DNA of 64,000 nucleotides from Terriglobia bacterium (GCA_035712365.1 DASTAW010000040.1:62001-126000), one strand, 5' to 3'. Shown: positions 1 through 64,000, counted from the stretch's first letter. A program made the numbers and translations. Notes: generated by a model from the letters alone, not told the origin.

Positions 1-2288
1 CCGCGGGCCCTTACGCGCTGGAGGCGAGTATTGGAGGATTCAAACCGTTCACGCGAAAAATCACCATCGCGGCAGGCCAAACCCTCAGCGAAGACATCCA
101 AATGCAGCTCCAGGAACTCAAGCAGAACATCGAGGTGAGAGAATCCGCGCCCATCGTTTCGACCCAGGGGACCAGCCCCGCGGCCCAGACTTTACAAACG
201 AAGCAGCTTCTCACCATTCCTGTGGTCCGGCAGGAATTCAAACAGGAATTGCCGGTCACCCCTGGAGTTCTTCAAGTGCAGAGCGGAAAGCTCTTCATCA
301 AGGGCGTGCCGGAGAGCCAGAGCATGCTCCTTCTGGACTCTGCGCAGGCGGTTGACCCGGTTACGGGGACGTATTCCATTGATGTGCCGATCGACGCCAT
401 CCAGAGCCTTGATGTCTTCAAAGCGCCTTTTGGCGCGCAGTATGGAGGGTTCGTCGGTGGCATGACCGACATCGGACTGAAGCCTCCGCCAAACCAATGG
501 CGCCTCAGCATGCACGACCTGAATCCCAGCGTGCGGGGCAAGGAAGGCCATCTTGTCGGCTTTGCCAAGGCCACGCCTCGCATCGGTTTTGGCGGTCCCT
601 TGTGGAAAGACAAGATTAATTTCGCTGAGTCATTTATGTATGAAATGCGAAAGCCGGACGTGCGCGGCCTCGCATGGCCCAACGACTCGCAAAAGATCCA
701 GGGTTATAACTCGATTTCGCAATTTCAGTTTCTTTTGTCTCAGAGGCACTTTGCAAACCTTACCGTCAACCTCTTCCCCCGGCGTTTTCAATGGGCCGAT
801 CTCAACGTCCTGGTCCCTCGTCCCGCGACGGCGGACACCGGCCAGAAAGGCTACTCCATCGACGGCAGCGACACCTACCAGTTCAACTCGGGAGACATTC
901 TGCACACGATCTTCAAATTCACCCGCATGGAGACTTACGCGCACGGGCACGGTCCGGAGGATATGCTGCTCACTCCCCTGGGTATTGGCGGCAATTATTT
1001 CAATACCTGGGCCAGGAACAGCCATCAGGAGGAAGGGCTGGCCCTCCTCAACCTGGCCGCCAAACAGTGGGCAGGCAGCCATGAAATATTGTTCGGCTCC
1101 GACGTCATCCACCGCGACTTGACGGGCAGCACCCAATCACACCCGGTGCAGATTCTCCGGAACGACGGGTCCTCAGCAGAACGGATTGACTTCAGCGGGC
1201 TGGGAAATCTGAGCGCCAGTGACACCTCTGTCGCCACTTTCGCCCAGGACCATTGGATCTTCAACAATCGCCTGGCGGCGACTCTCGGGCTACGCTACTA
1301 TGGCGAGACCAACGGAAACCCGGTAAATTTCGCGCCGCGCCTGGGCGTGGTTTATGCCCTTGACCAATCGGCCAGAACCGTTTTCCAGGGTGGCGTCGGA
1401 ATGTTTTATGACCGCACGCCGCTGCTTTCCGCCGATTTCAGCGACAATCCCACGCGCATTGTCACGCCGCTCGACTTCGCGGGATCTCCCCTGAGTCCCT
1501 CCGTGGCCTTCCGTAATGAATGTGCCCGGATATCCTCCGGCAGTCCCGAAACTCTTCCCGACTGTTCGGACCTGGGGAGCACGCCGCGCAATCTGACCTG
1601 GCGGCTGCAACTGTCCCGGCGATTTACCAACAAGCTGACGGCGAAGGTCGGTACGCTCTACAGCCACACCAGCCGCCTGTTTGTCATCAACCCCGTCACG
1701 CAGCCGGATGGCGCTGGGACAATGCTGCTGTCGAATGGCGGAAGTTCCCGCTATCACGAGTACGAATTCACCGTGGACTACCGCGCCAGTGAAGACACCG
1801 AGCTCAGCATGTCTTATGTCCGCAGCCAAAGCCGCGGCGACCTGAACACCACGGACAACATCTTCGTGCCGTTTGAAGTCCCGGTCATTCGTCCCGACGT
1901 TTATGCCAACCAGCCATCTGATGTTCCCAACCGCCTGACAGGTTTTGGGATTTTCAAGCTTCCCTGGAAAATCACCTTGAGCCCTTCGGTCGATTTACAC
2001 TCGGGCTTTCCCTACTCCAATGTCGATGAACTCCAAAACTACGCTGGCGAACCTAACGGGCAGCGATATCCCATCTATTTTTCGTTCAACTGGCGGATCT
2101 ACAAAGATTTTCCGCTGCCGTTCCACATCCACCGCGGCCATACTTTCCGGTTTGGCATCTATTCCGTCAACACCACAAGCAGAAAAAATCCCACAGCAGT
2201 CTATAACAACATCACCTCGCCCATGTTCGGGCAATTTACCGGCTTCGACAAACGCATCAACGGAATCGTGATCGAGTTTACCCAATAG
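1..2288 (+). CDS. TonB-dependent receptor, Oar-like (5' end cut off by window)
   Basis: The reading frame is open from the first bases of the window, so the start lies upstream. The first residues (…PYALEASIGGFKPFTRKI…) look like the end of a carboxypeptidase-regulatory (CnaB-like) beta domain. Next comes a plug-like region with SLDVFKAPFGAQYGGFVGG, then a long beta-barrel rich in aromatic and alternating strands, ending …RINGIVIEFTQ. The family forms outer-membrane gated channels energised by TonB; acidobacterial members are usually guessed to take up sugars or peptides, but the substrate cannot be read here. About 760 residues are visible. No TonB, ExbB or ExbD gene is nearby. Family assignment is firm, substrate unknown. 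Confidence 0.85.
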   Translation, partial: AGPYALEASIGGFKPFTRKITIAAGQTLSEDIQMQLQELKQNIEVRESAPIVSTQGTSPAAQTLQTKQLLTIPVVRQEFKQELPVTPGVLQVQSGKLFIKGVPESQSMLLLDSAQAVDPVTGTYSIDVPIDAIQSLDVFKAPFGAQYGGFVGGMTDIGLKPPPNQWRLSMHDLNPSVRGKEGHLVGFAKATPRIGFGGPLWKDKINFAESFMYEMRKPDVRGLAWPNDSQKIQGYNSISQFQFLLSQRHFANLTVNLFPRRFQWADLNVLVPRPATADTGQKGYSIDGSDTYQFNSGDILHTIFKFTRMETYAHGHGPEDMLLTPLGIGGNYFNTWARNSHQEEGLALLNLAAKQWAGSHEILFGSDVIHRDLTGSTQSHPVQILRNDGSSAERIDFSGLGNLSASDTSVATFAQDHWIFNNRLAATLGLRYYGETNGNPVNFAPRLGVVYALDQSARTVFQGGVGMFYDRTPLLSADFSDNPTRIVTPLDFAGSPLSPSVAFRNECARISSGSPETLPDCSDLGSTPRNLTWRLQLSRRFTNKLTAKVGTLYSHTSRLFVINPVTQPDGAGTMLLSNGGSSRYHEYEFTVDYRASEDTELSMSYVRSQSRGDLNTTDNIFVPFEVPVIRPDVYANQPSDVPNRLTGFGIFKLPWKITLSPSVDLHSGFPYSNVDELQNYAGEPNGQRYPIYFSFNWRIYKDFPLPFHIHRGHTFRFGIYSVNTTSRKNPTAVYNNITSPMFGQFTGFDKRINGIVIEFTQ

Positions 2289-2527
2289 TCTGGGATCATC
2301 TCCCGGCCTGTAGCCAGTAGCTGATAGCGCAGATCGGCCTTCCCGCCAGAACAAGCCCTTGGCCTCAGAGATTTTTACCAGCCCGGCATCAAGATACAAG
2401 CGCATACGTTCCCGGGTCTGGAATGTATGCGCAGCAGGGGATTGCCTCTAAGTCAATTGATGTAAGGAAAGAAGGGCCGCATACATCGCAAAGGGCGCGA
2501 CGTATGCGCCACCCGCGAGACTCTGCC

Positions 2528-3268
2528 CTACCCGGCTTTGCCCGGGGCTGCGGTAATCCTCTGAATGAATTGCTCAATCAGGGCCACGCGATGCGGAGGA
2601 GCGGAGCCTGCAATTCGACGCGCCTGTGAAAAGAGCATCCGGTCGGGAATTTTCGCCATGCCGGCCAGAGTGTCGGCAATAAACATCTGGGCCAGCCAGT
2701 CCCAGGCTTCAGAAAAACCACCAGCGTTCACGCGGTCTGCAAAGTCCGGGTCCGAAATGCCGAGTATTTCCCGCCACCGCCCCAGGACCTGCTGGCGGGC
2801 CTGCGCCGGGTCTTCGGAATAACCTGTCTTGTCAAGCGTGGCAGGAGTGGAACGGTTCAGGCGGTGGTTGACGTCACCGAGAATGAAACCACCCCAGACT
2901 TCCGGCAGATGGGGGACCAGTTCGCGAGGCAGCTTGAGTCCGGGATCGAACGCCGGGCAGGTGCATGACCACAGCAGGGCCATCAGGGCTTCGTCCACCA
3001 GCTCCGTTCGCACGGCAGTGGTGAGCCCGATGCCGGCTTGCTTCGGATTGCGTTTTTCCCTGAGGTACGGTTCGACGGGGCCGATGAGCTTCTTCTCCAC
3101 CTGCTGGCGCAGGAAGTCATAGGCGCACAGGGTCGTGGCGACGGTGCGCCGGCCGCGCTTGTCGAGCCGCGAAGCCTTATGCCAGAGCGGGTTCGAATAC
3201 CTGTCCAGGAGCCACACGGTTCTTCCCTGCTCTTCTGTCCGATGCTCCATCGGTAACATGGGATTCAC
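2528..3268 (-). CDS. hypothetical protein, 246 aa
   Basis: I do not recognise the family. The protein has no signal peptide or membrane segment. It is mixed alpha/beta with many Arg and Trp residues, a Cys pair in LLWSCTCPAFDPG (about residues 95-107), and a helical C-terminal third ending in IEQFIQRITAAPGKAG. Codon use matches the neighbours and the frame is open over 740 bases, so it is probably real. The start is uncertain: ATG codons exist at residues 1, 4 and 7, and the last (MEHRTEEQ) is also plausible. It lies on the opposite strand to the flanking TonB receptor genes. Confidence 0.55.
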   Translation of the reverse strand: MNPMLPMEHRTEEQGRTVWLLDRYSNPLWHKASRLDKRGRRTVATTLCAYDFLRQQVEKKLIGPVEPYLREKRNPKQAGIGLTTAVRTELVDEALMALLWSCTCPAFDPGLKLPRELVPHLPEVWGGFILGDVNHRLNRSTPATLDKTGYSEDPAQARQQVLGRWREILGISDPDFADRVNAGGFSEAWDWLAQMFIADTLAGMAKIPDRMLFSQARRIAGSAPPHRVALIEQFIQRITAAPGKAG

Positions 3269-3283
3269 CCGCGCTGGAGCGGC

Positions 3284-3346
3284 GTGGCACAGGCGCTCTC
3301 GCCTGTGTTTTTATCCCGTTTCCACAGCCAGGAGTGGCTGTGCTAC
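3284..3346. repeat. Palindromic REP-like element (GTGGCAC/GTAGCAC type)
   Basis: Two hairpins in tandem (cacaggcg…cgcctgtg and cacagccaggagtggctgtg) bounded by gtggcac and gtgctac. Near-identical copies occur at 15820-15883 and, in related form, at 34974-35051, always between genes. Architecture fits REP/BIME elements mobilised by Y1 (RAYT) transposases; a RAYT remnant lies at 35065. Confidence 0.8.
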
Positions 3347-3416
3347 TTTTTTGCAAATCGGCTGCGTGGCGGGATCAAAATCGTCTGCAGGGGCGGCGGC
3401 GGATGCGTTGGGCAGC

Positions 3417-3444
3417 GTAAAAAGGGCGCCTTTTGCAGGCGCCC
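3417..3444 (-). terminator. Intrinsic terminator of the 3492-3866 gene
   Basis: On the minus strand a perfect 7-bp stem (gggcgcc / ggcgccc, loop tgcaaaa) is followed by five T residues. It lies 47 bases past the stop codon of the upstream minus-strand gene. Confidence 0.8.
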
Positions 3445-3491
3445 CGTCACATTCTCCCGGAGGAGTAATGTCAGCTTACGGATAAATCTCG

Positions 3492-3866
3492 TTACCAGAT
3501 CGCCCGCCACGCGGACCTGGCTCCGTGGGCCACCGTGTGCGGAGCGCGCTTGGCGCCGTAGTAGACGAAGGCGCCGCCATCCTTGGCCCCATTGGTCGTG
3601 GCCTCACCCGCATGGGCCAGCGTTCGCTTGACGGAATGGCCTGCTCTGGCAGTGGCCGGCACGGCGTCAGTCTGGAACTTGTTGACCGCTGCCTGGCCGC
3701 CCGAAGCCGTTGCAGACGCTGCGGCCGTCGTCCCTCTCGCTACCATCTTTCCGGCGTAACGTAAGGCGCCGGCGCGGGCCGTGGGCACAGTCCACGCAAG
3801 GGTGGCGGCGGCAAGCGCCAGCATTCCGGCCTTAAGACAAACACGTGAAATCCGATTCAACGACAT
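3492..3866 (-). CDS. small secreted Ala-rich protein
   Basis: A 124-residue protein with a clear Sec signal peptide (basic MSLNRISRVCLKAG, then LALAAATLAW, cleavage likely after PTARA). The mature part is Ala/Gly/Thr-rich with scattered Lys/Arg and His and no catalytic motif I recognise. The start is supported by position of the signal peptide. A strong intrinsic terminator follows at 3417-3444, so it is probably transcribed alone. Function unknown; an export destination is the only safe inference. Confidence 0.6.
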   Translation of the reverse strand: MSLNRISRVCLKAGMLALAAATLAWTVPTARAGALRYAGKMVARGTTAAASATASGGQAAVNKFQTDAVPATARAGHSVKRTLAHAGEATTNGAKDGGAFVYYGAKRAPHTVAHGARSAWRAIW

Positions 3867-4336
3867 ATTTTCCCTTCACCTCAATCAATTGTTTTTCGAG
3901 CAACCTTCCCCGCCCCGCGCACAGATAATGCCCAATCATATCATTACTGGCAATCGGCTGGTTACAACTTATTGATTACCAAAACTTACAATACACCAGC
4001 AAGCCCCTCCGGAAGCCCCCGTCCCCAGGCAATACGACCGCCGTTCAGCGCCCCACGCGCACCTGACATCTTACATCTTATAGACGGTTTTCAACGCCGC
4101 GGGGTTGCCCCGGCGGCGCCGTGGATTGGAGACTCAGCGGCTGCGAAATTTACCTGCTCCCAGTATAACGGAAGCAAAACAGGTGCATTGCGGGGAGTGA
4201 CTCAGATTGGCTTGTGGCACGGGCGTCTCGCTCCCGCCTGGGCGGGACCAGGATGGCCGTGCCACAATCTAGAAGCCGCCACTGCGTTGCCGGTCCGCTT
4301 GACAATCGCAGAAGAAATAGCATAGAGTCGAAGAGT
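3867..4336. other. Intergenic region, 470 bp
   Basis: No open frame here looks like a gene. It must hold the promoter of the minus-strand secreted protein. It contains one palindromic repeat (4214-4265) and locally AT-rich sequence around 3900-4000. Nothing else recognised. Confidence 0.6.
4214..4265. repeat. Palindromic REP-like element (GTGGCACGGGCG family)
   Basis: Bounded by gtggcac and gtgccac, with internal inverted repeats of GC-rich sequence. The same family occurs at 14148-14199 and 17414-17474 between genes, and inside both kinase genes (40605, 41004, 43631, 44030). Confidence 0.75.
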
Positions 4337-4423
4337 ATGTTGAAGGTAACTAACTTTATCCTCGCTTTTAGCCTTGTGGGCCTCACGGTCCGTGAAGCCG
4401 CTCTTTCCTGTTGTTGTTGCTGA
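4337..4423 (+). CDS. mini-ORF ending in four cysteines (candidate leader peptide)
   Basis: A 28-codon frame begins ATG at 4337 with a hydrophobic segment (FILAFSLVGL) and ends SCCCC followed directly by TGA; the Cys codons are TGT TGT TGT TGC. It lies 304 bases before the ATG of the TonB receptor on the same strand. Ribosome binding is weak (gaag upstream). Polycysteine upstream ORFs acting as cysteine-responsive attenuators are known from mycobacteria; that this one does the same is inference. The sequence downstream includes a 7-bp hairpin (4454-4474) and a C-rich tract (4571-4590). A chance ORF is possible. Confidence 0.4.
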   Translation: MLKVTNFILAFSLVGLTVREAALSCCCC

Positions 4424-4536
4424 TTTCCGTCATCCACCCATTTTGAATTCCAAGGGTTGTACCTTTGACAACCCAACGCAGCCGTAAACCAGACCCGATC
4501 GAAACCGTCTTCCAGGGTGAGGACGAGGCTTCAGCG

Positions 4537-4602
4537 ATGGGCCATTTTGATTTTCCAACGTTGGCATTGCCCTCCCCGCAGCTCCCCCTGCGCTGTTGTT
4601 GA
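4537..4602 (+). CDS. second mini-ORF ending Arg-Cys-Cys (tentative)
   Basis: A 21-codon frame with ATG at 4537 and the C-terminal tail LPLRCC followed by TGA, lying between the SCCCC mini-ORF and the TonB receptor gene. No good ribosome binding site. It is listed only because a second Cys-terminated frame in the same leader is unexpected; a chance reading frame is quite possible. Confidence 0.15.
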   Translation: MGHFDFPTLALPSPQLPLRCC

Positions 4603-4727
4603 CCTCTGCTCCGCATGCCCGTGGCGCGCGGCAGTTGATGTCCTGCCCCGCCGCAACCCAATCAGAAAAACCCATTAGAGCGAAGGTGGTAAGCAACCCT
4701 GCGCGTGATTTTGAAAGGAGTTGACTC

Positions 4728-7700
4728 ATGAGACCTCTTGGGACCCTTCAACGGCTGGAGAAAATGCCCAGGCCGGCGCTGGCTTTCGTGCTCGCGATCC
4801 TGTTCGCCGCGGCTCCTGCTGCATGGGCGCAAAGTGAAGCCGCAATCACCGGTGTCGTAACCGATACAACTGGAGGCGTGGTCCCGGACGCCAGCATCAC
4901 GGTCATCAATTCAGAAACGGGCGCCCGGCGGACCATTCTTACCGACGCTGCCGGCCGCTATGAAGCTCCATTGCTCCCGGCGGGAATTTACCAAATTTCC
5001 GCGAGCAGGCAGGGGTTCGATCGGGCATCGCTTACGCTGACACTTGTGGTTGGACAGCGCGCGGAGGCAAATTTAAAGCTCTCCGTCGCCGCTGGCCATC
5101 AGGCGGTTGATGTTCAGGATACTCCCGCTACAACCCAGGTGACCACGGCCGATGCCTCCGGAGTTGTCAGCAGGCAGCAAGTAAGAGAGTTGCCGTTGAA
5201 CGGCCGCAGCTACGATCAATTGATCACCCTGAACCCTGGCGTCGTGAATTACACCTCACAGCGCGCCGGCGGCATCGGGACGAACAATTCGGTGATCGGC
5301 AATATGTTCTCGGCATCGGGACGGCGGCCGCAGGAGAACCTCTACCTCCTGAATGGGATTGAATTTACCAGCGCATCGGAAATCAACAACACGCCGGGCG
5401 GAGCCAGCGGCCAACTGCTGGGCGTCGATGCCGTGCGCGAGTTTTCTGTGGTGAAAGACGATTATGGCGCCGAATTCGGCAAGCGGCCGGGGGCGCAAAT
5501 CAACATCGTGACGGCTTCCGGCACGGACCAACTCCACGGCAACGCTTACGAGTTTCTGCGCAACAGCGCACTGGACGCGAGAAATTTCTTCGATCATGGA
5601 GGGGTTGCGCCTTTCCAGCGCAACGTTTTCGGCGGCTCTCTGGGCGGGCCCGTCAGCAAGGACCGGACCTTCCTGTTTGGGAATTACGAAGGCTACCGGC
5701 AGCACCTTCGCCTTAGTAATGTGGCGTTTGTTCCAGATGATGCCTCGCGGGCCAGCGCCGCGCCCAGTGTCCAGCCGTTCCTTGCCCTGTGGCCGGCGGC
5801 CAACGGGCCCGAATTGTTGACCTCAACCGGCGGACCCAGCGGCATCGCGCAGGCCTTCAGCAATCCGCTGCAGGCGATTCGAGAAGATTTCGGGACCGTC
5901 AGGCTCGATCACACGTTTTCAGAAAAGGACACGCTTACCGGCGTCTTTACCATCGACGACAGCGTGGCCAACACGCCAACGGCAAATCCCCTGAGCTTTG
6001 TGGATATAACATTGCGGGAGCAGGTGGCCAGCCTGAGCGAAACGCGCGTGTTCTCACCCAACGTTCTGAACCGGGCGACCTTCGGCTTTTCCCGCGGCGC
6101 ATACTATTACACGGGGCGGTCGCTGGTGGACCTGCCGGGATTTGTCGAGGGCCGGCCGATTGGCGCGGTGGTGATCGGCGGTAGCACGGCAAACAATGCG
6201 GCCACGCAGATCGCCGCAGCCGGAACCAGCGGCAGCAGCAATCTTACGGCGGTGCGAAATCTGTTCACCGCGGAAGACCAGGTCGCCATTACCCACGGCA
6301 TCCACCTTTTCAAGTTCGGCGTCTGGGCCCAGCGGATCCAGGCCAACGACAATCTCGCGCAGAACCAGTACGGCCAGGCGACCTTCTCAAATCTTCAGGC
6401 GTTCCTTGATGGCGCGGTATCCGCGTTTACGGTCACGCCATCGTCAACGCTGCTCGGCTGGCGTTCATTCGAGGGCGCCTTTTATGCAGAAGATGTGCTG
6501 AAGCCCAAACCCTCGCTCGAACTGCGGCTGGGATTCAGGGCCGAGTCCACGGACGGCTGGAATGAGGCCCACGGCCGTGCCGCCAACTATCGATTCAATT
6601 CAGCGGGCGTTATTGACACGCAGCCCACCCTAGGCCGCTCCGCCCTCACCGTCAATAACGCAAAGTTTCTCCCCTCGCCGCGCCTCGGGGTCGCGTGGTC
6701 GCCGTTTGCCTCCAGGAAGACGGTGGTCCGCGCGGGCTTTGGCCTTTACTACTCGCTGCTCGACAATCTTAGCTATCGCCTCGACAATCTCGGTCCTTAC
6801 AACCAGTCGCTGGTGATCAAGGGCGCCGCGATTTCGAGCATCCGCATCGCCCCGGACGCGCCGCCTCCATCAAATTCGGTGGTCCCGCCGAGCGGCGTGC
6901 AGCCGAGTATCGAGACCCCGACCGTGGAGTCTTACACGTTAACGATCGAGCAGCAGCTTTCCGCGAACACCTCTCTGAGCGTGGGCTATGTCGGCTCGCA
7001 TGCCTACCACGAACTGCTCAGCGTCGATGCCAACGTGCCGGTGCCCACGATCTGCCCGGCCTCGCCATGCCCGGCCGGCTATCCGGCGGGAACCTGGTAC
7101 AATCCGCCCGGCGCGCCGCTTGCCAATCCCGACGTGGGCGCTACAACGACGTGGTTCTCGGAGGGCGTCAGCTCCTATAACGCTTTGGAGGTGGACTTCA
7201 GCCGGCGCTTCAGCCGCGGACTGCAATTTCGAGGTGTTTATACTTTTGCAAAGGCTCTCGACAACGGTGATACCTTGAATACAACTCTTGCCACCAATTC
7301 ACCAGCCTACGTCAGCAATCCGCTCCTTCCGGCTTCCGACTACGGCAGGGCATCATTCGATGTGCGGCATTCTGCCGTCGTTAACGCCACCTGGGAACTT
7401 CCATTCACGTCTGGACAGACGGCCCAAGGGAGTTCCTGGCCGCGGCGCCTCCTCACCCATTGGCGGATCACCGGCATTGCAGCCTTGCAGTCGGGAATCC
7501 CCTTCACTCCCCAACTGTCGTACAATCCGTCGAACGACGGCGACACGCGCAATCCGGTGCGGCCGTCCTGGGACCCCAATTTTACGGGGCAGGTGATTCC
7601 GGGCAGCGCCAGCCGCTATTTTGATCCCAGCGCATTCATCCAGCCCTTGCCCGGCACCTACGGCAACGCGGGCCGGAATGTTTTGACGGGGCCCGGCATG

Positions 7701-7925
7701 GTTGAGACTGACGTGTCGCTGGCGAAGAGTTTCTCATTTGGAGAAAAACGGGAAGTGCAGCTTCGGGCTGACTTCTTCAACGTTTTGAACCACCCCAACC
7801 TGAATACTCCGAACCCGGTTGTGTTCACTTCGGCCACGGGGACGCCTTCGCCAACCGCCGGAGTGGTCACTTCAACGTCAACCAGTTCGCGGCAAATTCA
7901 GTTGGCCCTGAAGCTCTCGTGGTAG
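4728..7925 (+). CDS. TonB-dependent receptor, Oar-like, with carboxypeptidase-regulatory domain
   Basis: A 1065-residue outer-membrane receptor. Signal peptide at residues 1-34 (ends AAPAAWA). Carboxypeptidase-regulatory domain at about 38-120 (AITGVVTDTTGGVVPDASI, GRYEAPLLPAGIYQISA). Plug at about 145-260 with the family motif RELPLNGR. The remainder is a large beta-barrel ending in an aromatic residue (…LALKLSW), as expected for BAM-dependent insertion. Start at 4728 has a good RBS (aaaggag, 7 bases upstream). Upstream are the Cys-tailed mini-ORFs; 14 bases downstream begins tRNA-Cys, so the two may share a transcript. If the leader responds to cysteine, a sulfur-containing substrate would be a reasonable guess, but the barrel does not reveal it. 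Confidence 0.92.
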   Translation: MRPLGTLQRLEKMPRPALAFVLAILFAAAPAAWAQSEAAITGVVTDTTGGVVPDASITVINSETGARRTILTDAAGRYEAPLLPAGIYQISASRQGFDRASLTLTLVVGQRAEANLKLSVAAGHQAVDVQDTPATTQVTTADASGVVSRQQVRELPLNGRSYDQLITLNPGVVNYTSQRAGGIGTNNSVIGNMFSASGRRPQENLYLLNGIEFTSASEINNTPGGASGQLLGVDAVREFSVVKDDYGAEFGKRPGAQINIVTASGTDQLHGNAYEFLRNSALDARNFFDHGGVAPFQRNVFGGSLGGPVSKDRTFLFGNYEGYRQHLRLSNVAFVPDDASRASAAPSVQPFLALWPAANGPELLTSTGGPSGIAQAFSNPLQAIREDFGTVRLDHTFSEKDTLTGVFTIDDSVANTPTANPLSFVDITLREQVASLSETRVFSPNVLNRATFGFSRGAYYYTGRSLVDLPGFVEGRPIGAVVIGGSTANNAATQIAAAGTSGSSNLTAVRNLFTAEDQVAITHGIHLFKFGVWAQRIQANDNLAQNQYGQATFSNLQAFLDGAVSAFTVTPSSTLLGWRSFEGAFYAEDVLKPKPSLELRLGFRAESTDGWNEAHGRAANYRFNSAGVIDTQPTLGRSALTVNNAKFLPSPRLGVAWSPFASRKTVVRAGFGLYYSLLDNLSYRLDNLGPYNQSLVIKGAAISSIRIAPDAPPPSNSVVPPSGVQPSIETPTVESYTLTIEQQLSANTSLSVGYVGSHAYHELLSVDANVPVPTICPASPCPAGYPAGTWYNPPGAPLANPDVGATTTWFSEGVSSYNALEVDFSRRFSRGLQFRGVYTFAKALDNGDTLNTTLATNSPAYVSNPLLPASDYGRASFDVRHSAVVNATWELPFTSGQTAQGSSWPRRLLTHWRITGIAALQSGIPFTPQLSYNPSNDGDTRNPVRPSWDPNFTGQVIPGSASRYFDPSAFIQPLPGTYGNAGRNVLTGPGMVETDVSLAKSFSFGEKREVQLRADFFNVLNHPNLNTPNPVVFTSATGTPSPTAGVVTSTSTSSRQIQLALKLSW

Positions 7926-7939
7926 CTCGTGGCAGAGAA

Positions 7940-8013
7940 GGCGCGGTCGCCAAGTGGTAAGGCCAAGGTCTGCAAAACCTTGATCGGCGGTTCGATTCCG
8001 CCCCGCGCCTCCA
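7940..8013 (+). tRNA. tRNA-Cys (GCA)
   Basis: Full cloverleaf: acceptor ggcgcgg pairs with ccgcgcc; anticodon stem aaggt/acctt with loop ctgcaaa, anticodon GCA at 7972-7974; T stem ggcgg/ccgcc around ttcgatt. The discriminator base is T (U73), the key CysRS identity element, and CCA is encoded at 8011-8013. Only 14 bases separate it from the stop codon of the TonB receptor. Confidence 0.96.
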
Positions 8014-8112
8014 GCATCGCCGTCTGCCGTCCAATGACCGATGGAGTTTGAAATCTGGAATTTCTCCCGGTTATGAACCAACATAACAGGGTCCTCGCGC
8101 GTTTAACAAGAC

Positions 8113-8676
8113 ATGAACCAACAGTGCGCAGCCCCGGCGCTTCCGGTCATCGCAGATGCCGATCCCGCCGATCGGCTGGCGCGATTGTCCGATGCCCATT
8201 ACGACCGTCTCTACCGCCTGGCCAGACGGCTGGCGCCGAACGCCGATGATGCTCTGGATCTCGTCCAGGAGGCGTTTCTAAGGGCGGCCCGATGCCCAAA
8301 ATCAATCCCTCGAGGGGCGTCGAATGAAGAGGCGTGGCTCGTCCGCGTACTCATCAACATCCGCCGCGACCAGTGGCGAAGGGTATCGGTTCGCGCCCGG
8401 CATCAGGAAACCGCCTTGCAAGCTGGGCGGCACGACTCTAACACGAGGAACCCAGAACCAGCGCTGATTGCCAGGGCGGCTGTGTGGCAGGCGCTGGACG
8501 TCCTGCCTCCGCGGCGGCGCGCCATCGTCGTGATGCACGAACTTGAGGAATTGCCCGTCTCGAAAATTGCGTCCCTTCTTGGCATCAGCGCCATTACGGT
8601 CCGCTGGCATCTCGCCATGGGCAGGCGCGATCTGGCCCGCGCACTTAAAACTTCCGGAGGACTCACCCATGAATAA
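8113..8676 (+). CDS. ECF-type RNA polymerase sigma factor
   Basis: A 187-residue protein with sigma region 2 (about 25-90: HYDRLYRLARRLAPNADDA, LDLVQEAFLRA, WLVRVLINIRRDQWRR) and region 4 (about 125-180: LDVLPPRRRAIVVMHELEE, then the helix-turn-helix SKIASLLGISAITVRWHL). It directs RNA polymerase to a small regulon. The stop overlaps the ATG of the next gene by 8 bases, so the two are translationally coupled and the downstream membrane protein is probably its regulator. ATG at 8113 keeps region 2 complete; the RBS is poor. Confidence 0.9.
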   Translation: MNQQCAAPALPVIADADPADRLARLSDAHYDRLYRLARRLAPNADDALDLVQEAFLRAARCPKSIPRGASNEEAWLVRVLINIRRDQWRRVSVRARHQETALQAGRHDSNTRNPEPALIARAAVWQALDVLPPRRRAIVVMHELEELPVSKIASLLGISAITVRWHLAMGRRDLARALKTSGGLTHE

Positions 8677-9301
8677 GCTAAGAGAGCTTCTGCAGGATGC
8701 CGACCCGCTTCAGCACGAACCGGCACTGCCGCCGGCCCAGAGGGCTTTGCGCCGCCAGGCAGTGCTTGCGGCAGCCAGCCGCACCTACGTACCCGCGGGC
8801 GGAAGGCCGCGGTCGAGGAGGGCCGTTTTAGCGACTTCCGCTTTGATGCTGGCCGCTGTCCTGGCCCTCGGGGCGGTCCTGTGGTCAGTATTCAACAGCA
8901 ATCTTCAGGCGGCCATTCGGTTTGAAGTCAGGATGGCTGAAACAAGCCCCGCTGCCGGCCTGCAGAAGGCAAAAGTGGCGGACTCCGATCGGTACGTTTA
9001 CCTCCATAGTGAGGTCGTTGTGAGCAACAGCGACATCGCTGCGGTGCAGGTGGTCGAGACGGGCGGGCCGTCGCAATATGGCATTAGCGTGAAGTTTAAC
9101 GCAGCCGGAGCTGACAAAATGCGCCAGGCGACCCAGGCCCACATCGGGAAGCCCCTCGCCATCCTCCTCGATGGCCAGGTGATTATGGCGCCGGTGGTCC
9201 GTGATGCTGTCGGGCAGTCCGCCATGCTGACCGGCCACTACACCAAAGCAGCGGCACAAAACATCGCCGAGAGGATCATCAAGGGAATTGGAATGCAGTA
9301 G
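8669..9301 (+). CDS. single-pass membrane protein with SecD P1-head-like domain; putative anti-sigma partner
   Basis: ATG at 8669 sits 9 bases after ggagg and overlaps the sigma gene, giving 210 residues. Residues 1-52 are cytoplasmic and charged, 53-75 form a membrane segment (AVLATSALMLAAVLALGAVL), and about 85-210 resemble the SecD/SecDF P1 head subdomain (GISVKFNAAGADKMRQAT, IGKPLAILLDGQVIMAPVV, then LTGHYTKAAAQNIAERI). Position and topology suggest a membrane-bound regulator of the sigma factor, but the cytoplasmic part has no recognisable zinc anti-sigma motif. The head-domain match is by sequence pattern; the role is inference. Confidence 0.75.
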   Translation: MNKLRELLQDADPLQHEPALPPAQRALRRQAVLAAASRTYVPAGGRPRSRRAVLATSALMLAAVLALGAVLWSVFNSNLQAAIRFEVRMAETSPAAGLQKAKVADSDRYVYLHSEVVVSNSDIAAVQVVETGGPSQYGISVKFNAAGADKMRQATQAHIGKPLAILLDGQVIMAPVVRDAVGQSAMLTGHYTKAAAQNIAERIIKGIGMQ

Positions 9302-9441
9302 CCTCACGATCAGCCGTGGCCCCCTGCGGGATCGTGGGCATTCACCCCGCGGAACTTCGAAGAGAGGGGCGTTAGAGCACACAAACCAGACGGTCCACAG
9401 AGTGGTGCAAGAGGTCATCAAGCAGAGCGAATCCTTGGGCA

Positions 9442-10272
9442 CTAATCTTCTCGACCGCCTTTTAGGCTCTTTGCATCTCTGGCTTGCTTTTCGGCGAGCT
9501 TCTTGATTGAGGGGACAGCCAGAAGTTCTTCGGGCATTTTCCCTTGAATTTCCTTAATGGCTTGTCTCACCCTACTCCCCACTGAGAAATGAGCGTTTAT
9601 TGCGTTTTCTTCACCCCTAGTTTGCTCTCGCTTCAGCTTCGCCTCGGTTTGTGTAATCCTAAACTCGTTCGCAGCTAGCTCCTCCCGATCTATACAGTCC
9701 AGGAGTTCGTCCTCTCTCGATATGCCTTTGGCTTTCTTTATCTCGTCCCTTCCGAGCCCTCCGTAGAGACCCTTGTATCCAGCATCTTGAAAGACAGGGT
9801 ATTTCTTCACCCCGGCTGCCTTAGCCACGCTCATTAATTTCTTGTTCGCATCTTTTACTCGATTCCTAATCAACAGTCTTCTTTGTTGGTCTGTCAGGGC
9901 TTGCTCAATTTCCTGGGTGCGGGTCTGGACGGCGAAATAGGTCTGCGCAGTGCTGACTTCCGGCTTTTCGGTATCTCCGTTCATGGCGATCAGGTAACAG
10001 GCATACCTACTAAGTACGAAGTTTTCTCTTTTCCTCTTTGCTCCACTTCCTATCGGGACCATTTCCCTGATACCAAGAAAATGGTTGGAGGAAGGCTTCC
10101 CCGAATTATCACACGCTATGCGTGCCTTCTTGACCACAGCCGTAAAGTTTTCCCAGTTAGCATAAGCCAGTATTTCCATAACATCGCGCCCGTACCAGAA
10201 AGGGAAGCCTTTGGGGGTGACGTGCATCCTAGCATCCAAGGCAGTTTTGATGTACTCGATATGTGATTCCAT
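9442..10272 (-). CDS. dinD: DNA damage-inducible protein D (DinD) homologue
   Basis: Start set at MESHIEY (10272): ggagagg lies 9 bases upstream, giving 276 residues, close to E. coli DinD (274). The N-terminal half has the Bro-N/KilA-N-like fold typical of DinD (FPFWYGRDVMEILAYANWEN, FVLSRYACYLIAMNGD, VSTAQTYFAVQTR) and the C-terminal half is the charged DinD-specific region (GRDEIKKAKGISREDELLD). E. coli DinD is SOS-induced and modulates RecA; no LexA site of a kind I can recognise is visible here. The gene is AT-richer than its surroundings and pairs divergently with a HARE-HTH gene, suggesting a transferred island. Confidence 0.88.
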   Translation of the reverse strand: MESHIEYIKTALDARMHVTPKGFPFWYGRDVMEILAYANWENFTAVVKKARIACDNSGKPSSNHFLGIREMVPIGSGAKRKRENFVLSRYACYLIAMNGDTEKPEVSTAQTYFAVQTRTQEIEQALTDQQRRLLIRNRVKDANKKLMSVAKAAGVKKYPVFQDAGYKGLYGGLGRDEIKKAKGISREDELLDCIDREELAANEFRITQTEAKLKREQTRGEENAINAHFSVGSRVRQAIKEIQGKMPEELLAVPSIKKLAEKQARDAKSLKGGRED

Positions 10273-10310
10273 GATCGTGAACCTCTCCGATGGTATTTTG
10301 TTACGCTGCA

Positions 10311-10316
10311 ATTATA
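10311..10316 (-). promoter_or_regulatory. candidate -10 box for dinD
   Basis: A perfect TATAAT on the minus strand 38 bases before the dinD start, in an AT-rich stretch. No good -35 hexamer at 16-18 bases, so the call rests on the -10 alone. Confidence 0.35.
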
Positions 10317-10397
10317 TATCACCTTCATATCATTTGCTCATTTTTTGTTGTTGCGCTCTTCTTTTCATTCGTGTTACTATTTTGATGGCAGGTGATT

Positions 10398-10838
10398 ATG
10401 AAAATAAGAGAACAGTATCAAAAACTGATAGACCGCAAGCAGCAGGAAATACTTGACTTGCAGCTTCAAATAGAAAAGGCTAAAGCATATATGCAGGCTC
10501 TTCAGGATACCATGCGCTTCATCCCAAAAGATGAAAGCCAAGAGGGCGTTTTGCTTCGACCGGGAACAGCTTTAGCTCAAGCCAGAGAAGTTCTCCGTAA
10601 GGCAGGACATCCGATGCATGTCAATGACATTTTGAAGGCCCTCAATAAGCCTCCAGACAAAGGGCATCGTGTCTCTTTGAGTGGCAATCTCTCTTCTTAT
10701 GTGAGAAATGGTCAAATCTTCACCAGGCCCGCTCCAAATACGTTTGGGCTAATCGAAGCAAGCAAACAAGCAGCCGACGGGACAGCAGAAAACGAAGAGG
10801 ATTTTGACATCCCGGAAGAGTTTGGAACTGAAAATTAA
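10398..10838 (+). CDS. HARE-HTH domain protein with N-terminal coiled coil
   Basis: ATG at 10398 (ggcaggtg just upstream) is preferred over an in-frame GTG six bases earlier; 146 residues. Residues 1-45 are a heptad-like coiled coil (IREQYQKLIDRKQQEILDLQ, KAKAYMQAL). Residues about 55-120 match the HARE-HTH winged-helix module (AREVLRKAGHPMHVNDILKA, then LSSYVRNGQIFTRPAPNTFG). The tail is acidic (ENEEDFDIPEEFG). In bacteria the module is found with restriction or DNA-modifying enzymes and in RNA polymerase delta; it is thought to bind DNA. AT-rich composition and the divergent dinD neighbour mark a small accessory island. Confidence 0.7.
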   Translation: MKIREQYQKLIDRKQQEILDLQLQIEKAKAYMQALQDTMRFIPKDESQEGVLLRPGTALAQAREVLRKAGHPMHVNDILKALNKPPDKGHRVSLSGNLSSYVRNGQIFTRPAPNTFGLIEASKQAADGTAENEEDFDIPEEFGTEN

Positions 10839-11194
10839 GTGACAAACTCGCTCATGCGAAGGATCACATTTTAGGGGCCTGTAACCCGCTACTCGATGCC
10901 ACAACATCTGTTTTTCTCTTGGTAGAGCGTTCCAATCCAAGCTTGCCTACTGCCGCAAAATTGACACCCCCTTACCGCTGTGTTAGGTTGAAGATTCAGG
11001 TGGCTGGCCCGCGGCGAGACTCGCCTCCACGTTTTAGAAGACTGCTGAAAACAGCCAGGTGTCATGCTGAGCGCAGCGAAGCATCTGCTGTGTCCCTTTA
11101 AGAAGCAAGCAAAGCAGATCCTTCACGTCGCTCAGGATGACATTACGAGGGGCATTTCAGCAGTCGCAAAAGATCCACATGACAGGCAGAATTT
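10839..11194. other. Intergenic region, 356 bp
   Basis: No gene recognised. The second half is taken up by a nested inverted-repeat element (11040-11165). The tldD start follows with little RBS signal. Confidence 0.6.
11040..11165. repeat. Nested inverted-repeat element (MITE-like)
   Basis: Outer arms gactgctgaaa (11040-11050) and tttcagcagtc (11155-11165) are perfect complements. Inside them gtcatgctgagcg… and …cgctcaggatgac (11060-11142) form a second inverted repeat. The inner sequence belongs to the 'GTCATnCTGAGCG' class of short repeats that I know to be common in acidobacterial genomes. Confidence 0.7.
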
Positions 11195-12649
11195 ATGGCA
11201 GCGAATGACCGATTTTTCTTTGACCGTTATGGACTGTCCCAGGCAAACCTGGAACGGTATCTCGCGGAAGCGCTTTCCGACGGCGGCGACTACGCGGACC
11301 TTTATTTTGAGCACACCACGTCCACTTCCCTGCAAGTGGATGAGTCGCTGGTGAAGTCGGCGCTGGAAGGCATTTCGGCAGGCTGCGGCGTACGCGTCCT
11401 GGCGGGAGAGCAGACCGGCTACGCCTACACGGACGATCTGGCGCCGGAAAAAATCCTGAAGGCGGCCCGGACGGCGGCGCGCATTGCCAGCGGGCCATCC
11501 ACTATTTCAACCGTGGGTCTAACCACCAGGCAGCCGACGAGTGATCTTTATCCGGTCGTGGCAGCGGCCACCGACCGCGCGCTGAGCGACCGTCTGCAAC
11601 TGGTCCGTCGCGCTGACGCGGCCGCGCGGGCTTACGATCCCAGGATTGCGCAGGTGCGCGTAAATTACGCCGACCAGAGCCGCCACGTGCTGCTGGCGGG
11701 CTCCGATGGCCGCATTGTGACGGACTTCCAGCCGCTGGTGCGGTTGAGCGTCTACGTCATTGCCCAGGAAAACGACAAGCTGCGCTCTGGCACTTACGGC
11801 GGCGGCGGGCGCGTGGGCCTGGAATTTTTTGCAGGCGAGAGCAGCCCCGAAAACTTTGCGCGGGAAGCCTCGCGGCAGGCGATTGTGCAGCTTGACGCGC
11901 GGGAGGCGCCGGCGGGCGAGATGCAGGTGGTCCTGGGACCGGGCTGGCCTGGCATTCTTCTGCATGAAGCCGTGGGTCACGGGCTGGAGGCTGATTTCAA
12001 TCGCAAGGGCATTTCGGCCTTTTCGGGCCGGATCGGAAAGAAGGTCGCTTCCGACCTTTGCACCGTGGTGGACGACGGCACCATTCCCTCGCGGCGCGGC
12101 TCGCTGAATGTGGATGACGAAGGCGAGCCCACGCACAAGAATGTGCTGATTGAGAATGGCACGCTGGTCGGCTATCTGCAGGACAAGATCAGCGCCGATC
12201 AGTTGAAGACCACGCGCACCGGCAACGGCCGCCGCGAAAGTTACGAGCACATCCCCATGCCGCGCATGACCAACACCTACATGCTGGCCGGGGAGGACGA
12301 TCCCGAGGAAATTGTGCGCAGTGTAGACCACGGGCTCTACGCGTCCCATTTCGGCGGCGGGCAGGTGGACATCACCAGTGGCAAGTTCGTTTTTTCGGCT
12401 TCCGAGGCTTACCTGATCGAACACGGCAAGATTACTGCTCCGGTGCGGGGAGCCACGCTGATCGGCGACGGGCCAACCGTGCTGACCAACGTCACCGCCG
12501 TCGGCAACGATCTCGCGCTTGATCCGGGCATCGGCACCTGCGGCAAAGACGGCCAGAGCGTTCCCGTGGGCGTGGGCATCCCCACCATCAAGATCAGCAA
12601 GCTGACGGTGGGCGGCACAGCAGCGCGCGGTATGCAGTCATTTACGTAG
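11195..12649 (+). CDS. tldD: TldD, metalloprotease subunit of TldD/E
   Basis: 484 residues, the normal family length. The metal site HExxxH is intact: HEAVGHGLEADF with the first His at about residue 257. The conserved blocks VDDGTIPSRRGSLNVDDEG and YLQDKISA follow. With PmbA/TldE (next gene) it forms a cytoplasmic protease that degrades unfolded small peptides and processes microcin-like peptides in E. coli. The partner gene is 100 bases downstream. The TAG stop lies within a palindromic repeat (12646-12694). No peptide precursor gene is recognisable nearby, so a housekeeping role is more likely than peptide maturation. Confidence 0.95.
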   Translation: MAANDRFFFDRYGLSQANLERYLAEALSDGGDYADLYFEHTTSTSLQVDESLVKSALEGISAGCGVRVLAGEQTGYAYTDDLAPEKILKAARTAARIASGPSTISTVGLTTRQPTSDLYPVVAAATDRALSDRLQLVRRADAAARAYDPRIAQVRVNYADQSRHVLLAGSDGRIVTDFQPLVRLSVYVIAQENDKLRSGTYGGGGRVGLEFFAGESSPENFAREASRQAIVQLDAREAPAGEMQVVLGPGWPGILLHEAVGHGLEADFNRKGISAFSGRIGKKVASDLCTVVDDGTIPSRRGSLNVDDEGEPTHKNVLIENGTLVGYLQDKISADQLKTTRTGNGRRESYEHIPMPRMTNTYMLAGEDDPEEIVRSVDHGLYASHFGGGQVDITSGKFVFSASEAYLIEHGKITAPVRGATLIGDGPTVLTNVTAVGNDLALDPGIGTCGKDGQSVPVGVGIPTIKISKLTVGGTAARGMQSFT

Positions 12650-12694
12650 AGCCGTCCTTCAGGACGGCATGCCGGGCTTAAAGCCCGGCGCTAC
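12646..12694. repeat. Palindromic element (GTAG…GCGCTAC family)
   Basis: Two hairpins (gccgtcc ttc aggacggc; gccgggctt aaagcccggc) bounded by gtag and gcgctac. It overlaps the tldD stop codon. A relative is at 14786-14861, and shorter relatives are at 18793-18816 and 53517-53540. Confidence 0.75.
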
Positions 12695-12749
12695 ACCGGC
12701 GCGCCTCCGCGGCTTGCGACCCATCGTAAATCAAAACCTTGAGACTTCT

Positions 12750-14108
12750 ATGACAGAACTGAACCTCGAACAAATCGCAAAAGACCTGGTGGACAAGGCG
12801 ACCGCCGCCGGAGCCAGCGCGGCTGACGTGGTGGCGCTCGAAGGCGAAGAATTTTCCACGACGCTGCGGCTGGGCAAAATCGAGAAGCTGAAGGAAGCCT
12901 CGTCCAAGGGCCTGGGCCTGCGCGTCTTTATTGGCACGCAGAGCGCTTCCGCCTATTCCAGCGATTTCTCCGCCTCATCGCTCAAGACGCTGGTGGAGCG
13001 CACGCTCGAAATGGCGCGCGAAACTTCCGAAGACCCCGCCAGCAGCCTTCCCGACCCCGCCCTGCTGGGCCGCTACGATGGCGACCTGCAACTCTATTGC
13101 GCAGACGTTGCCGCGCTCTCGACCGAGGACCGCATCGCCTGGGCGCGCCGCGCCGAACAGGCGGCGACGGCCACCGACCCGCGCATCCGCAACTCCGAGG
13201 GCTCGTGGTACGAATCGAACGTGGGCGCCAGAGTTTACGCTAGTTCGGCGGGATTTGTGGGCAGCTATCGCGGGTCTTACTGCTCCGTGGCGGTTTCGCC
13301 CATCGCCCAGGCTGAACCCGGCGGCGCCATGCAGCGCGACTACTGGTATTCCGTGGCGCGGAGCGTGGCGGCGCTGGAGCCGGCCGAATCCGTGGGACGA
13401 AAGGCGGCGGAACGCGCCCTGCGACGCCTGGGAGCGCGCAAGATTTCAACAAGGCAGGTGCCGGTGGTCTTTGATGCTGAAACCGCCTCGTCGCTGGCTG
13501 GCCACATTTTTGGCGCCGTGCGCGGCGACGCCATCTACCGCAAATCCAGCTTCCTGACCGACAAGTTGGGCCGGCAGGTGGCGGGCGAAAACGTCACCGT
13601 GCTGGACGACGGCCTGCGGCCGGGGGGTTTCGGCTCGCGGCCTTTTGACGACGAGGGCATTCCGGCCTCCACCACCACAGTGATCGAGCGCGGCGTCTTA
13701 AAAAATTACCTGTTGAATTCCTACGCGGCCAACAAGCTGGGCATGAAAACCACCGGCAACGCTTCGCGGGGCCTGGCCGGAGCGCCCAGCGTTGGCCCCA
13801 AAAACCTCTACCTCAAACCTGGCGAGCATTCCCCGGAAGAGATCATTCGCAGCGTCAAAGACGGTTTCTATGTGACGGAGTTGATCGGCTTCGGCGTCAA
13901 CGTGGTGACGGGCGACTATTCGCGCGGCGCCGCCGGCCTGTGGATTGAAAACGGAGAACTCACTTATCCCGTCCACGAAGTGACCATCGCCAGCAGCCTT
14001 CAGGATATGCTGAACCACATCGAGATGATCGGCAACGATCTGGAATTCCGGCGCAGCGTCACCTCGCCCACTTTACGCGTCGGCGGGCTGACGGTGGCCG
14101 GCGCCTAA
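12750..14108 (+). CDS. pmbA: PmbA/TldE, partner subunit of TldD
   Basis: Start set at 12750 (MTELNLEQIAKDLVDK), giving 452 residues against 450 in E. coli PmbA; the longer frame upstream runs through the intergenic repeat. Family blocks visible: KEASSKGLGLRVFIGTQSAS, VVFDAETASSLAGHIFGAV, VLDDGLRPGGFGSRPFDDEG, and LIGFGVNVVTGDYSRGAAG. It lacks the HExxxH motif, as expected for the non-catalytic half of the TldD/E heterodimer. Same strand as tldD and separated from it by a repeat-containing gap, so probably co-transcribed. Confidence 0.95.
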   Translation: MTELNLEQIAKDLVDKATAAGASAADVVALEGEEFSTTLRLGKIEKLKEASSKGLGLRVFIGTQSASAYSSDFSASSLKTLVERTLEMARETSEDPASSLPDPALLGRYDGDLQLYCADVAALSTEDRIAWARRAEQAATATDPRIRNSEGSWYESNVGARVYASSAGFVGSYRGSYCSVAVSPIAQAEPGGAMQRDYWYSVARSVAALEPAESVGRKAAERALRRLGARKISTRQVPVVFDAETASSLAGHIFGAVRGDAIYRKSSFLTDKLGRQVAGENVTVLDDGLRPGGFGSRPFDDEGIPASTTTVIERGVLKNYLLNSYAANKLGMKTTGNASRGLAGAPSVGPKNLYLKPGEHSPEEIIRSVKDGFYVTELIGFGVNVVTGDYSRGAAGLWIENGELTYPVHEVTIASSLQDMLNHIEMIGNDLEFRRSVTSPTLRVGGLTVAGA

Positions 14109-14147
14109 CGGCGTACACCCGTCGCGATTCTGTTTACAATGTCCTCA

Positions 14148-14199
14148 GTGGCACGGCCATCCTGGCCGTGGTCCGACACGGGCGGGACGCCCGTGCCAC
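14148..14199. repeat. Palindromic REP-like element (GTGGCAC family)
   Basis: gtggcac … gtgccac with two internal hairpins (ggccatcctggcc; cgggcgggacgcccg). Same family as 4214-4265 and 17414-17474. Confidence 0.75.
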
Positions 14200-14286
14200 G
14201 CCTGCGGGTTGGACAGGCATCTCATTCGCATGACGCCAGCAAGCCTCCCGCAACAGCCTTCCGCGCCCGTGGCATAATACAGGCGT

Positions 14287-14754
14287 ATGCGCAGAAACTC
14301 ACACGTCAATTTCTCAATGAACCTTGCGGTGCGGAGCCTGGCGGTGGCCGGGCTGGCAATTGCGGCGCTTGCGGGATGCGGCGGCGGACCCAAGCAGGCC
14401 GCAAAACCCGCTCCCGGAACGGAAGAAACCGCTTACCTCCAGAGCATCCAGCTTACGCCCGGCCGGGTTGAAGCCGCCCAGAATTTTCTGAACCACACCG
14501 TGACCACCGTCTACGGCGCCGTAACGAACAACGGCAAGAAAACCGTCCGCGAGCTTCAAATCAACCTGACGTTCTCTGATGTCGAAGGAAAACCGATCGA
14601 GCAGAGAAGCGCCACGCCCATCGGGAAGAATGGTCCTCCGCTCAAGCCCGGCGAAACGCGGCAGTTCGAGTTGTCATTTGATCAGGTGCCCAACACGTGG
14701 AACCAGGCGCCGCCCCGCTTGGCGCCGGCGAAAGTGACCCTCGCTGGAGAGTAA
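14287..14754 (+). CDS. lipoprotein with FxLYD-type beta domain
   Basis: 155 residues. A signal peptide (LAVRSLAVAGLAIAAL) ends in the lipobox LAGC, so the mature protein is lipid-anchored at the Cys. After a Pro/Lys-rich linker the domain VTTVYGAVTNNGKKTVRELQ continues with conserved beta strands and ends LPLKPGETRQ-like (LKPGETRQFELSFDQVP), resembling FxLYD/DUF2393 domains that mediate extracytoplasmic protein contacts. Neither of two possible starts (14287, or the internal Met at 14317) has a good RBS. Function unknown. Confidence 0.65.
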   Translation: MRRNSHVNFSMNLAVRSLAVAGLAIAALAGCGGGPKQAAKPAPGTEETAYLQSIQLTPGRVEAAQNFLNHTVTTVYGAVTNNGKKTVRELQINLTFSDVEGKPIEQRSATPIGKNGPPLKPGETRQFELSFDQVPNTWNQAPPRLAPAKVTLAGE

Positions 14755-14785
14755 CGATCCCTATCCCGCCAGGAAGCATGCCGTC

Positions 14786-14861
14786 GTAGCGCCGACCCCG
14801 CCTGGGCGGGGTCGGCTGATGCAGCAAAACCAAAAATGCCGGGCTGAAGTCCCGGCGCTAC
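14786..14861. repeat. Palindromic element (GTAGCGC…GCGCTAC family)
   Basis: Left hairpin gaccccgcctgggcggggtc, right hairpin gccgggctgaagtcccggc, bounded by gtagcgc and gcgctac. It lies between the convergent lipoprotein and phosphoesterase genes. Confidence 0.75.
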
Positions 14862-14893
14862 GGAACACCGCAAAATCCAAATCAGATGATGAA

Positions 14894-15640
14894 TCAGCGC
14901 CCGACTTCCAGGCGCGCGATCAGCGGTTCCGGCAGTCCTGCGGCGCGCATCTTTTCCTGTGTTTTGGCCAGATCGTAGGGCGTGCGGTAAAAGTCCACGC
15001 GCCGCTGGTCGAGGTCCAGGACGGCAAAAGCTGCACGGGGGTCGCCGTCGCGGGGCTGGCCGATGGAACCGGGATTGAGAAGATATCGCGCGTCCTCGCG
15101 GAAAGAAATGCCGGCGGGTTCATCATCCTTGATGGTGGGCAGCGAAATGGGCTGGAGCCGCTTGTCCTCCGTCAGCAGAAAGCCTCCCTGGTGGTGACTG
15201 TGCCCAAAAAAAATCAGCGGGGCGTCGTCGGACTGGAACGCCTGGATGGCCCCCAGCGAATCAAAGATGTATTCATCCTCGTCAAAGGTCGAGCCGTGCA
15301 CCAGTTCGATGCCATCAACCCGGACCGGACCAGCCGGAAGGCCGCGCAGAAACTCGTAGCGATCGGGCGTCAACTGCCTGCGCGTCCACTCGGTCGCGAA
15401 GCGGGCGAGAAAGTTGAAATCCTCAGCGTCCATCAGCCCGCCGCACGCCTTGTCATGGTTGCCGCGCACAATCTGTCTGGCAAGCGGCCGGATGCGGCTG
15501 ATGACAGCGTTGGGGTCAGGGCCGTAGCCCACCAGGTCGCCAAGACAAAGCACCTGATCATGCTTACCCTCGGCAACCGCAAGGCTCTTCTCGAGCGCTT
15601 CGAGGTTCGAATGGATGTCACTCACAATCAGGTACCGCAA
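14894..15640 (-). CDS. metallophosphoesterase (YfcE/MJ0936-like)
   Basis: I place the start at a TTG (15640) because ggagg lies 5 bases upstream and the protein then opens directly with RYLIVSDIHSN, as in the family; this gives 248 residues. All calcineurin-like metal motifs are present in order: DIHSN, GDLVGYGPDP, GNHD, GHSHHQGG. LNPGSIGQPRDGDP is also typical of YfcE-type phosphodiesterases. It is a cytosolic dinuclear-metal phosphatase or phosphodiesterase; the natural substrate is not predictable. The longer ATG-started frame adds 26 basic residues with no family similarity. Confidence 0.85.
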   Translation of the reverse strand: MRYLIVSDIHSNLEALEKSLAVAEGKHDQVLCLGDLVGYGPDPNAVISRIRPLARQIVRGNHDKACGGLMDAEDFNFLARFATEWTRRQLTPDRYEFLRGLPAGPVRVDGIELVHGSTFDEDEYIFDSLGAIQAFQSDDAPLIFFGHSHHQGGFLLTEDKRLQPISLPTIKDDEPAGISFREDARYLLNPGSIGQPRDGDPRAAFAVLDLDQRRVDFYRTPYDLAKTQEKMRAAGLPEPLIARLEVGR

Positions 15641-15819
15641 CCAGTCCTCCGGATCCCTGACCGTCGCCTTCGCTGTCAAACGGCGCGAGCCAGCCCTTAT
15701 CTTCGACGGATTCTGCACAAATTATAACGCATCACCGCACGCTGCACGGTCCGGGCGTGCCGAAGATGGCTCATCTGGTTTTCTGTTTGAGGAGCAAGGA
15801 GTGGCTGCGCTAAATAGCC

Positions 15820-15883
15820 GTAGCACAGGCACTCTTGCCTGTGTTTTTGTTCCGTTCGGCACAGCCAGGAGTGGCTGTGCTAC
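15820..15883. repeat. Palindromic REP-like element (GTAGCAC family)
   Basis: gtagcacaggcactcttgcc… and …cacagccaggagtggctgtg ending in tac. Nearly the same sequence as 3284-3346 and shares arms with 34974-35051. Confidence 0.8.
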
Positions 15884-16056
15884 ATACGTCCCGTCATGGC
15901 CCGCGCCGCTGTCTGATATACTCGGGAATTGATTGCCGGCACCTCCGCTGCGAAGATAAGCCCGTGTCATGAGGTGCGGCTTTCAATCGCGGACGCATGG
16001 CTGGGCGCCGGGAAAATCAAGGAGCGAAACTGAATTCCGTTCCGGAGGTCATCAGA

Positions 16057-16725
16057 ATGAAATTTGCCCGCAAAACGGTTCTGCTTTGCGCTCTGGGCCT
16101 GAGTGTCGTGGCCAGCGCAGCCGCGCAGTTCGGGCAGCAGGCCCCGCAGGCGCCGAAAATCCCCACGCCCTTCACGCCCGTGGTGGGATCAGGCGCGCAG
16201 TACGACGTGACAACGCGAGACGGGAAGATGACTTTCACCTATGCCGTGGTCGGAAAAGAGCAGGTGGATGGAAACGACGCCTACTGGCTGGAGGTCCGGT
16301 CCGCGGGCGCCATGCTCACCGGCGAAATGGTCATTAAAGAGCTTACCTTGGGCGTGGGAACGCATCCTGAGATCAAGCGAATGATCATGCAGCCTCCCGG
16401 GCGCTCTCCGATGGAAATGCCCGCCGGGATGATGGACATGATGAAACAGCATATGGCCCAAAACCAAAAGGCCCAGCAGAACGGCATGGGCGAGAAAATC
16501 GGGACGGAGAGCATCACGGTGCCAGGCGGCACCTTCGAGTGCGACCACTTTCGCAGAAAGGAAAACGAAATGGCCGTCGATTACTGGATTTCCTCGAAGG
16601 TCCCTCCTTACAGCCTGGTCAAAATGTCCGGCCCGGACACTTCCATGGTCCTGGAGAAAGTTCTCACCGGCGAATCCACTCACATCAAGGGCGAGCCTCA
16701 AAAGATGGAGATGCCCGACTTCTGA
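16057..16725 (+). CDS. secreted hypothetical protein
   Basis: Start at 16057, with ggagg 8 bases upstream; the frame is open further 5' but without signal. 222 residues with a Sec signal peptide (FARKTVLLCALGLSVVASAA, cleavage near AAA-QF). The mature protein begins with a Gln/Pro-rich stretch, then beta-rich sequence with a Met-rich middle (about residues 110-140: MIMQPPG, MEMPAGMMDMMKQHM) that could bind metal such as copper. A single Cys sits in TFECDHFRRKE. I do not recognise the family. The Met-rich metal idea is inference. Confidence 0.6.
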   Translation: MKFARKTVLLCALGLSVVASAAAQFGQQAPQAPKIPTPFTPVVGSGAQYDVTTRDGKMTFTYAVVGKEQVDGNDAYWLEVRSAGAMLTGEMVIKELTLGVGTHPEIKRMIMQPPGRSPMEMPAGMMDMMKQHMAQNQKAQQNGMGEKIGTESITVPGGTFECDHFRRKENEMAVDYWISSKVPPYSLVKMSGPDTSMVLEKVLTGESTHIKGEPQKMEMPDF

Positions 16726-16943
16726 TGGCCCATCCGCCTGCGCAGCGGGAGCAAGGACACGGCTGGAATCACATTTCCTGGGGTGGCGCAGACGTGGCGC
16801 CTCTCGCCATGTCTGCGAACCCGGCGCCTTTGCTCGTGGCCACGGCTTCATCGTCGCCCGAATCGCCGTGGATGCTGTCCCTGGCGGGGGTGTGGATTGC
16901 GTTCCGGGCGACCCCGCTGTTATGTTAGCGCCGGAGGGCCGTC

Positions 16944-17390
16944 ATGTTCGCAATTCTCCTCGCTATCGCGTTGTCGATCAGCGGTCCACAGGCTGATACC
17001 CAGTCGCGCGACGCGCGTGCCATCGCAGCCGCAAAAAACACCAGCGTCCACAGGCTTGATCCATCGTTGCCCGACAAGCCGCTCGAAAAGTGGTTGCAAA
17101 ACGTGGTTGGGCCGCACACCCCCATCGCCTGGGAAGTGAACGACTGCGGCGAGCAGACGGGAAATCCTGAATCGGACAAAGGGCGGGATTTCCCGATATG
17201 CGTCGAGGCGCAGGTTACTCTTCCGCAAAAACACACGTTGTCCGTCTCCGTAAGCGTGGGCACGCTCAACACTGGAGTCCGCGCCAGCGCAGCGGGTCTG
17301 GCCTATGCGGTGATCGTAGGACCAGATGGCTCGGCCAGATCAATCAGAACGCTGTCGCAGGTGCCTGAAGCAATCAAGGCGGCTCCATAG
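16944..17390 (+). CDS. secreted hypothetical protein, 148 aa
   Basis: ATG at 16944 has ggaggg 5 bases upstream. Signal peptide at residues 1-17 (FAILLAIALSISG). The mature part has two Cys (EVNDCGEQTG and FPICVEAQV, about residues 68 and 87) that could form a disulfide, and a beta-rich C-terminus (SVSVSVGTLNTGV). No known motif. It may be co-transcribed with the upstream secreted protein, 218 bases away, but no promoter signal decides this. Confidence 0.55.
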   Translation: MFAILLAIALSISGPQADTQSRDARAIAAAKNTSVHRLDPSLPDKPLEKWLQNVVGPHTPIAWEVNDCGEQTGNPESDKGRDFPICVEAQVTLPQKHTLSVSVSVGTLNTGVRASAAGLAYAVIVGPDGSARSIRTLSQVPEAIKAAP

Positions 17391-17413
17391 AAGGTGGTGA
17401 CTCCGTCCGATAC

Positions 17414-17474
17414 GTGGCACGGGCGTCCTCGCCCGTGTTGCGGCAAAAAGGCACGGCCAAGATGGCCGTGCCAC
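17414..17474. repeat. Palindromic REP-like element (GTGGCAC family)
   Basis: gtggcacgggcgtcctcgcc … ggcacggccaagatggccgt with gtgccac at the right edge. Confidence 0.75.
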
Positions 17475-17630
17475 AGCATAGGTGCAAAACTGAGGCACCA
17501 CCCTCAGCCGAAAAAATTGATTTCAATCTGACGACGGTGTATCTTACGCGCTGGAGATTCAACTTTAATCTTTCGGGGTGCAAACCATCGCATCCTTTGG
17601 CAGCCGGGAGAACGGCTGAGGAGGAAATCT

Positions 17631-18656
17631 ATGGCATCAACACCGCAGGCGGCTGGACAGCCGAATCCTGGGCTGGTCTTTGAAACTCTGAACGCCCATC
17701 AACGCTCGGCGGCGCTCTGCGCGGCTATCGAACTGGACCTGTTCCGCGCCATCGGCGAGGGTCCGGGTGACGTCGCGTCCCTGGCCCGGCAATGTTCGGC
17801 ATCCGAGCGCGGCATTCGTATCCTGTGCGATTATCTGACGATCATAGACCTCCTGAGCAAGGATGACGGCCGCTATCATCACACGCCCACCAGCGCAGTG
17901 TTTCTCGATCCGCGATCTCCCTCGTGCATCGCCTCGACGGCGCGCTTTCTGGGAAATCCCACTATGCGCGAACCCTACCAGCATCTCGCCGAGATTGTTC
18001 GGACAGGCACGACGGTGCTTCCCGGGCAAGGCTCGGTCGATCCGGAAAACCCCATCTGGGTGGAATTCGCCCAGAGTATGGCCCCCATGATGGCTCCTAT
18101 GGCCGGGCCGCTCGGGACCATTGCAATGGCTGGCCACAGCGGCCCCGCAAAGGTGCTCGACATCGCCGCCGGCCATGGCCTCTTCGGCATCGAGGTCGCA
18201 AGGCAGAATCCGCAGGCGCAGATTGTGGCGGTTGACTGGCCAGCGGTGCTGGAAGTGGCGCATGCCAATGCACAGAAAGCGGGCGTGGCCGATCGCTACA
18301 CCAAGCTGCCCGGCAGCGCCTTCGAAGTGGATTACGGCGGCCCGTATGATGCTGTCCTGCTCACCAACTTCCTGCACCACTTTGATCCCCCCACCAACGT
18401 CGGACTGCTGAAAAAGGTCCACGCGGCGCTGAAGTCCGGCGGGCGCGCGGCAACGCTTGAATTCGTGCCCAACGAAGACCGTATAACGCCGTCCATCCCT
18501 GCCAGTTTCAGCATGGTGATGCTGGCCGGCACGCCTTCGGGCGACGCCTACACCTTCCGCCAGCTCGAGTCGATGTACTGCGAAGCCGGTTTCGGCGATG
18601 TCAGTTCGCATCCCATTCCTCAGTCACCCCAAATGGTGGTGGTCGGACGCAAGTGA
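17631..18656 (+). CDS. SAM-dependent O-methyltransferase
   Basis: 341 residues with ggagg 6 bases before the ATG. An N-terminal winged-helix dimerisation region (about 15-110: LNAHQRSAALCAAIELDLFR, GIRILCDYLTIIDLL) is followed by a class I methyltransferase fold with motif I VLDIAAGHGLFGIEVA (about 181-196), acidic motif II VAVDWPAVLE, and LTNFLHHFDPP. This layout is that of plant-type/acetylserotonin (AdoMet_MTase_2) O-methyltransferases acting on small aromatic or polyketide substrates. No biosynthetic cluster surrounds it, so the substrate is open. A clear terminator follows at 18706-18750. Confidence 0.85.
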   Translation: MASTPQAAGQPNPGLVFETLNAHQRSAALCAAIELDLFRAIGEGPGDVASLARQCSASERGIRILCDYLTIIDLLSKDDGRYHHTPTSAVFLDPRSPSCIASTARFLGNPTMREPYQHLAEIVRTGTTVLPGQGSVDPENPIWVEFAQSMAPMMAPMAGPLGTIAMAGHSGPAKVLDIAAGHGLFGIEVARQNPQAQIVAVDWPAVLEVAHANAQKAGVADRYTKLPGSAFEVDYGGPYDAVLLTNFLHHFDPPTNVGLLKKVHAALKSGGRAATLEFVPNEDRITPSIPASFSMVMLAGTPSGDAYTFRQLESMYCEAGFGDVSSHPIPQSPQMVVVGRK

Positions 18657-18705
18657 GGTAAGGCATGCCAACAGCGTAAGAGAGCCATCAGCCTTCTGCA
18701 TGGCA

Positions 18706-18750
18706 TAAGGGCCCGGTGCATTACGAGGCGCACCGGGCCTTTTACTTTTG
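18706..18750 (+). terminator. Intrinsic terminator after the methyltransferase gene
   Basis: A 10-bp GC-rich stem (ggcccggtgc / gcaccgggcc, arms 18710-18719 and 18730-18739) followed by ttttactttt. About 50 bases past the stop codon. Confidence 0.85.
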
Positions 18751-18792
18751 CGCCGAGGTGTCTGAAAGAGCAAATGCGAGTTTATCTCGCCA

Positions 18793-18816
18793 CGTCGCGG
18801 CGTGAAGCCGCCGCTA
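18793..18816. repeat. Short palindrome (GCGGCGTGAAGCCGCCGCTAC type)
   Basis: gcggcgtgaagccgc followed by cgctac; relative of the element at 53517-53540 (cggcggctttacgccg). Confidence 0.55.
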
Positions 18817-18920
18817 CACCGATTCCAAACGCGCCGCCCAGCCTTGCGGCTTTTCGAACGGATATGTTAACTTCAATAGGTTCAAGGCATCGCAGGATTT
18901 CAGGCTGATTGGTCGGGTCT

Positions 18921-19448
18921 ATGATAACAAGTTACCAGGGCATTTTTCCTCGCGTCGCGGAATCGGCGTTTGTTGCCGCGAGCGCCGACCTCATCGGCGA
19001 GGTCGAGATTGCTGAAGACGCCAGCATCTGGTACCAGGCGGTCCTGCGCGGAGACATCGGCCCCATCCGCGTCGGAAGGCACACCAACATTCAGGACGGC
19101 TCCGTGCTGCACAGCATCACGGGGGTGCCCGTGGAGGTAGGCAACTGGGTGACAGTGGGGCACCGCGCAATTCTGCACGGCTGTACGGTCGAGGACCGTT
19201 GCCTGATCGGCATGGGCGCCATTGTGCTGAACAGGGCCCGCGTGGGAGCAGGTTCGATCGTAGCGGCGGGGGCGTTGGTGCTGGAAGATACGGTGATTCC
19301 GCCGGGCAGCCTCTACGTGGGCGTACCTGCCAAGCTGCGGCGAAAGCTCACCGAGCGCGACCAGGCGTTCATCGACGCCCACAGCAGCAATTACCTGAAG
19401 TACAAAGATATTTACCTGGCCGAAAACGGCAGCAAGCGCGCTTCCTGA
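18921..19448 (+). CDS. gamma carbonic anhydrase-like hexapeptide-repeat protein
   Basis: Start at ATG 18921 (an in-frame TTG at 18909 is possible), 175 residues. The left-handed beta-helix of hexapeptide repeats runs through most of the protein (ADLIGEVEIAEDASIWYQAV, LRGDIGPIRVG, NIQDGSVLHS). Metal-binding His candidates are in SVLHS, GHRAILHG and the family-typical spacing between them. The C-terminal helix is VPAKLRRKLTERDQ. YrdA/PaaY-type proteins bind zinc or iron; only some hydrate CO2. It leads a plus-strand run with hisS, aspS, mutL and cmk, but a shared transcript is not shown. Confidence 0.88.
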   Translation: MITSYQGIFPRVAESAFVAASADLIGEVEIAEDASIWYQAVLRGDIGPIRVGRHTNIQDGSVLHSITGVPVEVGNWVTVGHRAILHGCTVEDRCLIGMGAIVLNRARVGAGSIVAAGALVLEDTVIPPGSLYVGVPAKLRRKLTERDQAFIDAHSSNYLKYKDIYLAENGSKRAS

Positions 19449-19516
19449 CCGCTGCAACAGCAGGCCTGGGAGAACGCGGACGGTCCCGCCCCGGCGGAAT
19501 CGGAAATCAAATCAAC

Positions 19517-20833
19517 GTGTCAAAAAAGAACGAACCTATCCAATCCGTCAAAGGTACGCGCGACTTGCTGCCTGTCGAAACGCCCCTGTGGCAGCGCGTG
19601 GAAGATGAAGCTCGAAAAGTTTTTGAGGTTTACAACTTCCGCGAAATCCGCACGCCCGTGCTGGAACAGACGGCGCTGTTCGCGCGCAGCGTGGGATCGG
19701 ACACCGACATCGTGACCAAAGAGATGTACACGTTCGATGACCGCGATAGCGGCTCGCTGACTCTGCGCCCGGAGGCCACGGCCTCTGTCGTGCGCGCTTA
19801 CATCGAGCACAGTCTTTATAACGAGCCCGGCATCCAGAAGCTTTATTACTTCGGTCCCATGTTCCGCCGCGAAAAGCCGCAGAAGGGGCGTTATCGGCAG
19901 TTTTACCAGATTGGCGCGGAGGTGCTGGGCTCTGACCATCCGGCCATCGACGCGGAAGTGCTGGAGATGCTGGTGCTGCTGCTCGAACGTCTGGGACTGA
20001 AAGAATTCAGGCTGCTGGTGAACTCGGTGGGCTGCCCCAGGTGCCGGCCCGAATACCTGAAGGTCCTGCGCAAGGCGCTCGATGAAGTGAAGGCCCGCCT
20101 GTGTGAGGATTGCCAGCGGCGCGCCACCACCAATCCCCTGCGCGTCCTCGACTGCAAGGTTGAGGCCGACCAGCCCATCATCGAGGGATTGCCGAAAATC
20201 ATCGACCACCTGTGCCCGGAATGCCGGCAGCATTTTGATTCCGTGACCATGGATTTGAAACAGCGCGGCGTCGCCTTCGAGATCGTGCCGCGTCTCGTGC
20301 GCGGGCTCGACTATTACACGCGGACGACGTTTGAGATCACCAGCGGCCTGCTGGGCGCGCAGAATGCGCTGCTGGGCGGCGGGCGCTATGACGGCCTCTC
20401 TGAAATGCTGGGCGGGCCGCCGGCGCCGGGCTTCGGGTTCGCCATTGGACAGGACCGCCTGGTGCTGGCCGTGGAAGCGTCGGCCTCGGTGACACCTGCT
20501 CAGCCGCTTGCAGTCTATGTCGCCTGGATGGGCGAGGGCGCCCGCCACGAGGCCACGCTGCTGGCCAGCGGACTGCGCCGCCAGGGCATTGGGACGGAAA
20601 TCAGTTATCAGTCCGTCAAGCTGAAAAAGGCGATGGGAGCCGCCAGCAGGCTCCAGGCACGGTACGCCATCATCATCGGCGAAGAAGAGGTTGCGAGCGG
20701 AAATTATCAGGTGAAAGACATGGCCACCGGCGAACAGCGGAGCGTCAGCGCCGGAGAAATCGCCGGCTTCCTGAAAGAAAAGCTGCGCGAGCCGCGGCTG
20801 GCTCCGCAAGACGGGGTGGCCGGGCAAAAATGA
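19517..20833 (+). CDS. hisS: histidyl-tRNA synthetase
   Basis: The GTG at 19517 (MSKKNEPIQSVKGTRDLLP) gives 438 residues, the normal size; the upstream part of the open frame overlaps the preceding gene in another frame and is not coding. Class II motifs: GTRDLLP; motif 2 FRREKPQKGRYRQFYQIG; the HisRS signature RGLDYYTRTTFEI; and motif 3 GGGRYDGL…GFGFAIGQDR. The C-terminal anticodon-binding domain starts near residue 330. It attaches histidine to tRNA-His in the cytoplasm. The stop overlaps the aspS start by 4 bases (ATGA), so the two are coupled. Confidence 0.96.
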   Translation: MSKKNEPIQSVKGTRDLLPVETPLWQRVEDEARKVFEVYNFREIRTPVLEQTALFARSVGSDTDIVTKEMYTFDDRDSGSLTLRPEATASVVRAYIEHSLYNEPGIQKLYYFGPMFRREKPQKGRYRQFYQIGAEVLGSDHPAIDAEVLEMLVLLLERLGLKEFRLLVNSVGCPRCRPEYLKVLRKALDEVKARLCEDCQRRATTNPLRVLDCKVEADQPIIEGLPKIIDHLCPECRQHFDSVTMDLKQRGVAFEIVPRLVRGLDYYTRTTFEITSGLLGAQNALLGGGRYDGLSEMLGGPPAPGFGFAIGQDRLVLAVEASASVTPAQPLAVYVAWMGEGARHEATLLASGLRRQGIGTEISYQSVKLKKAMGAASRLQARYAIIIGEEEVASGNYQVKDMATGEQRSVSAGEIAGFLKEKLREPRLAPQDGVAGQK

Positions 20834-22674
20834 TGGAAAGGCAAGGGACGACTTTGGCACTCGACTTACTTGGCGACCTTCGGAGGACGCACCATTGCGG
20901 CGAATTGCGAAAGGCCAACGCCGGCCAGCAGGTTTTTCTGGCAGGATGGGTGGCGCGCCGGCGCGACCTGGGAAACCTGATTTTTCTCGATCTGCGCGAC
21001 CACACCGGCGTAGTGCAGGTGGTAGTGAACGCGGAGTCGAGCCCCGAAGCCCACGCCAAGTCAGAGCAGGTTCGGAACGAGTACGTGGTGGGCGTCGAGG
21101 GCGAGGTCGTGCTGCGCGCGCCGGACACCGTGAATAGCCAGATTGCGACGGGAGAGGTGGAGGTAAAGACGGCCCGGCTGCTGCTGTTGAATGAAGCCAA
21201 GACTCCTCCCTTCCCCATTGAAGATGAAACGCGCACGGCCGAGGACACACGCCTGCGTTACCGCTATCTCGACCTGCGCCGCGCCCGCATGCAGCGCAAC
21301 ATCCGTCTGCGCCACCAGGTGTGCCTGGAAACGCGCAAGCACATGGGCGACCACGGCTTCATCGAAATCGAAACTCCCTTCATGACGCGGTCAACGCCCG
21401 AAGGCGCCCGCGATTATCTGGTGCCCAGCCGCGTCCGGCAGGGGCATTTCTACGCCCTGCCGCAGTCGCCGCAACTCTTTAAGCAGTTGCTGATGATCGC
21501 CGGCTTCGACCGCTATTTCCAGATTGTTCGCTGCTTCCGCGATGAGGACCTGCGCGCCGATCGCCAGCCGGAATTTACTCAGATCGACGTGGAGATGGCC
21601 TTTCCGACGCGCGAGGAGCTTTTTGAAATCATCGAAGGCCTGATGCAGAAGCTGCTGGCGCTGGTGGACGTCAGGGTGGAACTTCCCTTCGCGCGATTGA
21701 GCTACGACACGGCGATGGAGAAGTACGGCTCCGACAAGCCCGACCTGCGCTTCGGCCTGGAATGGAAACGACTGGAACTTTCCGGATTCCCGCGAAGCGG
21801 GATGAACGCGGTGAAAGGTTTTCAGGTGGCGAAGGCGCTGCGCGTCCCCGGCGCCGCCCTGCACCAGACGGTACAGGGCGCCGCGGCAAAAATTTCGCGC
21901 AGCCAGTTTGACCGCTACCAGGACACGTTGAAACAATTGGGCGCCGCGAACTCGGCGTATCTCACGGTCACCGAGGCGGGCGTCCAGTCACGGATGAAAA
22001 ACGTGCTGGGCGACGACGGGCTCGCAGCCATCGTGGCAGCAACGGAAGCGCAGGCGGGCGACCTGGTGATACTGCTGGGAGCCGAATCGGACTCGATTGA
22101 AAACCTGCGGGGACTCAGCCAGGCGTCGGGCTGGCTGCGCCTCGAACTCGCCAGCAGGTTTGAGCTGATCAAGCCCGGCCTCTGGAGCTTTGCCTGGATT
22201 GTCGATTTCCCCATGTTCGACTACGACGTGAAGGAGAAGCGATATGCGGCCATGCACCACCCGTTCACTTCGCCGCGGGAGGAAGACCTGGACAAGCTCG
22301 AATCAGACCCCTCCGGCGTCAAGGCGCTTGCCTACGACCTGGTGCTGAACGGGCAGGAGATCGGCGGCGGCTCGATTCGTATGCACAGGCCCGACATCCA
22401 GAAGCGCGTTTTCAGAGTTCTGGGTCTGAGCGACGAAAAGGCGCGCGAGCGGTTCGGGTTCTTTATGGATGCGCTTGAATACGGAGCGCCGCCCCACGGC
22501 GGCATCGCGCTGGGTGTTGACCGCATCACCGCGCTGCTGGCCGGCGAATCGAGCATCCGGGAAGTGATCGCATTCCCCAAGACCGCCAGCGCCACCGACC
22601 TGATGTGCGACGCTCCCGCAGCCGTCGATCCGGAACAGCTCGCCGAGCTGGGGCTGAAGATCATGAAGTCGTAA
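20830..22674 (+). CDS. aspS: aspartyl-tRNA synthetase (bacterial type)
   Basis: 614 residues. N-terminal OB-fold anticodon domain (about 25-130: VFLAGWVARRRDLGNLIFLD). Class II catalytic core with YLVPSRVRQGHFYALPQSPQ, motif 2 FQIVRCFRDEDLRADRQPEF, a bacterial GAD insertion domain at about 310-440, and motif 3 GAPPHGGIALGVDRI. Start overlaps hisS. Slightly longer than E. coli AspRS (590). Without a check for asnS or gatCAB elsewhere in the genome, it cannot be told whether it is discriminating or also charges tRNA-Asn. Confidence 0.96.
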   Translation: MMERQGTTLALDLLGDLRRTHHCGELRKANAGQQVFLAGWVARRRDLGNLIFLDLRDHTGVVQVVVNAESSPEAHAKSEQVRNEYVVGVEGEVVLRAPDTVNSQIATGEVEVKTARLLLLNEAKTPPFPIEDETRTAEDTRLRYRYLDLRRARMQRNIRLRHQVCLETRKHMGDHGFIEIETPFMTRSTPEGARDYLVPSRVRQGHFYALPQSPQLFKQLLMIAGFDRYFQIVRCFRDEDLRADRQPEFTQIDVEMAFPTREELFEIIEGLMQKLLALVDVRVELPFARLSYDTAMEKYGSDKPDLRFGLEWKRLELSGFPRSGMNAVKGFQVAKALRVPGAALHQTVQGAAAKISRSQFDRYQDTLKQLGAANSAYLTVTEAGVQSRMKNVLGDDGLAAIVAATEAQAGDLVILLGAESDSIENLRGLSQASGWLRLELASRFELIKPGLWSFAWIVDFPMFDYDVKEKRYAAMHHPFTSPREEDLDKLESDPSGVKALAYDLVLNGQEIGGGSIRMHRPDIQKRVFRVLGLSDEKARERFGFFMDALEYGAPPHGGIALGVDRITALLAGESSIREVIAFPKTASATDLMCDAPAAVDPEQLAELGLKIMKS

Positions 22675-22731
22675 GCTGGGAACTTCAGGGGCTGAAGCTC
22701 CTGAAACAAACTCAAACTACCGTTAATCTCC

Positions 22732-24681
22732 ATGTCTCTAATTCGCATCCTTCCAGAGGCCGTCGCCAACAAGATCGCCGCCGGTGAAGTGGTCGAGCGG
22801 CCGGGTTCGGTGGCAAAGGAGCTGGTTGAGAACTCGATTGACGCCGGGGCAAACGCCGTGGAAGTTCGCGTGGAGAGCGGCGGCAAGCGCCTGCTACGGG
22901 TGGTGGACGACGGCTGCGGCATGACGCGCGATGACGCCATGCTGGCGTTCGAGCGCCACGCCACCAGCAAGATCAAAACCGCCGAAGACCTGGATGAGAT
23001 CGCCACGCTGGGATTTCGCGGCGAGGCCCTGCCATCCATCGCCGCCGTCTCGCGCCTCACGCTTGAGACTCGCCACGCCTCGGAAGAATCGGGCACGCGA
23101 ATGGAATTCGCAGGCGGCAAGCTGCATGACGTGAAAGAGATCGCCCGGCCCTGCGGGACCGCCCTTGACGTTCAAAGCCTGTTCTATAATGTTCCGGCGC
23201 GCCGCAAATTCCTGCGCTCGGAGTCCACTGAGCTGGGCCATATCGCCTCCATGGTGACGCACTACGCGCTGGCGCATCCCGAGAAGGCATTTCGCCTGGA
23301 ATCGGTATCCAATGAAATCCTGAAGGTCTCTCCGGTCGGAAGTCACCGCGAGCGTATCTACCAGGTGATGGGCGGGCAGCAGCTTGAACAACTGGTGGAA
23401 TTCGGCCCGGTGGAGCGTCCGCTGCTTTCTGCCGCCGCCGGCCTGAACCTTGAGGAGGAGACGGAAGCGAATGCTGAAGCAGAGGCGACGCCGATATTCA
23501 AAATTTCCGGCTTTGTCTCGCGCCCGGAAGTCCACAAGCTGAACCGGAACCAGATTTACTTCTTCGTCAGCCGGCGGCTGATCCGCGACCGCCTGGTGCT
23601 GCACGCGCTCAACGAGGCTTACCGCAACATTTTGCCGGCCGGAATCTTCCCCGTGGCGCTGATCTTTCTCGATCTGCCGCCGGGCGAAGTGGATGTGAAC
23701 GTCCACCCCTCGAAGGCGGAGGTGCGCTTCCGCCACTCGTCTTTTGTTCACGACCTGATTCGTGACACCGTGCTCCAGGCGCTGATGGCTTCGCGGCCTG
23801 TGGCGGCATTTCCCATGCCGAAACGCGTGGACACGCGCGATGCATTCCACGGCGGCGGGGAAACCTCAGTTGCGCCAGGGACGCCGCGAGGCTGGGCGCC
23901 GCCGGAAGACGCGGGAGAACCATTCGCTTCGGGCCCGTCCAGAAGCTTTCATCTTTCCGCTCCGCGGCCCGCCCCTTCGCCGGGACATCTGCCGCTCGCG
24001 GAAGCGGCGCTGTCCCTCTACGCTCCGGCGGAGTCCGCTTCCTGCCTGGCAGCCTATTCTGAGCCGGAGCCTTCCGCGCCGGAAAATCGCGCGGGCGAGT
24101 TGCCTTCCGACCTTCTTCCGCTCGGCCAGGTGCAGTCCAGCTTTATCGTCGCCACCAATGCGGAAGGGCTGTGGATCATCGACCAGCACGTGGCCCACGA
24201 GCGCGTTCTGTTTGAACAGCACCTTCACCGTCGCCAGTCGAGTAATGTCGAAGGACAACGGCTGCTGATCCCGATTGTGGCGGACCTGCAGCCGGAGCAG
24301 CTCGTCACCTACGACCGGATCGCCGCGGAATTGACCGCCAATGGCTTCGAAGTGGAACCCTTCGGTCAGGCCAGCGTGGCCGTGAAGGCAGCGCCGGCCG
24401 ACATCCTGGCGGAAGACGTGGAAAAGCTGGTGCGCGAAATTCTGGATGGCGCGGGGCGCGAAGAACGCGCGCTGTCGCTCGACGAACTGCGGCGCAACAT
24501 CGCCGCCACCGTGGCTTGCCACGCGGCGATCAAGGTGAACATGCCGCTCGACCAGGAGAAGATGTCATGGTTGCTGCTGGAGTTGAGCAAAACCGAATGT
24601 CCCATGACCTGCCCGCACGGCAGGCCCATCGTCCTGCGGTACGATATGAAGGAAATCCAGAAGGCGTTTAAGAGAATCTAG
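22732..24681 (+). CDS. mutL: DNA mismatch repair protein MutL
   Basis: 649 residues. GHKL ATPase motifs at the N-terminus: ELVENSIDAGA, VDDGCGM, LGFRGEALPSI. A transducer-like domain extends to about 340, followed by a Pro/Ala/Ser-rich linker (about 365-455). The C-terminal domain carries the endonuclease motif DQHVAHERVLFE (DQHAx2Ex4E class with Val for Ala), ACHAAIKVN and CPHGRPIVLRY, so this MutL should nick DNA itself. That fits a genome without MutH. No mutS in the window. It starts 57 bases after aspS. Confidence 0.95.
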   Translation: MSLIRILPEAVANKIAAGEVVERPGSVAKELVENSIDAGANAVEVRVESGGKRLLRVVDDGCGMTRDDAMLAFERHATSKIKTAEDLDEIATLGFRGEALPSIAAVSRLTLETRHASEESGTRMEFAGGKLHDVKEIARPCGTALDVQSLFYNVPARRKFLRSESTELGHIASMVTHYALAHPEKAFRLESVSNEILKVSPVGSHRERIYQVMGGQQLEQLVEFGPVERPLLSAAAGLNLEEETEANAEAEATPIFKISGFVSRPEVHKLNRNQIYFFVSRRLIRDRLVLHALNEAYRNILPAGIFPVALIFLDLPPGEVDVNVHPSKAEVRFRHSSFVHDLIRDTVLQALMASRPVAAFPMPKRVDTRDAFHGGGETSVAPGTPRGWAPPEDAGEPFASGPSRSFHLSAPRPAPSPGHLPLAEAALSLYAPAESASCLAAYSEPEPSAPENRAGELPSDLLPLGQVQSSFIVATNAEGLWIIDQHVAHERVLFEQHLHRRQSSNVEGQRLLIPIVADLQPEQLVTYDRIAAELTANGFEVEPFGQASVAVKAAPADILAEDVEKLVREILDGAGREERALSLDELRRNIAATVACHAAIKVNMPLDQEKMSWLLLELSKTECPMTCPHGRPIVLRYDMKEIQKAFKRI

Positions 24682-24837
24682 CTGATGCTGTCAGCCGTCA
24701 GCGCGATAGCTGTCAGCTATCAGCCTCCAGCCGCGCCCACGTGCAGATTTGATTGCGCCGATGCTTCAAAGCAGAGCATTACACTGAACGCTGACGGCTG
24801 ATGGCTGACCGCTGACGGCTGAAAACTGATAGCTCAG
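24682..24837. repeat. Clustered GCTGACGGCTGA-type repeats with inverted arms
   Basis: Left arm (24683-24723) contains gtcagccgtcagcg and gctgtcagctatcag; right arm (24784-24837) contains gctgacggctgatggctgac, cgctgacggctga and ctgatagctcag. The arms are complementary in several registers and could form a large stem-loop filling the mutL-cmk gap. Confidence 0.7.
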
Positions 24838-24844
24838 AAGTAAC

Positions 24845-25540
24845 ATGACACAACCTCTCATCATCGCGATTGACGGTCCCGCTGGCGCGGGCAAAAGCAC
24901 GGTGGCCCGGATGCTGGCCCGGCGGCTGGGGCTTATTCACGTGGACAGCGGCGCCACCTATCGTGCCGCGGCGCTCAAGGTGATCGAATCCGGCATCCCG
25001 CTCGAAGATGAAAAAGAGATTGTCCGCGTAGTCAGGGCGACCAAAATCGGGTATATACCGCGCCAGCCCCACGCGCAGGTCCTCCTTGACGGCGCCGATG
25101 TGAGCGCGAAGCTCCGCACCGCTGCGGTGACGCATGCCGCATCAGTTGTCTCGCGCCTGCCCGCCGTTCGCAAAAAACTTGTGGCGGTGCAAAGGTCGCT
25201 GCTGATGCATCCGGGAGTCGTGATGGAGGGCCGCGACATCGGGACGGTGGTCTTTCCCCGCGCTGCCCTCAAAATCTTCCTCAAGGCCGACCCGAAGGAG
25301 CGGGCCCGCAGGAGGGTCCAGCAGGACGGGGAGCAGGGCTGCCGCTCAACCTTGCGAAGCACTCTTGCAGAAATTTCCAGCCGCGATCAGCGGGACGCCG
25401 GAAGACAGGCATCGCCCCTGGCCGTCGCCGATGACGCCGCCATCATCGACACCACGCGCCTTTCAGCCGAAGAAGTTGTTGAACGGATTCTGAAACTTGC
25501 CCGAAAGAAGAAGCTTGTGGCCCCGGAACAGACTGCCTGA
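24845..25540 (+). CDS. cmk: (d)CMP kinase
   Basis: 231 residues. Walker A at residues 9-18 (DGPAGAGKST). CMP-binding segment HVDSGATYRAAALK. The family signature VVMEGRDIGTVVFPRA. LID region KADPKERARRRVQQ and the conserved RDQRDAGRQASPL. It phosphorylates CMP and dCMP to the diphosphates in the cytosol. It converges on rho with only 24 bases between the stops. Confidence 0.95.
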   Translation: MTQPLIIAIDGPAGAGKSTVARMLARRLGLIHVDSGATYRAAALKVIESGIPLEDEKEIVRVVRATKIGYIPRQPHAQVLLDGADVSAKLRTAAVTHAASVVSRLPAVRKKLVAVQRSLLMHPGVVMEGRDIGTVVFPRAALKIFLKADPKERARRRVQQDGEQGCRSTLRSTLAEISSRDQRDAGRQASPLAVADDAAIIDTTRLSAEEVVERILKLARKKKLVAPEQTA

Positions 25541-25564
25541 CGGGACAGAATAGCCGCCGGGCGC

Positions 25565-26908
25565 TTACCTTCCAGCACCGCCGCCATTGCTCATCGAGGC
25601 AAGAAACTCCGCGTTCGTTTTGGCCTTTGAGAGCTTGTCGATGATGAGTTCCATCGACTCAACGGGTGACAGCGGGTTCAGGACTTTGCGCAGTATCCAA
25701 ATGCGGTTGAGCTCATCCTTCGGCACCAGGAGTTCTTCCTTGCGCGTGCCCGACTTGTTGATTTCGATGGCCGGGAACACGCGCTTGTCCACCAGCTTGC
25801 GGTCGAGGTGGACTTCCATGTTGCCGGTGCCCTTGAACTCTTCAAAGATCACGTCATCCATGCGGCTTCCCGTATCGATCAGCGCGGTAGCAATGATGGT
25901 AAGGCTGCCGCCTTCTTCGATGTTGCGCGCTGAACCGAAAAACCGCTTGGGACGCTGCAAGGCGTTTGAATCAACGCCGCCGGAAAGCACCTTGCCGGAA
26001 GGCGGGACCACGGTGTTGTAGGCGCGCGCCAGGCGCGTGATGGAGTCGAGCAGGATCACCACGTCGCGCTTGTGCTCCACCAGCCGCTTGGCCTTTTCAA
26101 TCACCATTTCGGCCACCTGGACGTGGCGGGCCGCCGGCTCGTCAAACGTGGAACTGATCACTTCGCCTTCCACGGTCCGCTGCATGTCCGTCACTTCTTC
26201 CGGCCGCTCGTCGATCAGCAGAACAATCAGCGTGACTTCCGGATGGTTGGCGGTGACGGAATTGGCGATGGTCTGCAGCAGCATGGTCTTGCCGGTGCGC
26301 GGAGGTGAAACGATCAGGCCGCGCTGCCCCTTGCCGATGGGAGTCAGCAGGTCGAGCACGCGCGCTGAAATGTTCTCCTTGGCCGTCTCGAGGCGCAGAC
26401 GCTCCTGGGGATAAAGCGGCGTCAGGTTGTCAAAAAAGATCTTGTTGCGCGCTTCGTCGGGCGGCTCAAAGTTGATGGCCTCCACCTTGATCAGCGCAAA
26501 GTACCGCTCGCCTTCCTTGGGCGGACGAATCTGGCCGGAGACGGTGTCGCCGGTGCGCAGATCGAACTTGCGGATTTGCGACGGTGACACATAGATGTCA
26601 TCCGGGCCGGGCAGATAGTTGTAGTCGGGCGCGCGCAGGAAGCCGAAGCCGTCGGGCAGACATTCCAGCACGCCCTCGGAGAAGATCAGTCCGGCCTTCT
26701 CCGTCTGCGCCTGGAGGATCTTGAAGATCAACTCCTGCTTGCGCATTCCGGTGGCCCCGATCACTCCCAGGTCTTTGGCCACCTGGGTGAGCGTGCCGAT
26801 ATTCATTTCCTTCAGCTTGGCAATATCGAGGATTTCACTATCTTTTAATTCCTCGATCTTTTCTTCCTGCACATCAATTGGTTTTTCTTCCTGTTTTTTG
26901 GACGGCAT
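25565..26908 (-). CDS. rho: transcription termination factor Rho
   Basis: 447 residues. Rho N-terminal helical domain (about 25-70: [20 protein letters not shown]), cold-shock-like RNA-binding domain (about 75-145: [38 protein letters not shown]), then the RecA-type ATPase with Walker [13 protein letters not shown] and Walker [17 protein letters not shown], and the Q-loop/R-loop region [20 protein letters not shown] hexameric RNA helicase that ends transcription. The first 25 residues are Lys/Glu-rich. Behind the lon gene on the same strand but 407 bases from it. Confidence 0.97.
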
Positions 26909-27315
26909 GTTACTCTCTCAATTCAAAATTAGTTTAGATTCCCTGTTTGGGGGCCGAGAACTTCCTACTGATTTGGGGCCCGCTGCCAAGCCCGGAAAGT
27001 GAGCTGAGCGGTTCATTCAGGCAAGTCAGCGGATTTTCGAACGGTATCTTCCTTGGTTGTGGCTTCGAGATCTATCAATCCGAGTTGGTTTGGATCAATG
27101 GGTGTCACGAACTGACGCAGCGCGTACTACTCACCTTCCATCCCGTGCGGTTGTCCCGCTTCCCGACATTGCCCAGCCTGTACTTTCCATGGCGGCCACC
27201 CTCAGAAGCTGATGATGTTTCACTGATGGGCCGTTCAGTACGGGCCCCGGCGGGTAAAACAACTGTTTCGCAATCGGACGCCGGTCCTTCCATCCGGCTT
27301 CCGGATGAGGCGTCC
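26909..27315. other. Intergenic region upstream of rho, 407 bp
   Basis: It must hold the rho promoter and leader. gagagag lies just before the rho ATG. rho leaders are often autoregulated by Rho itself, but no terminator-like hairpin or repeat of the families seen elsewhere was identified. No gene recognised on either strand. Confidence 0.5.
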
Positions 27316-29745
27316 TCAGTTTGTCAGCGACTCGCGGTCGGAATCGAGAGTCGCGTCAAGCCTCCGGGCCTCTTCCGGCTCAGTTGCAAGGGCCGCAATT
27401 CCTTCAATTTTCCTTTCGAGCGCCAGGTCAAGCACCTCGTCCATCGTCTCGACAAATTTGATGGCCAGGTCCTCCTGGATGTTTTCCGGAATTTCTGAAA
27501 GATCTTTCTCGTTGTCCCGCGGCAGCAGCACAGTCCGGATGCCGGCGCGGTGGGCCGCAAGGATTTTTTCCTTCACGCCGCCGATGGGCAGCACCTTGCC
27601 CCGCAGGGTGATTTCGCCGGTCATGGCAATGTCGCGGTCCACGGGAATCTTGGTGAGGGCGCTTATCATGGCGGTGGCCAGCGTGATGCCCGCCGAGGGA
27701 CCGTCTTTCGGGATGGCCCCTTCGGGAATGTGGATGTGAATATCCACGCGCCGGTAAAAATCCGCCGGCAGTCCCAGCCGCGAGGTCCTGGAGCGCACGT
27801 AACTCAGCGCCGCCTGCGCGGACTCCTGCATCACGTCGCCCAGTTTCCCGGTCAGGGTCTGTTTGCCCTTGCCGGTCATCACCGTGGCCTCGATGTTCAG
27901 GATCTGGCCTCCCACCTCGGTCCACGCCAGGCCGGTGGCCAGCCCGACTTCGTTCTTCTCCTCGGCCTTGGTATCGCGAAACTTGATCACGCCCAGGTGT
28001 TCGCGAAGATCGTCCGGGCCGACCACAATCCTGAGGTCACGGCCCTCCTGAACGACCTTCCGCGCAACCTTGCGGCTGATGTTGGCGATTTCGCGCTCGA
28101 GGTTCCGGACGCCCGATTCCCGCGTGTAATTCCGGATGATGCCCACGATGGCCTCATCTTCAAACGCCAGGTTCTCTTCCTTCAAGCCGGTCGCTTCGCG
28201 CTGCTTGGGCACCAGAAAGCGCTTGGCGATTTCCAGCTTTTCCGGTTCCGTATAACCGGAGAGCCGCAGGATTTCCATACGGTCCTGGAGCGGCTGCGGA
28301 ATGGTGTGGATCACGTTCGCCGTGGTGATAAAGAAAACCCTGGAGAGGTCGTACTCGACGTCCAGGTAGTGGTCCGAAAAAGTGTCGTTCTGCTCGGGAT
28401 CGAGGACCTCCAGCAGGGCCGCGGAAGGATCGCCGCGGAAATCCATGCTCATCTTGTCCACTTCGTCGAGCAGGAAAACGGGATTGACGGTCCCGCTCTT
28501 CTTCATCATCTGGATAATCTGGCCGGGCAGCGCGCCGATATAGGTCCGGCGATGGCCGCGAATCTCGGCTTCGTCCCGCACGCCGCCGAGCGACAGGCGC
28601 ACAAACTTTCTTCCGGTGGCCCGGGCAATCGAGCGCCCCAGGGACGTTTTGCCCACTCCGGGAGGCCCCACAAAGCAGAGGATGGAGCCGCGCGGCGTTT
28701 TCACGAGCTGGCGGACCGCCAGGAACTCCAAAATACGCTCCTTGATCTTCTCGAGTCCGTAATGGTCTTCGTTCAGGATCTTTTCAGCGCGGCGAATGTC
28801 GCGGATTTCCTTCGATTTCTTCTTCCAGGGCACGGCCAGCAGCCAGTCGAGGTAGTTGCGCGAAACGGTGGACTCGGCCGACATGGGAGGCATCAGCTCC
28901 AGGCGCTTGATCTCGCCCATGGCCTTCTCGTAAGCATCTTTCGTCATGCCCGCCGATTCAATCTTCTTTTTCAGCTCGTCGATCTCGCTCTTTTCGTTCC
29001 GCCCCAGCTCTTTCTGGATGGCCTTGATTTTTTCGTTCAGGTAATACTCGCGCTGCGCCCGCTCCATCTGCCGCTTCACGCGCCCCTGGATGGAACGGTC
29101 AACGTTCAGCTTTTCGATTTCGATGTCCAGAATGTCCGCCAACCGGGTGAGGCGGTCAACGGGGTCGAACAGTTCCAGCAGTTCCTGCTTTTCTTCGATG
29201 CTGATGCTGAGATTGGCGGCCACTGTGTCGGTGAACTTGCTGATCTCGTCCACCTTGGCGGCGGCGATCATCGTCTCATAATTCAGGCTCTGGGAAAGCT
29301 TCACGTACTGTTCAAACAGCGAAATCACCCGCTGCACAAGCTGTTCCAGGCTGGGCGTGCTGACGAGCCGGTAGGAGGCGGTCTTGACCGTGGCGCGGAA
29401 ATAACCTTCCTCGCTCGACACCTTCAGGACCTTCCCGCGCTCACTGCCTTCCACCAGCACCTTGATGTTGCCGTCGGGCAGCTTCAGGCTTTGGATGATG
29501 TTGGCGATGGTGCCGACCTGGTAGATGTCATTCGGCTTGGGGTCGTCCACCGAGGCGTCGTGCTGGGTGGCCAGGAAGATTTTCTTGTCGCCGGCCAGCG
29601 CCTCTTCGAGCGCCCGAATGGAACTTTCGCGCCCCACCACAAACGGCGTCATCATGTAGGGAAAGATGACCACGTCCCGAATGGGCATCATGGGAAGCGC
29701 GCGGCTATCGCCTTTTTCTCGGCCTGAAAACATAGATGAATCCAT
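27316..29745 (-). CDS. lon: ATP-dependent protease Lon
   Basis: 809 residues. N-terminal substrate-binding LON domain (about 15-210: [20 protein letters not shown]), coiled helical region, AAA+ domain with Walker [12 protein letters not shown] and Walker [10 protein letters not shown], and the C-terminal serine protease domain with [15 protein letters not shown] (catalytic Ser) and the Lys in [13 protein letters not shown]. Degrades misfolded and regulatory proteins. The ATG overlaps the clpX stop by one base (TAATG), indicating translational coupling at the end of tig-clpP-clpX-lon. Confidence 0.97.
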
Positions 29746-31010
29746 TAACTTGCCTTTTCAAATAGAGATGGATCAAAGAGAATCTCGTGCTTTTTGACCA
29801 TTTCCTCCGTCACCACAAACTCGCGAATGGTCCGCTGGCTGGGTAAATGATACATCAGGTCCAGCATCAGGTCTTCGAGGATCATGCGCAGGCCGCGGGC
29901 CCCCAGCTTGCGTTGCAGCGCCTGGGCGGCAACCGCTCGCAGCGCTCCTTCAGTGAACCGGAGTTTGACGTTCTCATATTCAAACAGCCGCTGATACTGA
30001 CGCACCAGCGCGTTCTTTGGTTCCGTCAGGATTTCCACCAGCGCCTTCTCATCCAGGTCGCTCAGCACGCTGACCACCGGCAGCCGCCCCACGAATTCCG
30101 GAATCAACCCGTAGTGGATCAGATCAACCGGCTGGGCCTGTTCCAGCAACTCGATGTTCCGGCGTCCGCCTGGCATTTCTTCGGGCGCCTCCTGGGGACT
30201 GTGGAATCCCAGGGACTTCTTTCCAGTCCGCCGCTCGATGATTTTTTCCAGCCCCACAAACGCTCCGCCGCAGATAAACAGAACGTTGGTGGTGTCAACC
30301 GGAGTGAATTCCTGGTGGGGATGTTTCCTCCCGCCCTGCGGCGGCACGTTGGCCACGGTGCCTTCCAGAATCTTCAACAGGGCCTGCTGCACGCCCTCGC
30401 CTGAAACGTCCCGCGTAATCGAGGGGTTCTCATCCTTGCGCGACACCTTGTCAATCTCATCAATATAGATAATTCCCTGCTGGGCGCGCTGGACGTCACC
30501 CTGCGCGTTCTGAAGCAGCTTCAGGATGATGTTCTCAACGTCCTCCCCCACGTAGCCCGCTTCCGTCAGCGTGGTGGCATCTACAATCGCAAAGGGAACA
30601 TCCAGCAGGCGGGCCAGGGTCTGGGCCAGCAGCGTCTTTCCGGTGCCGGTGGGCCCGATCAGCAGAATGTTGGACTTGGTCAGCTCGACGTCGTTGCGCA
30701 CCTTGGCCAGCATGATGCGCTTGTAATGGTTGTAAACCGCGACCGCCAGCTTCTTCTTGGCCTTATCCTGGCCGATGACATACTCATCGAGAAACCTTTT
30801 GACTTCTGCCGGACGCGGCAGCTTGGCTTCGACCGACGGAACGTTCTCCACCTGCTCTTCTTCCAGAATCGTGTTGCAGATCGCTACGCACTCGTCACAG
30901 ATGTATGCTCGGGGATGGTCGCCGGGAGAAGAGATCAGCTTTCCTACTGCATCCTGCGTTTTCTGGCAAAACGAACAACGAAGTATTTCTTCTGAAACTA
31001 ATCGTTTCAA
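29745..31010 (-). CDS. clpX: ClpX, ATPase subunit of ClpXP
   Basis: 421 residues from a TTG start with ggagg 9 bases upstream and no better ATG before the zinc finger. The N-terminal zinc-binding domain has CSFC…CDEC. Walker [16 protein letters not shown], sensor and pore region [16 protein letters not shown], Walker [14 protein letters not shown], and the ClpP-binding IGF-type loop region near KKSLGFHSP. Unfolds tagged substrates and feeds them to ClpP, whose gene lies 15 bases upstream. Confidence 0.96.
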
Positions 31011-31025
31011 GTAAGCTCGCCTCCG

Positions 31026-31634
31026 TTATTTGTGCTTCTCGATAATCTCATCAACAATGCCATACTCCCTGGCCTGCTGGGCGTTCATCCAGAAATCACG
31101 TTCCACGTCGCGTTCGATCTTCTCGAGGGGCTGGCCGGTGTGCCTGGCCATGATTTCATTCAAACCTGCGCGGACGCGAAGGATTTCGCGCGCGTGAATA
31201 TCAATGTCGGTGGCCTGCCCGGACAACCCTCCCATAGTCGGCTGGTGGATCAGGACCCTCGAATTAGGCAAAGCAAAGCGCTTGCCGTTGGTGCCGGCGG
31301 AAAGCAGGAGGGCTGCAACGCTGGCCGCTTGTCCGATGCAGATGGTGGCCACGTCGGGCCGGATAAACTGCATGGTGTCATAAATCGCCATTCCTGCCGT
31401 CACCACTCCGCCAGGGGAGTTGATGTAGAGCGAAACGTCCTTGTCCGGGTCTTCGGCTTCCAGGAACAACAACTGCGCCGTCACCAGATTGGCAACATTA
31501 TCATCAATCGGGGTGCCAATGAAAATGATATTATCGCGGAGCAGGCGGGAATAAATGTCGTAAGCCCTTTCCCCGCGGTTGGTTTGCTCAACCACCATTG
31601 GAATCAATGTCATCGCTGGTCGATCCATAGTCAT
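31026..31634 (-). CDS. clpP: ClpP protease subunit
   Basis: Start set at ATG 31634 ([18 protein letters not shown]), with ggggag 5 bases upstream, giving 202 residues. The longer frame would overlap the tig gene end and lacks homology. Catalytic Ser in [11 protein letters not shown], His in NSRVLIHQP, Asp in the segment [30 protein letters not shown] is the conserved strand. Sixteen bases separate it from tig, so tig-clpP-clpX-lon form one operon, as in many bacteria. Confidence 0.96.
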
Positions 31635-31650
31635 CGGCACTCCCCTGCCC

Positions 31651-32949
31651 TTACCCTTCGGTATGGTTCGGAAAAGCTTCGGATTCTGGCTTGATCCTGG
31701 CGTGTTGGTAGATGAGGTCAAGGGCCTTCTGATTGCGGAGCCTGCGTTCAATTGTAGGAAGCTCCCCGTCGCGTGTCAAGCGGGTTTTAAGGGCCGCCGG
31801 CGCTTCGTGGCGTTCCTGGGCAAGCTCCCGGATCAGATCGTCAACTTCCTCTTCTTTCACTTCGACGGCTTCCGACTCCGCCACCTTCTCCAGAATCAGC
31901 GAGCCACGGACTTCCTTCTCGGCCTCAGGCCTTCCATCCTCTCGCAGCTTCTCCCAGTCAAGCTTGACGGCGCGGGGGTCGATGCCCTGGGAAATCAGCC
32001 GGCCCATAAACCTTTCCAGCTTGCCGTCAACCTGTCCCTCTACCAGTGTATCAGGAACAGGAAAGCTGTGCGCGGCCACCAACTGGTTTAACAGGCCCTG
32101 CTTGGCCTCAGACTCGGCCTCGTATTTCTTGCGGGCAGACAGGTTCTCCTGGACCCGCGTTCTAAGCCCTTCCATGCTCTTGAACTCGCTGACGGATTTG
32201 GCAAATTCATCGTCGAGCTCGGGGACAATCTTCTTCTTAATGGCCACGACTTCCACGCGGTAGCTCAGAGACTTTCCTGCCAGCGGCTTCGAGGCGTAAT
32301 CCTCGGGGTAATTCACATCAAACTCCCGCACCTCGCCCGGCTTTGCGCCACGCAGATTTTCTGTGAACTCGGGCACCGAGCCTTCGCTTGCAAGATGCAC
32401 CATGGCATCCGCGGCTTCAATCGGCTTGGCGCCGGCATCGGACTTGTCCACGCCCTTGTAATTCACCGAAACATAATCTCCATCCTGGGCCGCGCGGCCT
32501 TCCACGGGCTCAAAAGTGGCCGACCGCTGGCGCAATTCCTCGAGTGTCTGCTTCACTTCATCCTCAGTGACTTCGGAGGGCCGCTGCCCGATCTCGAGCC
32601 CTTTGTATTCCTTCAGCTCAAAGTCAGGAAAGATCTCAAATTTGGCGGTGGCAGTCAGCGGACTGTCCTCCTCAAACTTTAGATCGGCAAATTGAGGGCG
32701 GCCGACCACCGACATATGCTGTTCTTTAATTGCGTTCTCAAAATATTTGGGTAGCAGCGCCTGCACCACTTCACTGCGAATGTCATCGTGGAAGTGCCGC
32801 CGAATCAGCGAGGCGGGCGCGCGCCCCGGCCGGAAACCCGGAATCCGCGCCAGCCGGCGGTAGTGCGCCGTTACGGCGTCGGACTCCTGTTTCACAATGT
32901 CAGGCGGTACTTCGATTACGAGTTCTTTCTTGCAGGTTTCAGTTTCCAC
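31651..32949 (-). CDS. tig: trigger factor (ribosome-associated chaperone, PPIase)
   Basis: 432 residues from a GTG start (32949) with ggag close upstream. N-terminal ribosome-binding domain with the signature region [19 protein letters not shown] (about 35-55; the family signature is GFRxGxxP). FKBP-type PPIase domain at about 155-240 ([15 protein letters not shown]). C-terminal helical arms ([20 protein letters not shown]). First gene of the quality-control operon. A 477-base gap lies upstream and should carry the operon promoter. Confidence 0.95.
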
Positions 32950-33426
32950 AGTTCTCCAATAGCGGCTGTTTAGATTGAAAGAGAACGGAAGGTGGTCCTT
33001 CTAACTCTACCTGAGGGAATGGCCCAGCCCTGAGAGGTTGCTCGCTCCCCGGCTCCCAAGGCTCAGTATAGCATACGGCTTCCGGCTGTCAACAAACTGG
33101 ATTCCCTCCGGTTGGCCGTTCGCTCAGAGAAATCATCGCCCTCTCCGAGGGGGAGAGGGTGGTCCCGTCCCGCAAGGCGGGAGGACCGGGTGAGGGGTGT
33201 TTTCGGGAAAAAGCAGAGCCAAACCGGCGGGCGCGAAGATAGGACCCTTCCGCCGCATGTTCCTATCGTTTCGTTGGCTTGTGCTTTTCCTTGTGATATC
33301 CTTCTGCCGCTCTCGAATCTGTTTGCAGCAAATGAAAATCGACCGGCGGACTTCTTCAGCAAGCAATCGCGGCAGCGGTGCCTCACAGACGCGCTCAACT
33401 GACGCCACCGGAAAGGATTTGCCATC
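32950..33426. other. Divergent intergenic region, 477 bp
   Basis: Between tig (minus) and the GH27 gene (plus); must hold both promoters, neither of which I can assign. It contains a palindromic repeat at 33139-33199. No gene recognised. Confidence 0.5.
33139..33199. repeat. CCCTCTCC…GGTGAGGGG palindromic element
   Basis: ccctctccgagggggagagg, then gtcccgcaaggcgggac-type hairpin and ggtgaggggtg. A decayed second copy is at 38104-38155. Confidence 0.65.
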
Positions 33427-34977
33427 ATGAAGCCTGAAGATTTTATTCTGGGTCCACGCGTCAGCCGAAGGTCGGCCCTTCGCGCGCTGGCATCAACTCC
33501 TGTCGTGCTGCTGGGGGCGTCCAACCTGGCCGCCCAGACCAGCCTGAGCGGCTACTGGGTCCTGCTCATCCCCAACAACGACGGCACGTACCGCAAGTCC
33601 TACTTCCATCTCGAGCAGTCAGGCGAAACCGTCTCGGGATCGGTGATGTCCGGCAGCCGTGAGCTTCCCATCAGCAACGGAAGCTTCCAGAGCGGCAGGC
33701 TTCATTTCGAAGTCGTCACGCGCTTCCGCCGCGAGGGCCGCACGACCATCTACACCGGCCAGATGAACGGCGACAAGATTGACATGCAGATCGACATCCC
33801 TGGCCGCAGCCCGCAAACCGGCGCGGCCCAGCGCACCACCCGCGAGGCCACGCTGCCTCCCGCGCCGCTGCCGCTGCCCGAGCTCCGCGACCTGACGGAC
33901 AACGGCCTGGTGCGCACACCGCCCATGGGCTGGAATAGCTGGAACAAATTTGCCGGCCGCGTGAATGACCAGATCGTGCGCGCCGCCGCCGACGCCGTCG
34001 TCGCTTCCGGCATGGCCAAAGCAGGATACATCTACGTCAATATTGACGACACCTGGCAGGGCGAGCGCGACAGCCGGGGAAACATCACCGGCAATACAAA
34101 GTTCCCCGACATGAAGGCCCTATGCGACTACGTCCACTCCAAGGGCCTCAAGATCGGAACCTATTCGGGGCCGGGCCCGGAAACCTGCGCGGGCTACGAA
34201 GGCAGCTTTGGGCACGAGGAGCAGGACGCGAAAACCTACGCCGAGTGGGGCTTTGATTACCTGAAATACGACTGGTGCAGCGCCGCGCGCGTTTATAAGG
34301 ACGAAGACATGCGTCCGGTTTATCAGAAGATGGGCGAGGCCCTGCTGAAGTGCGGCCGGCCCATCGTCTACAGCCTCTGCCAGTACGGGCGCGACGACGT
34401 CTGGGGATGGGGAGCCAAAGTGAGCGGCAACCTTTGGCGCACCACCGGAGACATCAATGACCACTGGGAGCGTATGGACGAAATCGGATTCAGCCAGTTC
34501 GCCATCCAGCACTTCATGCGCCCCGGCCACTGGAACGATCCCGACATGCTCGAGATCGGCAACGGCGGCATGTCAAGCGACGAATACCGCACCCACATGA
34601 GCCTCTGGTGCCTGCTGGCCGCTCCGCTGCTGGCCGGGAACGATCTTAGCTCGATGACGGAGGACACGCGCGACATCCTGATGAACAGCGAGGTCATCGC
34701 CATCGACCAGGACCCCGCCGCCCATCCCGCGCAACTGGTTTCATACGTGGAACAGCAGGTTGTCGCCTATCGAAAACTCGCCGACGGCTCAACCGCCGTG
34801 GCCTTTTTCAATCGCGCCGACAAGGAAGACGAAATCGGCGTCGAGTGGCCGGCGCTGGAACTCGAAGGCAAAATCCAGGCGCGCGACTTGTGGAAACATG
34901 AGGCAGTGCAAGTCTCCGACACGCACTATTCGACGAAGGTCCCCGCCCACGGCGTGGTCATGCTGAAAGTCAAGTAG
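33427..34977 (+). CDS. GH27 alpha-galactosidase-like glycoside hydrolase, exported
   Basis: 516 residues. The N-terminus has a Tat-like signal (VSRRSALRALASTPVVLLG, cleaved near LAAQ). Residues about 40-140 form a beta-rich accessory domain (SLSGYWVLLIPNNDGTYRKS). The GH27 barrel starts at PPMGWNSWNKFAG (about 159). Nucleophile Asp282 in LKYDWC; the acid/base Asp should be in TTGDINDHW (342 or 345). RPGHWNDPDMLEIGNGG and the C-terminal beta-sandwich follow. It should release terminal alpha-galactose (or a related sugar) outside the cytoplasm. The TAG stop is the first part of a palindromic repeat. Confidence 0.93.
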   Translation: MKPEDFILGPRVSRRSALRALASTPVVLLGASNLAAQTSLSGYWVLLIPNNDGTYRKSYFHLEQSGETVSGSVMSGSRELPISNGSFQSGRLHFEVVTRFRREGRTTIYTGQMNGDKIDMQIDIPGRSPQTGAAQRTTREATLPPAPLPLPELRDLTDNGLVRTPPMGWNSWNKFAGRVNDQIVRAAADAVVASGMAKAGYIYVNIDDTWQGERDSRGNITGNTKFPDMKALCDYVHSKGLKIGTYSGPGPETCAGYEGSFGHEEQDAKTYAEWGFDYLKYDWCSAARVYKDEDMRPVYQKMGEALLKCGRPIVYSLCQYGRDDVWGWGAKVSGNLWRTTGDINDHWERMDEIGFSQFAIQHFMRPGHWNDPDMLEIGNGGMSSDEYRTHMSLWCLLAAPLLAGNDLSSMTEDTRDILMNSEVIAIDQDPAAHPAQLVSYVEQQVVAYRKLADGSTAVAFFNRADKEDEIGVEWPALELEGKIQARDLWKHEAVQVSDTHYSTKVPAHGVVMLKVK

Positions 34978-35051
34978 CACAGCCTTTTGTAGCACAGCCA
35001 CTCCTGGCTGTGCGGATGGGATAAACGACACAGGCAAGCGTGCTGTGCTAC
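34974..35051. repeat. Palindromic REP-like element (GTAGCAC family), overlapping the GH27 stop
   Basis: gtagcac occurs at 34974 and again at 34989, followed by cacagccactcctggctgtg and ending in gtgctac. The TAG at 34975-34977 is the GH27 stop codon. Fourteen bases further begins the transposase remnant. Confidence 0.8.
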
Positions 35052-35064
35052 GGAATATAGACCA

Positions 35065-35163
35065 ATGACCTTCTATCACCGCAACCTTCCGCACTGGCAT
35101 CCTGAAGGTAAAGCTATTTTCCTGACCTGGAGGCTGTTTGGGTCACTGCCCAAGTCGCTCCAA
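35065..35163 (+). pseudogene. N-terminal fragment of a REP-associated tyrosine transposase (RAYT)
   Basis: The first 33 codons read MTFYHRNLPHWHPEG… then …IFLTWRLFGSLP. That is the conserved N-terminus of Y1/IS200-like REP-associated transposases. After LPKSL the similarity stops, and the HUH and catalytic Tyr region is missing. The frame runs on to 35385 but through unrelated sequence and into the opposite-strand gene. A REP-like element lies directly upstream, as expected for a RAYT locus. This is a dead fragment. Confidence 0.7.
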
Positions 35164-35302
35164 CTCACCGGCAGGAGTGCCGGTGCCACAATGGGTGCTG
35201 CCACAAAGAGTGGTATCACCGAAGCAAGGAGAAGGGTTCGCCGGCTAACCCGTCTAGCGCACCTTGTCCCCTTGCCCCAGCGAACACTCAGCTTCGCCGC
35301 GC

Positions 35303-37885
35303 TCATTGGCCCGGGGCGGATGCCGCACCGCCGGCGACGATCTCGTGCAACGTCACGGTTTGCGTCTGACCCTCTGCCACGGTGACATCGACGCCATATC
35401 CAGCCACGCCGTCGAGAAATCCAGGCTGGAACCAGGCGCCGAAGGCGATCTTGTCCCAGGCGAACAGCGTGTACTTGCCCGGCGGAACTCCCTGCAACGC
35501 GAAATGTCCGCCGGAGTACGTGGGAACAGACCTGAAGAGCCGCGCATCACGCCGCAGCCCTGGAGCCGGCGCCAGGACGACGCAAGCGAATGGCGTCGGC
35601 TGGCCATCGGGACCGAGCACGGTCCCCTGAATCTGCACCGCGTCCCAACTCACTACCAACTCCAGCGTCCCAACCGGCTGGTGCTGCGGTATCTCCAGGA
35701 GATTGGCGCGCACGTCCTGTGAGCCAAAGGTGGCGGATTTGATGTATCCCCTTTCCGGCATCATTTCAATCCGAATCCGGTAGCGGCCGGGAAACAGGCC
35801 GTTCAGTGCGAACGAATCTCCCGAGTGCACGTCATTTGCCTGAACCCGGTCGAAGAGAAAGCCAGCATCTCCTCGCTCCGCGATGACGCGATATTGGAAA
35901 TTACCCTGCGCCTGGCCCTCCACGGTTAAATGGCCATGGACCGTCCAATCGCCGTCAGGATCGAGCGTGACGCCAGCGACATTCGCATGGGACACAGTGA
36001 TGGGTGCATAGGCGGCATACCGCGACATTCCCCTGGGAAGAACCGCCCAGAGCACGTAGGAACCCGGCGGCACTCCCAAAATGCGGAAATGGCCGGAATC
36101 GTCCGGTTGCACGACTTCGCCCTCTTTCAGGGAAATTCCAAACGCGCCTTTCGCCGGCAGCAGGATCAACCCGACTTTCCCTTTCCACGCGCGCCATGCC
36201 GCCCCTTGCACCGTGCCGCTGATTTCGTAGGTCGTAACCGGCGAAAGCGAAAAGTCGGTTCCGGTCATTTGCTCGCCTGGCTCCAGGCGAATCACCGAAC
36301 CATCGCCAGGTGTTGTCGCATGTGGATAGTAGATGTACGGCGACACGGAAACGCCTGGCGAGGCATCAAGCAAACGCACGTCAGAAGTAGATGCTGGCAG
36401 CGCCGGAATCGGCTGGGACGTCCGCGTCTGTGCGGCCACGTAATACTGTCCCGCAGGAAGATCGAACAAGCGGTACTGGCCCAGGTCATCGGTCACCGTC
36501 TCGCGATACGGCATCAGCCACCCACGGGTATCACTGGATGGATAGGCGAGCGCCAGGGTGACGTGCGCGCACTCGACAGGATTGCCATGCCCATCAGTGA
36601 TTCTTCCGGCGATTACCCCGGTCGGCGCCATCTTGATCAGCATGCCGGTGATCTTGTGCTGAGAGCGAAATTGCGGTTCCGGCTGACCAAAAAATGTCGG
36701 GTCCGGTTCCGATTCGTCCGGCTGCTCCGCGAATCCATTTGCCCACACTCCGAGCGGCAGGCCCCAAGCGCAAGGGATCGACTGCAAATCGAAGCGTCCT
36801 TCTCCGTCAGTGCGGGCTTGCACAGCCGGACGCTGGTCCCTGGAGTAGTAGTGTGACCCGAAAGACATCCAGGCGTTCCGCATCGGCTGGCCCGTGACAG
36901 CATCAATTACCGTCCCCGATGCTTCACACGCTCCGGTCAGCGGAGGAAGCAAATGGAACTTGTCGATGGCCACCCGCTCCTTACCCGTCATTGGCCTGAC
37001 CGAGATGTTAAGGTCGAAAATCGCCTGCCCCGCCTCCAGGTCCACCGGCCTTGCGAGAGAGCGGTCAGTGCTACCGGGATAGAAGAACAGCGGAGGAAAG
37101 TCTTTCCATCCCGCACCTCGCCAGGAATGGCCGTCGAAATAAAATTCACGCTCCAAATCGTAGAGGTTAAAGGGGGCCAGGTCGAAGTCCGGCTGATACC
37201 CGGCGACGAGATAATACCGGCCCGGCAGCAATCCGAACACCCGATATTCGCCGCGGTCGTCCGTCGTTGTCCCCGTCACCGGCAGCAGTATTTTCTGCAG
37301 GGCCCCCGCTGGCCCATATTGCAGTACTTGTACGAGCGACCCAGGCACCGGTTCGTCGTGCTCGTCGATCACGTGGCCGGCGAGCACGCTGGCGCGCGGC
37401 AGCCGCACCACGATATCGTCGCGCCCCTGACCGGGCCGCAGCCAGAAGGTGTCCCTCGTGTACTTTTCATGGGCATCGAAAACCTGTTCGGCATAGCCAT
37501 CGGCTACTGCGGTGACCGCGTATACGCCCGGTTCCATTCCCCGCACGGCGAAGTGGCCTGTGGCGTCGGTCCGAAGCCGGTACCGCAGCACGCCGAGTGG
37601 ATCGCAGCGCACGCAAGGCGAAGTGGGAACGACAACCGGCATAACGCCGCCGACACTCACGGGCGGTGAGAAAACCTTTACATCGGCGCCAGGCATCGGT
37701 TTCCCCGTGCCCGCGTCGACCACCAGGCCGGAAATGTGGCAATTGGCGGGCGCGCCTGGCTGGGGGGCCGAAGAATTCAGAGGCAGCGTTTGCGCCCACT
37801 GGGCTTGCACCCGCCAGGCGCCAAGACACACAAATGAAACCGTCAGAAGGAGCGCCGCTCCGCCGCACTTGCGCGCAGTTTCCAT
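35303..37885 (-). CDS. large secreted protein of repeated carboxypeptidase-regulatory (CnaB-like) domains
   Basis: 860 residues with a Sec signal (ALLLTVSFVCLGAWRVQA). At least six beta-sandwich modules follow, marked by recurrent GxVxDxxGxPxPxAxVxV and GxYxxxGLxPGxYxxxA patterns: HISGLVVDAGTGKPMPGADV, LAGHVIDEHDEPVPGS, DRGEYRVFGLLPGRYYLVAG, AGRITDGHGNPVECAHVTLA, GQYRLFDLPAGQYYVAAQT, and VLGPDGQPTPFACVVLAP. No barrel, protease or anchor motif is visible. Such proteins are abundant in acidobacteria and are presumed surface or periplasmic scaffolds; the function is unknown. Confidence 0.8.
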   Translation of the reverse strand: METARKCGGAALLLTVSFVCLGAWRVQAQWAQTLPLNSSAPQPGAPANCHISGLVVDAGTGKPMPGADVKVFSPPVSVGGVMPVVVPTSPCVRCDPLGVLRYRLRTDATGHFAVRGMEPGVYAVTAVADGYAEQVFDAHEKYTRDTFWLRPGQGRDDIVVRLPRASVLAGHVIDEHDEPVPGSLVQVLQYGPAGALQKILLPVTGTTTDDRGEYRVFGLLPGRYYLVAGYQPDFDLAPFNLYDLEREFYFDGHSWRGAGWKDFPPLFFYPGSTDRSLARPVDLEAGQAIFDLNISVRPMTGKERVAIDKFHLLPPLTGACEASGTVIDAVTGQPMRNAWMSFGSHYYSRDQRPAVQARTDGEGRFDLQSIPCAWGLPLGVWANGFAEQPDESEPDPTFFGQPEPQFRSQHKITGMLIKMAPTGVIAGRITDGHGNPVECAHVTLALAYPSSDTRGWLMPYRETVTDDLGQYRLFDLPAGQYYVAAQTRTSQPIPALPASTSDVRLLDASPGVSVSPYIYYPHATTPGDGSVIRLEPGEQMTGTDFSLSPVTTYEISGTVQGAAWRAWKGKVGLILLPAKGAFGISLKEGEVVQPDDSGHFRILGVPPGSYVLWAVLPRGMSRYAAYAPITVSHANVAGVTLDPDGDWTVHGHLTVEGQAQGNFQYRVIAERGDAGFLFDRVQANDVHSGDSFALNGLFPGRYRIRIEMMPERGYIKSATFGSQDVRANLLEIPQHQPVGTLELVVSWDAVQIQGTVLGPDGQPTPFACVVLAPAPGLRRDARLFRSVPTYSGGHFALQGVPPGKYTLFAWDKIAFGAWFQPGFLDGVAGYGVDVTVAEGQTQTVTLHEIVAGGAASAPGQ

Positions 37886-38266
37886 CGCCCGCCGGTTTCC
37901 TCAAGGTCGAGGTTACATTCTCTCTCCTGTTCCTGCAACTCGAAGTTCGACCACCCTCTCGTCGTCATCGGTGTCGCTCGCGTGTTGCATCGGCTCTCGG
38001 GTCGGGTGGTGCAGCGGGTACCCATGGCACAAGGTCGGTGCCGTGGCTACCAACCCTGCCTGAGGTCGCGACAGCCCGCAGCACCCCAACGACCACCATC
38101 TCCAAGGAGAGAGGGTGTTCCCGTCCCACAAGGCGGGAGGACCGGTGAGGGGTGTTTCTCGCTAAGCGAAGAGTAGCGCGGACCTCCGGGTTTGAGGTCC
38201 ACGGTTCTTCTTCAGGAAGGTTTGAGTTTATAGGCGCGCCGGGGGCGGGAAAGAGGCCGCCCCGGC

Positions 38267-38326
38267 GATGTGCTGGTGAAAGAAGTCCTTGCATGGCTTG
38301 ACAAGTATCTCGGCCGGGTCAACTAA
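38267..38326 (+). pseudogene. possible C-terminal remnant of an alpha/beta-hydrolase-type gene
   Basis: The frame DVLVKEVLAWLDKYLGRVN then TAA resembles the tail of S9 peptidase or dienelactone-hydrolase proteins (…WLDKYLGPV). The upstream sequence is a GC-rich repeat, so the rest is gone. Only 19 residues support this. Confidence 0.2.
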
Positions 38327-38507
38327 TCGCGGGCGTGGCTCCGGCGAGATCGAGCGCTGGGCCCGCCGGGCCTTACCGTGAACTGCGGGCGCCCGTTAGC
38401 ATGGATAACGCCCGCAGGAGCTCTAGCTTATTTATCACGCGGCTCGGGAGCTCGATGGGAGTGCGCGGGCGGTTCCGAATGAGGATTCGTGTGATTTCAT
38501 GGCGGAG

Positions 38508-38538
38508 TGCCGGGGCGGGCCTAATGCCCGCCCCGGCA
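38508..38538. repeat. Perfect GC palindrome behind the small secreted protein gene
   Basis: tgccggggcgggc (38508-38520), loop ctaat, gcccgccccggca. The paralogous position in the second module (46051-46080) has a close copy. There is no T-run on either side. Confidence 0.65.
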
Positions 38539-38561
38539 ACAGGCAGGTTCGCATTGTGACG

Positions 38562-39053
38562 TTATTTCGTGTTCAGCGTGACAGGGATCCGCTGAATCAG
38601 CATGGGCGCTTCGGCAAGCTGCGTGTATCCGCCGCGGTTCCCATTGTGCGCCACCAGCTTCGCACCGCGTGGCAGATTGAATCGAACAGATTCGCTGATC
38701 GCGGGCATTTCGAGGGAGCGCACGACAAGAGCGTTACCCTCGCGAATGCAGACGATCGCATTGTTCGGCGCTGAAGCGTGATCCCGCGGCCCGGCGAGAA
38801 CCATGCCCTGCGGACTTCCCTTGTCCGTACCCTGCACGACAACAAGGCCAGCCCCGTTGTCCAGGGTGTCATACTGCAGTGTGTAGTCTCCCGCGGGCAA
38901 TGTCATCTTCCCCCACTGGGCCTCAAACGGAAGAGTGAATGTGCCGGCGAAATGGGTTGTATGGACGCCCTGTCCTCTCGCCCCAACAGAACTCAGGGCG
39001 AAAAGGGCCAGGGAAAGACCAACCAAGGTCACGGATATTCGAATCGTTTTCAT
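38562..39053 (-). CDS. small secreted beta-rich protein (paralogue A)
   Basis: ATG at 39053 with ggagg 6 bases upstream; 163 residues. Signal peptide (VTLVGLSLALFALSSVGA). The mature part is beta-rich: FTLPFEAQWGKMTLPAGDYT, LDNGAGLVVVQGTDKG, and FNLPRGAKLVAHN. It has a paralogue at 46106-46600. Both are divergent from a sigma-factor gene or its remnant, so the protein belongs to the duplicated signalling module. I do not recognise the family; a regulon target or ligand of the adjacent kinase is a guess. Confidence 0.7.
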   Translation of the reverse strand: MKTIRISVTLVGLSLALFALSSVGARGQGVHTTHFAGTFTLPFEAQWGKMTLPAGDYTLQYDTLDNGAGLVVVQGTDKGSPQGMVLAGPRDHASAPNNAIVCIREGNALVVRSLEMPAISESVRFNLPRGAKLVAHNGNRGGYTQLAEAPMLIQRIPVTLNTK

Positions 39054-39222
39054 CACCCACCTCCAGTTAAGATTTGCCGCAGGCGGTGTGGGGTGCTTTG
39101 CCCCCGGTTTTTCGTGTTGCTCCCCAGCGGCTTCGGTCTACTTTCCGCCCTTAACCTGTAATGCGTGAAATGCCTGCCAAAACCCACATCGCTGGCAAAA
39201 AATATTGATGCGCCAGCGTCGG

Positions 39223-39252
39223 TTGGATTGTCAGTTGTCAATGTGCTATGCT
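39223..39252 (+). promoter_or_regulatory. candidate promoter of the sigma/kinase operon
   Basis: ttggat and tatgct separated by 18 bases. The same two boxes at the same spacing (ttggat…tatcct, 46771-46800) are kept in front of the decayed second sigma copy. Confidence 0.4.
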
Positions 39253-39288
39253 CCGCTCAATTGGCAATACCCTTCGGAGGGGCAAGGT

Positions 39289-39873
39289 ATGCAACGGGCG
39301 CCGTCAGCCCAGGAGGTCACGCTCCTGCTCCGTGCCTGGGGCGATGGAAGCAAAGAAGCCCTCGACCGTCTGGCGCCCCTGGTCTACCGCGAACTTCATC
39401 AGATCGCCGGCCGCCTGATGGCGCGCGAGCGCCCCAACCACACCCTGCAAGCCACAGCCCTGGTGAATGAGGCCTACGTGCGCCTGGTGGATGCCCGGCA
39501 AGCCAGTTGGCAGGACCGCGCACACTTTTTTGCCATTTGCGCCCGTGCCATGCGGCAGATTCTGGTTGACCACGCCCGCAGCCGGGGCAGCGCCAAGCGC
39601 GGCGGCGACCAGGTGGTAATCGAGCTCGAGGAAGGATTGGCGGCCACTGCGTCCCCGGAGGCCAAACTTCTGGAACTCGATGAAGCCCTCAAACGGCTGG
39701 AAGCGCTCGACCCGAGAAAGGGCCGCGTGGTCGAAATGCGCTACTTCGGCGGACTGAGCGTCGAGGAAACGGCCGAGGCCCTCAAAGTTTCCGCCGAAAC
39801 AGTGCGGCGCGACTGGAAGCTGGCCCAGGCGTGGCTGCACCGCGAGCTGAGCGGGAAGAAACCAGATGAATGA
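39289..39873 (+). CDS. ECF-type sigma factor (sigma-70 family, Sig-70_X6-like)
   Basis: ATG at 39289 with ggagg 8 bases upstream, giving 194 residues. Region 2: LAPLVYRELHQIAGRLMARE, then HTLQATALVNEAYVRLVD and FFAICARAMRQILVDHARSR. Region 4: LEALDPRKGRVVEMRYFGG, then LSVEETAEALKVSAETVRRD. This ECF subgroup is commonly found beside serine/threonine kinases in Acidobacteria and Planctomycetes. The stop overlaps the kinase ATG by 8 bases, so sigma and kinase are coupled; phosphorylation of the sigma factor is a plausible but unproven mode of control. Confidence 0.92.
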   Translation: MQRAPSAQEVTLLLRAWGDGSKEALDRLAPLVYRELHQIAGRLMARERPNHTLQATALVNEAYVRLVDARQASWQDRAHFFAICARAMRQILVDHARSRGSAKRGGDQVVIELEEGLAATASPEAKLLELDEALKRLEALDPRKGRVVEMRYFGGLSVEETAEALKVSAETVRRDWKLAQAWLHRELSGKKPDE

Positions 39874-42820
39874 ACGCTGGCAGGAAATCGAGCGGATTTA
39901 TCACCAGGCGCTGGAGCTTGATGGGAACGCGCGGGCGGAGTTTCTCGCAAAGACCTGTGACGGCGATCCCGGTCTGCGGGCTGAAGTGGAATCGCTGCTG
40001 GCGCACGGAGATCAGGCTGGAAGTTACCTCGAAACTCCGCCCGTCGAGATGGCGGCGAAAGCATTGGGGAAAGGTGACCGCTCGCCGGCCGCTTCGAATG
40101 CGGCGATTGAACCCGGCACGATGATTGCGCACTATCGCGTCACTGCCAGTCTGGGCGCGGGCGGCATGGGAGAAGTCTATCGAGCGCGGGACACAAAACT
40201 GCAGCGCGACGTGGCCTTGAAGATTCTGCCGCAGGCGATGGCCCGTGATCGCGAGCGCATGGCGCGATTTGAACGCGAAGCGCAGGTGCTGGCTTCGCTC
40301 AATCATCCCAACATTGCGGCGATCTACGGCCTGGAAGAATCGAACGGCATCCGCGCCCTGGCGATGGAGCTGGTGGAAGGCGCGACGCTGGCCGAGAAGA
40401 TCGTAGGGGAGGGCTCTGCCCTCCCGCGGGAGCCCAAAGGGCTCCCCTACCCAGAAGCATTACCCATCGCCCGCCAGATTGCCGAAGCGCTGGAATACGC
40501 CCACGAACGCGGCGTCATCCATCGCGACCTGAAACCCGCCAACGTGAAGATCACCCCCGAAGGCACGGTGAAGGTGCTGGACTTTGGCCTGGCCAAGGTG
40601 CTTAGTGGCATGGGCGCCTCGCCCGTGCATGGGCAAGATGCCCATGCCACGGATCAGGAGTCGCCCACTCTGACCACCCTGGCCACACAGCCCGGGATGC
40701 TTCTGGGGACGGCGGCCTATATGAGCCCGCAACAGGCCAAGGGGCTGAACGTAGACCGGCGCTGCGACATCTGGGCCTTCGGCTGCGTGCTCTACGAGAT
40801 GCTTTCGGGCCGGAAGGCTTTTGACGGAGAAACAATTTCAGACGTGCTGGCGGCGGTGATTACGAAAGAGCCGGAATGGAATGCGCTGCCAAACGCGACA
40901 CCCGTTACGATTCAAAAACTCATCCGCCGCTGCCTGCAAAAAGACCTGCGCCAGCGGCTGCAAGCCATCGGCGACGCGCGCATTGCAATTGAGGAAGAAT
41001 TGAGTGGCACGGGCGTCCCGCCCGTGATCGAACATGGGCAGGATGCCCATGCCACTCGCGCCACGTCACCCCTGCGCCGCGCCCTGCCCTGGACAGTCGC
41101 AGGCTTGCTCGCAGCGGCACTGGTCGCTGTCGTGGTGCTGTGGAACTCTGTCGCGCCCACACCGCAAACCTCCATGCACTTTAGTGCCGTCACGAATTTT
41201 GCCGGCGTGCAGTCGGAGCCGGCACTGTCCCCCGACGGCCGATCGGTGGCTTTCGTATCGAACCGGGATGGCCCTTACGAAATCTACGTAGGCCTGATCA
41301 GCGGCGGCAATCTGGTCAAGGTCACCGACGACCCGAACTTCAAAGCTCGGCCGTGCTGGTCGCCCAACGGCGCACACATTGCTTACTCGCGCCTGAACCA
41401 ATCGGGGATATGGGACATCTGGGAAGTTCCGGCGCTTGGTGGTACGCCGCGGCGGCTGATTCTTAATGCGAAGGACCCGGCGTGGTCTCCCGACGGCCGG
41501 ACGCTTGCTTATGAGAACAGCGTGACCGGGGCATTATGGATTTCCGAACTTTCCGGCCAGAACGCGCACCTGATAGAGCCAACCGGAGAGCCTCGCCTGC
41601 GTTTCACCGAGGCGCGCTTTTCCCCTGATGGCCGTGAGCTTGCAATTGTGGAAAGGAGAAGCGGGCCTTACGGAGGATTGGACGTTGTTGATGTCGCCTC
41701 AGGTAAGTTGCGGCGATTGACTTATCGGAGCTCACTGGCACTTTCGCCCGCCTGGTCGCCGGACGGAAAGGTCATTTATTTCACCTCTAACCGGAGCGGG
41801 ACCATGAACGTATGGAAAATCTCCGCAGCCGGCGGGGAGCCGGAGCAAATTACGGCTGGCCAGGGGGATGACGCCCAACTGGATGTTTCGCCAGACGGCA
41901 AGCGGATCGTTTTTTCGACTTTTCGCGAGAGGGCATACATCGCCGAATTGGATCTGGCATTAAAGCCTGGAGAGCAAAATCTGAAACCGCTTACGACGGA
42001 CCCTGCACGGAGTCAGCGTGGGCCGGCATACTCTCCGGACGGAAAGCATCTTGCCTACTTTTCCGACATGAAGGGCGTTGAGAAAGGAGGCATCTGGCTC
42101 GCCGATGCCGACGGTTCGAATCCAGTGGAACTGGTTCAGGAAAGTGGCTTCATCAATATCTTCCCACGCTGGACTCCGGACGGCAAATGGCTGGTCTACC
42201 TTTCAGGTGCTGCTCTCGGACCAGAGATACGTCGCATTTCCATTTCGGGTGGTGTTCCTCAAACATTGGTTAAGGACGCAAACACGGTTGACCTCATGTC
42301 GGACGTCGGCCCTGATGGCCGGCTGATCTACCTGATGCCCAATAGTCAGGTCGTGACCTTTGACCCTCATAACCATAAGGAGCACACACTCGCAACGCTC
42401 CCAACCGGCTGGAAATGCGAGTTGCTTCGCTGGTCTCCCGAAGGCCGTGCGGTCGGTTTTATCGTGCATTCAAGCACCGAAGACGACCCGAACGCAGGAC
42501 TTTGGGTCTCCGATTTCAGGAACCCGCCTCGACAGGTCTTCCACGGTTGGGCCGCCTGGTATGCGCGGGGTCCCAATGATGAAATTTACGTCCTGGAGCG
42601 CAAGGCTGATCTGAGCGGTGTCCTTTGGAAGGTTGGCTGGAATGGTAAGGGCCTCACCCGTGTTCCCAGCCCCGTCCCCCTCACTCGCCTTTCTTATTGG
42701 GTGCAGCCAGGTCAAAACTCCCAGGACTATTTCGACGTGTCGCAGGACGGGCGCCACCTGAGCGTTACTGCCGAATCGGTCCTGCAAGCGAATATCGGCA
42801 TGATAGAGAACGTGCGCTAA
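39866..42820 (+). CDS. transmembrane Ser/Thr protein kinase with PD40/WD40-like propeller (copy 1)
   Basis: 984 residues. An N-terminal helical segment (1-70: [19 protein letters not shown]) precedes the kinase domain (about 91-370): glycine loop [21 protein letters not shown] Lys, catalytic loop [11 protein letters not shown] (Asp221), DFGLAK (Asp239), [15 protein letters not shown] membrane segment follows at about 405-428 ([16 protein letters not shown]). The outer part is a beta-propeller of TolB/PD40 repeats ([33 protein letters not shown]). Three palindromic repeats are translated in frame: residues 180-195, 247-262 (between DFG and the APE-like motif, i.e. the activation segment) and 380-397. 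All catalytic residues remain, so it is probably active. Confidence 0.93.
40403..40450. repeat. In-frame palindromic insert 1 in kinase copy 1
   Basis: 48 bases bounded by gtaggggag and ctcccctac, with inner hairpins (gagggctctgccctc; gggagcccaaagggctccc). Encodes 16 residues, [16 protein letters not shown], absent from typical kinases at this point. Length is a multiple of three. Confidence 0.75.
40605..40650. repeat. In-frame palindromic insert 2 in kinase copy 1 (activation segment)
   Basis: gtggcatgggcgcctcgccc … tgggcaagatgcccatgcca then c. GTGGCAC-family element. Encodes [16 protein letters not shown] just after DFGLAKVL. Confidence 0.8.
41004..41055. repeat. In-frame palindromic insert 3 in kinase copy 1 (juxtamembrane)
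   Basis: gtggcacgggcgtcccgccc … atgggcaggatgcccatgcc then ac. Encodes [18 protein letters not shown] between the kinase domain and the membrane segment. Confidence 0.8.
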
Positions 42821-42845
42821 CAGTTTGGGTGATTCGCCCTGGGGC

Positions 42846-42899
42846 GTGGCCCAGGCGTGGCTGCACCGCGAGTTGAGCGGGAAGAAACCCGATGAATGA
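42846..42899 (+). repeat. Duplicate of the sigma-gene 3' end in front of kinase copy 2
   Basis: From gtggcccaggcgtggctgca to the kinase start, the bases match the last ~50 bases of the sigma gene (39820-39873) with about three differences. This marks the duplication boundary inside the sigma gene. Confidence 0.85.
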
Positions 42900-45813
42900 A
42901 CGCTGGCAGGAAATCGAACAGATTTATCACCGGGCGCTGGAGCTGGATGGGAGCGCGCGGGCGGAGTTTCTCGCGAGGACCTGTGACGGCGATCCCGCTC
43001 TGCGGGCTGAAGTTGAATCCCTGCTGGCGCACGGAGATCAGGCTGGAAGTTACCTCGAAACTCCGCCCGTCGAGATGGCGGCGAAAGCATTGGGGAAAGG
43101 TGACCGCTCGCCGGCCGCTTCGAATGCGGCGCTTGAACCCGGCACGATGATTGCGCACTATCGCGTCACTGCCAGTCTGGGCGCGGGCGGCATGGGGGAA
43201 GTCTATCGCGCCCGCGACACCAAGCTGCAGCGCGACGTCGCCCTGAAAATCCTGCCGCAGGCGATGGCCCGCGATCGCGAGCGCATGGCGCGATTCGAGC
43301 GCGAAGCCCAGGTGCTGGCTTCGCTCAATCATCCCAACATTGCGGCGATCTACGGCCTCGAAGAATCGAACGGCATCCGTGCCCTGGCGATGGAGCTGGT
43401 GGAAGGCGCGACGCTGGCCGAGAAGATCGTAGGGGAGGGCTCTGCCCTCCCGCGGGAGCCCAAAGGGCTCCCCTACCCTGACGCCTTATCAATGGCCCGC
43501 CAGCTTGCCGAAGCGCTCGAATACGCGCATGAACGCGGCGTTATCCATCGCGACCTGAAACCGGCCAACGTGAAGATCACACCCGAAGGCACGGTGAAGG
43601 TGCTGGACTTTGGCCTGGCCAAGGTGCTTAGTGGCATGGGCGCCTCGCCCGTGCATGGACAAGATACCCATGCCACAGATCAGAATTCGCCCACCCTGAG
43701 TATGACAGGGACAGAACCGGGCATGATTCTGGGCACAGCCGCCTACATGAGCCCGCAACAGGCCAAGGGGCTGAACGCGGACCGGCGCTGCGACATCTGG
43801 GCGTTCGGCTGCGTGCTCTACGAGATGCTTTCGGGCCGGAAAGCATTCGAAGGCGAAACCATTTCGGAGGTGCTGGTGGCCGTCCTGACCAAGGAGCCAG
43901 ACCTGGCCGCGCTGCCTGCAACTACGCCGCAAACGATTCTGCAACTCATCCGCCGCTGCCTGCAAAAAGACCTGCGCCAGCGGCTGCAAGCCATCGGCGA
44001 GGCCCGCATTGCAATTGAGGAAGAATTGAGTGGCACGGGCGTCCCGCCCGTGATCGAACATGGGCAGGATGCCCATGCCACTCGCGCCACGTCTCCCCTG
44101 CGCCGCGCCCTGCCGTGGCTGCTTGCCGCGGTGGCCGTCGTGGCGCTGGCAGGCTGGTGGCGTGCGAATCGAAATGCGGCTCCCTCGCCCGGCTGGTCCG
44201 GAGAACTCTTGTCTGGCCCCACCATTGCTTTCTTTCCCCGTGTTTCTCCCGATGGGCGCCTGATTGCCTTTCAAGCCATGGTGGACAACATCGCGCAGGT
44301 TGCCGTGATGGACCGTGCGTCCGGCAACTGGACGGTGCTTACTCATGATCGAACCCATGGCCCGACGAGCAGCAGCCCCAGCTGGTCGCACGACGGTTCA
44401 AGGATTTTCTTCGATCGGATCATTTCTCAACCTGTTGGGATCTACTCGGTTCCTAGCCTGGGTGGTGAAGAACGCTTGCTCCTGGCAAACGCGGCCAGCC
44501 CCCAGGCCCTGCCTGACGGCACCATGCTGGTTGTCCGGGTCGACCCCGACCGCCGGAACCAGATTTACCACTTCTGGCCGGATACCGGGCGCCTGCAGGC
44601 CCTTGGGGCTTGGGTGGACTTCCATTATTCTGCTCCCATACGAATATTCCCAACAGGCAAGGAGGCAGTCTTTTTCGGAGGCGTGAAAGAAGAGGAACCC
44701 GACCATCTGTATTTGCTGAACATCGCCACTGGCACAGCGCGGCGGCTGGCGCCGGAACTGGTGCTTAGTAGTTCTTATTATTCCGGTTCCATGTTTCCCC
44801 TCGCGGTGACTCCAGGCGGGGAGTCGGTCCTGATCGATCTTCCCTCCGGCAATCTGCATCGAATCGTTGCCATCCCTCGATCCGGAGCAAGTCCCGTTCG
44901 CACCTTGATGACGCTAACGTCATTAGCATGGTCCCTCGACGCTTCACCTGACGGCAGTATCTATGTCGACCAGGTTGAACGCCCACTTGAAATGCTGAGG
45001 CTCCCCCAGTCTGGCGGGACGCCGGAGGTGCTGGCAACAAGCGAAACCTACACGCAGTACGATGCTGCCCCCATTGAATTCGCTGACGGACGCTTCCTTC
45101 TGCCCACATTGAATGCAGGGCAGCTTCGTTTGCTGCTGGGCAAGCCCGGAGGGAGTTTTGTCCCGCTTGTCGAGACTGCTGAGGAGACGGCCCCGCCGAT
45201 GGTTCAGCTCGGCAACGACGAACTGGCGCTCATGGTTGGTAGCCCTCCGGCGCGAACGCTTTCGATCGCCTCAATCAAGGAGGGACGCATTATCCGGCGG
45301 TTCAAGCAGACGGAAGGGAAACAGATTGATTCCGTAGCGGCATCCACGGACGGGAAGTCGCTTTACTACGCTTCATCGGGAGCCATCTGGTCAATCTCCA
45401 GCGGAGACGGGAACCCCAGCAGGATTTGCGACGGAGACAGCGTGGCGGTTGATCCGAACGGGCGCTCCCTGATCGTTAATTTGATTGAGCAGCAGCACGT
45501 GCGCCTCGAAACTGTTCCGCTTTCGGGCGGCCCACCCGAGGAGATTCGGTTGAGGGACGATCTCCCCCTTACGCCGAACGCCCTCGGCTCAAACGGAATC
45601 AATAAAGACCGCAAACTCCTGGTCGGCGTGGCGCCGGCCGATTCATGGTTTTGGGGGCTTGGAATTTTTGATCTCGCCACAAAGAAGCTCAGGCAGGTTC
45701 CGGTGAAGTATGCTTGTGACGTTGTGATGCCGGCCTGGGCCCGCGATGGCAACATCCTTTTAACTGCGTTTCCCATGAGAACCCACATCTGGCGCTTCCG
45801 GCCGGCGCGTTGA
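42892..45813 (+). CDS. transmembrane Ser/Thr protein kinase with propeller (copy 2)
   Basis: 973 residues. The first ~400 residues are almost identical to copy 1, including the glycine loop, [31 protein letters not shown] and the same three in-frame inserts at residues 180-195, 247-262 and 380-397. The membrane segment (about 404-423: [14 protein letters not shown]) and the extracytoplasmic region differ: propeller-like repeats such as [49 protein letters not shown]. The two kinases therefore share an output domain but should sense different signals. The sequence in front of it is a copy of the sigma-gene end, so it was made by tandem duplication and has no sigma gene of its own. Confidence 0.92.
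43429..43476. repeat. In-frame palindromic insert 1 in kinase copy 2
   Basis: Same 48-base element as 40403-40450 (gtaggggag … ctcccctac), same residue position, so inserted before the duplication or spread by gene conversion. Confidence 0.75.
43631..43676. repeat. In-frame palindromic insert 2 in kinase copy 2
   Basis: GTGGCAC-family element, gtggcatgggcgcctcgccc … tgccac, with two base differences from copy 1 (catggacaagatacc). Confidence 0.8.
44030..44081. repeat. In-frame palindromic insert 3 in kinase copy 2
   Basis: Same sequence as 41004-41055 (gtggcacgggcgtcccgccc … tgccac). Confidence 0.8.
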
Positions 45814-45907
45814 ATGGGCGCGGGCCAAACAGGCTGTAATACCGCGGGAAGGAGAGGCCGAAATTTTCTTGAGACCACGCAGGGTATTGGCCAACGGTCG
45901 ACGCCTG

Positions 45908-45978
45908 GTTTCACCGCGAGCTGAGCAGGAAGAAACCCGATGAATGAACGCTGGCAGGAGATCGAGCGGATTTACCAC
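45908..45978 (+). pseudogene. third kinase stub with sigma-gene tail
   Basis: ccgcgagctgagcaggaaga and the following bases repeat the sigma-gene end once more. They are followed by an ATG (45940) and 13 codons of the kinase N-terminus ([13 protein letters not shown]). Similarity then ends and sequence like that around 38490-38540 takes over, so a third kinase copy was deleted down to this stub. Confidence 0.75.
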
Positions 45979-46050
45979 GCGGTGCGTCAGCACAACCCAT
46001 GCGCGGGAAGTTCCGTTTCTAGATTCCTGTCAGGGTTGTTCTTGGCGGAA

Positions 46051-46080
46051 TGCCGGGGCGGGCGTGAGGCCCGCCCCCGG
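46051..46080. repeat. GC palindrome, second-module copy
   Basis: tgccggggcgggc / gcccgcccccgg around cgtga; counterpart of 38508-38538. Confidence 0.6.
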
Positions 46081-46105
46081 TGATGGACTGGTTGCGATCA
46101 TAAGG

Positions 46106-46600
46106 TTACTTTGCGTTCAGAGTGGCGGGGATCCATTGAAGCAGCACGGGGACTTCGACAAGCTGCTTGTATCCGCCGTGCTTCCCGTTGTTGCGCGCCA
46201 CGAGCTTCGCGCCGCGTGGCAATGGGAAATGAACCGACTCGCCAAGCGCCTGCATTTCGAGGGCGCGCACGATAAGAGTGTTCCCCTCGCGAATGCAGAC
46301 AATCGCGTTCTTTGCTGTTGAAGTCTGTCTCGCCGGCCTGGAAAGAATCACCTGCAGACTTCCCTTCTCCGTACCCCGCACAACCACAAGGCCAGTCCCG
46401 TCGTCCAGCAGTTTGCCATACTCCAGAGTGTAATCCCCCGCAGGCAACGTCATCGTTCCCCACTGGGCCTCAAAAGGAAGGGTGAATGTGCCGGTGAAAT
46501 AAGTTAAATAGGGGACCTGTCCCCCCGCCCCAACCGTACTCAGGGCGAAAAGGACCAGGGAAAGGCCAACCAGGGTCACGTATGTTTGAATCGTTTTCAT
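46106..46600 (-). CDS. small secreted beta-rich protein (paralogue B)
   Basis: ATG at 46600, 164 residues, closely related to the protein at 38562-39053 along its whole length (shared VTLVGLSL, FTLPFEAQWG, MTLPAGDYTL, AIVCIREGN, LPRGAKLVA). Signal peptide YVTLVGLSLVLFALSTVGAG. It is still intact although the sigma gene divergent from it is broken. That suggests its product is useful on its own or the decay is recent. Function unknown. Confidence 0.7.
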   Translation of the reverse strand: MKTIQTYVTLVGLSLVLFALSTVGAGGQVPYLTYFTGTFTLPFEAQWGTMTLPAGDYTLEYGKLLDDGTGLVVVRGTEKGSLQVILSRPARQTSTAKNAIVCIREGNTLIVRALEMQALGESVHFPLPRGAKLVARNNGKHGGYKQLVEVPVLLQWIPATLNAK

Positions 46601-46835
46601 CACGCACCTCCAGGCTTTGATTCGCCGCAGGCGGGGCGGGGGTGTTTTGCCCCCGGCTTTTGATGTTGCTCCCCAGCGGCTTGGTTTACTTTCTGCCCTT
46701 AACCTGTAATGCGGAAAATGACTGCCAAAACCCGCATCCGTGACAAAAAATACTGTTAAGCCCCCGTCGGTTGGATTGTCAGTTGCGGGTGTGGTATCCT
46801 TCGCTCAATTGGAGTTACTTTCTGGAGGCCAAAGG

Positions 46836-46990
46836 ATGCGGCAGGGGCCCTCAGGAAGCAGCGACGTCACGCTCTTGCTCGGGCCTGGGGCGAAGGAAGC
46901 AAAGAAGCCCTCGACCGTCTGGCGCCTCTGGTCTACCGCGAACTTCATCAGATCGCCGTCCGCCCCGGGCGCGACGCGCGGCCAGCAGTA
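46836..46990 (+). pseudogene. broken second copy of the ECF sigma gene
   Basis: From the ATG at 46836 the bases follow the sigma gene at 39289, including a long near-identical stretch (gaagcaaagaagccctcgac, gtctaccgcgaacttcatca). A one-base deletion in the segment ttgctcgggcctggggcg (copy 1: ctgctccgtgcctggggcg) shifts the frame after about 17 codons, and similarity ends near gatcgccgtccgcc (about 46965). Regions 2 and 4 are lost. Confidence 0.8.
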
Positions 46991-47239
46991 GCCCCGTTTA
47001 GTAGGCTAGAATATCTGAGCAGGCCCTGAAATGGGACGTATGGAATTTTCTCCCTCCATTTTCTTCAAAATCGTAACTTGTTGCAGCACAGTAACTTACT
47101 AATTTACAACCGCCGAAACCGTCGCGGCCTTTTGAAAATTTGTTTGTATTTGGTACGCCGCGTAAATGTTACACTGCCTTCCGAATTCTGGTCCAAATCT
47201 GCAGCTCCCCAGCCATTCCGTACCTCAGGCGCGGGACCC
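46991..47239. other. AT-richer spacer between sigma remnant and transporter gene
   Basis: Continues the 403-base stretch without an intact gene (46837-47239). No repeat, gene or terminator recognised after the sigma remnant. Confidence 0.5.
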
Positions 47240-48502
47240 TCAGGCGGGCATTCCTTGGAAGAACTGAGCAGCGATCAGCAGCACGGTGAGGATGATCATC
47301 ACCACGCAGGTGACCCAGGCGATGGCATTGAAGGCGCGGGTATTTCGATGAGCGCCCATCAGGTCTTCGCGGTTGGAGAGCCGCAGCATGAAGATCAGCA
47401 CAAAGGGCAGCATGATGCCATTGAGCACCTGTGAGAGCAGGATGATCGGCACCTGCATCTGTTCGCGCAGGGCCACCACGGCGAGCGCGCCCAGCACAAT
47501 CAGCCCTGTATAAAGCCAGTAAAACGTGGGAGCCTCATCCACGCGCTTGTCGATGCCCGACTCGAGTCCCAGGCCCTCGCACACGTAGTAGGCGGTGGCC
47601 AGCGGCAGGATGCAGGCGGAGAACAGCGACGCGTTGGCCAGCCCGAAAGCAAACAGCGCGCTTGCCGCATGGCCAGCCAGGGGACGCAACGCCAGAGCTG
47701 CGTCCGCGGCGTCGCGGATGTCGCGATGGCCGCTGGTGTAAAGGGTGGCCGCGCAGGCCACGATGATGAAGAAAGCCACCACGTCAGTGACGATGCATCC
47801 AACAATCACGTCCCAGCGCGAGTAGACCCAGTCCTTGATCTTGACGCCCTTCTCCACGACTGCCGATTGCAGGTAAAACTGCATCCAGGGCGTGATGGTG
47901 GTGCCAATCAGTCCAATGATCATGAAGAGATAGCTGCGGTCCAATTGGAAGGATGGCTTCACCGTGTTGAACATCGCCCCGGACCAGGAAGGATGGGCCA
48001 GAAAGCTGGAGATCGGGTAGGCGATGTAAAACACGCAGGCAACCAGAAAGACCTTTTCAACGAACTCGTAAGTGCCTTTCACCACTAGCGCCCAGACGAT
48101 CACAGCGCCCAGCGGAACGATGATGTAGCGGCTGAGCCCGAACACCGACAGGCCCGAGGCAAGCCCGGCAAAGTTTGAGATCGTGTTTCCAAGGTCCGCC
48201 ACCAGCAGGCAAATCATCAGAAGGAAGGTGGCGCGAAAGCCGTACTCTTCCCGGATGAGGTCCGCCAGGCCCTTGCCCGTCACTACGCCCATGCGCGCCA
48301 CCATCTCCTGCACCACGATCAGCGCGATGGTGATCGGAATCAGCGTCCACAGGAGCGAGTAGCCGAAGCGCGCTCCGGCCACCGAATAGGTGTAGATGCC
48401 GCCGGCGTCATTGTCCACGTTGGCCGTGATGATGCCCGGGCCCACGACGGCCAGAAAGATCAGCAGCCTGGTCCGGTAAGTTTTCAGGCGATTGCGGTCC
48501 AT
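47240..48502 (-). CDS. Nramp-family divalent metal transporter, probably Mg2+ (NRMT-like)
   Basis: ATG at 48502 (MDRNRLKTYRTR) is preferred over a GTG nine codons upstream; 420 residues with 11 or so membrane segments. Nramp fold signs: TM1 GPGIITANVDNDAGGIYTYS and the AGARFGY that follows; TM6 IGTTITPWMQFYLQSAV. Canonical Nramp proteins have DPGN in TM1 and a Met (…MPH…) in TM6 as transition-metal ligands. Here Asn aligns with Gly (DAGG) and Met with Thr (ITPW). Loss of the Met is the mark of Nramp-related Mg2+ transporters described in clostridia. Its partner gene upstream is a MgtE-type sensor and the operon leader is an M-box, all pointing to Mg2+. Confidence 0.88.
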   Translation of the reverse strand: MDRNRLKTYRTRLLIFLAVVGPGIITANVDNDAGGIYTYSVAGARFGYSLLWTLIPITIALIVVQEMVARMGVVTGKGLADLIREEYGFRATFLLMICLLVADLGNTISNFAGLASGLSVFGLSRYIIVPLGAVIVWALVVKGTYEFVEKVFLVACVFYIAYPISSFLAHPSWSGAMFNTVKPSFQLDRSYLFMIIGLIGTTITPWMQFYLQSAVVEKGVKIKDWVYSRWDVIVGCIVTDVVAFFIIVACAATLYTSGHRDIRDAADAALALRPLAGHAASALFAFGLANASLFSACILPLATAYYVCEGLGLESGIDKRVDEAPTFYWLYTGLIVLGALAVVALREQMQVPIILLSQVLNGIMLPFVLIFMLRLSNREDLMGAHRNTRAFNAIAWVTCVVMIILTVLLIAAQFFQGMPA

Positions 48503-48573
48503 CTGTAACCTGCGCCGGCGACCGAACACCGGCGAACTGCTTCACTTCAGCAAGCCGACTCTTTGCCGCTCGA

Positions 48574-49815
48574 TTATCTGCGGTTGACGACAAGGTCGAG
48601 AACATCGTCTGCTGTCACGACGCCTTGCAGGTGTTGCTTGTCATCCACCACCGGAAGCGACAGCAGGTTGTACTTTCTAAACTGGTCAATCACCACCTTC
48701 GCATCCGTTTCCGTCCGCACGCTGAGCACCTCTTCACGGGAAAGCTCCTGCAGCGAGGTGCGGGCCGGCGCCAGCAAAATGCGCGCCAGCGGGACAGCGC
48801 CGAGAAGAGTTTCCTGGTCATCGATCAGATAGACGGAGTGAATGGATTCCACCGATCCTTCGAACTCCTTCATCGCTTCAACAACACTCTCCACGGTCGC
48901 CGTTCGGTCGAGAGCGAGGTATTCAGTGGTCATCAAGGCGCCCGCAGTGTCTTCCTCAAACCCCAGCAGTTCCTTGACTTCCTGCGCGCCTGCCGTCTCC
49001 ATGTCAGCGAGCAGCTTGGCGGAGGTTTCAGGCGGCAGTTCCTGCAGGACGTCGGCAGCTTCATCGGGCGCCATTTCGTCCACAATGTCGGCAGCCTTCT
49101 CCACCGGAATGCTCTGCAGCAACTGCGCCTGCTTTTCAGTCGGGATCTCGGAGATGGCTTGCGCGGCCGTTTCATGGTCAAGGGATTCAATCACCGACCG
49201 CTGCTCATCGCGGCTCAGTACTTCGAGGATATCGGCAATATCGGCAGGGTGCAGGCGCGCCAGCCGCTCGTAGGAAATGCGGAGCTTCAGCCGGCGGGAA
49301 GCGTCCGGCTCAATCAGGTTGACGAATTCCCATCGGATGGTCTTTGAGGGAATAAAGCTGCAGATTCTCCGGCTGGTATGCTTGGCGGTCAGCCCCTGCA
49401 GAAGGCGCCGAACGGCGGACGCCAGCCCCACGTTCACCGCCAACACGCGCAGCTCCGTGTGGCCGCCGGTGGGCTGAATTTCCAGGTCAACATCGTTCAC
49501 ACGGACCACCTTGCGGTGGTCCACGTCAATCACCTGCTGGTCAAGAACGTCTTTCCTCACCCTCAACAGGTCACCGAAGGGCTTGCTGCTGGGGATCCCA
49601 GCGCGAGTCACCGAGGTCTGTGCTGAACGCACGGTGATCGACTGCATCTGCTCGCGCGTAACATAAATCAGCTCCTTGTGCGGGCCCTCCACAAAGTAAA
49701 CCGCCACGCGCAGGGCGTTCTGGGTGGGATCAATCCCGAGGTCGGTCACGCGCCCCAGGTACGAGCCCATCACGTCGTAAGTCGGCAGATTCTGAATTTC
49801 GGTAAAGTAAATCAT
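48574..49815 (-). CDS. soluble MgtE-N / CBS-pair protein (Mg2+ sensor without the MgtE channel)
   Basis: 413 residues, ATG at 49815 with ggagg 5 bases upstream. Residues about 1-170 include a PRC-barrel-like segment (GSYLGRVTDLGIDPTQNALR). Residues about 185-300 are the MgtE intracellular N domain of short helical repeats (LARLHPADIADILEVLSRDE, AADIVDEMAPDEAADVLQEL). Residues about 300-413 are a CBS pair (GALMTTEYLALDRTATVESV, LSLPVVDDKQHLQGVVTADD). In MgtE these domains bind Mg2+ and close the channel; here no membrane domain follows. First gene of the riboswitch-controlled operon, 71 bases before the Nramp-like gene. It probably gates or senses for that transporter; this is inference. Confidence 0.9.
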   Translation of the reverse strand: MIYFTEIQNLPTYDVMGSYLGRVTDLGIDPTQNALRVAVYFVEGPHKELIYVTREQMQSITVRSAQTSVTRAGIPSSKPFGDLLRVRKDVLDQQVIDVDHRKVVRVNDVDLEIQPTGGHTELRVLAVNVGLASAVRRLLQGLTAKHTSRRICSFIPSKTIRWEFVNLIEPDASRRLKLRISYERLARLHPADIADILEVLSRDEQRSVIESLDHETAAQAISEIPTEKQAQLLQSIPVEKAADIVDEMAPDEAADVLQELPPETSAKLLADMETAGAQEVKELLGFEEDTAGALMTTEYLALDRTATVESVVEAMKEFEGSVESIHSVYLIDDQETLLGAVPLARILLAPARTSLQELSREEVLSVRTETDAKVVIDQFRKYNLLSLPVVDDKQHLQGVVTADDVLDLVVNRR

Positions 49816-49890
49816 CGCTTCCTCCCGCAGGAGATCGCAGCCGCGCCGCGTCCCTGATGCCGGGCACCCTTACAGGCCTGAATCCAGTCG

Positions 49891-49930
49891 AAAATCAAAA
49901 GCCCCGTGTGAGCCGTCGCTCCCACGGGGC
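49891..49930 (-). terminator. Intrinsic terminator of the M-box expression platform
   Basis: On the minus strand gccccgtgggagc and gctcacacggggc (one mismatch) form a 13-bp hairpin followed by ttttgatttt. It lies between the riboswitch and the MgtE-like gene, 75 bases before the start codon, where Mg2+-bound M-boxes force termination. Confidence 0.88.
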
Positions 49931-49967
49931 CGAGAAATCCGTCCGGGCCGATTCATCATCCGCCGGA

Positions 49968-50142
49968 CAACCTCCTGGTCTGAGCTTCAGCTCCACACAA
50001 CGTACATTCCCCATCGCATTTGAGGATAGCCACCTTAGGCAGAGCCTTAATCCGGCCATGCCTGCTCTACCCGTTGGCGCGTCTCCGCGTTTCCGGGCAG
50101 TGGCTTGTGTTTGCGTGGTAACCTCGCCTAACGAGGTCTGCA
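49968..50142 (-). ncRNA. M-box (ykoK) Mg2+ riboswitch
   Basis: Read on the minus strand, the conserved M-box blocks occur in order: cctcgttaggcgaggt, acaagccactgcccggaaac, gcgccaacgggtagagcagg, ctctgcctaaggtggct, then a ggagctgaagctc hairpin and gaggt that can pair with acctc at the 5' end to close P1. A terminator follows at 49891-49930. M-boxes bind Mg2+ and switch off Mg2+ transporter genes when Mg2+ is plentiful. It directly precedes the MgtE-N/CBS and Nramp-like genes. Edges are approximate. Confidence 0.94.
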
Positions 50143-50196
50143 CATGGTTTTCTAGTTCGCTCGCGCCTCCAGGCACAGAAAAAGTGCCTATTAACC

Positions 50197-50225
50197 TTCA
50201 TACAAACAGCCCTGAGGTTTGTCAA
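50197..50225 (-). promoter_or_regulatory. sigma-70-type promoter of the Mg2+ operon
   Basis: On the minus strand ttgaca (50220-50225) and tatgaa (50197-50202) are separated by exactly 17 bases. The expected start of transcription is about 50 bases before the M-box. Confidence 0.7.
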
Positions 50226-50488
50226 GAAAAAAGGGCCAATGGGCCTGGTGAAAACTGCCGATCAAGAATTGTTCAAGCCAGTTTGCCGGTGGAGAGAGCA
50301 GTTGGCGAGCCAAGGGCTGGCTGTCTACATTCGCTCAGGAAAACTGATATGAGCGCCGTACCTATGGCAGGAAACGTTGACCGTGGTCGGACATAATGTA
50401 TAAATTCAATCTGAAAAGCTGCCCAATTGGGGGCAATGCGCGTGCGGTATTACGCATGTTCTGTAAAGGCTCGTCGGGAGCGTCATAA

Positions 50489-52054
50489 ATGGTGAGGGAC
50501 TGGAATTTACAGGAGTCATTATCGTCGGATCGAATTTACAAGGGTTCAGCCACGGCGTCGTTTTCGGCGCCCGACGGTGAGGTCTCAGGGCCGGCGACCT
50601 TGACTATCCCTTCAGACGGCCATGTAACTCTCGAACTCGAAATTCAACAGCATTCAATACCTCCAGACTACAACGATTTTCTGATGCCCTTTCTACTTGA
50701 CCAAGTACCAGAGCCGATTGCAGCGGGAGGCAGGGAATTTCGAGACCACGGAAGTCAGGAAATTAGAGCTGTGGGGTTGCAGACGGAGCACGGCACGTTC
50801 CAGGCGTCAAGGGGGATCGTCACTAAGAAGCACTTCAGCATGTTCTCGAACGACGGTTCTTCGATCACTGTTGTGCCAAATGATCTGATGTTCGTTCCTC
50901 TAGAGCAGATTCCGGAGGAAGTATGGTGCCTCCCCCTGTTTGGTATGCTTAGCGAGTTTCAAGGCGTCGAGACAGCGTCGTCTATTGTAGATCACGCGCC
51001 ATATATACCCTTCGTTACTGACGGCTCTCTGTGTGGGCTGGAAATTTTCGCCCCCGCTGTCAAAACTCCGAGTCACGAATGCAGCGGAGTGGCCTTTGGG
51101 GTAATCGGAAACCGGCCGCACGATACGGCCGACGAAATCCGAAACCTTTTGCCGTCCGGACTGATCGCAGCCCTAAGCTTTGCAAGCGGCAGCGATATTA
51201 ATGCACCCTGGTTGGAACTTCGGAGCATTGACGGCAGGCTGGGAAGACGAGTTTATGCTCGAATAGGCAGCACTCCGCAGAAGGATAATTTTCCAGCATT
51301 TACGCGGGTCGACAGTGCAAGGCTTGGCTCAGGCGTTGGACCTTTTCTCAACTGCTACTTTGGGTTGCCACTGGAAGCACGAAACCGCCTCATCGTGCCT
51401 TTGAATTTGGTGCGTAGCGGTACGCCGGGAAAGGCGACAGTTGACGAAAGTATTACGGACTTAGTGAAAGCGCTCGACGCCGTTTGCAAACTTCACGGGT
51501 TCGATCGCCGTAACTTGAGATTGGGGTTGGCGCCCCAAGAGTCGGCAGAAGTAAAAGCGATCTTGGATGCGGCCCGCAGCGATCTAAAGCGTCTTCGCAA
51601 ACAGTGGAAAGCGGATCACAGACAGTCTCAAGTCCCCATCCTTGATAGGATAGTTAGTAGGCAGGCGAACGTTGATTCCGAGGATCTCGATTTCGGTCTT
51701 GCTGTGGCCGACCTCCTCCGCGGCTTCGGGCTTTCAGACGCAGGAGCAATGAACGCATACTACTCAACCCTCTCGCAAGACATCACGTGGGAGGGCTTGC
51801 TTTCCACCGTTCGCGGCGAAGTGATTCATTCGGGAGCAATTCACATCCGGGATCGTGGAGGGCTGTTGGGTTGGTTTGAGTTTGCCCTTCATCTTCATGA
51901 CATATGCAAGAGACTAATTTTGCGACAGGTCGGGTACACTGGCACATACGCTGCATCGAATGTTCGGTATAAAGGGCAATATGAAATCGACAGGGTCAAA
52001 CTTTCGACAACCGTTCAACAATTGGGTTATAGTCTCCCGCCTGCTTCAATTTGA
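50489..52054 (+). CDS. large protein with C-terminal HEPN-like domain (possible ApeA-type defence protein)
   Basis: 521 residues, ATG with gggag 8 bases upstream. The N-terminal ~300 residues are beta-rich with no catalytic motif (YKGSATASFSAPDGEVSG, VTLELEIQQHSIPPDY). From about 310 the protein is helical. Around residues 445-490 it has an Rx4H motif in VRGEVIHSG, followed by FEFALHLHDICKRLILRQVG, the arrangement of HEPN RNases and of ApeA-like abortive-infection proteins. It stands alone, with less GC than its neighbours and no homologue in the window, as defence genes often do. The family call is a pattern match, not a search result; an uncharacterised HEPN-containing protein is the safe description. 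Confidence 0.6.
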   Translation: MVRDWNLQESLSSDRIYKGSATASFSAPDGEVSGPATLTIPSDGHVTLELEIQQHSIPPDYNDFLMPFLLDQVPEPIAAGGREFRDHGSQEIRAVGLQTEHGTFQASRGIVTKKHFSMFSNDGSSITVVPNDLMFVPLEQIPEEVWCLPLFGMLSEFQGVETASSIVDHAPYIPFVTDGSLCGLEIFAPAVKTPSHECSGVAFGVIGNRPHDTADEIRNLLPSGLIAALSFASGSDINAPWLELRSIDGRLGRRVYARIGSTPQKDNFPAFTRVDSARLGSGVGPFLNCYFGLPLEARNRLIVPLNLVRSGTPGKATVDESITDLVKALDAVCKLHGFDRRNLRLGLAPQESAEVKAILDAARSDLKRLRKQWKADHRQSQVPILDRIVSRQANVDSEDLDFGLAVADLLRGFGLSDAGAMNAYYSTLSQDITWEGLLSTVRGEVIHSGAIHIRDRGGLLGWFEFALHLHDICKRLILRQVGYTGTYAASNVRYKGQYEIDRVKLSTTVQQLGYSLPPASI

Positions 52055-52083
52055 GTCCAGGGGTCGAGAGCTTGCCGTCAAGC

Positions 52084-52854
52084 TTACTTCAATCTGCCCA
52101 TGGCGTACTTGATGCCGTTCAGCAGCATTTCCTGGTACCACTGGCTGTTCCAGACGGCATCTTCGTGGCCAAGCACCGTGCAGAACACCCTGCCTTTTCC
52201 GTCGCGGCGGGTCCAGGCGAGCGGCCAGCCGTAGAAACGCGGGTGCACGTTCGGTTTGTGAAGGTCCACGGAGCTCGGATCAAGCCGCAGCAGCACGTGC
52301 GAGGTCTTGTACTGGAAGTCGGCTGTCTGATAAATCTCATCGTTCACCTGGAACGATTTGCCCAGGAAGCTGACGATAGGGCTCGACGGGTCCGCCACCT
52401 CCACCGTCACCTTCTGGTGCCAGGGATGGTCATTGAAATATCCGCCGACCAGTTCCAGGTAATCCTGCCAGTTATAGAAGGTATCAGTAGAGCTGTGGAC
52501 GCCCACAAATCCGTGGCCAGAACGGACGAAATTGATAAAGGCATTCTTCTCCGCGTCGGTCATCGGTAGTTCCCCTGTGGTGTAAAACATCACTACATCG
52601 TATTTCTTCAGGTTCTCCGTCGTAAAAGCCCCCACGTCCTGCGTCACGGTGGTGTCAAAGAGTCCGGAACGTTCGCCGATCTCTTTCACCACGTTCTCGG
52701 AAGTAGGAATGCTCGCGTGCTTGTATCCGGCAGACAGGGTCATATAGAGCAGGCGCCCCTTGCCCGATTTTGCGAGCGCCTGCCCGCCGAGCCCCAAAAA
52801 TCCCATGCCGCTAAGCACCATCGAAGACAAGACCAGAATGAGAGATCTGCGCAT
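52084..52854 (-). CDS. ThuA-domain protein, secreted
   Basis: ATG at 52854 with gaggag 5 bases upstream (the frame extends 17 codons further without RBS). 256 residues with a signal peptide (SLILVLSSMVLSGMGFLGLG). The ThuA/glutamine-amidotransferase-like fold shows LLYMTLSAGYKHASIPTSEN, YDVVMFYTTGELPMTDAEKN, GHGFVGVHSSTDTFYNW, and GRVFCTVLGHEDAVW. Family members act in sugar metabolism, named after trehalose utilisation. Exported versions are common beside carbohydrate genes in acidobacteria and planctomycetes. The substrate is unknown. Confidence 0.88.
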   Translation of the reverse strand: MRRSLILVLSSMVLSGMGFLGLGGQALAKSGKGRLLYMTLSAGYKHASIPTSENVVKEIGERSGLFDTTVTQDVGAFTTENLKKYDVVMFYTTGELPMTDAEKNAFINFVRSGHGFVGVHSSTDTFYNWQDYLELVGGYFNDHPWHQKVTVEVADPSSPIVSFLGKSFQVNDEIYQTADFQYKTSHVLLRLDPSSVDLHKPNVHPRFYGWPLAWTRRDGKGRVFCTVLGHEDAVWNSQWYQEMLLNGIKYAMGRLK

Positions 52855-52933
52855 CTCAACTCCTCTCTGCGAAACGAACTGTGAATCGATACCAAGGGCC
52901 GGCACTCACAACGCGATGCAAAAAGCCCCGCCG

Positions 52934-53485
52934 TCAGGATCTGCCTGCGTGCTGCGCCACCGCCTGGCCGCTGAGAGCCACGGCAATCTGCCGGCAGAAG
53001 GCCGGAAGATCGGAGGGCTTGCGTGAAGTGATCAGGTTGCCGTCAACGACCACTTCCTCATCCACGTACTTCGCGCCAGCGTGAATCATGTCATCCTTGA
53101 TCGCCGTGAAGCAGGTGGCTTTTCGCCCTTCCACAATGCCGGCCGAGCAGAGCAGCCAGCCGCCGTGGCAGATCGAGGCCACCACTTTGCCCGCGCGGTG
53201 CATGTCGCGCACCAGCGCCACCATGCGCTCGTCCTGCCGCAGGAAATCGGGCGCCCAACCGCCCGGAATGACCACAGCGTCAAAGTCCGCCGCGCTCACG
53301 TCACCAATCGATTTATCCGCGACCACGGGATACCCTTTCTTGCTGTCGTAAGTCTTCCCTGCTTCGCCGCCCACGGCAATCGTCTCCGCGCCGCCTTCGC
53401 GAAAACGCAGCAGCGGATACCAGACTTCCAGTTCCTGATATTGCTCTGCCACCAGGACTGCAATCTTTTTGCCTTTCAGGTCCAT
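52934..53485 (-). CDS. DJ-1/PfpI family protein (class I glutamine amidotransferase-like)
   Basis: 183 residues, ATG with ggagg 6 bases upstream. The nucleophile elbow ASICHGGWLL holds the reactive Cys (about residue 106) followed by His. The usual Glu is in EQYQELEVWYPL. The core AVVIPGGWAPDFLR is typical of PfpI/YhbO proteins. These are proposed proteases, deglycases or stress proteins; the actual activity is debated. It lies 79 bases upstream of the ThuA gene on the same strand, possibly in one transcript. Confidence 0.9.
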   Translation of the reverse strand: MDLKGKKIAVLVAEQYQELEVWYPLLRFREGGAETIAVGGEAGKTYDSKKGYPVVADKSIGDVSAADFDAVVIPGGWAPDFLRQDERMVALVRDMHRAGKVVASICHGGWLLCSAGIVEGRKATCFTAIKDDMIHAGAKYVDEEVVVDGNLITSRKPSDLPAFCRQIAVALSGQAVAQHAGRS

Positions 53486-53516
53486 TGCGACCTCCTTTTA
53501 TAGCAACACATCGTTA

Positions 53517-53540
53517 GCAGCGGCGGCTTTACGCCGCCAC
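53517..53540. repeat. Short palindrome (CGGCGGCTTTACGCCGCC)
   Basis: gcggcggctttacgccgccac; relative of the 18793-18816 element. Confidence 0.5.
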
Positions 53541-53618
53541 ATTGCGGCTATGTTATCACCACCGCGTATCCTTGCGCCTTAGCGCCTTTGCGCGAACAGC
53601 GGTTGATGCCTTAGACCC

Positions 53619-54971
53619 TCATCGCAACATCACCGCTGCAAAAAAGCCGTCCATGCCGTCGAGGTCGGGACGCGTGTGAAAGTATCCGCGCTCATCGATC
53701 AGCCGTACGATTTCCGGCTGATCCTCCGCAAGCTCAGCGCGGCCCAGCAGCCGGCAATCGCTGGTCGCGGCCAGCACGCTCTCCACGACCTTCTCATTCT
53801 CTTCCGGCTCCAGCGAGCAGGTTGCGTAGACCAGCCGTCCCCCCGGCGCGAGCACCGAAAGCGCGCTCGAAAGGACCGTCCGCTGCATAGCCGGCAGCCG
53901 CTCGAGGTCCTTTGGAGTCAGACGCCATTTGATTTCCGGATTGCGCCCCAGCGTGCCGGTGCCGGAGCAAGGCGCGTCCACTAGGACCCCTTGGAAACTT
54001 TGCCGGAACGGGAGTGGCTGCGTGGCGTCCAGGCGCACCACACGAACGGCTCTGACGTTGGCCGTTAGCCTCGGCAGGAGCTTCCGAAGCGTCTGGAGAC
54101 GGCGGGAGCTCGAGTCGCAGGCCACTACCAGGCCGTCGCCCACTGCATCTGCCAGCAAGCTGGCCTTCATGCCCGGCGCAGCGCAGAGATCGAGCACGCA
54201 TTCTCCCAGTCGCACCTGAAGCAACTCAGGGACGATTTGCGAAGCTTCATCCTGGATGGCCAATCCCATCAGTTCAGCAAGCCGGGCAACAGCCGCCCCG
54301 CCTGTTTCCGCGATGAGGGCCTGGGGCACGTACCGTCCCCGGCGGACCTTGCATCCCTTCTCCGCCAATCTCGCGATGACATCGCCCGGCTCGGGCGTCG
54401 AGGAGCAGATTCGCAGCGTGGTCGGAGGAACCTGCGTCGAGGCCCATGCCAGCCGGTTTGCTGCTTCCGCCCCGAAGTTCGCTTCCCATCGCTCGAGCAG
54501 CCAGGCCGGCGCAGTCCGCCGCACGCTCATGAGAAACTCCGGGTTGTTCAGTTCGGCCGCGCCGGAACGTTGCAGAAGCTTTTCCGGCCGGCACTTGCGC
54601 AGCACAGCGTTGACCAGCCCGGCCGCCGACCTCTTGCCCGCCAGCTTGGTGAGCTCCACTGATTCGTTAACCGCAGCGGACCTGGGAATTTTCTCAAGGA
54701 ACGCAATCTGATAAATGCCCATTCGCAAGGCCGTCAAAACTTCGCGGTCGAGCGATTGCGGGCGCTTACCGGAAAGCTGCTGCAAGCGGTGGTCAATCTC
54801 GCCTCGCCAGCGGAGGACGCCGAACGCGATTTCCGTAGCAAGCCCCCGGTCGCGCTCACTGAGGGCCGAGAAGTGGCGGCTTTGGAGCAGGTCGGAAGCG
54901 AATGCCTGCCCGGCGTCAACCTGGAGGAGGATTTCAAAAGCGAGTTTGCGGGCAGGCGAAACTTGCGCCAA
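53619..54971 (-). CDS. rsmB: 16S rRNA m5C967 methyltransferase RsmB
   Basis: 450 residues from a TTG start (MAQVSPARKLAFEILLQVDA) preceded by gagg 6 bases upstream. The N-terminal NusB-like RNA-binding domain (about 1-145) is followed by a Rossmann methyltransferase with SAM site VLDLCAAPGMKASLLA, catalytic-type VDAPCSGTGTLGRNPEIKW and the second Cys in YATCSLEPEENE. Methylates C967 of 16S rRNA. The gene lies 8 bases behind fmt in the conserved def-fmt-rsmB order. Confidence 0.95.
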   Translation of the reverse strand: MAQVSPARKLAFEILLQVDAGQAFASDLLQSRHFSALSERDRGLATEIAFGVLRWRGEIDHRLQQLSGKRPQSLDREVLTALRMGIYQIAFLEKIPRSAAVNESVELTKLAGKRSAAGLVNAVLRKCRPEKLLQRSGAAELNNPEFLMSVRRTAPAWLLERWEANFGAEAANRLAWASTQVPPTTLRICSSTPEPGDVIARLAEKGCKVRRGRYVPQALIAETGGAAVARLAELMGLAIQDEASQIVPELLQVRLGECVLDLCAAPGMKASLLADAVGDGLVVACDSSSRRLQTLRKLLPRLTANVRAVRVVRLDATQPLPFRQSFQGVLVDAPCSGTGTLGRNPEIKWRLTPKDLERLPAMQRTVLSSALSVLAPGGRLVYATCSLEPEENEKVVESVLAATSDCRLLGRAELAEDQPEIVRLIDERGYFHTRPDLDGMDGFFAAVMLR

Positions 54972-54979
54972 GGCTTACC

Positions 54980-55918
54980 TCAGGAACCCAGGGTTTCGCC
55001 TGTACGGACGCGGGCGCCGTTTATGAAATCGCGGGCAGAAAGGCGCTTGCGGCCCTCAAGCTGAACGTCGTGGAGAAGCAGTTGCGTGCCCTCGCCGCAG
55101 GCCACGGAAAGTCGTCCGCCCTCGGCGGAGACCGCTCCGGGAGCAATGGCCACGGCAGCGGCCGCCGGAACAGCTTCCGCCCGCCAGATGTGCAGCAGCT
55201 TGCCCCGAAACGACGTGTAGGCGCCCGGCCAGGGGACCAGGCCACGAACACGCCTCTCAAGATCTTCCGCAGACAGCGACCAGTCGATCAGGCCGTCCCT
55301 TTTTTGAAGCCGCGGGGCAAGCGTCGCCAGATGGTGGTCCTGCGGCCGCGGCGCAATCGCTCCCCGCTCCAGCCCCCGCAATGTTTCCACCATCAGTTCC
55401 GCGCCAATCGTGCTGAGGCGCTCACCGAGGGTCTCCGATGTGTCATCTCCGCGGATCGGCTCGCGGCGTTCGAGCAGCATGTCGCCGGTATCCATTCCCG
55501 CGTCAATCTTCATAGTGGTTACGCCGGTTTCCCTTTCCCCGCGCATGATCGCCCAGGCGATGGGCGCCGCGCCGCGGTATTTGGGCAATATCGAGGCGTG
55601 CAGGTTGATGCAGCCAAGCGGCGGGATGTCAATCATCCACTGCGGGACGATCTGGCCGTAGGCAACAATCACCATGGCATCGGGATGGTACTGCGAGAGA
55701 TGTTCACGGGCCTCATCCGTTTTCAGCTTGGCCGGCTGATAAAAAGGAAGCTCGTGACGCATCGCGCATTGCTTCACGGGCGAGGGCTGGACCGTCTGCC
55801 CGCGTCCACGCGGCTCATCCGGATTGGTGATGACCAGTTGAATGGAGAACTTTTCAGCGATCAGTTTTTCAAGAGTGGGGACAGCGAATTGAGGCGTGCC
55901 GCAAAAGATCAGGTTCAT
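54980..55918 (-). CDS. fmt: methionyl-tRNA formyltransferase
   Basis: 312 residues. Formyl-transferase fold with N-terminal MNLIFCGTPQFAVPTL, the tetrahydrofolate and catalytic region NLHASILPKYRGAAPI, AWAIMRGERETGVTTMKI, and DAGMDTGDML. C-terminal OB-like tRNA-binding domain from about 205. Formylates Met-tRNA-fMet for initiation; def, 58 bases upstream, removes the formyl group later. Confidence 0.96.
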   Translation of the reverse strand: MNLIFCGTPQFAVPTLEKLIAEKFSIQLVITNPDEPRGRGQTVQPSPVKQCAMRHELPFYQPAKLKTDEAREHLSQYHPDAMVIVAYGQIVPQWMIDIPPLGCINLHASILPKYRGAAPIAWAIMRGERETGVTTMKIDAGMDTGDMLLERREPIRGDDTSETLGERLSTIGAELMVETLRGLERGAIAPRPQDHHLATLAPRLQKRDGLIDWSLSAEDLERRVRGLVPWPGAYTSFRGKLLHIWRAEAVPAAAAVAIAPGAVSAEGGRLSVACGEGTQLLLHDVQLEGRKRLSARDFINGARVRTGETLGS

Positions 55919-55976
55919 CCGTCAAGTCCGATGGGAACAGTCTTCTCGGGTTTCGCAGGGCGCGCCGGAATCCATC

Positions 55977-56486
55977 CTACCACTCGCCCGCCTTGGCCAG
56001 TTTGCGGACTTTACGCTTGATGGACTCGCGCTTCAGGCGCGTCAGGTGATGGATAAAGAGCTTGCCGTCCAGGTGGTCCGTCTCATGACAGAAGGCGCGG
56101 GCAAGCAGGCCCTCACCCGTCATGATGTATTCCTCGCCTTGAAGATTGCGTGCGCGGACAGTGGCTTTCACCGGTCTCGGCGTTTTGGCGCGGAAGTCCG
56201 GAAGGCTCAGGCAGCCTTCTTCCTCTGTCTGCTGTCCTTCGGTGGATATGATCTCTGGATTGGCCAGCACCAGCTTGGCGTTCGGGTCGTGGCCGCAGGT
56301 GATGTCAATCACGGCGAGCCGGTGCGCCAGGCCGATCTGCGGTGCGGCAAGCCCGACACCGTTGGCGGCGTACATGGTTTCAAACATGTCGGCGACCAGC
56401 TTTTCGAGGTCAGTGTCGAACTCCGTGACCGGCTTCGTGCCGTCTTCCAGAACCTTCTGTCCGTATTTCACAATGGGATAGATCAT
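55977..56486 (-). CDS. def: peptide deformylase
   Basis: 169 residues. All three metal motifs are intact: GVGLAAPQIG, EEGCLSLP (Cys ligand) and the helix FCHETDHLDGKLF (HExxH). Removes formyl groups from nascent proteins using Fe2+ or Zn2+. First gene of def-fmt-rsmB. The C-terminus is basic (KRESIKRKVRKLAKAGEW), as in many bacterial PDFs. Confidence 0.96.
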   Translation of the reverse strand: MIYPIVKYGQKVLEDGTKPVTEFDTDLEKLVADMFETMYAANGVGLAAPQIGLAHRLAVIDITCGHDPNAKLVLANPEIISTEGQQTEEEGCLSLPDFRAKTPRPVKATVRARNLQGEEYIMTGEGLLARAFCHETDHLDGKLFIHHLTRLKRESIKRKVRKLAKAGEW

Positions 56487-56607
56487 CTTCAGGCTAGTAT
56501 CGTCGGCGCCGGGAGCCTCGGCGCGATCGAGTCCCTCGATCGATCAATCGCTTGCCATGAAACATGCTGCGGCTAGTTGTGTTTTCCTACTTTTCAAAAT
56601 CGCACAT

Positions 56608-57672
56608 TTAGGGCGCGAGCACAAGCAGAGTAAAGCTGTTCGGCACCATGGGCGGCCGGCTCCGCCGTTGCCCGCTGGTTTCGGGCGGAGGCGGCCCAAA
56701 TTTTGCCGTTACCAGAAAAACGTTGTGGGTCTTCGGGTCCACTTCCATGGTGCGCGCTCCGCGCTCAGTTGCCACGGTTTGGACCACTTTGAATTCCGTT
56801 GGCGACACTTCTTTCACCACCGTCAGAGTGCCGTCACCGTTCGAGCTGAAAGCCAGCCTCGTTCCCGGATCAAACCGGTTGGCGTCCACGCCGTTGCCAA
56901 TGGGGACCGACGCAATCACCTTGCCATCAGCGGCGCTGATCACGGCCATCATCTTGTTGTGGCAGCCGGCAAACAAAAGGTCATGCTTTACATCCATCGC
57001 CAGCCCCGAAGGTGAGTCGCAGGGCGCCATCGGCCAGCGCGACTTGATCTGGAGCGTGTGCGTGTCAATCGCAAGTTCGGTGCTCTTGTCTTCCAGGTTG
57101 TTATAGAGCATCCCGCGCCCGTCAGGCACGGCAAATTCGGGCTTGCCTCCCAGACTAATGGTACCCACCACTTTCAGGGTCTTCGCATCAATGGCGGTAG
57201 CATCGTCGCTGCGGCCGTTGAAGGTGAAAACCCGCTGCGAGGAAGGATCATAGGTAATTCCGTCGGGGTTCTGGCCGGTCACCTTGACAGTGCCGATCGT
57301 CTTGAGCGTCTTCAGATCAAAGACGGTCACCTGATCGGCCCTTCCGTCGCTGGTGAATCCGCGATTGAGTTCCGGCGCCACAGCAATGCCATGAACACCT
57401 TGCGTATCCGGAATGTTCCCGATCACCTCATAGTTGTCTGGGTTAATAACCAGCACCTGGTTGGCGTGGGAAACGAACAGGTGGCGATTCTGTGGATCAA
57501 AGTCTAGATAATCCCAGCCGCCTTCGCCGCCCAGAAGGACCCTCTTGACGATGTGATAATTGGCCGCCGCGGGGCCATTCGAGCGCCGGGCCGCGCTGGC
57601 GCCAAGCGGGATCGTGAGCACTGCGATCAGGAATAAACAAAAAAGGGAGCAACTTCGACCAGTGAAATTCAT
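56608..57672 (-). CDS. YVTN-type beta-propeller protein, secreted
   Basis: 354 residues with a signal peptide (SLFCLFLIAVLTIPLGASA) and ggagg 4 bases before the ATG. Six or seven propeller blades with the YVTN pattern: HLFVSHANQVLVINPDNYEV, RGFTSDGRADQVTVFDLKT, RVFTFNGRSDDATAIDAKTL, LLFAGCHNKMMAVISAADGK. Such propellers sit in the periplasm or on the surface and mediate protein binding; no catalytic role can be assigned. Sequence near the C-terminus is Pro/Arg-rich (KFGPPPPETSGQRR). Confidence 0.85.
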   Translation of the reverse strand: MNFTGRSCSLFCLFLIAVLTIPLGASAARRSNGPAAANYHIVKRVLLGGEGGWDYLDFDPQNRHLFVSHANQVLVINPDNYEVIGNIPDTQGVHGIAVAPELNRGFTSDGRADQVTVFDLKTLKTIGTVKVTGQNPDGITYDPSSQRVFTFNGRSDDATAIDAKTLKVVGTISLGGKPEFAVPDGRGMLYNNLEDKSTELAIDTHTLQIKSRWPMAPCDSPSGLAMDVKHDLLFAGCHNKMMAVISAADGKVIASVPIGNGVDANRFDPGTRLAFSSNGDGTLTVVKEVSPTEFKVVQTVATERGARTMEVDPKTHNVFLVTAKFGPPPPETSGQRRSRPPMVPNSFTLLVLAP

Positions 57673-57757
57673 AAGTCCTCCAACGGATAAATCCCTGCCA
57701 TATCGAATAAGTTACTAAACTCTGCAGCGGTGCGACTGAGCTTCGTTTCCAGCCAGG

Positions 57758-58933
57758 TTAAAATCGGCGCACCTGCTCCTGATAAGCGTCGAAATTTCTC
57801 CGGGTCTCCTGCAACGAGTCGCCCCCGAATTTTTCCAGGAATGCCCGTGCCAGAACCAGCGCTACCATGGCTTCGCCCACGACGCCTGCAGCCGGAACCA
57901 CGCAAACATCTGATCGCTCGTAGGCCGCCTTCACAGGCTCACGCGTTTCAAAGTCAACCGATTCGAGCGGCCTGCGCAGCGTGGAAATCGGTTTCAGGTA
58001 TCCGCGGACGACGACCGGCTCGCCGTTGGTCATGCCGCCTTCCAGGCCGCCGGCCCTGTTGGTTTTTCGGGTGAACCTTCTATCCTGCCGGTTATAGCCA
58101 ATCTCATCATGGACGCCGGAGCCGGGCGTCGCGGCGTTTCCGATTCCGGTCCCAATCTCGACCGCCTTCACGGCCTGGATGGACATCACCGCCTGAGCCA
58201 GTTGCGCGTCGAGCTTTTCGTCCCACTGCGCGCAGGAGCCGAGCCCTACCGGAATACCCATGGCAATCACTTCAAATGTGCCGCCGACCGTGTCGCGTTC
58301 CTCGGTGGCTTTGTCCACTTCCGCCTTCATGCGGGCTTCGGTCTCCGCGTCCACGCAGTTCAGCATGATGTCCTGGACGTCGCGCAGGGCGAGAATCTTC
58401 TCGAAGGGAACATCGTCATCCGCCAGCGCAATGCTGCCCAGCGCCACGGTGTGGCTGGCAATCCTTATGCCGAACTGCAGGAGGAACAGCTTGGCCATCG
58501 CTCCCACGGCAACGCGGGCCGCCGTTTCCCTCGCGCTGGCGCGCTCCAGCACATAGCGCGCGTCAAGGAAATCGTATTTCAGGCAACCTGCCAGGTCAGC
58601 ATGGCCCGGCCGCGGCGACTTCACCGCCTTGTACTTTTCGCGGGTCTCCGGCAGGTCTTCCACGGACATCGACTCCTGCCAGTTTTTCCAGTCGCGGTTC
58701 TCAATCAGAATGGCGATGGGCGAACCGATCGTCTCGCCGTGGCGAACGCCGGAAAGGAACTGCGCGGTGTCAGATTCGATTTTCATCCGCCCGCCGCGCC
58801 CATAACCGCCCATGCGTCGCTTCAGCTCGCGGTTGACGTAAGCAAAGTCCACGGGCACGTGAGCCGGCAATCCCATCAGGGTCGCCACCAGCGCCTGTCC
58901 GTGCGATTCACCCGCCGTGTAAAATCGAAGCAT
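57758..58933 (-). CDS. aroC: chorismate synthase
   Basis: 391 residues. Family signatures: [20 protein letters not shown] (N-terminal), [45 protein letters not shown]-like [13 protein letters not shown], and the C-terminal [20 protein letters not shown] with [20 protein letters not shown]. Uses reduced FMN to convert EPSP to chorismate, the last common step of aromatic amino-acid synthesis. No other shikimate gene is in the window. Confidence 0.96.
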
Positions 58934-59034
58934 AATGAATGTTATGGAACTTTCCTGAGGGCGAATTCAGGAAGTAGCAATTTTACCTGAAGCTTGCAAC
59001 GTGGTCAAAACTAAGGGGCATTAAGGTCTGGCCC

Positions 59035-59826
59035 TCACGATCCCGTGCTGCTGTAATTCTCCACGCCGCGGTTCCAGACAAACAGAGCCAGGATGAAGAA
59101 TGACGCCGCCACTACGGGGACGAGGTAGAAATAGATATTAAAAGTGTCGCGCCCCAGAAAGTGTGTTGTGGGGTAAAAAGAGGCGAACCCGAAAGGGATG
59201 ATCCAGCTCAGCATGAACTGGATAAAGACGTTATAGATGGTCAGCGGGTAGCGACCAAAGGTGAGCATGTTGAATACCGGTGGAACGATGCCCACGCGAT
59301 CCTCAAACCAGAACGACACAGCGGTGAGCATCAGGAATACCGCCAGGTAAATCAGCGCGCCCGAGGCCACCATAAGAATGAACCAGAGATAATCAACGGC
59401 CGGCCAGGGGACATTGAGACGCTCGACCGCGACAACCACAACAAAGATGCCTGTAATGACTTCCTGGAGCGACTCGAGCCGGAATTTTTCAAAAAGCACC
59501 TGGAAAAGAGTATCAACCGGCCGCAAGAGGAGGCGGTCAAATTTTCCCTGAATGATGTAGAGATCGCCAAACTGATAGAGGTTCCAGCTCACTACGTTGA
59601 AGAACCCAAGCGGGATGAGAGAGAATCCATAGAGAAAGAGAATTTCGTAGAATGACCAGTCTTGCAATTTGGGAATTTTGGTGAACAATACCAGCACAAA
59701 CCCAAAGCCCAGCACCGTCGCCGCCATCGAGGAGAAAAAGGCGATGAAAAAGTCCGCTTTATACTCAAGCCGGACTTTTGCGTATTGAGCGAAATAGAGC
59801 GCGAACAATCGCATGTGTCGTTTCAT
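59035..59826 (-). CDS. ABC-2 type permease (COG3694-like), exporter subunit
   Basis: 263 residues with about six membrane segments and the short N-terminal amphipathic part RHMRLFALYFAQYAKVRLEY. The conserved stretch WNLYQFGDLYIIQGKFDRLL and LRPVDTLFQVLFE is characteristic of the COG3694 half of COG4586/4587/3694 ABC exporters. It follows the second permease and ATPase genes on the same strand, after a MITE-like repeat. Confidence 0.88.
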   Translation of the reverse strand: MKRHMRLFALYFAQYAKVRLEYKADFFIAFFSSMAATVLGFGFVLVLFTKIPKLQDWSFYEILFLYGFSLIPLGFFNVVSWNLYQFGDLYIIQGKFDRLLLRPVDTLFQVLFEKFRLESLQEVITGIFVVVVAVERLNVPWPAVDYLWFILMVASGALIYLAVFLMLTAVSFWFEDRVGIVPPVFNMLTFGRYPLTIYNVFIQFMLSWIIPFGFASFYPTTHFLGRDTFNIYFYLVPVVAASFFILALFVWNRGVENYSSTGS

Positions 59827-59830
59827 AAGG

Positions 59831-59973
59831 AAGTATAAAGCGTGAAGGATGAAGGATGAAAGCGGGCCATGCTATTTGTAAAATGGCGGTCCTTCGATTG
59901 ATTATGAACTCTTGCGGCAGGGCGCAGCATTTCCGCCTTTACTTTCATCCTTCATCCTTCGCACTTCATACTT
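59831..59973. repeat. MITE-like element with 32-bp inverted termini
   Basis: Left arm 59831-59862 and right arm 59942-59973 are complementary at 29 of 32 positions (gaaggatgaaggatgaaag / ctttcatccttcatccttc cores) around a 79-base centre. It fills the gap between the two permease genes. Confidence 0.75.
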
Positions 59974-59977
59974 GGTT

Positions 59978-60832
59978 TTAACCTCCCTGAATCGTGATCT
60001 GCTTGCTCGACAATGTCCACAGCGCGTGCCCAATGGCCACCAGCGCCGCAACCCAGAAAATCTGGATGCCCAGCGCCTTCAGGATTCCAACACCGCTGAT
60101 CTTTCCCAGGTAAATCAGAACTGGAATGTAGCTGATGTATTCGAATGGCATGTAAGCAAACATCGTCTGGAAGACATGTGGGAAAAAGGAAATGGGAATC
60201 AGCAAGCCGGAGAAAAGTTCCAGCAGAAAATACTTGGCCCGCAGCAATCCCAGAATGGATTTCAAGCGCACGGCGAAGGTTCCCACTGCAAAGTTGATGC
60301 CCGCCACCAGGAAAAAACTGAGGAACACGCTGATCAGGAAACCCATGAAGTTCCCAACACTCGCCGGCTTGCGCACCGGGAAGACAAGCAGCAGCACAAT
60401 GGCGGTCGGCACGGTCAGCATGGTCAGGCGGAAAGCCGACTCGCCGAGCGCCTGGGCAATATACATCCACTGCGTGTTGACCGGCTTGATCAGGTCCATG
60501 GCCAGCTTGCCTTCCAGCACCTGCCCGGCCATGTCCTGATCGATGTTGTTGTAATAAAACGAGCGGATGGTCCAGCCGACGGCGACGTAAGTCAGCAACT
60601 GGCCGAAGTCAAAGCCCTCAATGCTGACACTGTGAGAATAAATGGCCTTCCAGATGAAGTAATAAACAGACACGTAAATAAAATAGGTGACGATGCCGGT
60701 GTAGTAGCGCAGGCGGTAGGCCATGGTGTTTACGAAGCCCACGCGCAGGAATCCGCCATAGATGCGAGCCGTCGCCACCAGTGAAAACTCGCTCCGGGGT
60801 CGGGCCGGGAGCGCAAAATCGGTGGAGGCCAT
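59978..60832 (-). CDS. ABC-2 type permease (COG4587-like), exporter subunit
   Basis: 284 residues with about six membrane segments (for example YYTGIVTYFIYVSVYYFIWK and FLSFFLVAGINFAVGTFAV). IDQDMAGQVLEGKLAMDLIK and NTQWMYIAQALGESAF correspond to the conserved cytoplasmic loop of the family. Its ATG comes two bases after the ATPase gene stop, so the two are tightly coupled. Confidence 0.88.
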   Translation of the reverse strand: MASTDFALPARPRSEFSLVATARIYGGFLRVGFVNTMAYRLRYYTGIVTYFIYVSVYYFIWKAIYSHSVSIEGFDFGQLLTYVAVGWTIRSFYYNNIDQDMAGQVLEGKLAMDLIKPVNTQWMYIAQALGESAFRLTMLTVPTAIVLLLVFPVRKPASVGNFMGFLISVFLSFFLVAGINFAVGTFAVRLKSILGLLRAKYFLLELFSGLLIPISFFPHVFQTMFAYMPFEYISYIPVLIYLGKISGVGILKALGIQIFWVAALVAIGHALWTLSSKQITIQGG

Positions 60833-60834
60833 TG

Positions 60835-61836
60835 TCAGACCTCGCCCCGCAGGTAGATGCGCTTCACAATGTCCTCGATCGGTTCCTCTTCAACCAGGAT
60901 GTCCGTTACTTCCAGCGTGTTCACGATGCGGCGGATGATCTCCGCGTTCGAATATCGCTCGCGGTCAAAGCGCATCAGGTAGGTCAATTCATCAACGAGG
61001 TCGCAGAGAATTCCGTCAGTCGCAATCTTTTCCACAGCCGCCGACTGGGACCGGTCTTTCAGCAGAAATTTCACCTGGTTGTATTTGGCAAGCCGCCCTT
61101 TCATCTCACGCAGCGCCCCATCGAAGAGGATCTTCCCTTTGTCGATCACGATGATGCGGCTGCAAAGCTCCTCGATGTCTGAAAGATCGTGAGTGGTCAG
61201 CAGCACGGTCGTCCGCTCCGTGCGGTTCACTTCCTTCAGAAATTCGCGGATGCGGTCCTTGGCGACTACGTCCAAGCCGATGGTCGGCTCGTCCAGAAAA
61301 AGCACGGGAGGATTGTGCAGCAGCGAAGCGGCGATGTCGCATCGCATTCGCTGCCCCAGACTGAGCTTGCGGACCGGCGTGCTGAGATAGTCTTTGAGAT
61401 TCAGGATCTCGCAGAATACGCCCAGCCGCCGCTTGTACTCAGCGTCAGGAACTTCGTAGATTTCCTTCAACAGCTTGAACGATTCCACCACCGCGATGTC
61501 CCACCAGAGCTGCGTCCGCTGGCCAAACACCACGCCGATGTGCTTGGTGTAACGGCGGCGGTCGCGCCAGGGGACAAAACCGTTGGCCACGATCCTGCCG
61601 CTGGTCGGGACCAGGATGCCCGTCAGCATTTTCACCGTGGTCGATTTCCCGGCTCCGTTGGCGCCGATGTAACCCACAATCTCGCCCGGCGCGATGGTAA
61701 AATTCACGCGATCTACGGCGGAGACAGTGATTCGGTCGCGCACAAAAAGGTTCTGAAGGGCGCCCCACACGCCTTCACGGCGCTGGAAGGAACGGAACTC
61801 CTTCGTCAGGTCCTGCACTTCGATGATGGGTTGCAT
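60835..61836 (-). CDS. ABC exporter ATP-binding subunit (COG4586-like)
   Basis: 333 residues. Walker A GYIGANGAGKSTTVKML, Q-loop VFGQRTQLWWDIAV (the WWD is typical of COG4586), ABC signature LSLGQRMRCDIAASLL, Walker B PVLFLDEPTIGLD, H-loop LLTTHDLSDIEEL. The C-terminal ~100 residues extend past the core fold. With the two permeases it forms an ABC-2 exporter whose cargo is unknown (drugs, lipids or polysaccharide are usual guesses). Confidence 0.93.
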   Translation of the reverse strand: MQPIIEVQDLTKEFRSFQRREGVWGALQNLFVRDRITVSAVDRVNFTIAPGEIVGYIGANGAGKSTTVKMLTGILVPTSGRIVANGFVPWRDRRRYTKHIGVVFGQRTQLWWDIAVVESFKLLKEIYEVPDAEYKRRLGVFCEILNLKDYLSTPVRKLSLGQRMRCDIAASLLHNPPVLFLDEPTIGLDVVAKDRIREFLKEVNRTERTTVLLTTHDLSDIEELCSRIIVIDKGKILFDGALREMKGRLAKYNQVKFLLKDRSQSAAVEKIATDGILCDLVDELTYLMRFDRERYSNAEIIRRIVNTLEVTDILVEEEPIEDIVKRIYLRGEV

Positions 61837-62031
61837 AGAAAGACAAAAACTTCGTGGGGCAGCAATTCCTCAGTGGTTCAAGCATATAATCTTAGCAACC
61901 GCACGGTTTCTGAACAAGCGTCGCAGAAGCTTGTTGCAGTCCGGGAGAGCGCCGCCAAGCGGGGATGCAGCGAACCAACTGCCCATAAGTTAGACGAGCA
62001 AGAGTTCATAACGATTCACCGAGGTCCTGTT

Positions 62032-62994
62032 TTGAGGCCAAAGAACGCGCTGGTCGGCGTTGATATCGGGGGAACGAAGACCGCAGTTCTCGTCTCGTTA
62101 AAAGCGCCGTCGGTCCTGGATCGGGTCGAATTTCCCACAAAGCCCGCAAGAGGACCAGGACCCGCGCTGCGGTTGATCGAGGCGGGAATCCGCGACCTGC
62201 TTGCAAAGCACCGGTTAAAGCCGGCTGCCATCGGCGTGAGTTGCGGCGGTCCGCTCGACCGCCTCCGGGGCATCATTCAAGCCCCGCCTAATCTCTCCAC
62301 GTGGGTGGATGTGCCTATCAAAGCGATGCTTGAAGATGAGTTTGGCGTCGCCTGCCGATTGGAGAATGACGCCAATGCTGGCGCGGTGGCGGAACACCGT
62401 TTTGGCGCCGGGCGCGGCTGCCGGAACATGGTTTTTCTGACCATGGGAACGGGACTGGGCGCAGGAATTATTATCGACGGCCGGCTCTACCGCGGCACCA
62501 ACGACTTCGCCGGCGAGATCGGGCACGTCCGCCTCTCGCGCTCCGGGCCGGTCGGTTATCACAAGGCCGGGTCCGTTGAAGGATGGGTGAGCGGCGGCGG
62601 CATGCCACAGAGAGCAGAAACGGCGGTCAAAGCCGCTCTGAAGCGAAGGCAATCCACCACCCTTGCTGAACTTTTGCAGAAAGGCAAGCCGATCACCGCT
62701 CGTGAGGTGGCGCTCGCCGCGCGCAAAGGAGATGTTGTCGCGGCGCGCGTTCTTCGCTCGACGGGCGAGCGGCTGGGTGCCGTGCTGGGGATCTTGGTGG
62801 ACATTCTCAACCCGGAGAAGATTGTCATCGGCGGACTGGCGATGCGCCTGGGCAATACTTTGCTGGGGCCGGCCCGCGAGGTGATGCAGCGTGAGGCCCT
62901 TCCGTACTCGTCTGCGGTTTGCCAAATTGTGCCGGCACAACTGGGTGAACGGATCGGCGATGTCGCCGCGCTGTGCGTTGCCATGGGGCTTTGA
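62032..62994 (+). CDS. ROK-family sugar kinase, without the zinc motif
   Basis: The start is taken as TTG at 62032 (MRPKNALVGVDIGGTKTAVL), with gagg 7 bases upstream; the longer open frame would overlap the divergent ABC gene. 320 residues. ATP site VGVDIGGTKTAV, the sugar region SCGGPLDRLRGII, LENDANAGAVAEHRFGAGRG, GTGLGAGIIIDGRLY, GEIGHVRLS. The usual ROK zinc motif CxCGxxGCxE is replaced by VGYHKAGSVEGW, though GHVRL keeps the His. It is probably a glucokinase-like or N-acetylhexosamine kinase, or a member of the zinc-less ROK branch with another substrate. It is divergent from the ABC exporter. Confidence 0.88.
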   Translation: MRPKNALVGVDIGGTKTAVLVSLKAPSVLDRVEFPTKPARGPGPALRLIEAGIRDLLAKHRLKPAAIGVSCGGPLDRLRGIIQAPPNLSTWVDVPIKAMLEDEFGVACRLENDANAGAVAEHRFGAGRGCRNMVFLTMGTGLGAGIIIDGRLYRGTNDFAGEIGHVRLSRSGPVGYHKAGSVEGWVSGGGMPQRAETAVKAALKRRQSTTLAELLQKGKPITAREVALAARKGDVVAARVLRSTGERLGAVLGILVDILNPEKIVIGGLAMRLGNTLLGPAREVMQREALPYSSAVCQIVPAQLGERIGDVAALCVAMGL

Positions 62995-63293
62995 CGGATA
63001 GATGGAGGACCTGTCGCCCGGTGACTCCACCGCCAGATTGGTATCGAGGTCAATATCCGCCCGAAACACGGTACGGTCACCCCGGTGTCCGGCTCTCGAT
63101 GGATTCTGGAAAGGAGCCCGACCCGCAGCCGAAGCTGAGGTATAATTCTGGGCAGTCGCAATCATTGAAACAGGTCGCGTCGAGTTTCCCGGGCAAGCAG
63201 GACAATGGCAGACAATTAATTACCCGAATTGACGAAGGGTCCGGCCTCCTAACCGATTCACAGCTTATGATTGAGGCTCCAGGGAGTATGCAA

Positions 63294-64000
63294 ATGAAGA
63301 GATACCGAGCAGGTACTTTGTTGCTGGCGTCTGTGTTGCTTTTGGCGCAGGCGCTGGCTGCCGCGGAACTCCGCGTGCCGCACCTGAACTTCACCGACCA
63401 GCGCCTCGGGAACGGGTTGAGGGTAATTATCGCGCCCGATCACACGGCGCCCGTCTTCGCCATCTCCGTCACCTACAACGTGGGCTCGCACAGCGAACGA
63501 CCCGGCAGGACGGGGTTCGCGCACCTTTTCGAGCACATGATGTTCCAGGGCTCGAAAAACGTGGGCAAGGGCGAGCACATGATCCTGATTGAAAACAACG
63601 GCGGCGACATGAACGGGACCACCAACGAGGACCGCACCAACTATTTCGAGATGCTGCCGAAAAACCAGTTGGACCTCGCGCTCTTCCTTGAAAGCGACCG
63701 CATGCGCTCGCTGGCAGTGAACCTGGCCAACTTGAACAACCAGCGCAACGCAGTCCAGGAAGAGCGGCGGCTGGGCATTGACAACCAGCCCTACGGCAAA
63801 GCGTATTTGGAAATCGACAACCTGGCGTACGACAATTTTGCCTACAAGCACTCGGTTATTGGTTCCATGGCAGACCTGAACGCCGCCACCGTGTCGGACG
63901 TGCAGGATTTCTTCCGCATTTACTACGCGCCGAACAACGCCGTGCTCACCCTGGTGGGTGATCTTGATCCCGCCGAGGCCCTGGAAAGCGTCAAGAAATA
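63294..64000 (+). CDS. M16-family zinc peptidase (3' end cut off by window)
   Basis: The ATG at 63294 has agggag 7 bases upstream (an ATG two codons earlier is too close to it). The signal peptide RYRAGTLLLASVLLLAQALA ends at AAA. The inverted zinc motif is HLFEHMMFQGS (HxxEH), followed by the conserved NNGGDMNGTTNEDRTNYFE and the second Glu region AVQEERRLG. About 235 codons run to the window edge with no stop. M16 enzymes of this kind (PqqL/pitrilysin type) degrade peptides in the periplasm. A TATAAT at 63141-63146 might belong to its promoter. Confidence 0.93.
   Translation, partial: MKRYRAGTLLLASVLLLAQALAAAELRVPHLNFTDQRLGNGLRVIIAPDHTAPVFAISVTYNVGSHSERPGRTGFAHLFEHMMFQGSKNVGKGEHMILIENNGGDMNGTTNEDRTNYFEMLPKNQLDLALFLESDRMRSLAVNLANLNNQRNAVQEERRLGIDNQPYGKAYLEIDNLAYDNFAYKHSVIGSMADLNAATVSDVQDFFRIYYAPNNAVLTLVGDLDPAEALESVKK

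Follow-up and report, generated by a model that had tools for sequence, protein, structure and literature searches.

Why would a short open reading frame (ORF) ending in four Cys codons precede the gene of a TonB-dependent receptor that is itself directly followed by a tRNA-Cys gene? This arrangement is found in a window of 64,000 nucleotides (the whole stretch of DNA analyzed) belonging to the 4.67 Mb genome of an Acidobacteriota (Terriglobia), labeled G000. The present analysis indicates that the locus likely carries a Cys-codon attenuator that controls a sulfur-linked TonB-dependent receptor; there are no expression data, and both the response to cysteine and the direction of the control are inferred. 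The anatomy of the locus is shown and includes the following features:

4299-4328, plus strand: sigma-70-like promoter (TTGACA at 4299-4304, 18 nt, TAGAGT at 4323-4328), the start of uORF1 being 8 nt further on
4337-4423, plus strand: uORF1, a near-leaderless Cys leader ORF of 28 codons encoding MLKVTNFILAFSLVGLTVREAALSCCCC and ending Cys-Cys-Cys-Cys-stop
4424-4536, plus strand: C-rich, G-poor inter-ORF segment, candidate Rho loading region (inferred)
4454-4474, plus strand: hairpin GGGTTGT-ACCTTTG-ACAACCC, without U tract, at the position of the terminator of relatives
4537-4602, plus strand: uORF2, a second Cys leader ORF encoding MGHFDFPTLALPSPQLPLRCC and ending RCC-stop (PLRCC-stop)
4603-4712, plus strand: C-rich spacer from the uORF2 stop to the receptor ribosome binding site, candidate Rho loading region (inferred)
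4715-4720, plus strand: Shine-Dalgarno sequence of the receptor, AAGGAG
4728-7925, plus strand: TonB-dependent outer-membrane receptor of 1065 aa (carboxypeptidase-regulatory-like domain and beta barrel)
7940-8013, plus strand: tRNA-Cys(GCA) gene, the second one of this genome; co-transcription with the receptor is probable (inferred)

The initial annotation of this locus had reported uORF1, the receptor, the tRNA-Cys(GCA) and the distances that separate them (304 nt from uORF1 to the receptor and 14 nt from the receptor to the tRNA-Cys), all of which held. It lacked uORF2, the promoter and the status of the tRNA gene as a second copy.

The poly-Cys end of uORF1 is more than a chance occurrence since TGYTGYTGYTGY followed by TRR is found only four times in the 4.67 Mb genome, compared to once for the reversed pattern, and since the family-wide counts of CCC-containing mini-ORFs given below agree with this. 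The spacing between promoter and ATG predicts that transcription would start on the uORF1 start codon itself or only a few bases away from it, no transcript start having been mapped. Sites with a similar spacing (promoter 6-11 nt before an ATG) number 53 in G000 compared to seven for the reversed pattern. Therefore, near-leaderless genes are likely common in this lineage (an approximately seven-fold excess over the reversed-pattern control), an inference drawn from sequence alone. This leaderless scan of G000 did not directly reveal any further poly-Cys ORF. The Rfam search of the window did not identify any leader family; it matched only the tRNA and an M-box (ykoK) magnesium riboswitch (133 bits) located at 49965-50142 on the minus strand.

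The receptor carries the domains PF13620 (CarboxypepD_reg) and PF25183 (a full OMP_b-brl_4 barrel). Its fold model is of low confidence (mean pLDDT of 55, with a poorly modelled plug region); at least 50 Foldseek hits of this model are TonB-dependent transporters. Downstream from the tRNA-Cys, the region 8113-9301 encodes an ECF sigma factor and then a protein with a match to the P1 head domain of SecDF, and the minus strand encodes at 9442-10311 a BRO-N domain protein, which belongs to a family often seen in phages.

Is this leader maintained by selection? Its conservation was shown in a relative of the same genus (genome G002, leader locus L006), whose receptor is 84% identical to that of the window and which retains both Cys ORFs, the promoter, the inter-ORF hairpin and the tRNA-Cys. 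The L006 promoter is found at the same place (TTGACA-18-TAAAGT, with the ATG 8 nt later), and the hairpin differs by one compensatory pair change. All the indels between the two leaders lie outside the two ORFs, uORF1 being aligned without indels in L006 (MFRGTNIISAYALANLTVRRVAPSCCCR, then stop) and uORF2 reading MSHFDIHTPARPSQQARLRCC, then stop. Most changed codons are non-synonymous (13 out of 17 in uORF1 and eight out of eight in uORF2), and only the starts, the stops and the Cys codons are protected in both ORFs, with one exception for the latter, the last Cys codon of uORF1 being changed to Arg. Because nothing else is protected, these ORFs likely act as leaders whose codons are read and not as genes of functional peptides, an inference that also rests on sequence alone.

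At the DNA level, the search for the leader found it in the same genus only, besides two short matches in other families at unrelated places. Cys ORFs encoding unrelated peptides (for example MTLLPPTRHNAPAAPRRRCCCCGSRCCCCCCC, then stop) recur in further loci. The comparison set comprised 80 further loci and the counts are based on 75 related receptor loci. Upstream mini-ORFs with CCC in their last 12 codons were found in 33 of these 75 loci, compared to none on the reverse strand and to a mean of 0.2 in shuffled sequences. With a looser criterion (any Cys-rich upstream ORF), the trait is present in 52 of 57 receptors belonging to two clades and in only one of 18 receptors of the sister clade (Fisher p = 1.5e-11). 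On the receptor tree, the CCC-type ORF marks these two clades and is missing from their sister clade, its distribution requiring 13 changes compared to 32.5 in shuffles (0 of 500 shuffles). In these upstream regions, 19 of the 20 mini-ORFs located 5-12 nt after a sigma-70-like promoter are Cys-rich, and two successive Cys ORFs occur in 17 loci. It should be emphasized that several classes (promoter, uORF, architecture) were defined after the data had been seen and that related loci are not fully independent; p-values are only guides.

What do these leaders control? The linkage to sulfur metabolism was shown across the family. In the two clades, cysDN/TauE or YeiH genes are found within 6 kb of the receptor in 28 of 51 loci, compared to none of 11 in the sister clade. 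The receptor gene is either divergent from or downstream of cysD-cysN(-cysH)-TauE, or directly follows YeiH, a member of a putative sulfate exporter family. Cys leader ORFs also precede these sulfur genes themselves: among 30 PAPS_reduct loci, 11 have one upstream of a cysD operon, whereas about nine are cysH genes, mostly inside operons, that lack a Cys leader; YeiH genes are preceded by such an ORF in 18 of 30 loci. Four YeiH leaders (L202, L204, L209 and L210) encode a common, well conserved 28-residue peptide with 8-9 Cys and have a terminator of the form ACCCACGT..ACGTGGGTTTT; they would be a good basis for a new RNA family model.

Furthermore, the window's own genome carries a complete textbook Cys attenuator, as far as sequence anatomy goes, in front of a NirA-type sulfite/nitrite reductase gene, a leader located by gene family. 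It comprises a promoter (TTGACA-17-TAGAAT), a 13 nt spacing, a uORF encoding MGKRLHSGDCMCCCTSAPACGG up to its stop, and then a terminator with a U tract; the last bases of the uORF, GGUGGGU, can pair as an antiterminator with the terminator arm ACCCACC. The same reductase attenuator is present in G002. This terminator pattern occurs once in G000, once in G002 and in none of 59 other genomes, being unique to the reductase site. By contrast, cysH of the window genome has no comparable Cys leader, and no sulfur genes adjoin the window receptor in G000. Its sulfur role is inferred from its orthologues only, and the imported compound is inferred, not identified.

Two leader designs can be distinguished. 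In the first one, the Cys codons are internal to the uORF, whose tail copies the 3′ arm of an intrinsic terminator located ~25-70 nt after the stop. It is found upstream of receptors (L070, L072, L094, L054, L056 and others), of cysD (L224, L230 and L234) and of YeiH (L202-L210). The match between uORF tail and terminator arm is convincing in L070, L072, L224 and L234, but unconvincing in some others. The first count of terminators was not above that of shuffled sequences and became informative only after the use of a stronger energy cut and of the sister clade as a control: a uORF followed by an intrinsic terminator was then found for 13 of 57 receptors of the two clades (including L054 and L056) and for none of 18 in the sister clade. 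At the reductase of the window's own genome, terminator and antiterminator structures exclude each other, which shows that the terminator-type class coexists there with the window leader, but the window receptor leader has no such pair of structures.

In the second design, to which the window belongs, the Cys run is at or beside the stop, a C-rich and G-poor segment occupies the following 80 nt, and a terminator is lacking; in most cases, the receptor starts 78-116 nt after this stop. The last CC is at a median of eight codons from the stop in leaders with a terminator compared to one codon in those without (p = 9e-8). The 80 nt following terminal-Cys ORFs have a C content of 0.345 and a G content of 0.197, compared to 0.280 and 0.270 in the sister clade (p = 8e-11). 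In the window, the first 80 nt have values of 0.325 and 0.163 after uORF1 and of 0.388 and 0.25 after uORF2. No intrinsic terminator was found in the receptor leaders of the window and of L006. We read this second design as putatively Rho-dependent, with a rut-like segment after the stop, a reading that is inferred and supported only at the level of the family. The possibility that Cys tracts generally pair with the start of the receptor gene was also considered and rejected, the observed pairs doing no better than swapped ones; L006 and L069 do have matches of 9-10 nt.

The tRNA-Cys gene of the window is not the canonical one. In this family, the canonical tRNA-Cys gene adjoins tRNA-Gly elsewhere in the genome, and the window gene is a second one, 85% identical to it. 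A tRNA-Cys gene is located behind the receptor in six genomes (those of the window, G002, G036, G035, L054 and L056). In L054 and L056, the receptor-tRNA-Cys unit is preceded by a Cys uORF and its strong terminator (of -29.5 and -29.9 kcal/mol). Co-transcription of receptor and tRNA-Cys is inferred and likely, and the extra tRNA-Cys is probably under the control of the same leader. In L008 (G036:C144), another possible Cys-ended mini-ORF (ending HCAPCTCR-stop), preceded by a promoter-like stretch, was observed beyond the receptor-tRNA-Cys unit, ~250-400 nt past the receptor stop and downstream from the tRNA-Cys.

The mechanism that we propose is the following. When Cys-tRNA is sufficient, ribosomes would complete uORF1 and uORF2 and exit the leader, and receptor expression would be curtailed. 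When charged tRNA-Cys is scarce, a ribosome would come to a halt at the Cys codons that immediately precede the stops, the receptor would be expressed and a sulfur source would be imported. In relatives with an intrinsic terminator, the stall would leave the uORF tail, which copies the terminator 3′ arm, free to act as an antiterminator. In the window, the stalled ribosome would protect from Rho the C-rich RNA that immediately follows the stop, by analogy with E. coli tna. Since its leader has no intrinsic terminator, Rho is the most likely switch in the window; the preference for Rho over translation is inferred, and we hold it only by a small margin.

As to the interpretation given by the initial annotation, the cysteine-responsive control of the receptor that it suggested is supported by conservation and linkage, the cysteine response itself remaining inferred. 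Its suggestion would have been refuted by a lack of conservation of the mini-ORF; a Cys ORF is kept before the orthologue and throughout two receptor clades. Import of a sulfur compound was a guess and is now backed by the neighborhood of related receptors, the cysD and YeiH leaders and the NirA-type reductase attenuator. The presence of a Rho loading site in the C-rich stretch has support at the family level only: taken alone, the stretch that follows uORF1 is ordinary, its C-over-G richness being matched by 12.6% of window segments. The association of the tRNA with the receptor, which it placed in one unit, recurs in six genomes.

Translation attenuation, as in the model for mycobacterial poly-Cys ORFs, remains a possible explanation: the stall would open a structure that hides the receptor ribosome binding site, without premature termination. 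In its favor, the window leader has a near-leaderless poly-Cys ORF, as in mycobacteria, and no intrinsic terminator, and its minimum free energy fold pairs CAGCUCC of uORF2 with the receptor Shine-Dalgarno sequence. However, masking the Cys codons by a ribosome opens the Shine-Dalgarno sequence no more than control masks do (44 loci, p = 0.86, folding being a weak test), pairing between Cys tract and receptor start is not general, and the C-over-G skew is left unexplained. It is very unlikely that the Cys-rich nascent peptide itself acts as the sensor, as in CutF-type uORFs, with the ribosome stalling in response to redox state or to a metal such as copper. Cys-rich peptides do bind metals, CutF-like ORFs are found upstream of metal genes (PMC9973294) and a TonB receptor could import a metal. 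Nevertheless, the leader peptides share no motif beyond their Cys codons, their other residues evolve freely, the linked genes are sulfate assimilation genes and the terminator-type members obey the logic of tRNA-charging attenuators. CutF-type ORFs are characterized by a conserved peptide that combines a signal sequence, a metal motif and a proline-rich motif for stalling, and the Cys leader peptides do not show these hallmarks. A last reading is that the poly-Cys ORF arose by chance and has no relation to the neighboring receptor and tRNA. Short ORFs are common and no sulfur genes adjoin the window receptor, but this reading is contradicted by conservation, by the reverse-strand and shuffled controls and by the sulfur linkage, and is all but excluded.

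Codon-reading attenuation with Rho as the putative switch remains our preferred reading for the window. A bolder version would combine an Acidobacteriota cysteine-starvation regulon, a single signal sensed by two successive ORFs of one leader (the near-leaderless uORF1 followed by uORF2), codon-starved ribosomes that shield a Rho site at the stop and a regulated transcript bearing a second copy of the sensed tRNA; taken jointly, these elements are somewhat less likely than not. A 2010 description of Acidobacteriota attenuators left nearly all of them without an assigned function (PMC2965389). The present work assigns to them a putative cysteine regulon (cysD, YeiH, the NirA-type reductase and one group of TonB receptors), shows two attenuator designs in use side by side and predicts a role in sulfur acquisition for an orphan family of receptors that belongs to bacteria abundant in soil. 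The Cys-leader receptor system is directly testable since it is present in Granulicella and Edaphobacter, which can be cultured.

The family meets two of the criteria of ribosome-mediated amino-acid attenuators: a leader ORF with a run of regulatory codons and controlled genes involved in the supply of the same amino acid (by orthology only for the window). In the open-access literature searched, we found nothing on cysteine attenuation in Acidobacteriota nor on a TonB receptor controlled in this way. The closest systems include the leaderless short poly-cysteine ORFs found at the cys operons of mycobacteria (first noted in PMC1262725; Canestrari et al. 2020, as cited in PMC13236596), which share with the present system a near-leaderless short ORF, terminal Cys codons, no intrinsic terminator and sulfur genes downstream. 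The window differs by its phylum, the lack of peptide similarity, its TonB-dependent receptor target with a tRNA-Cys behind, its two leader ORFs in series and the coexistence of a terminator-type class in the same genome. The uORFC-8-2 motif, which precedes cysS in Rhodobacterales (PMC8632094), consists of a leader ORF with Cys codons in tandem and, after it, an intrinsic terminator; it corresponds to our terminator-type class, but concerns another gene and another phylum, whereas the window leader is devoid of terminator. As in the Rho-dependent attenuation of E. coli tnaC, a ribosome held close to the stop codon of the leader could cover a Rho site that lies immediately after it; however, TnaC senses free tryptophan via its nascent peptide whereas we propose codon starvation, Rho being only inferred. 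TonB receptors under sulfur regulation, of which SftP of Pseudomonas is an example, are linked to sulfur supply and use LysR-type regulators. They resemble the window receptor as outer-membrane receptors tied to sulfur supply but differ in their control, and to our knowledge none has a Cys leader. Overall, Cys leader ORFs are already known as a kind, and their host phylum, receptor target, tandem layout and tRNA partner are new, as far as the literature searched shows.
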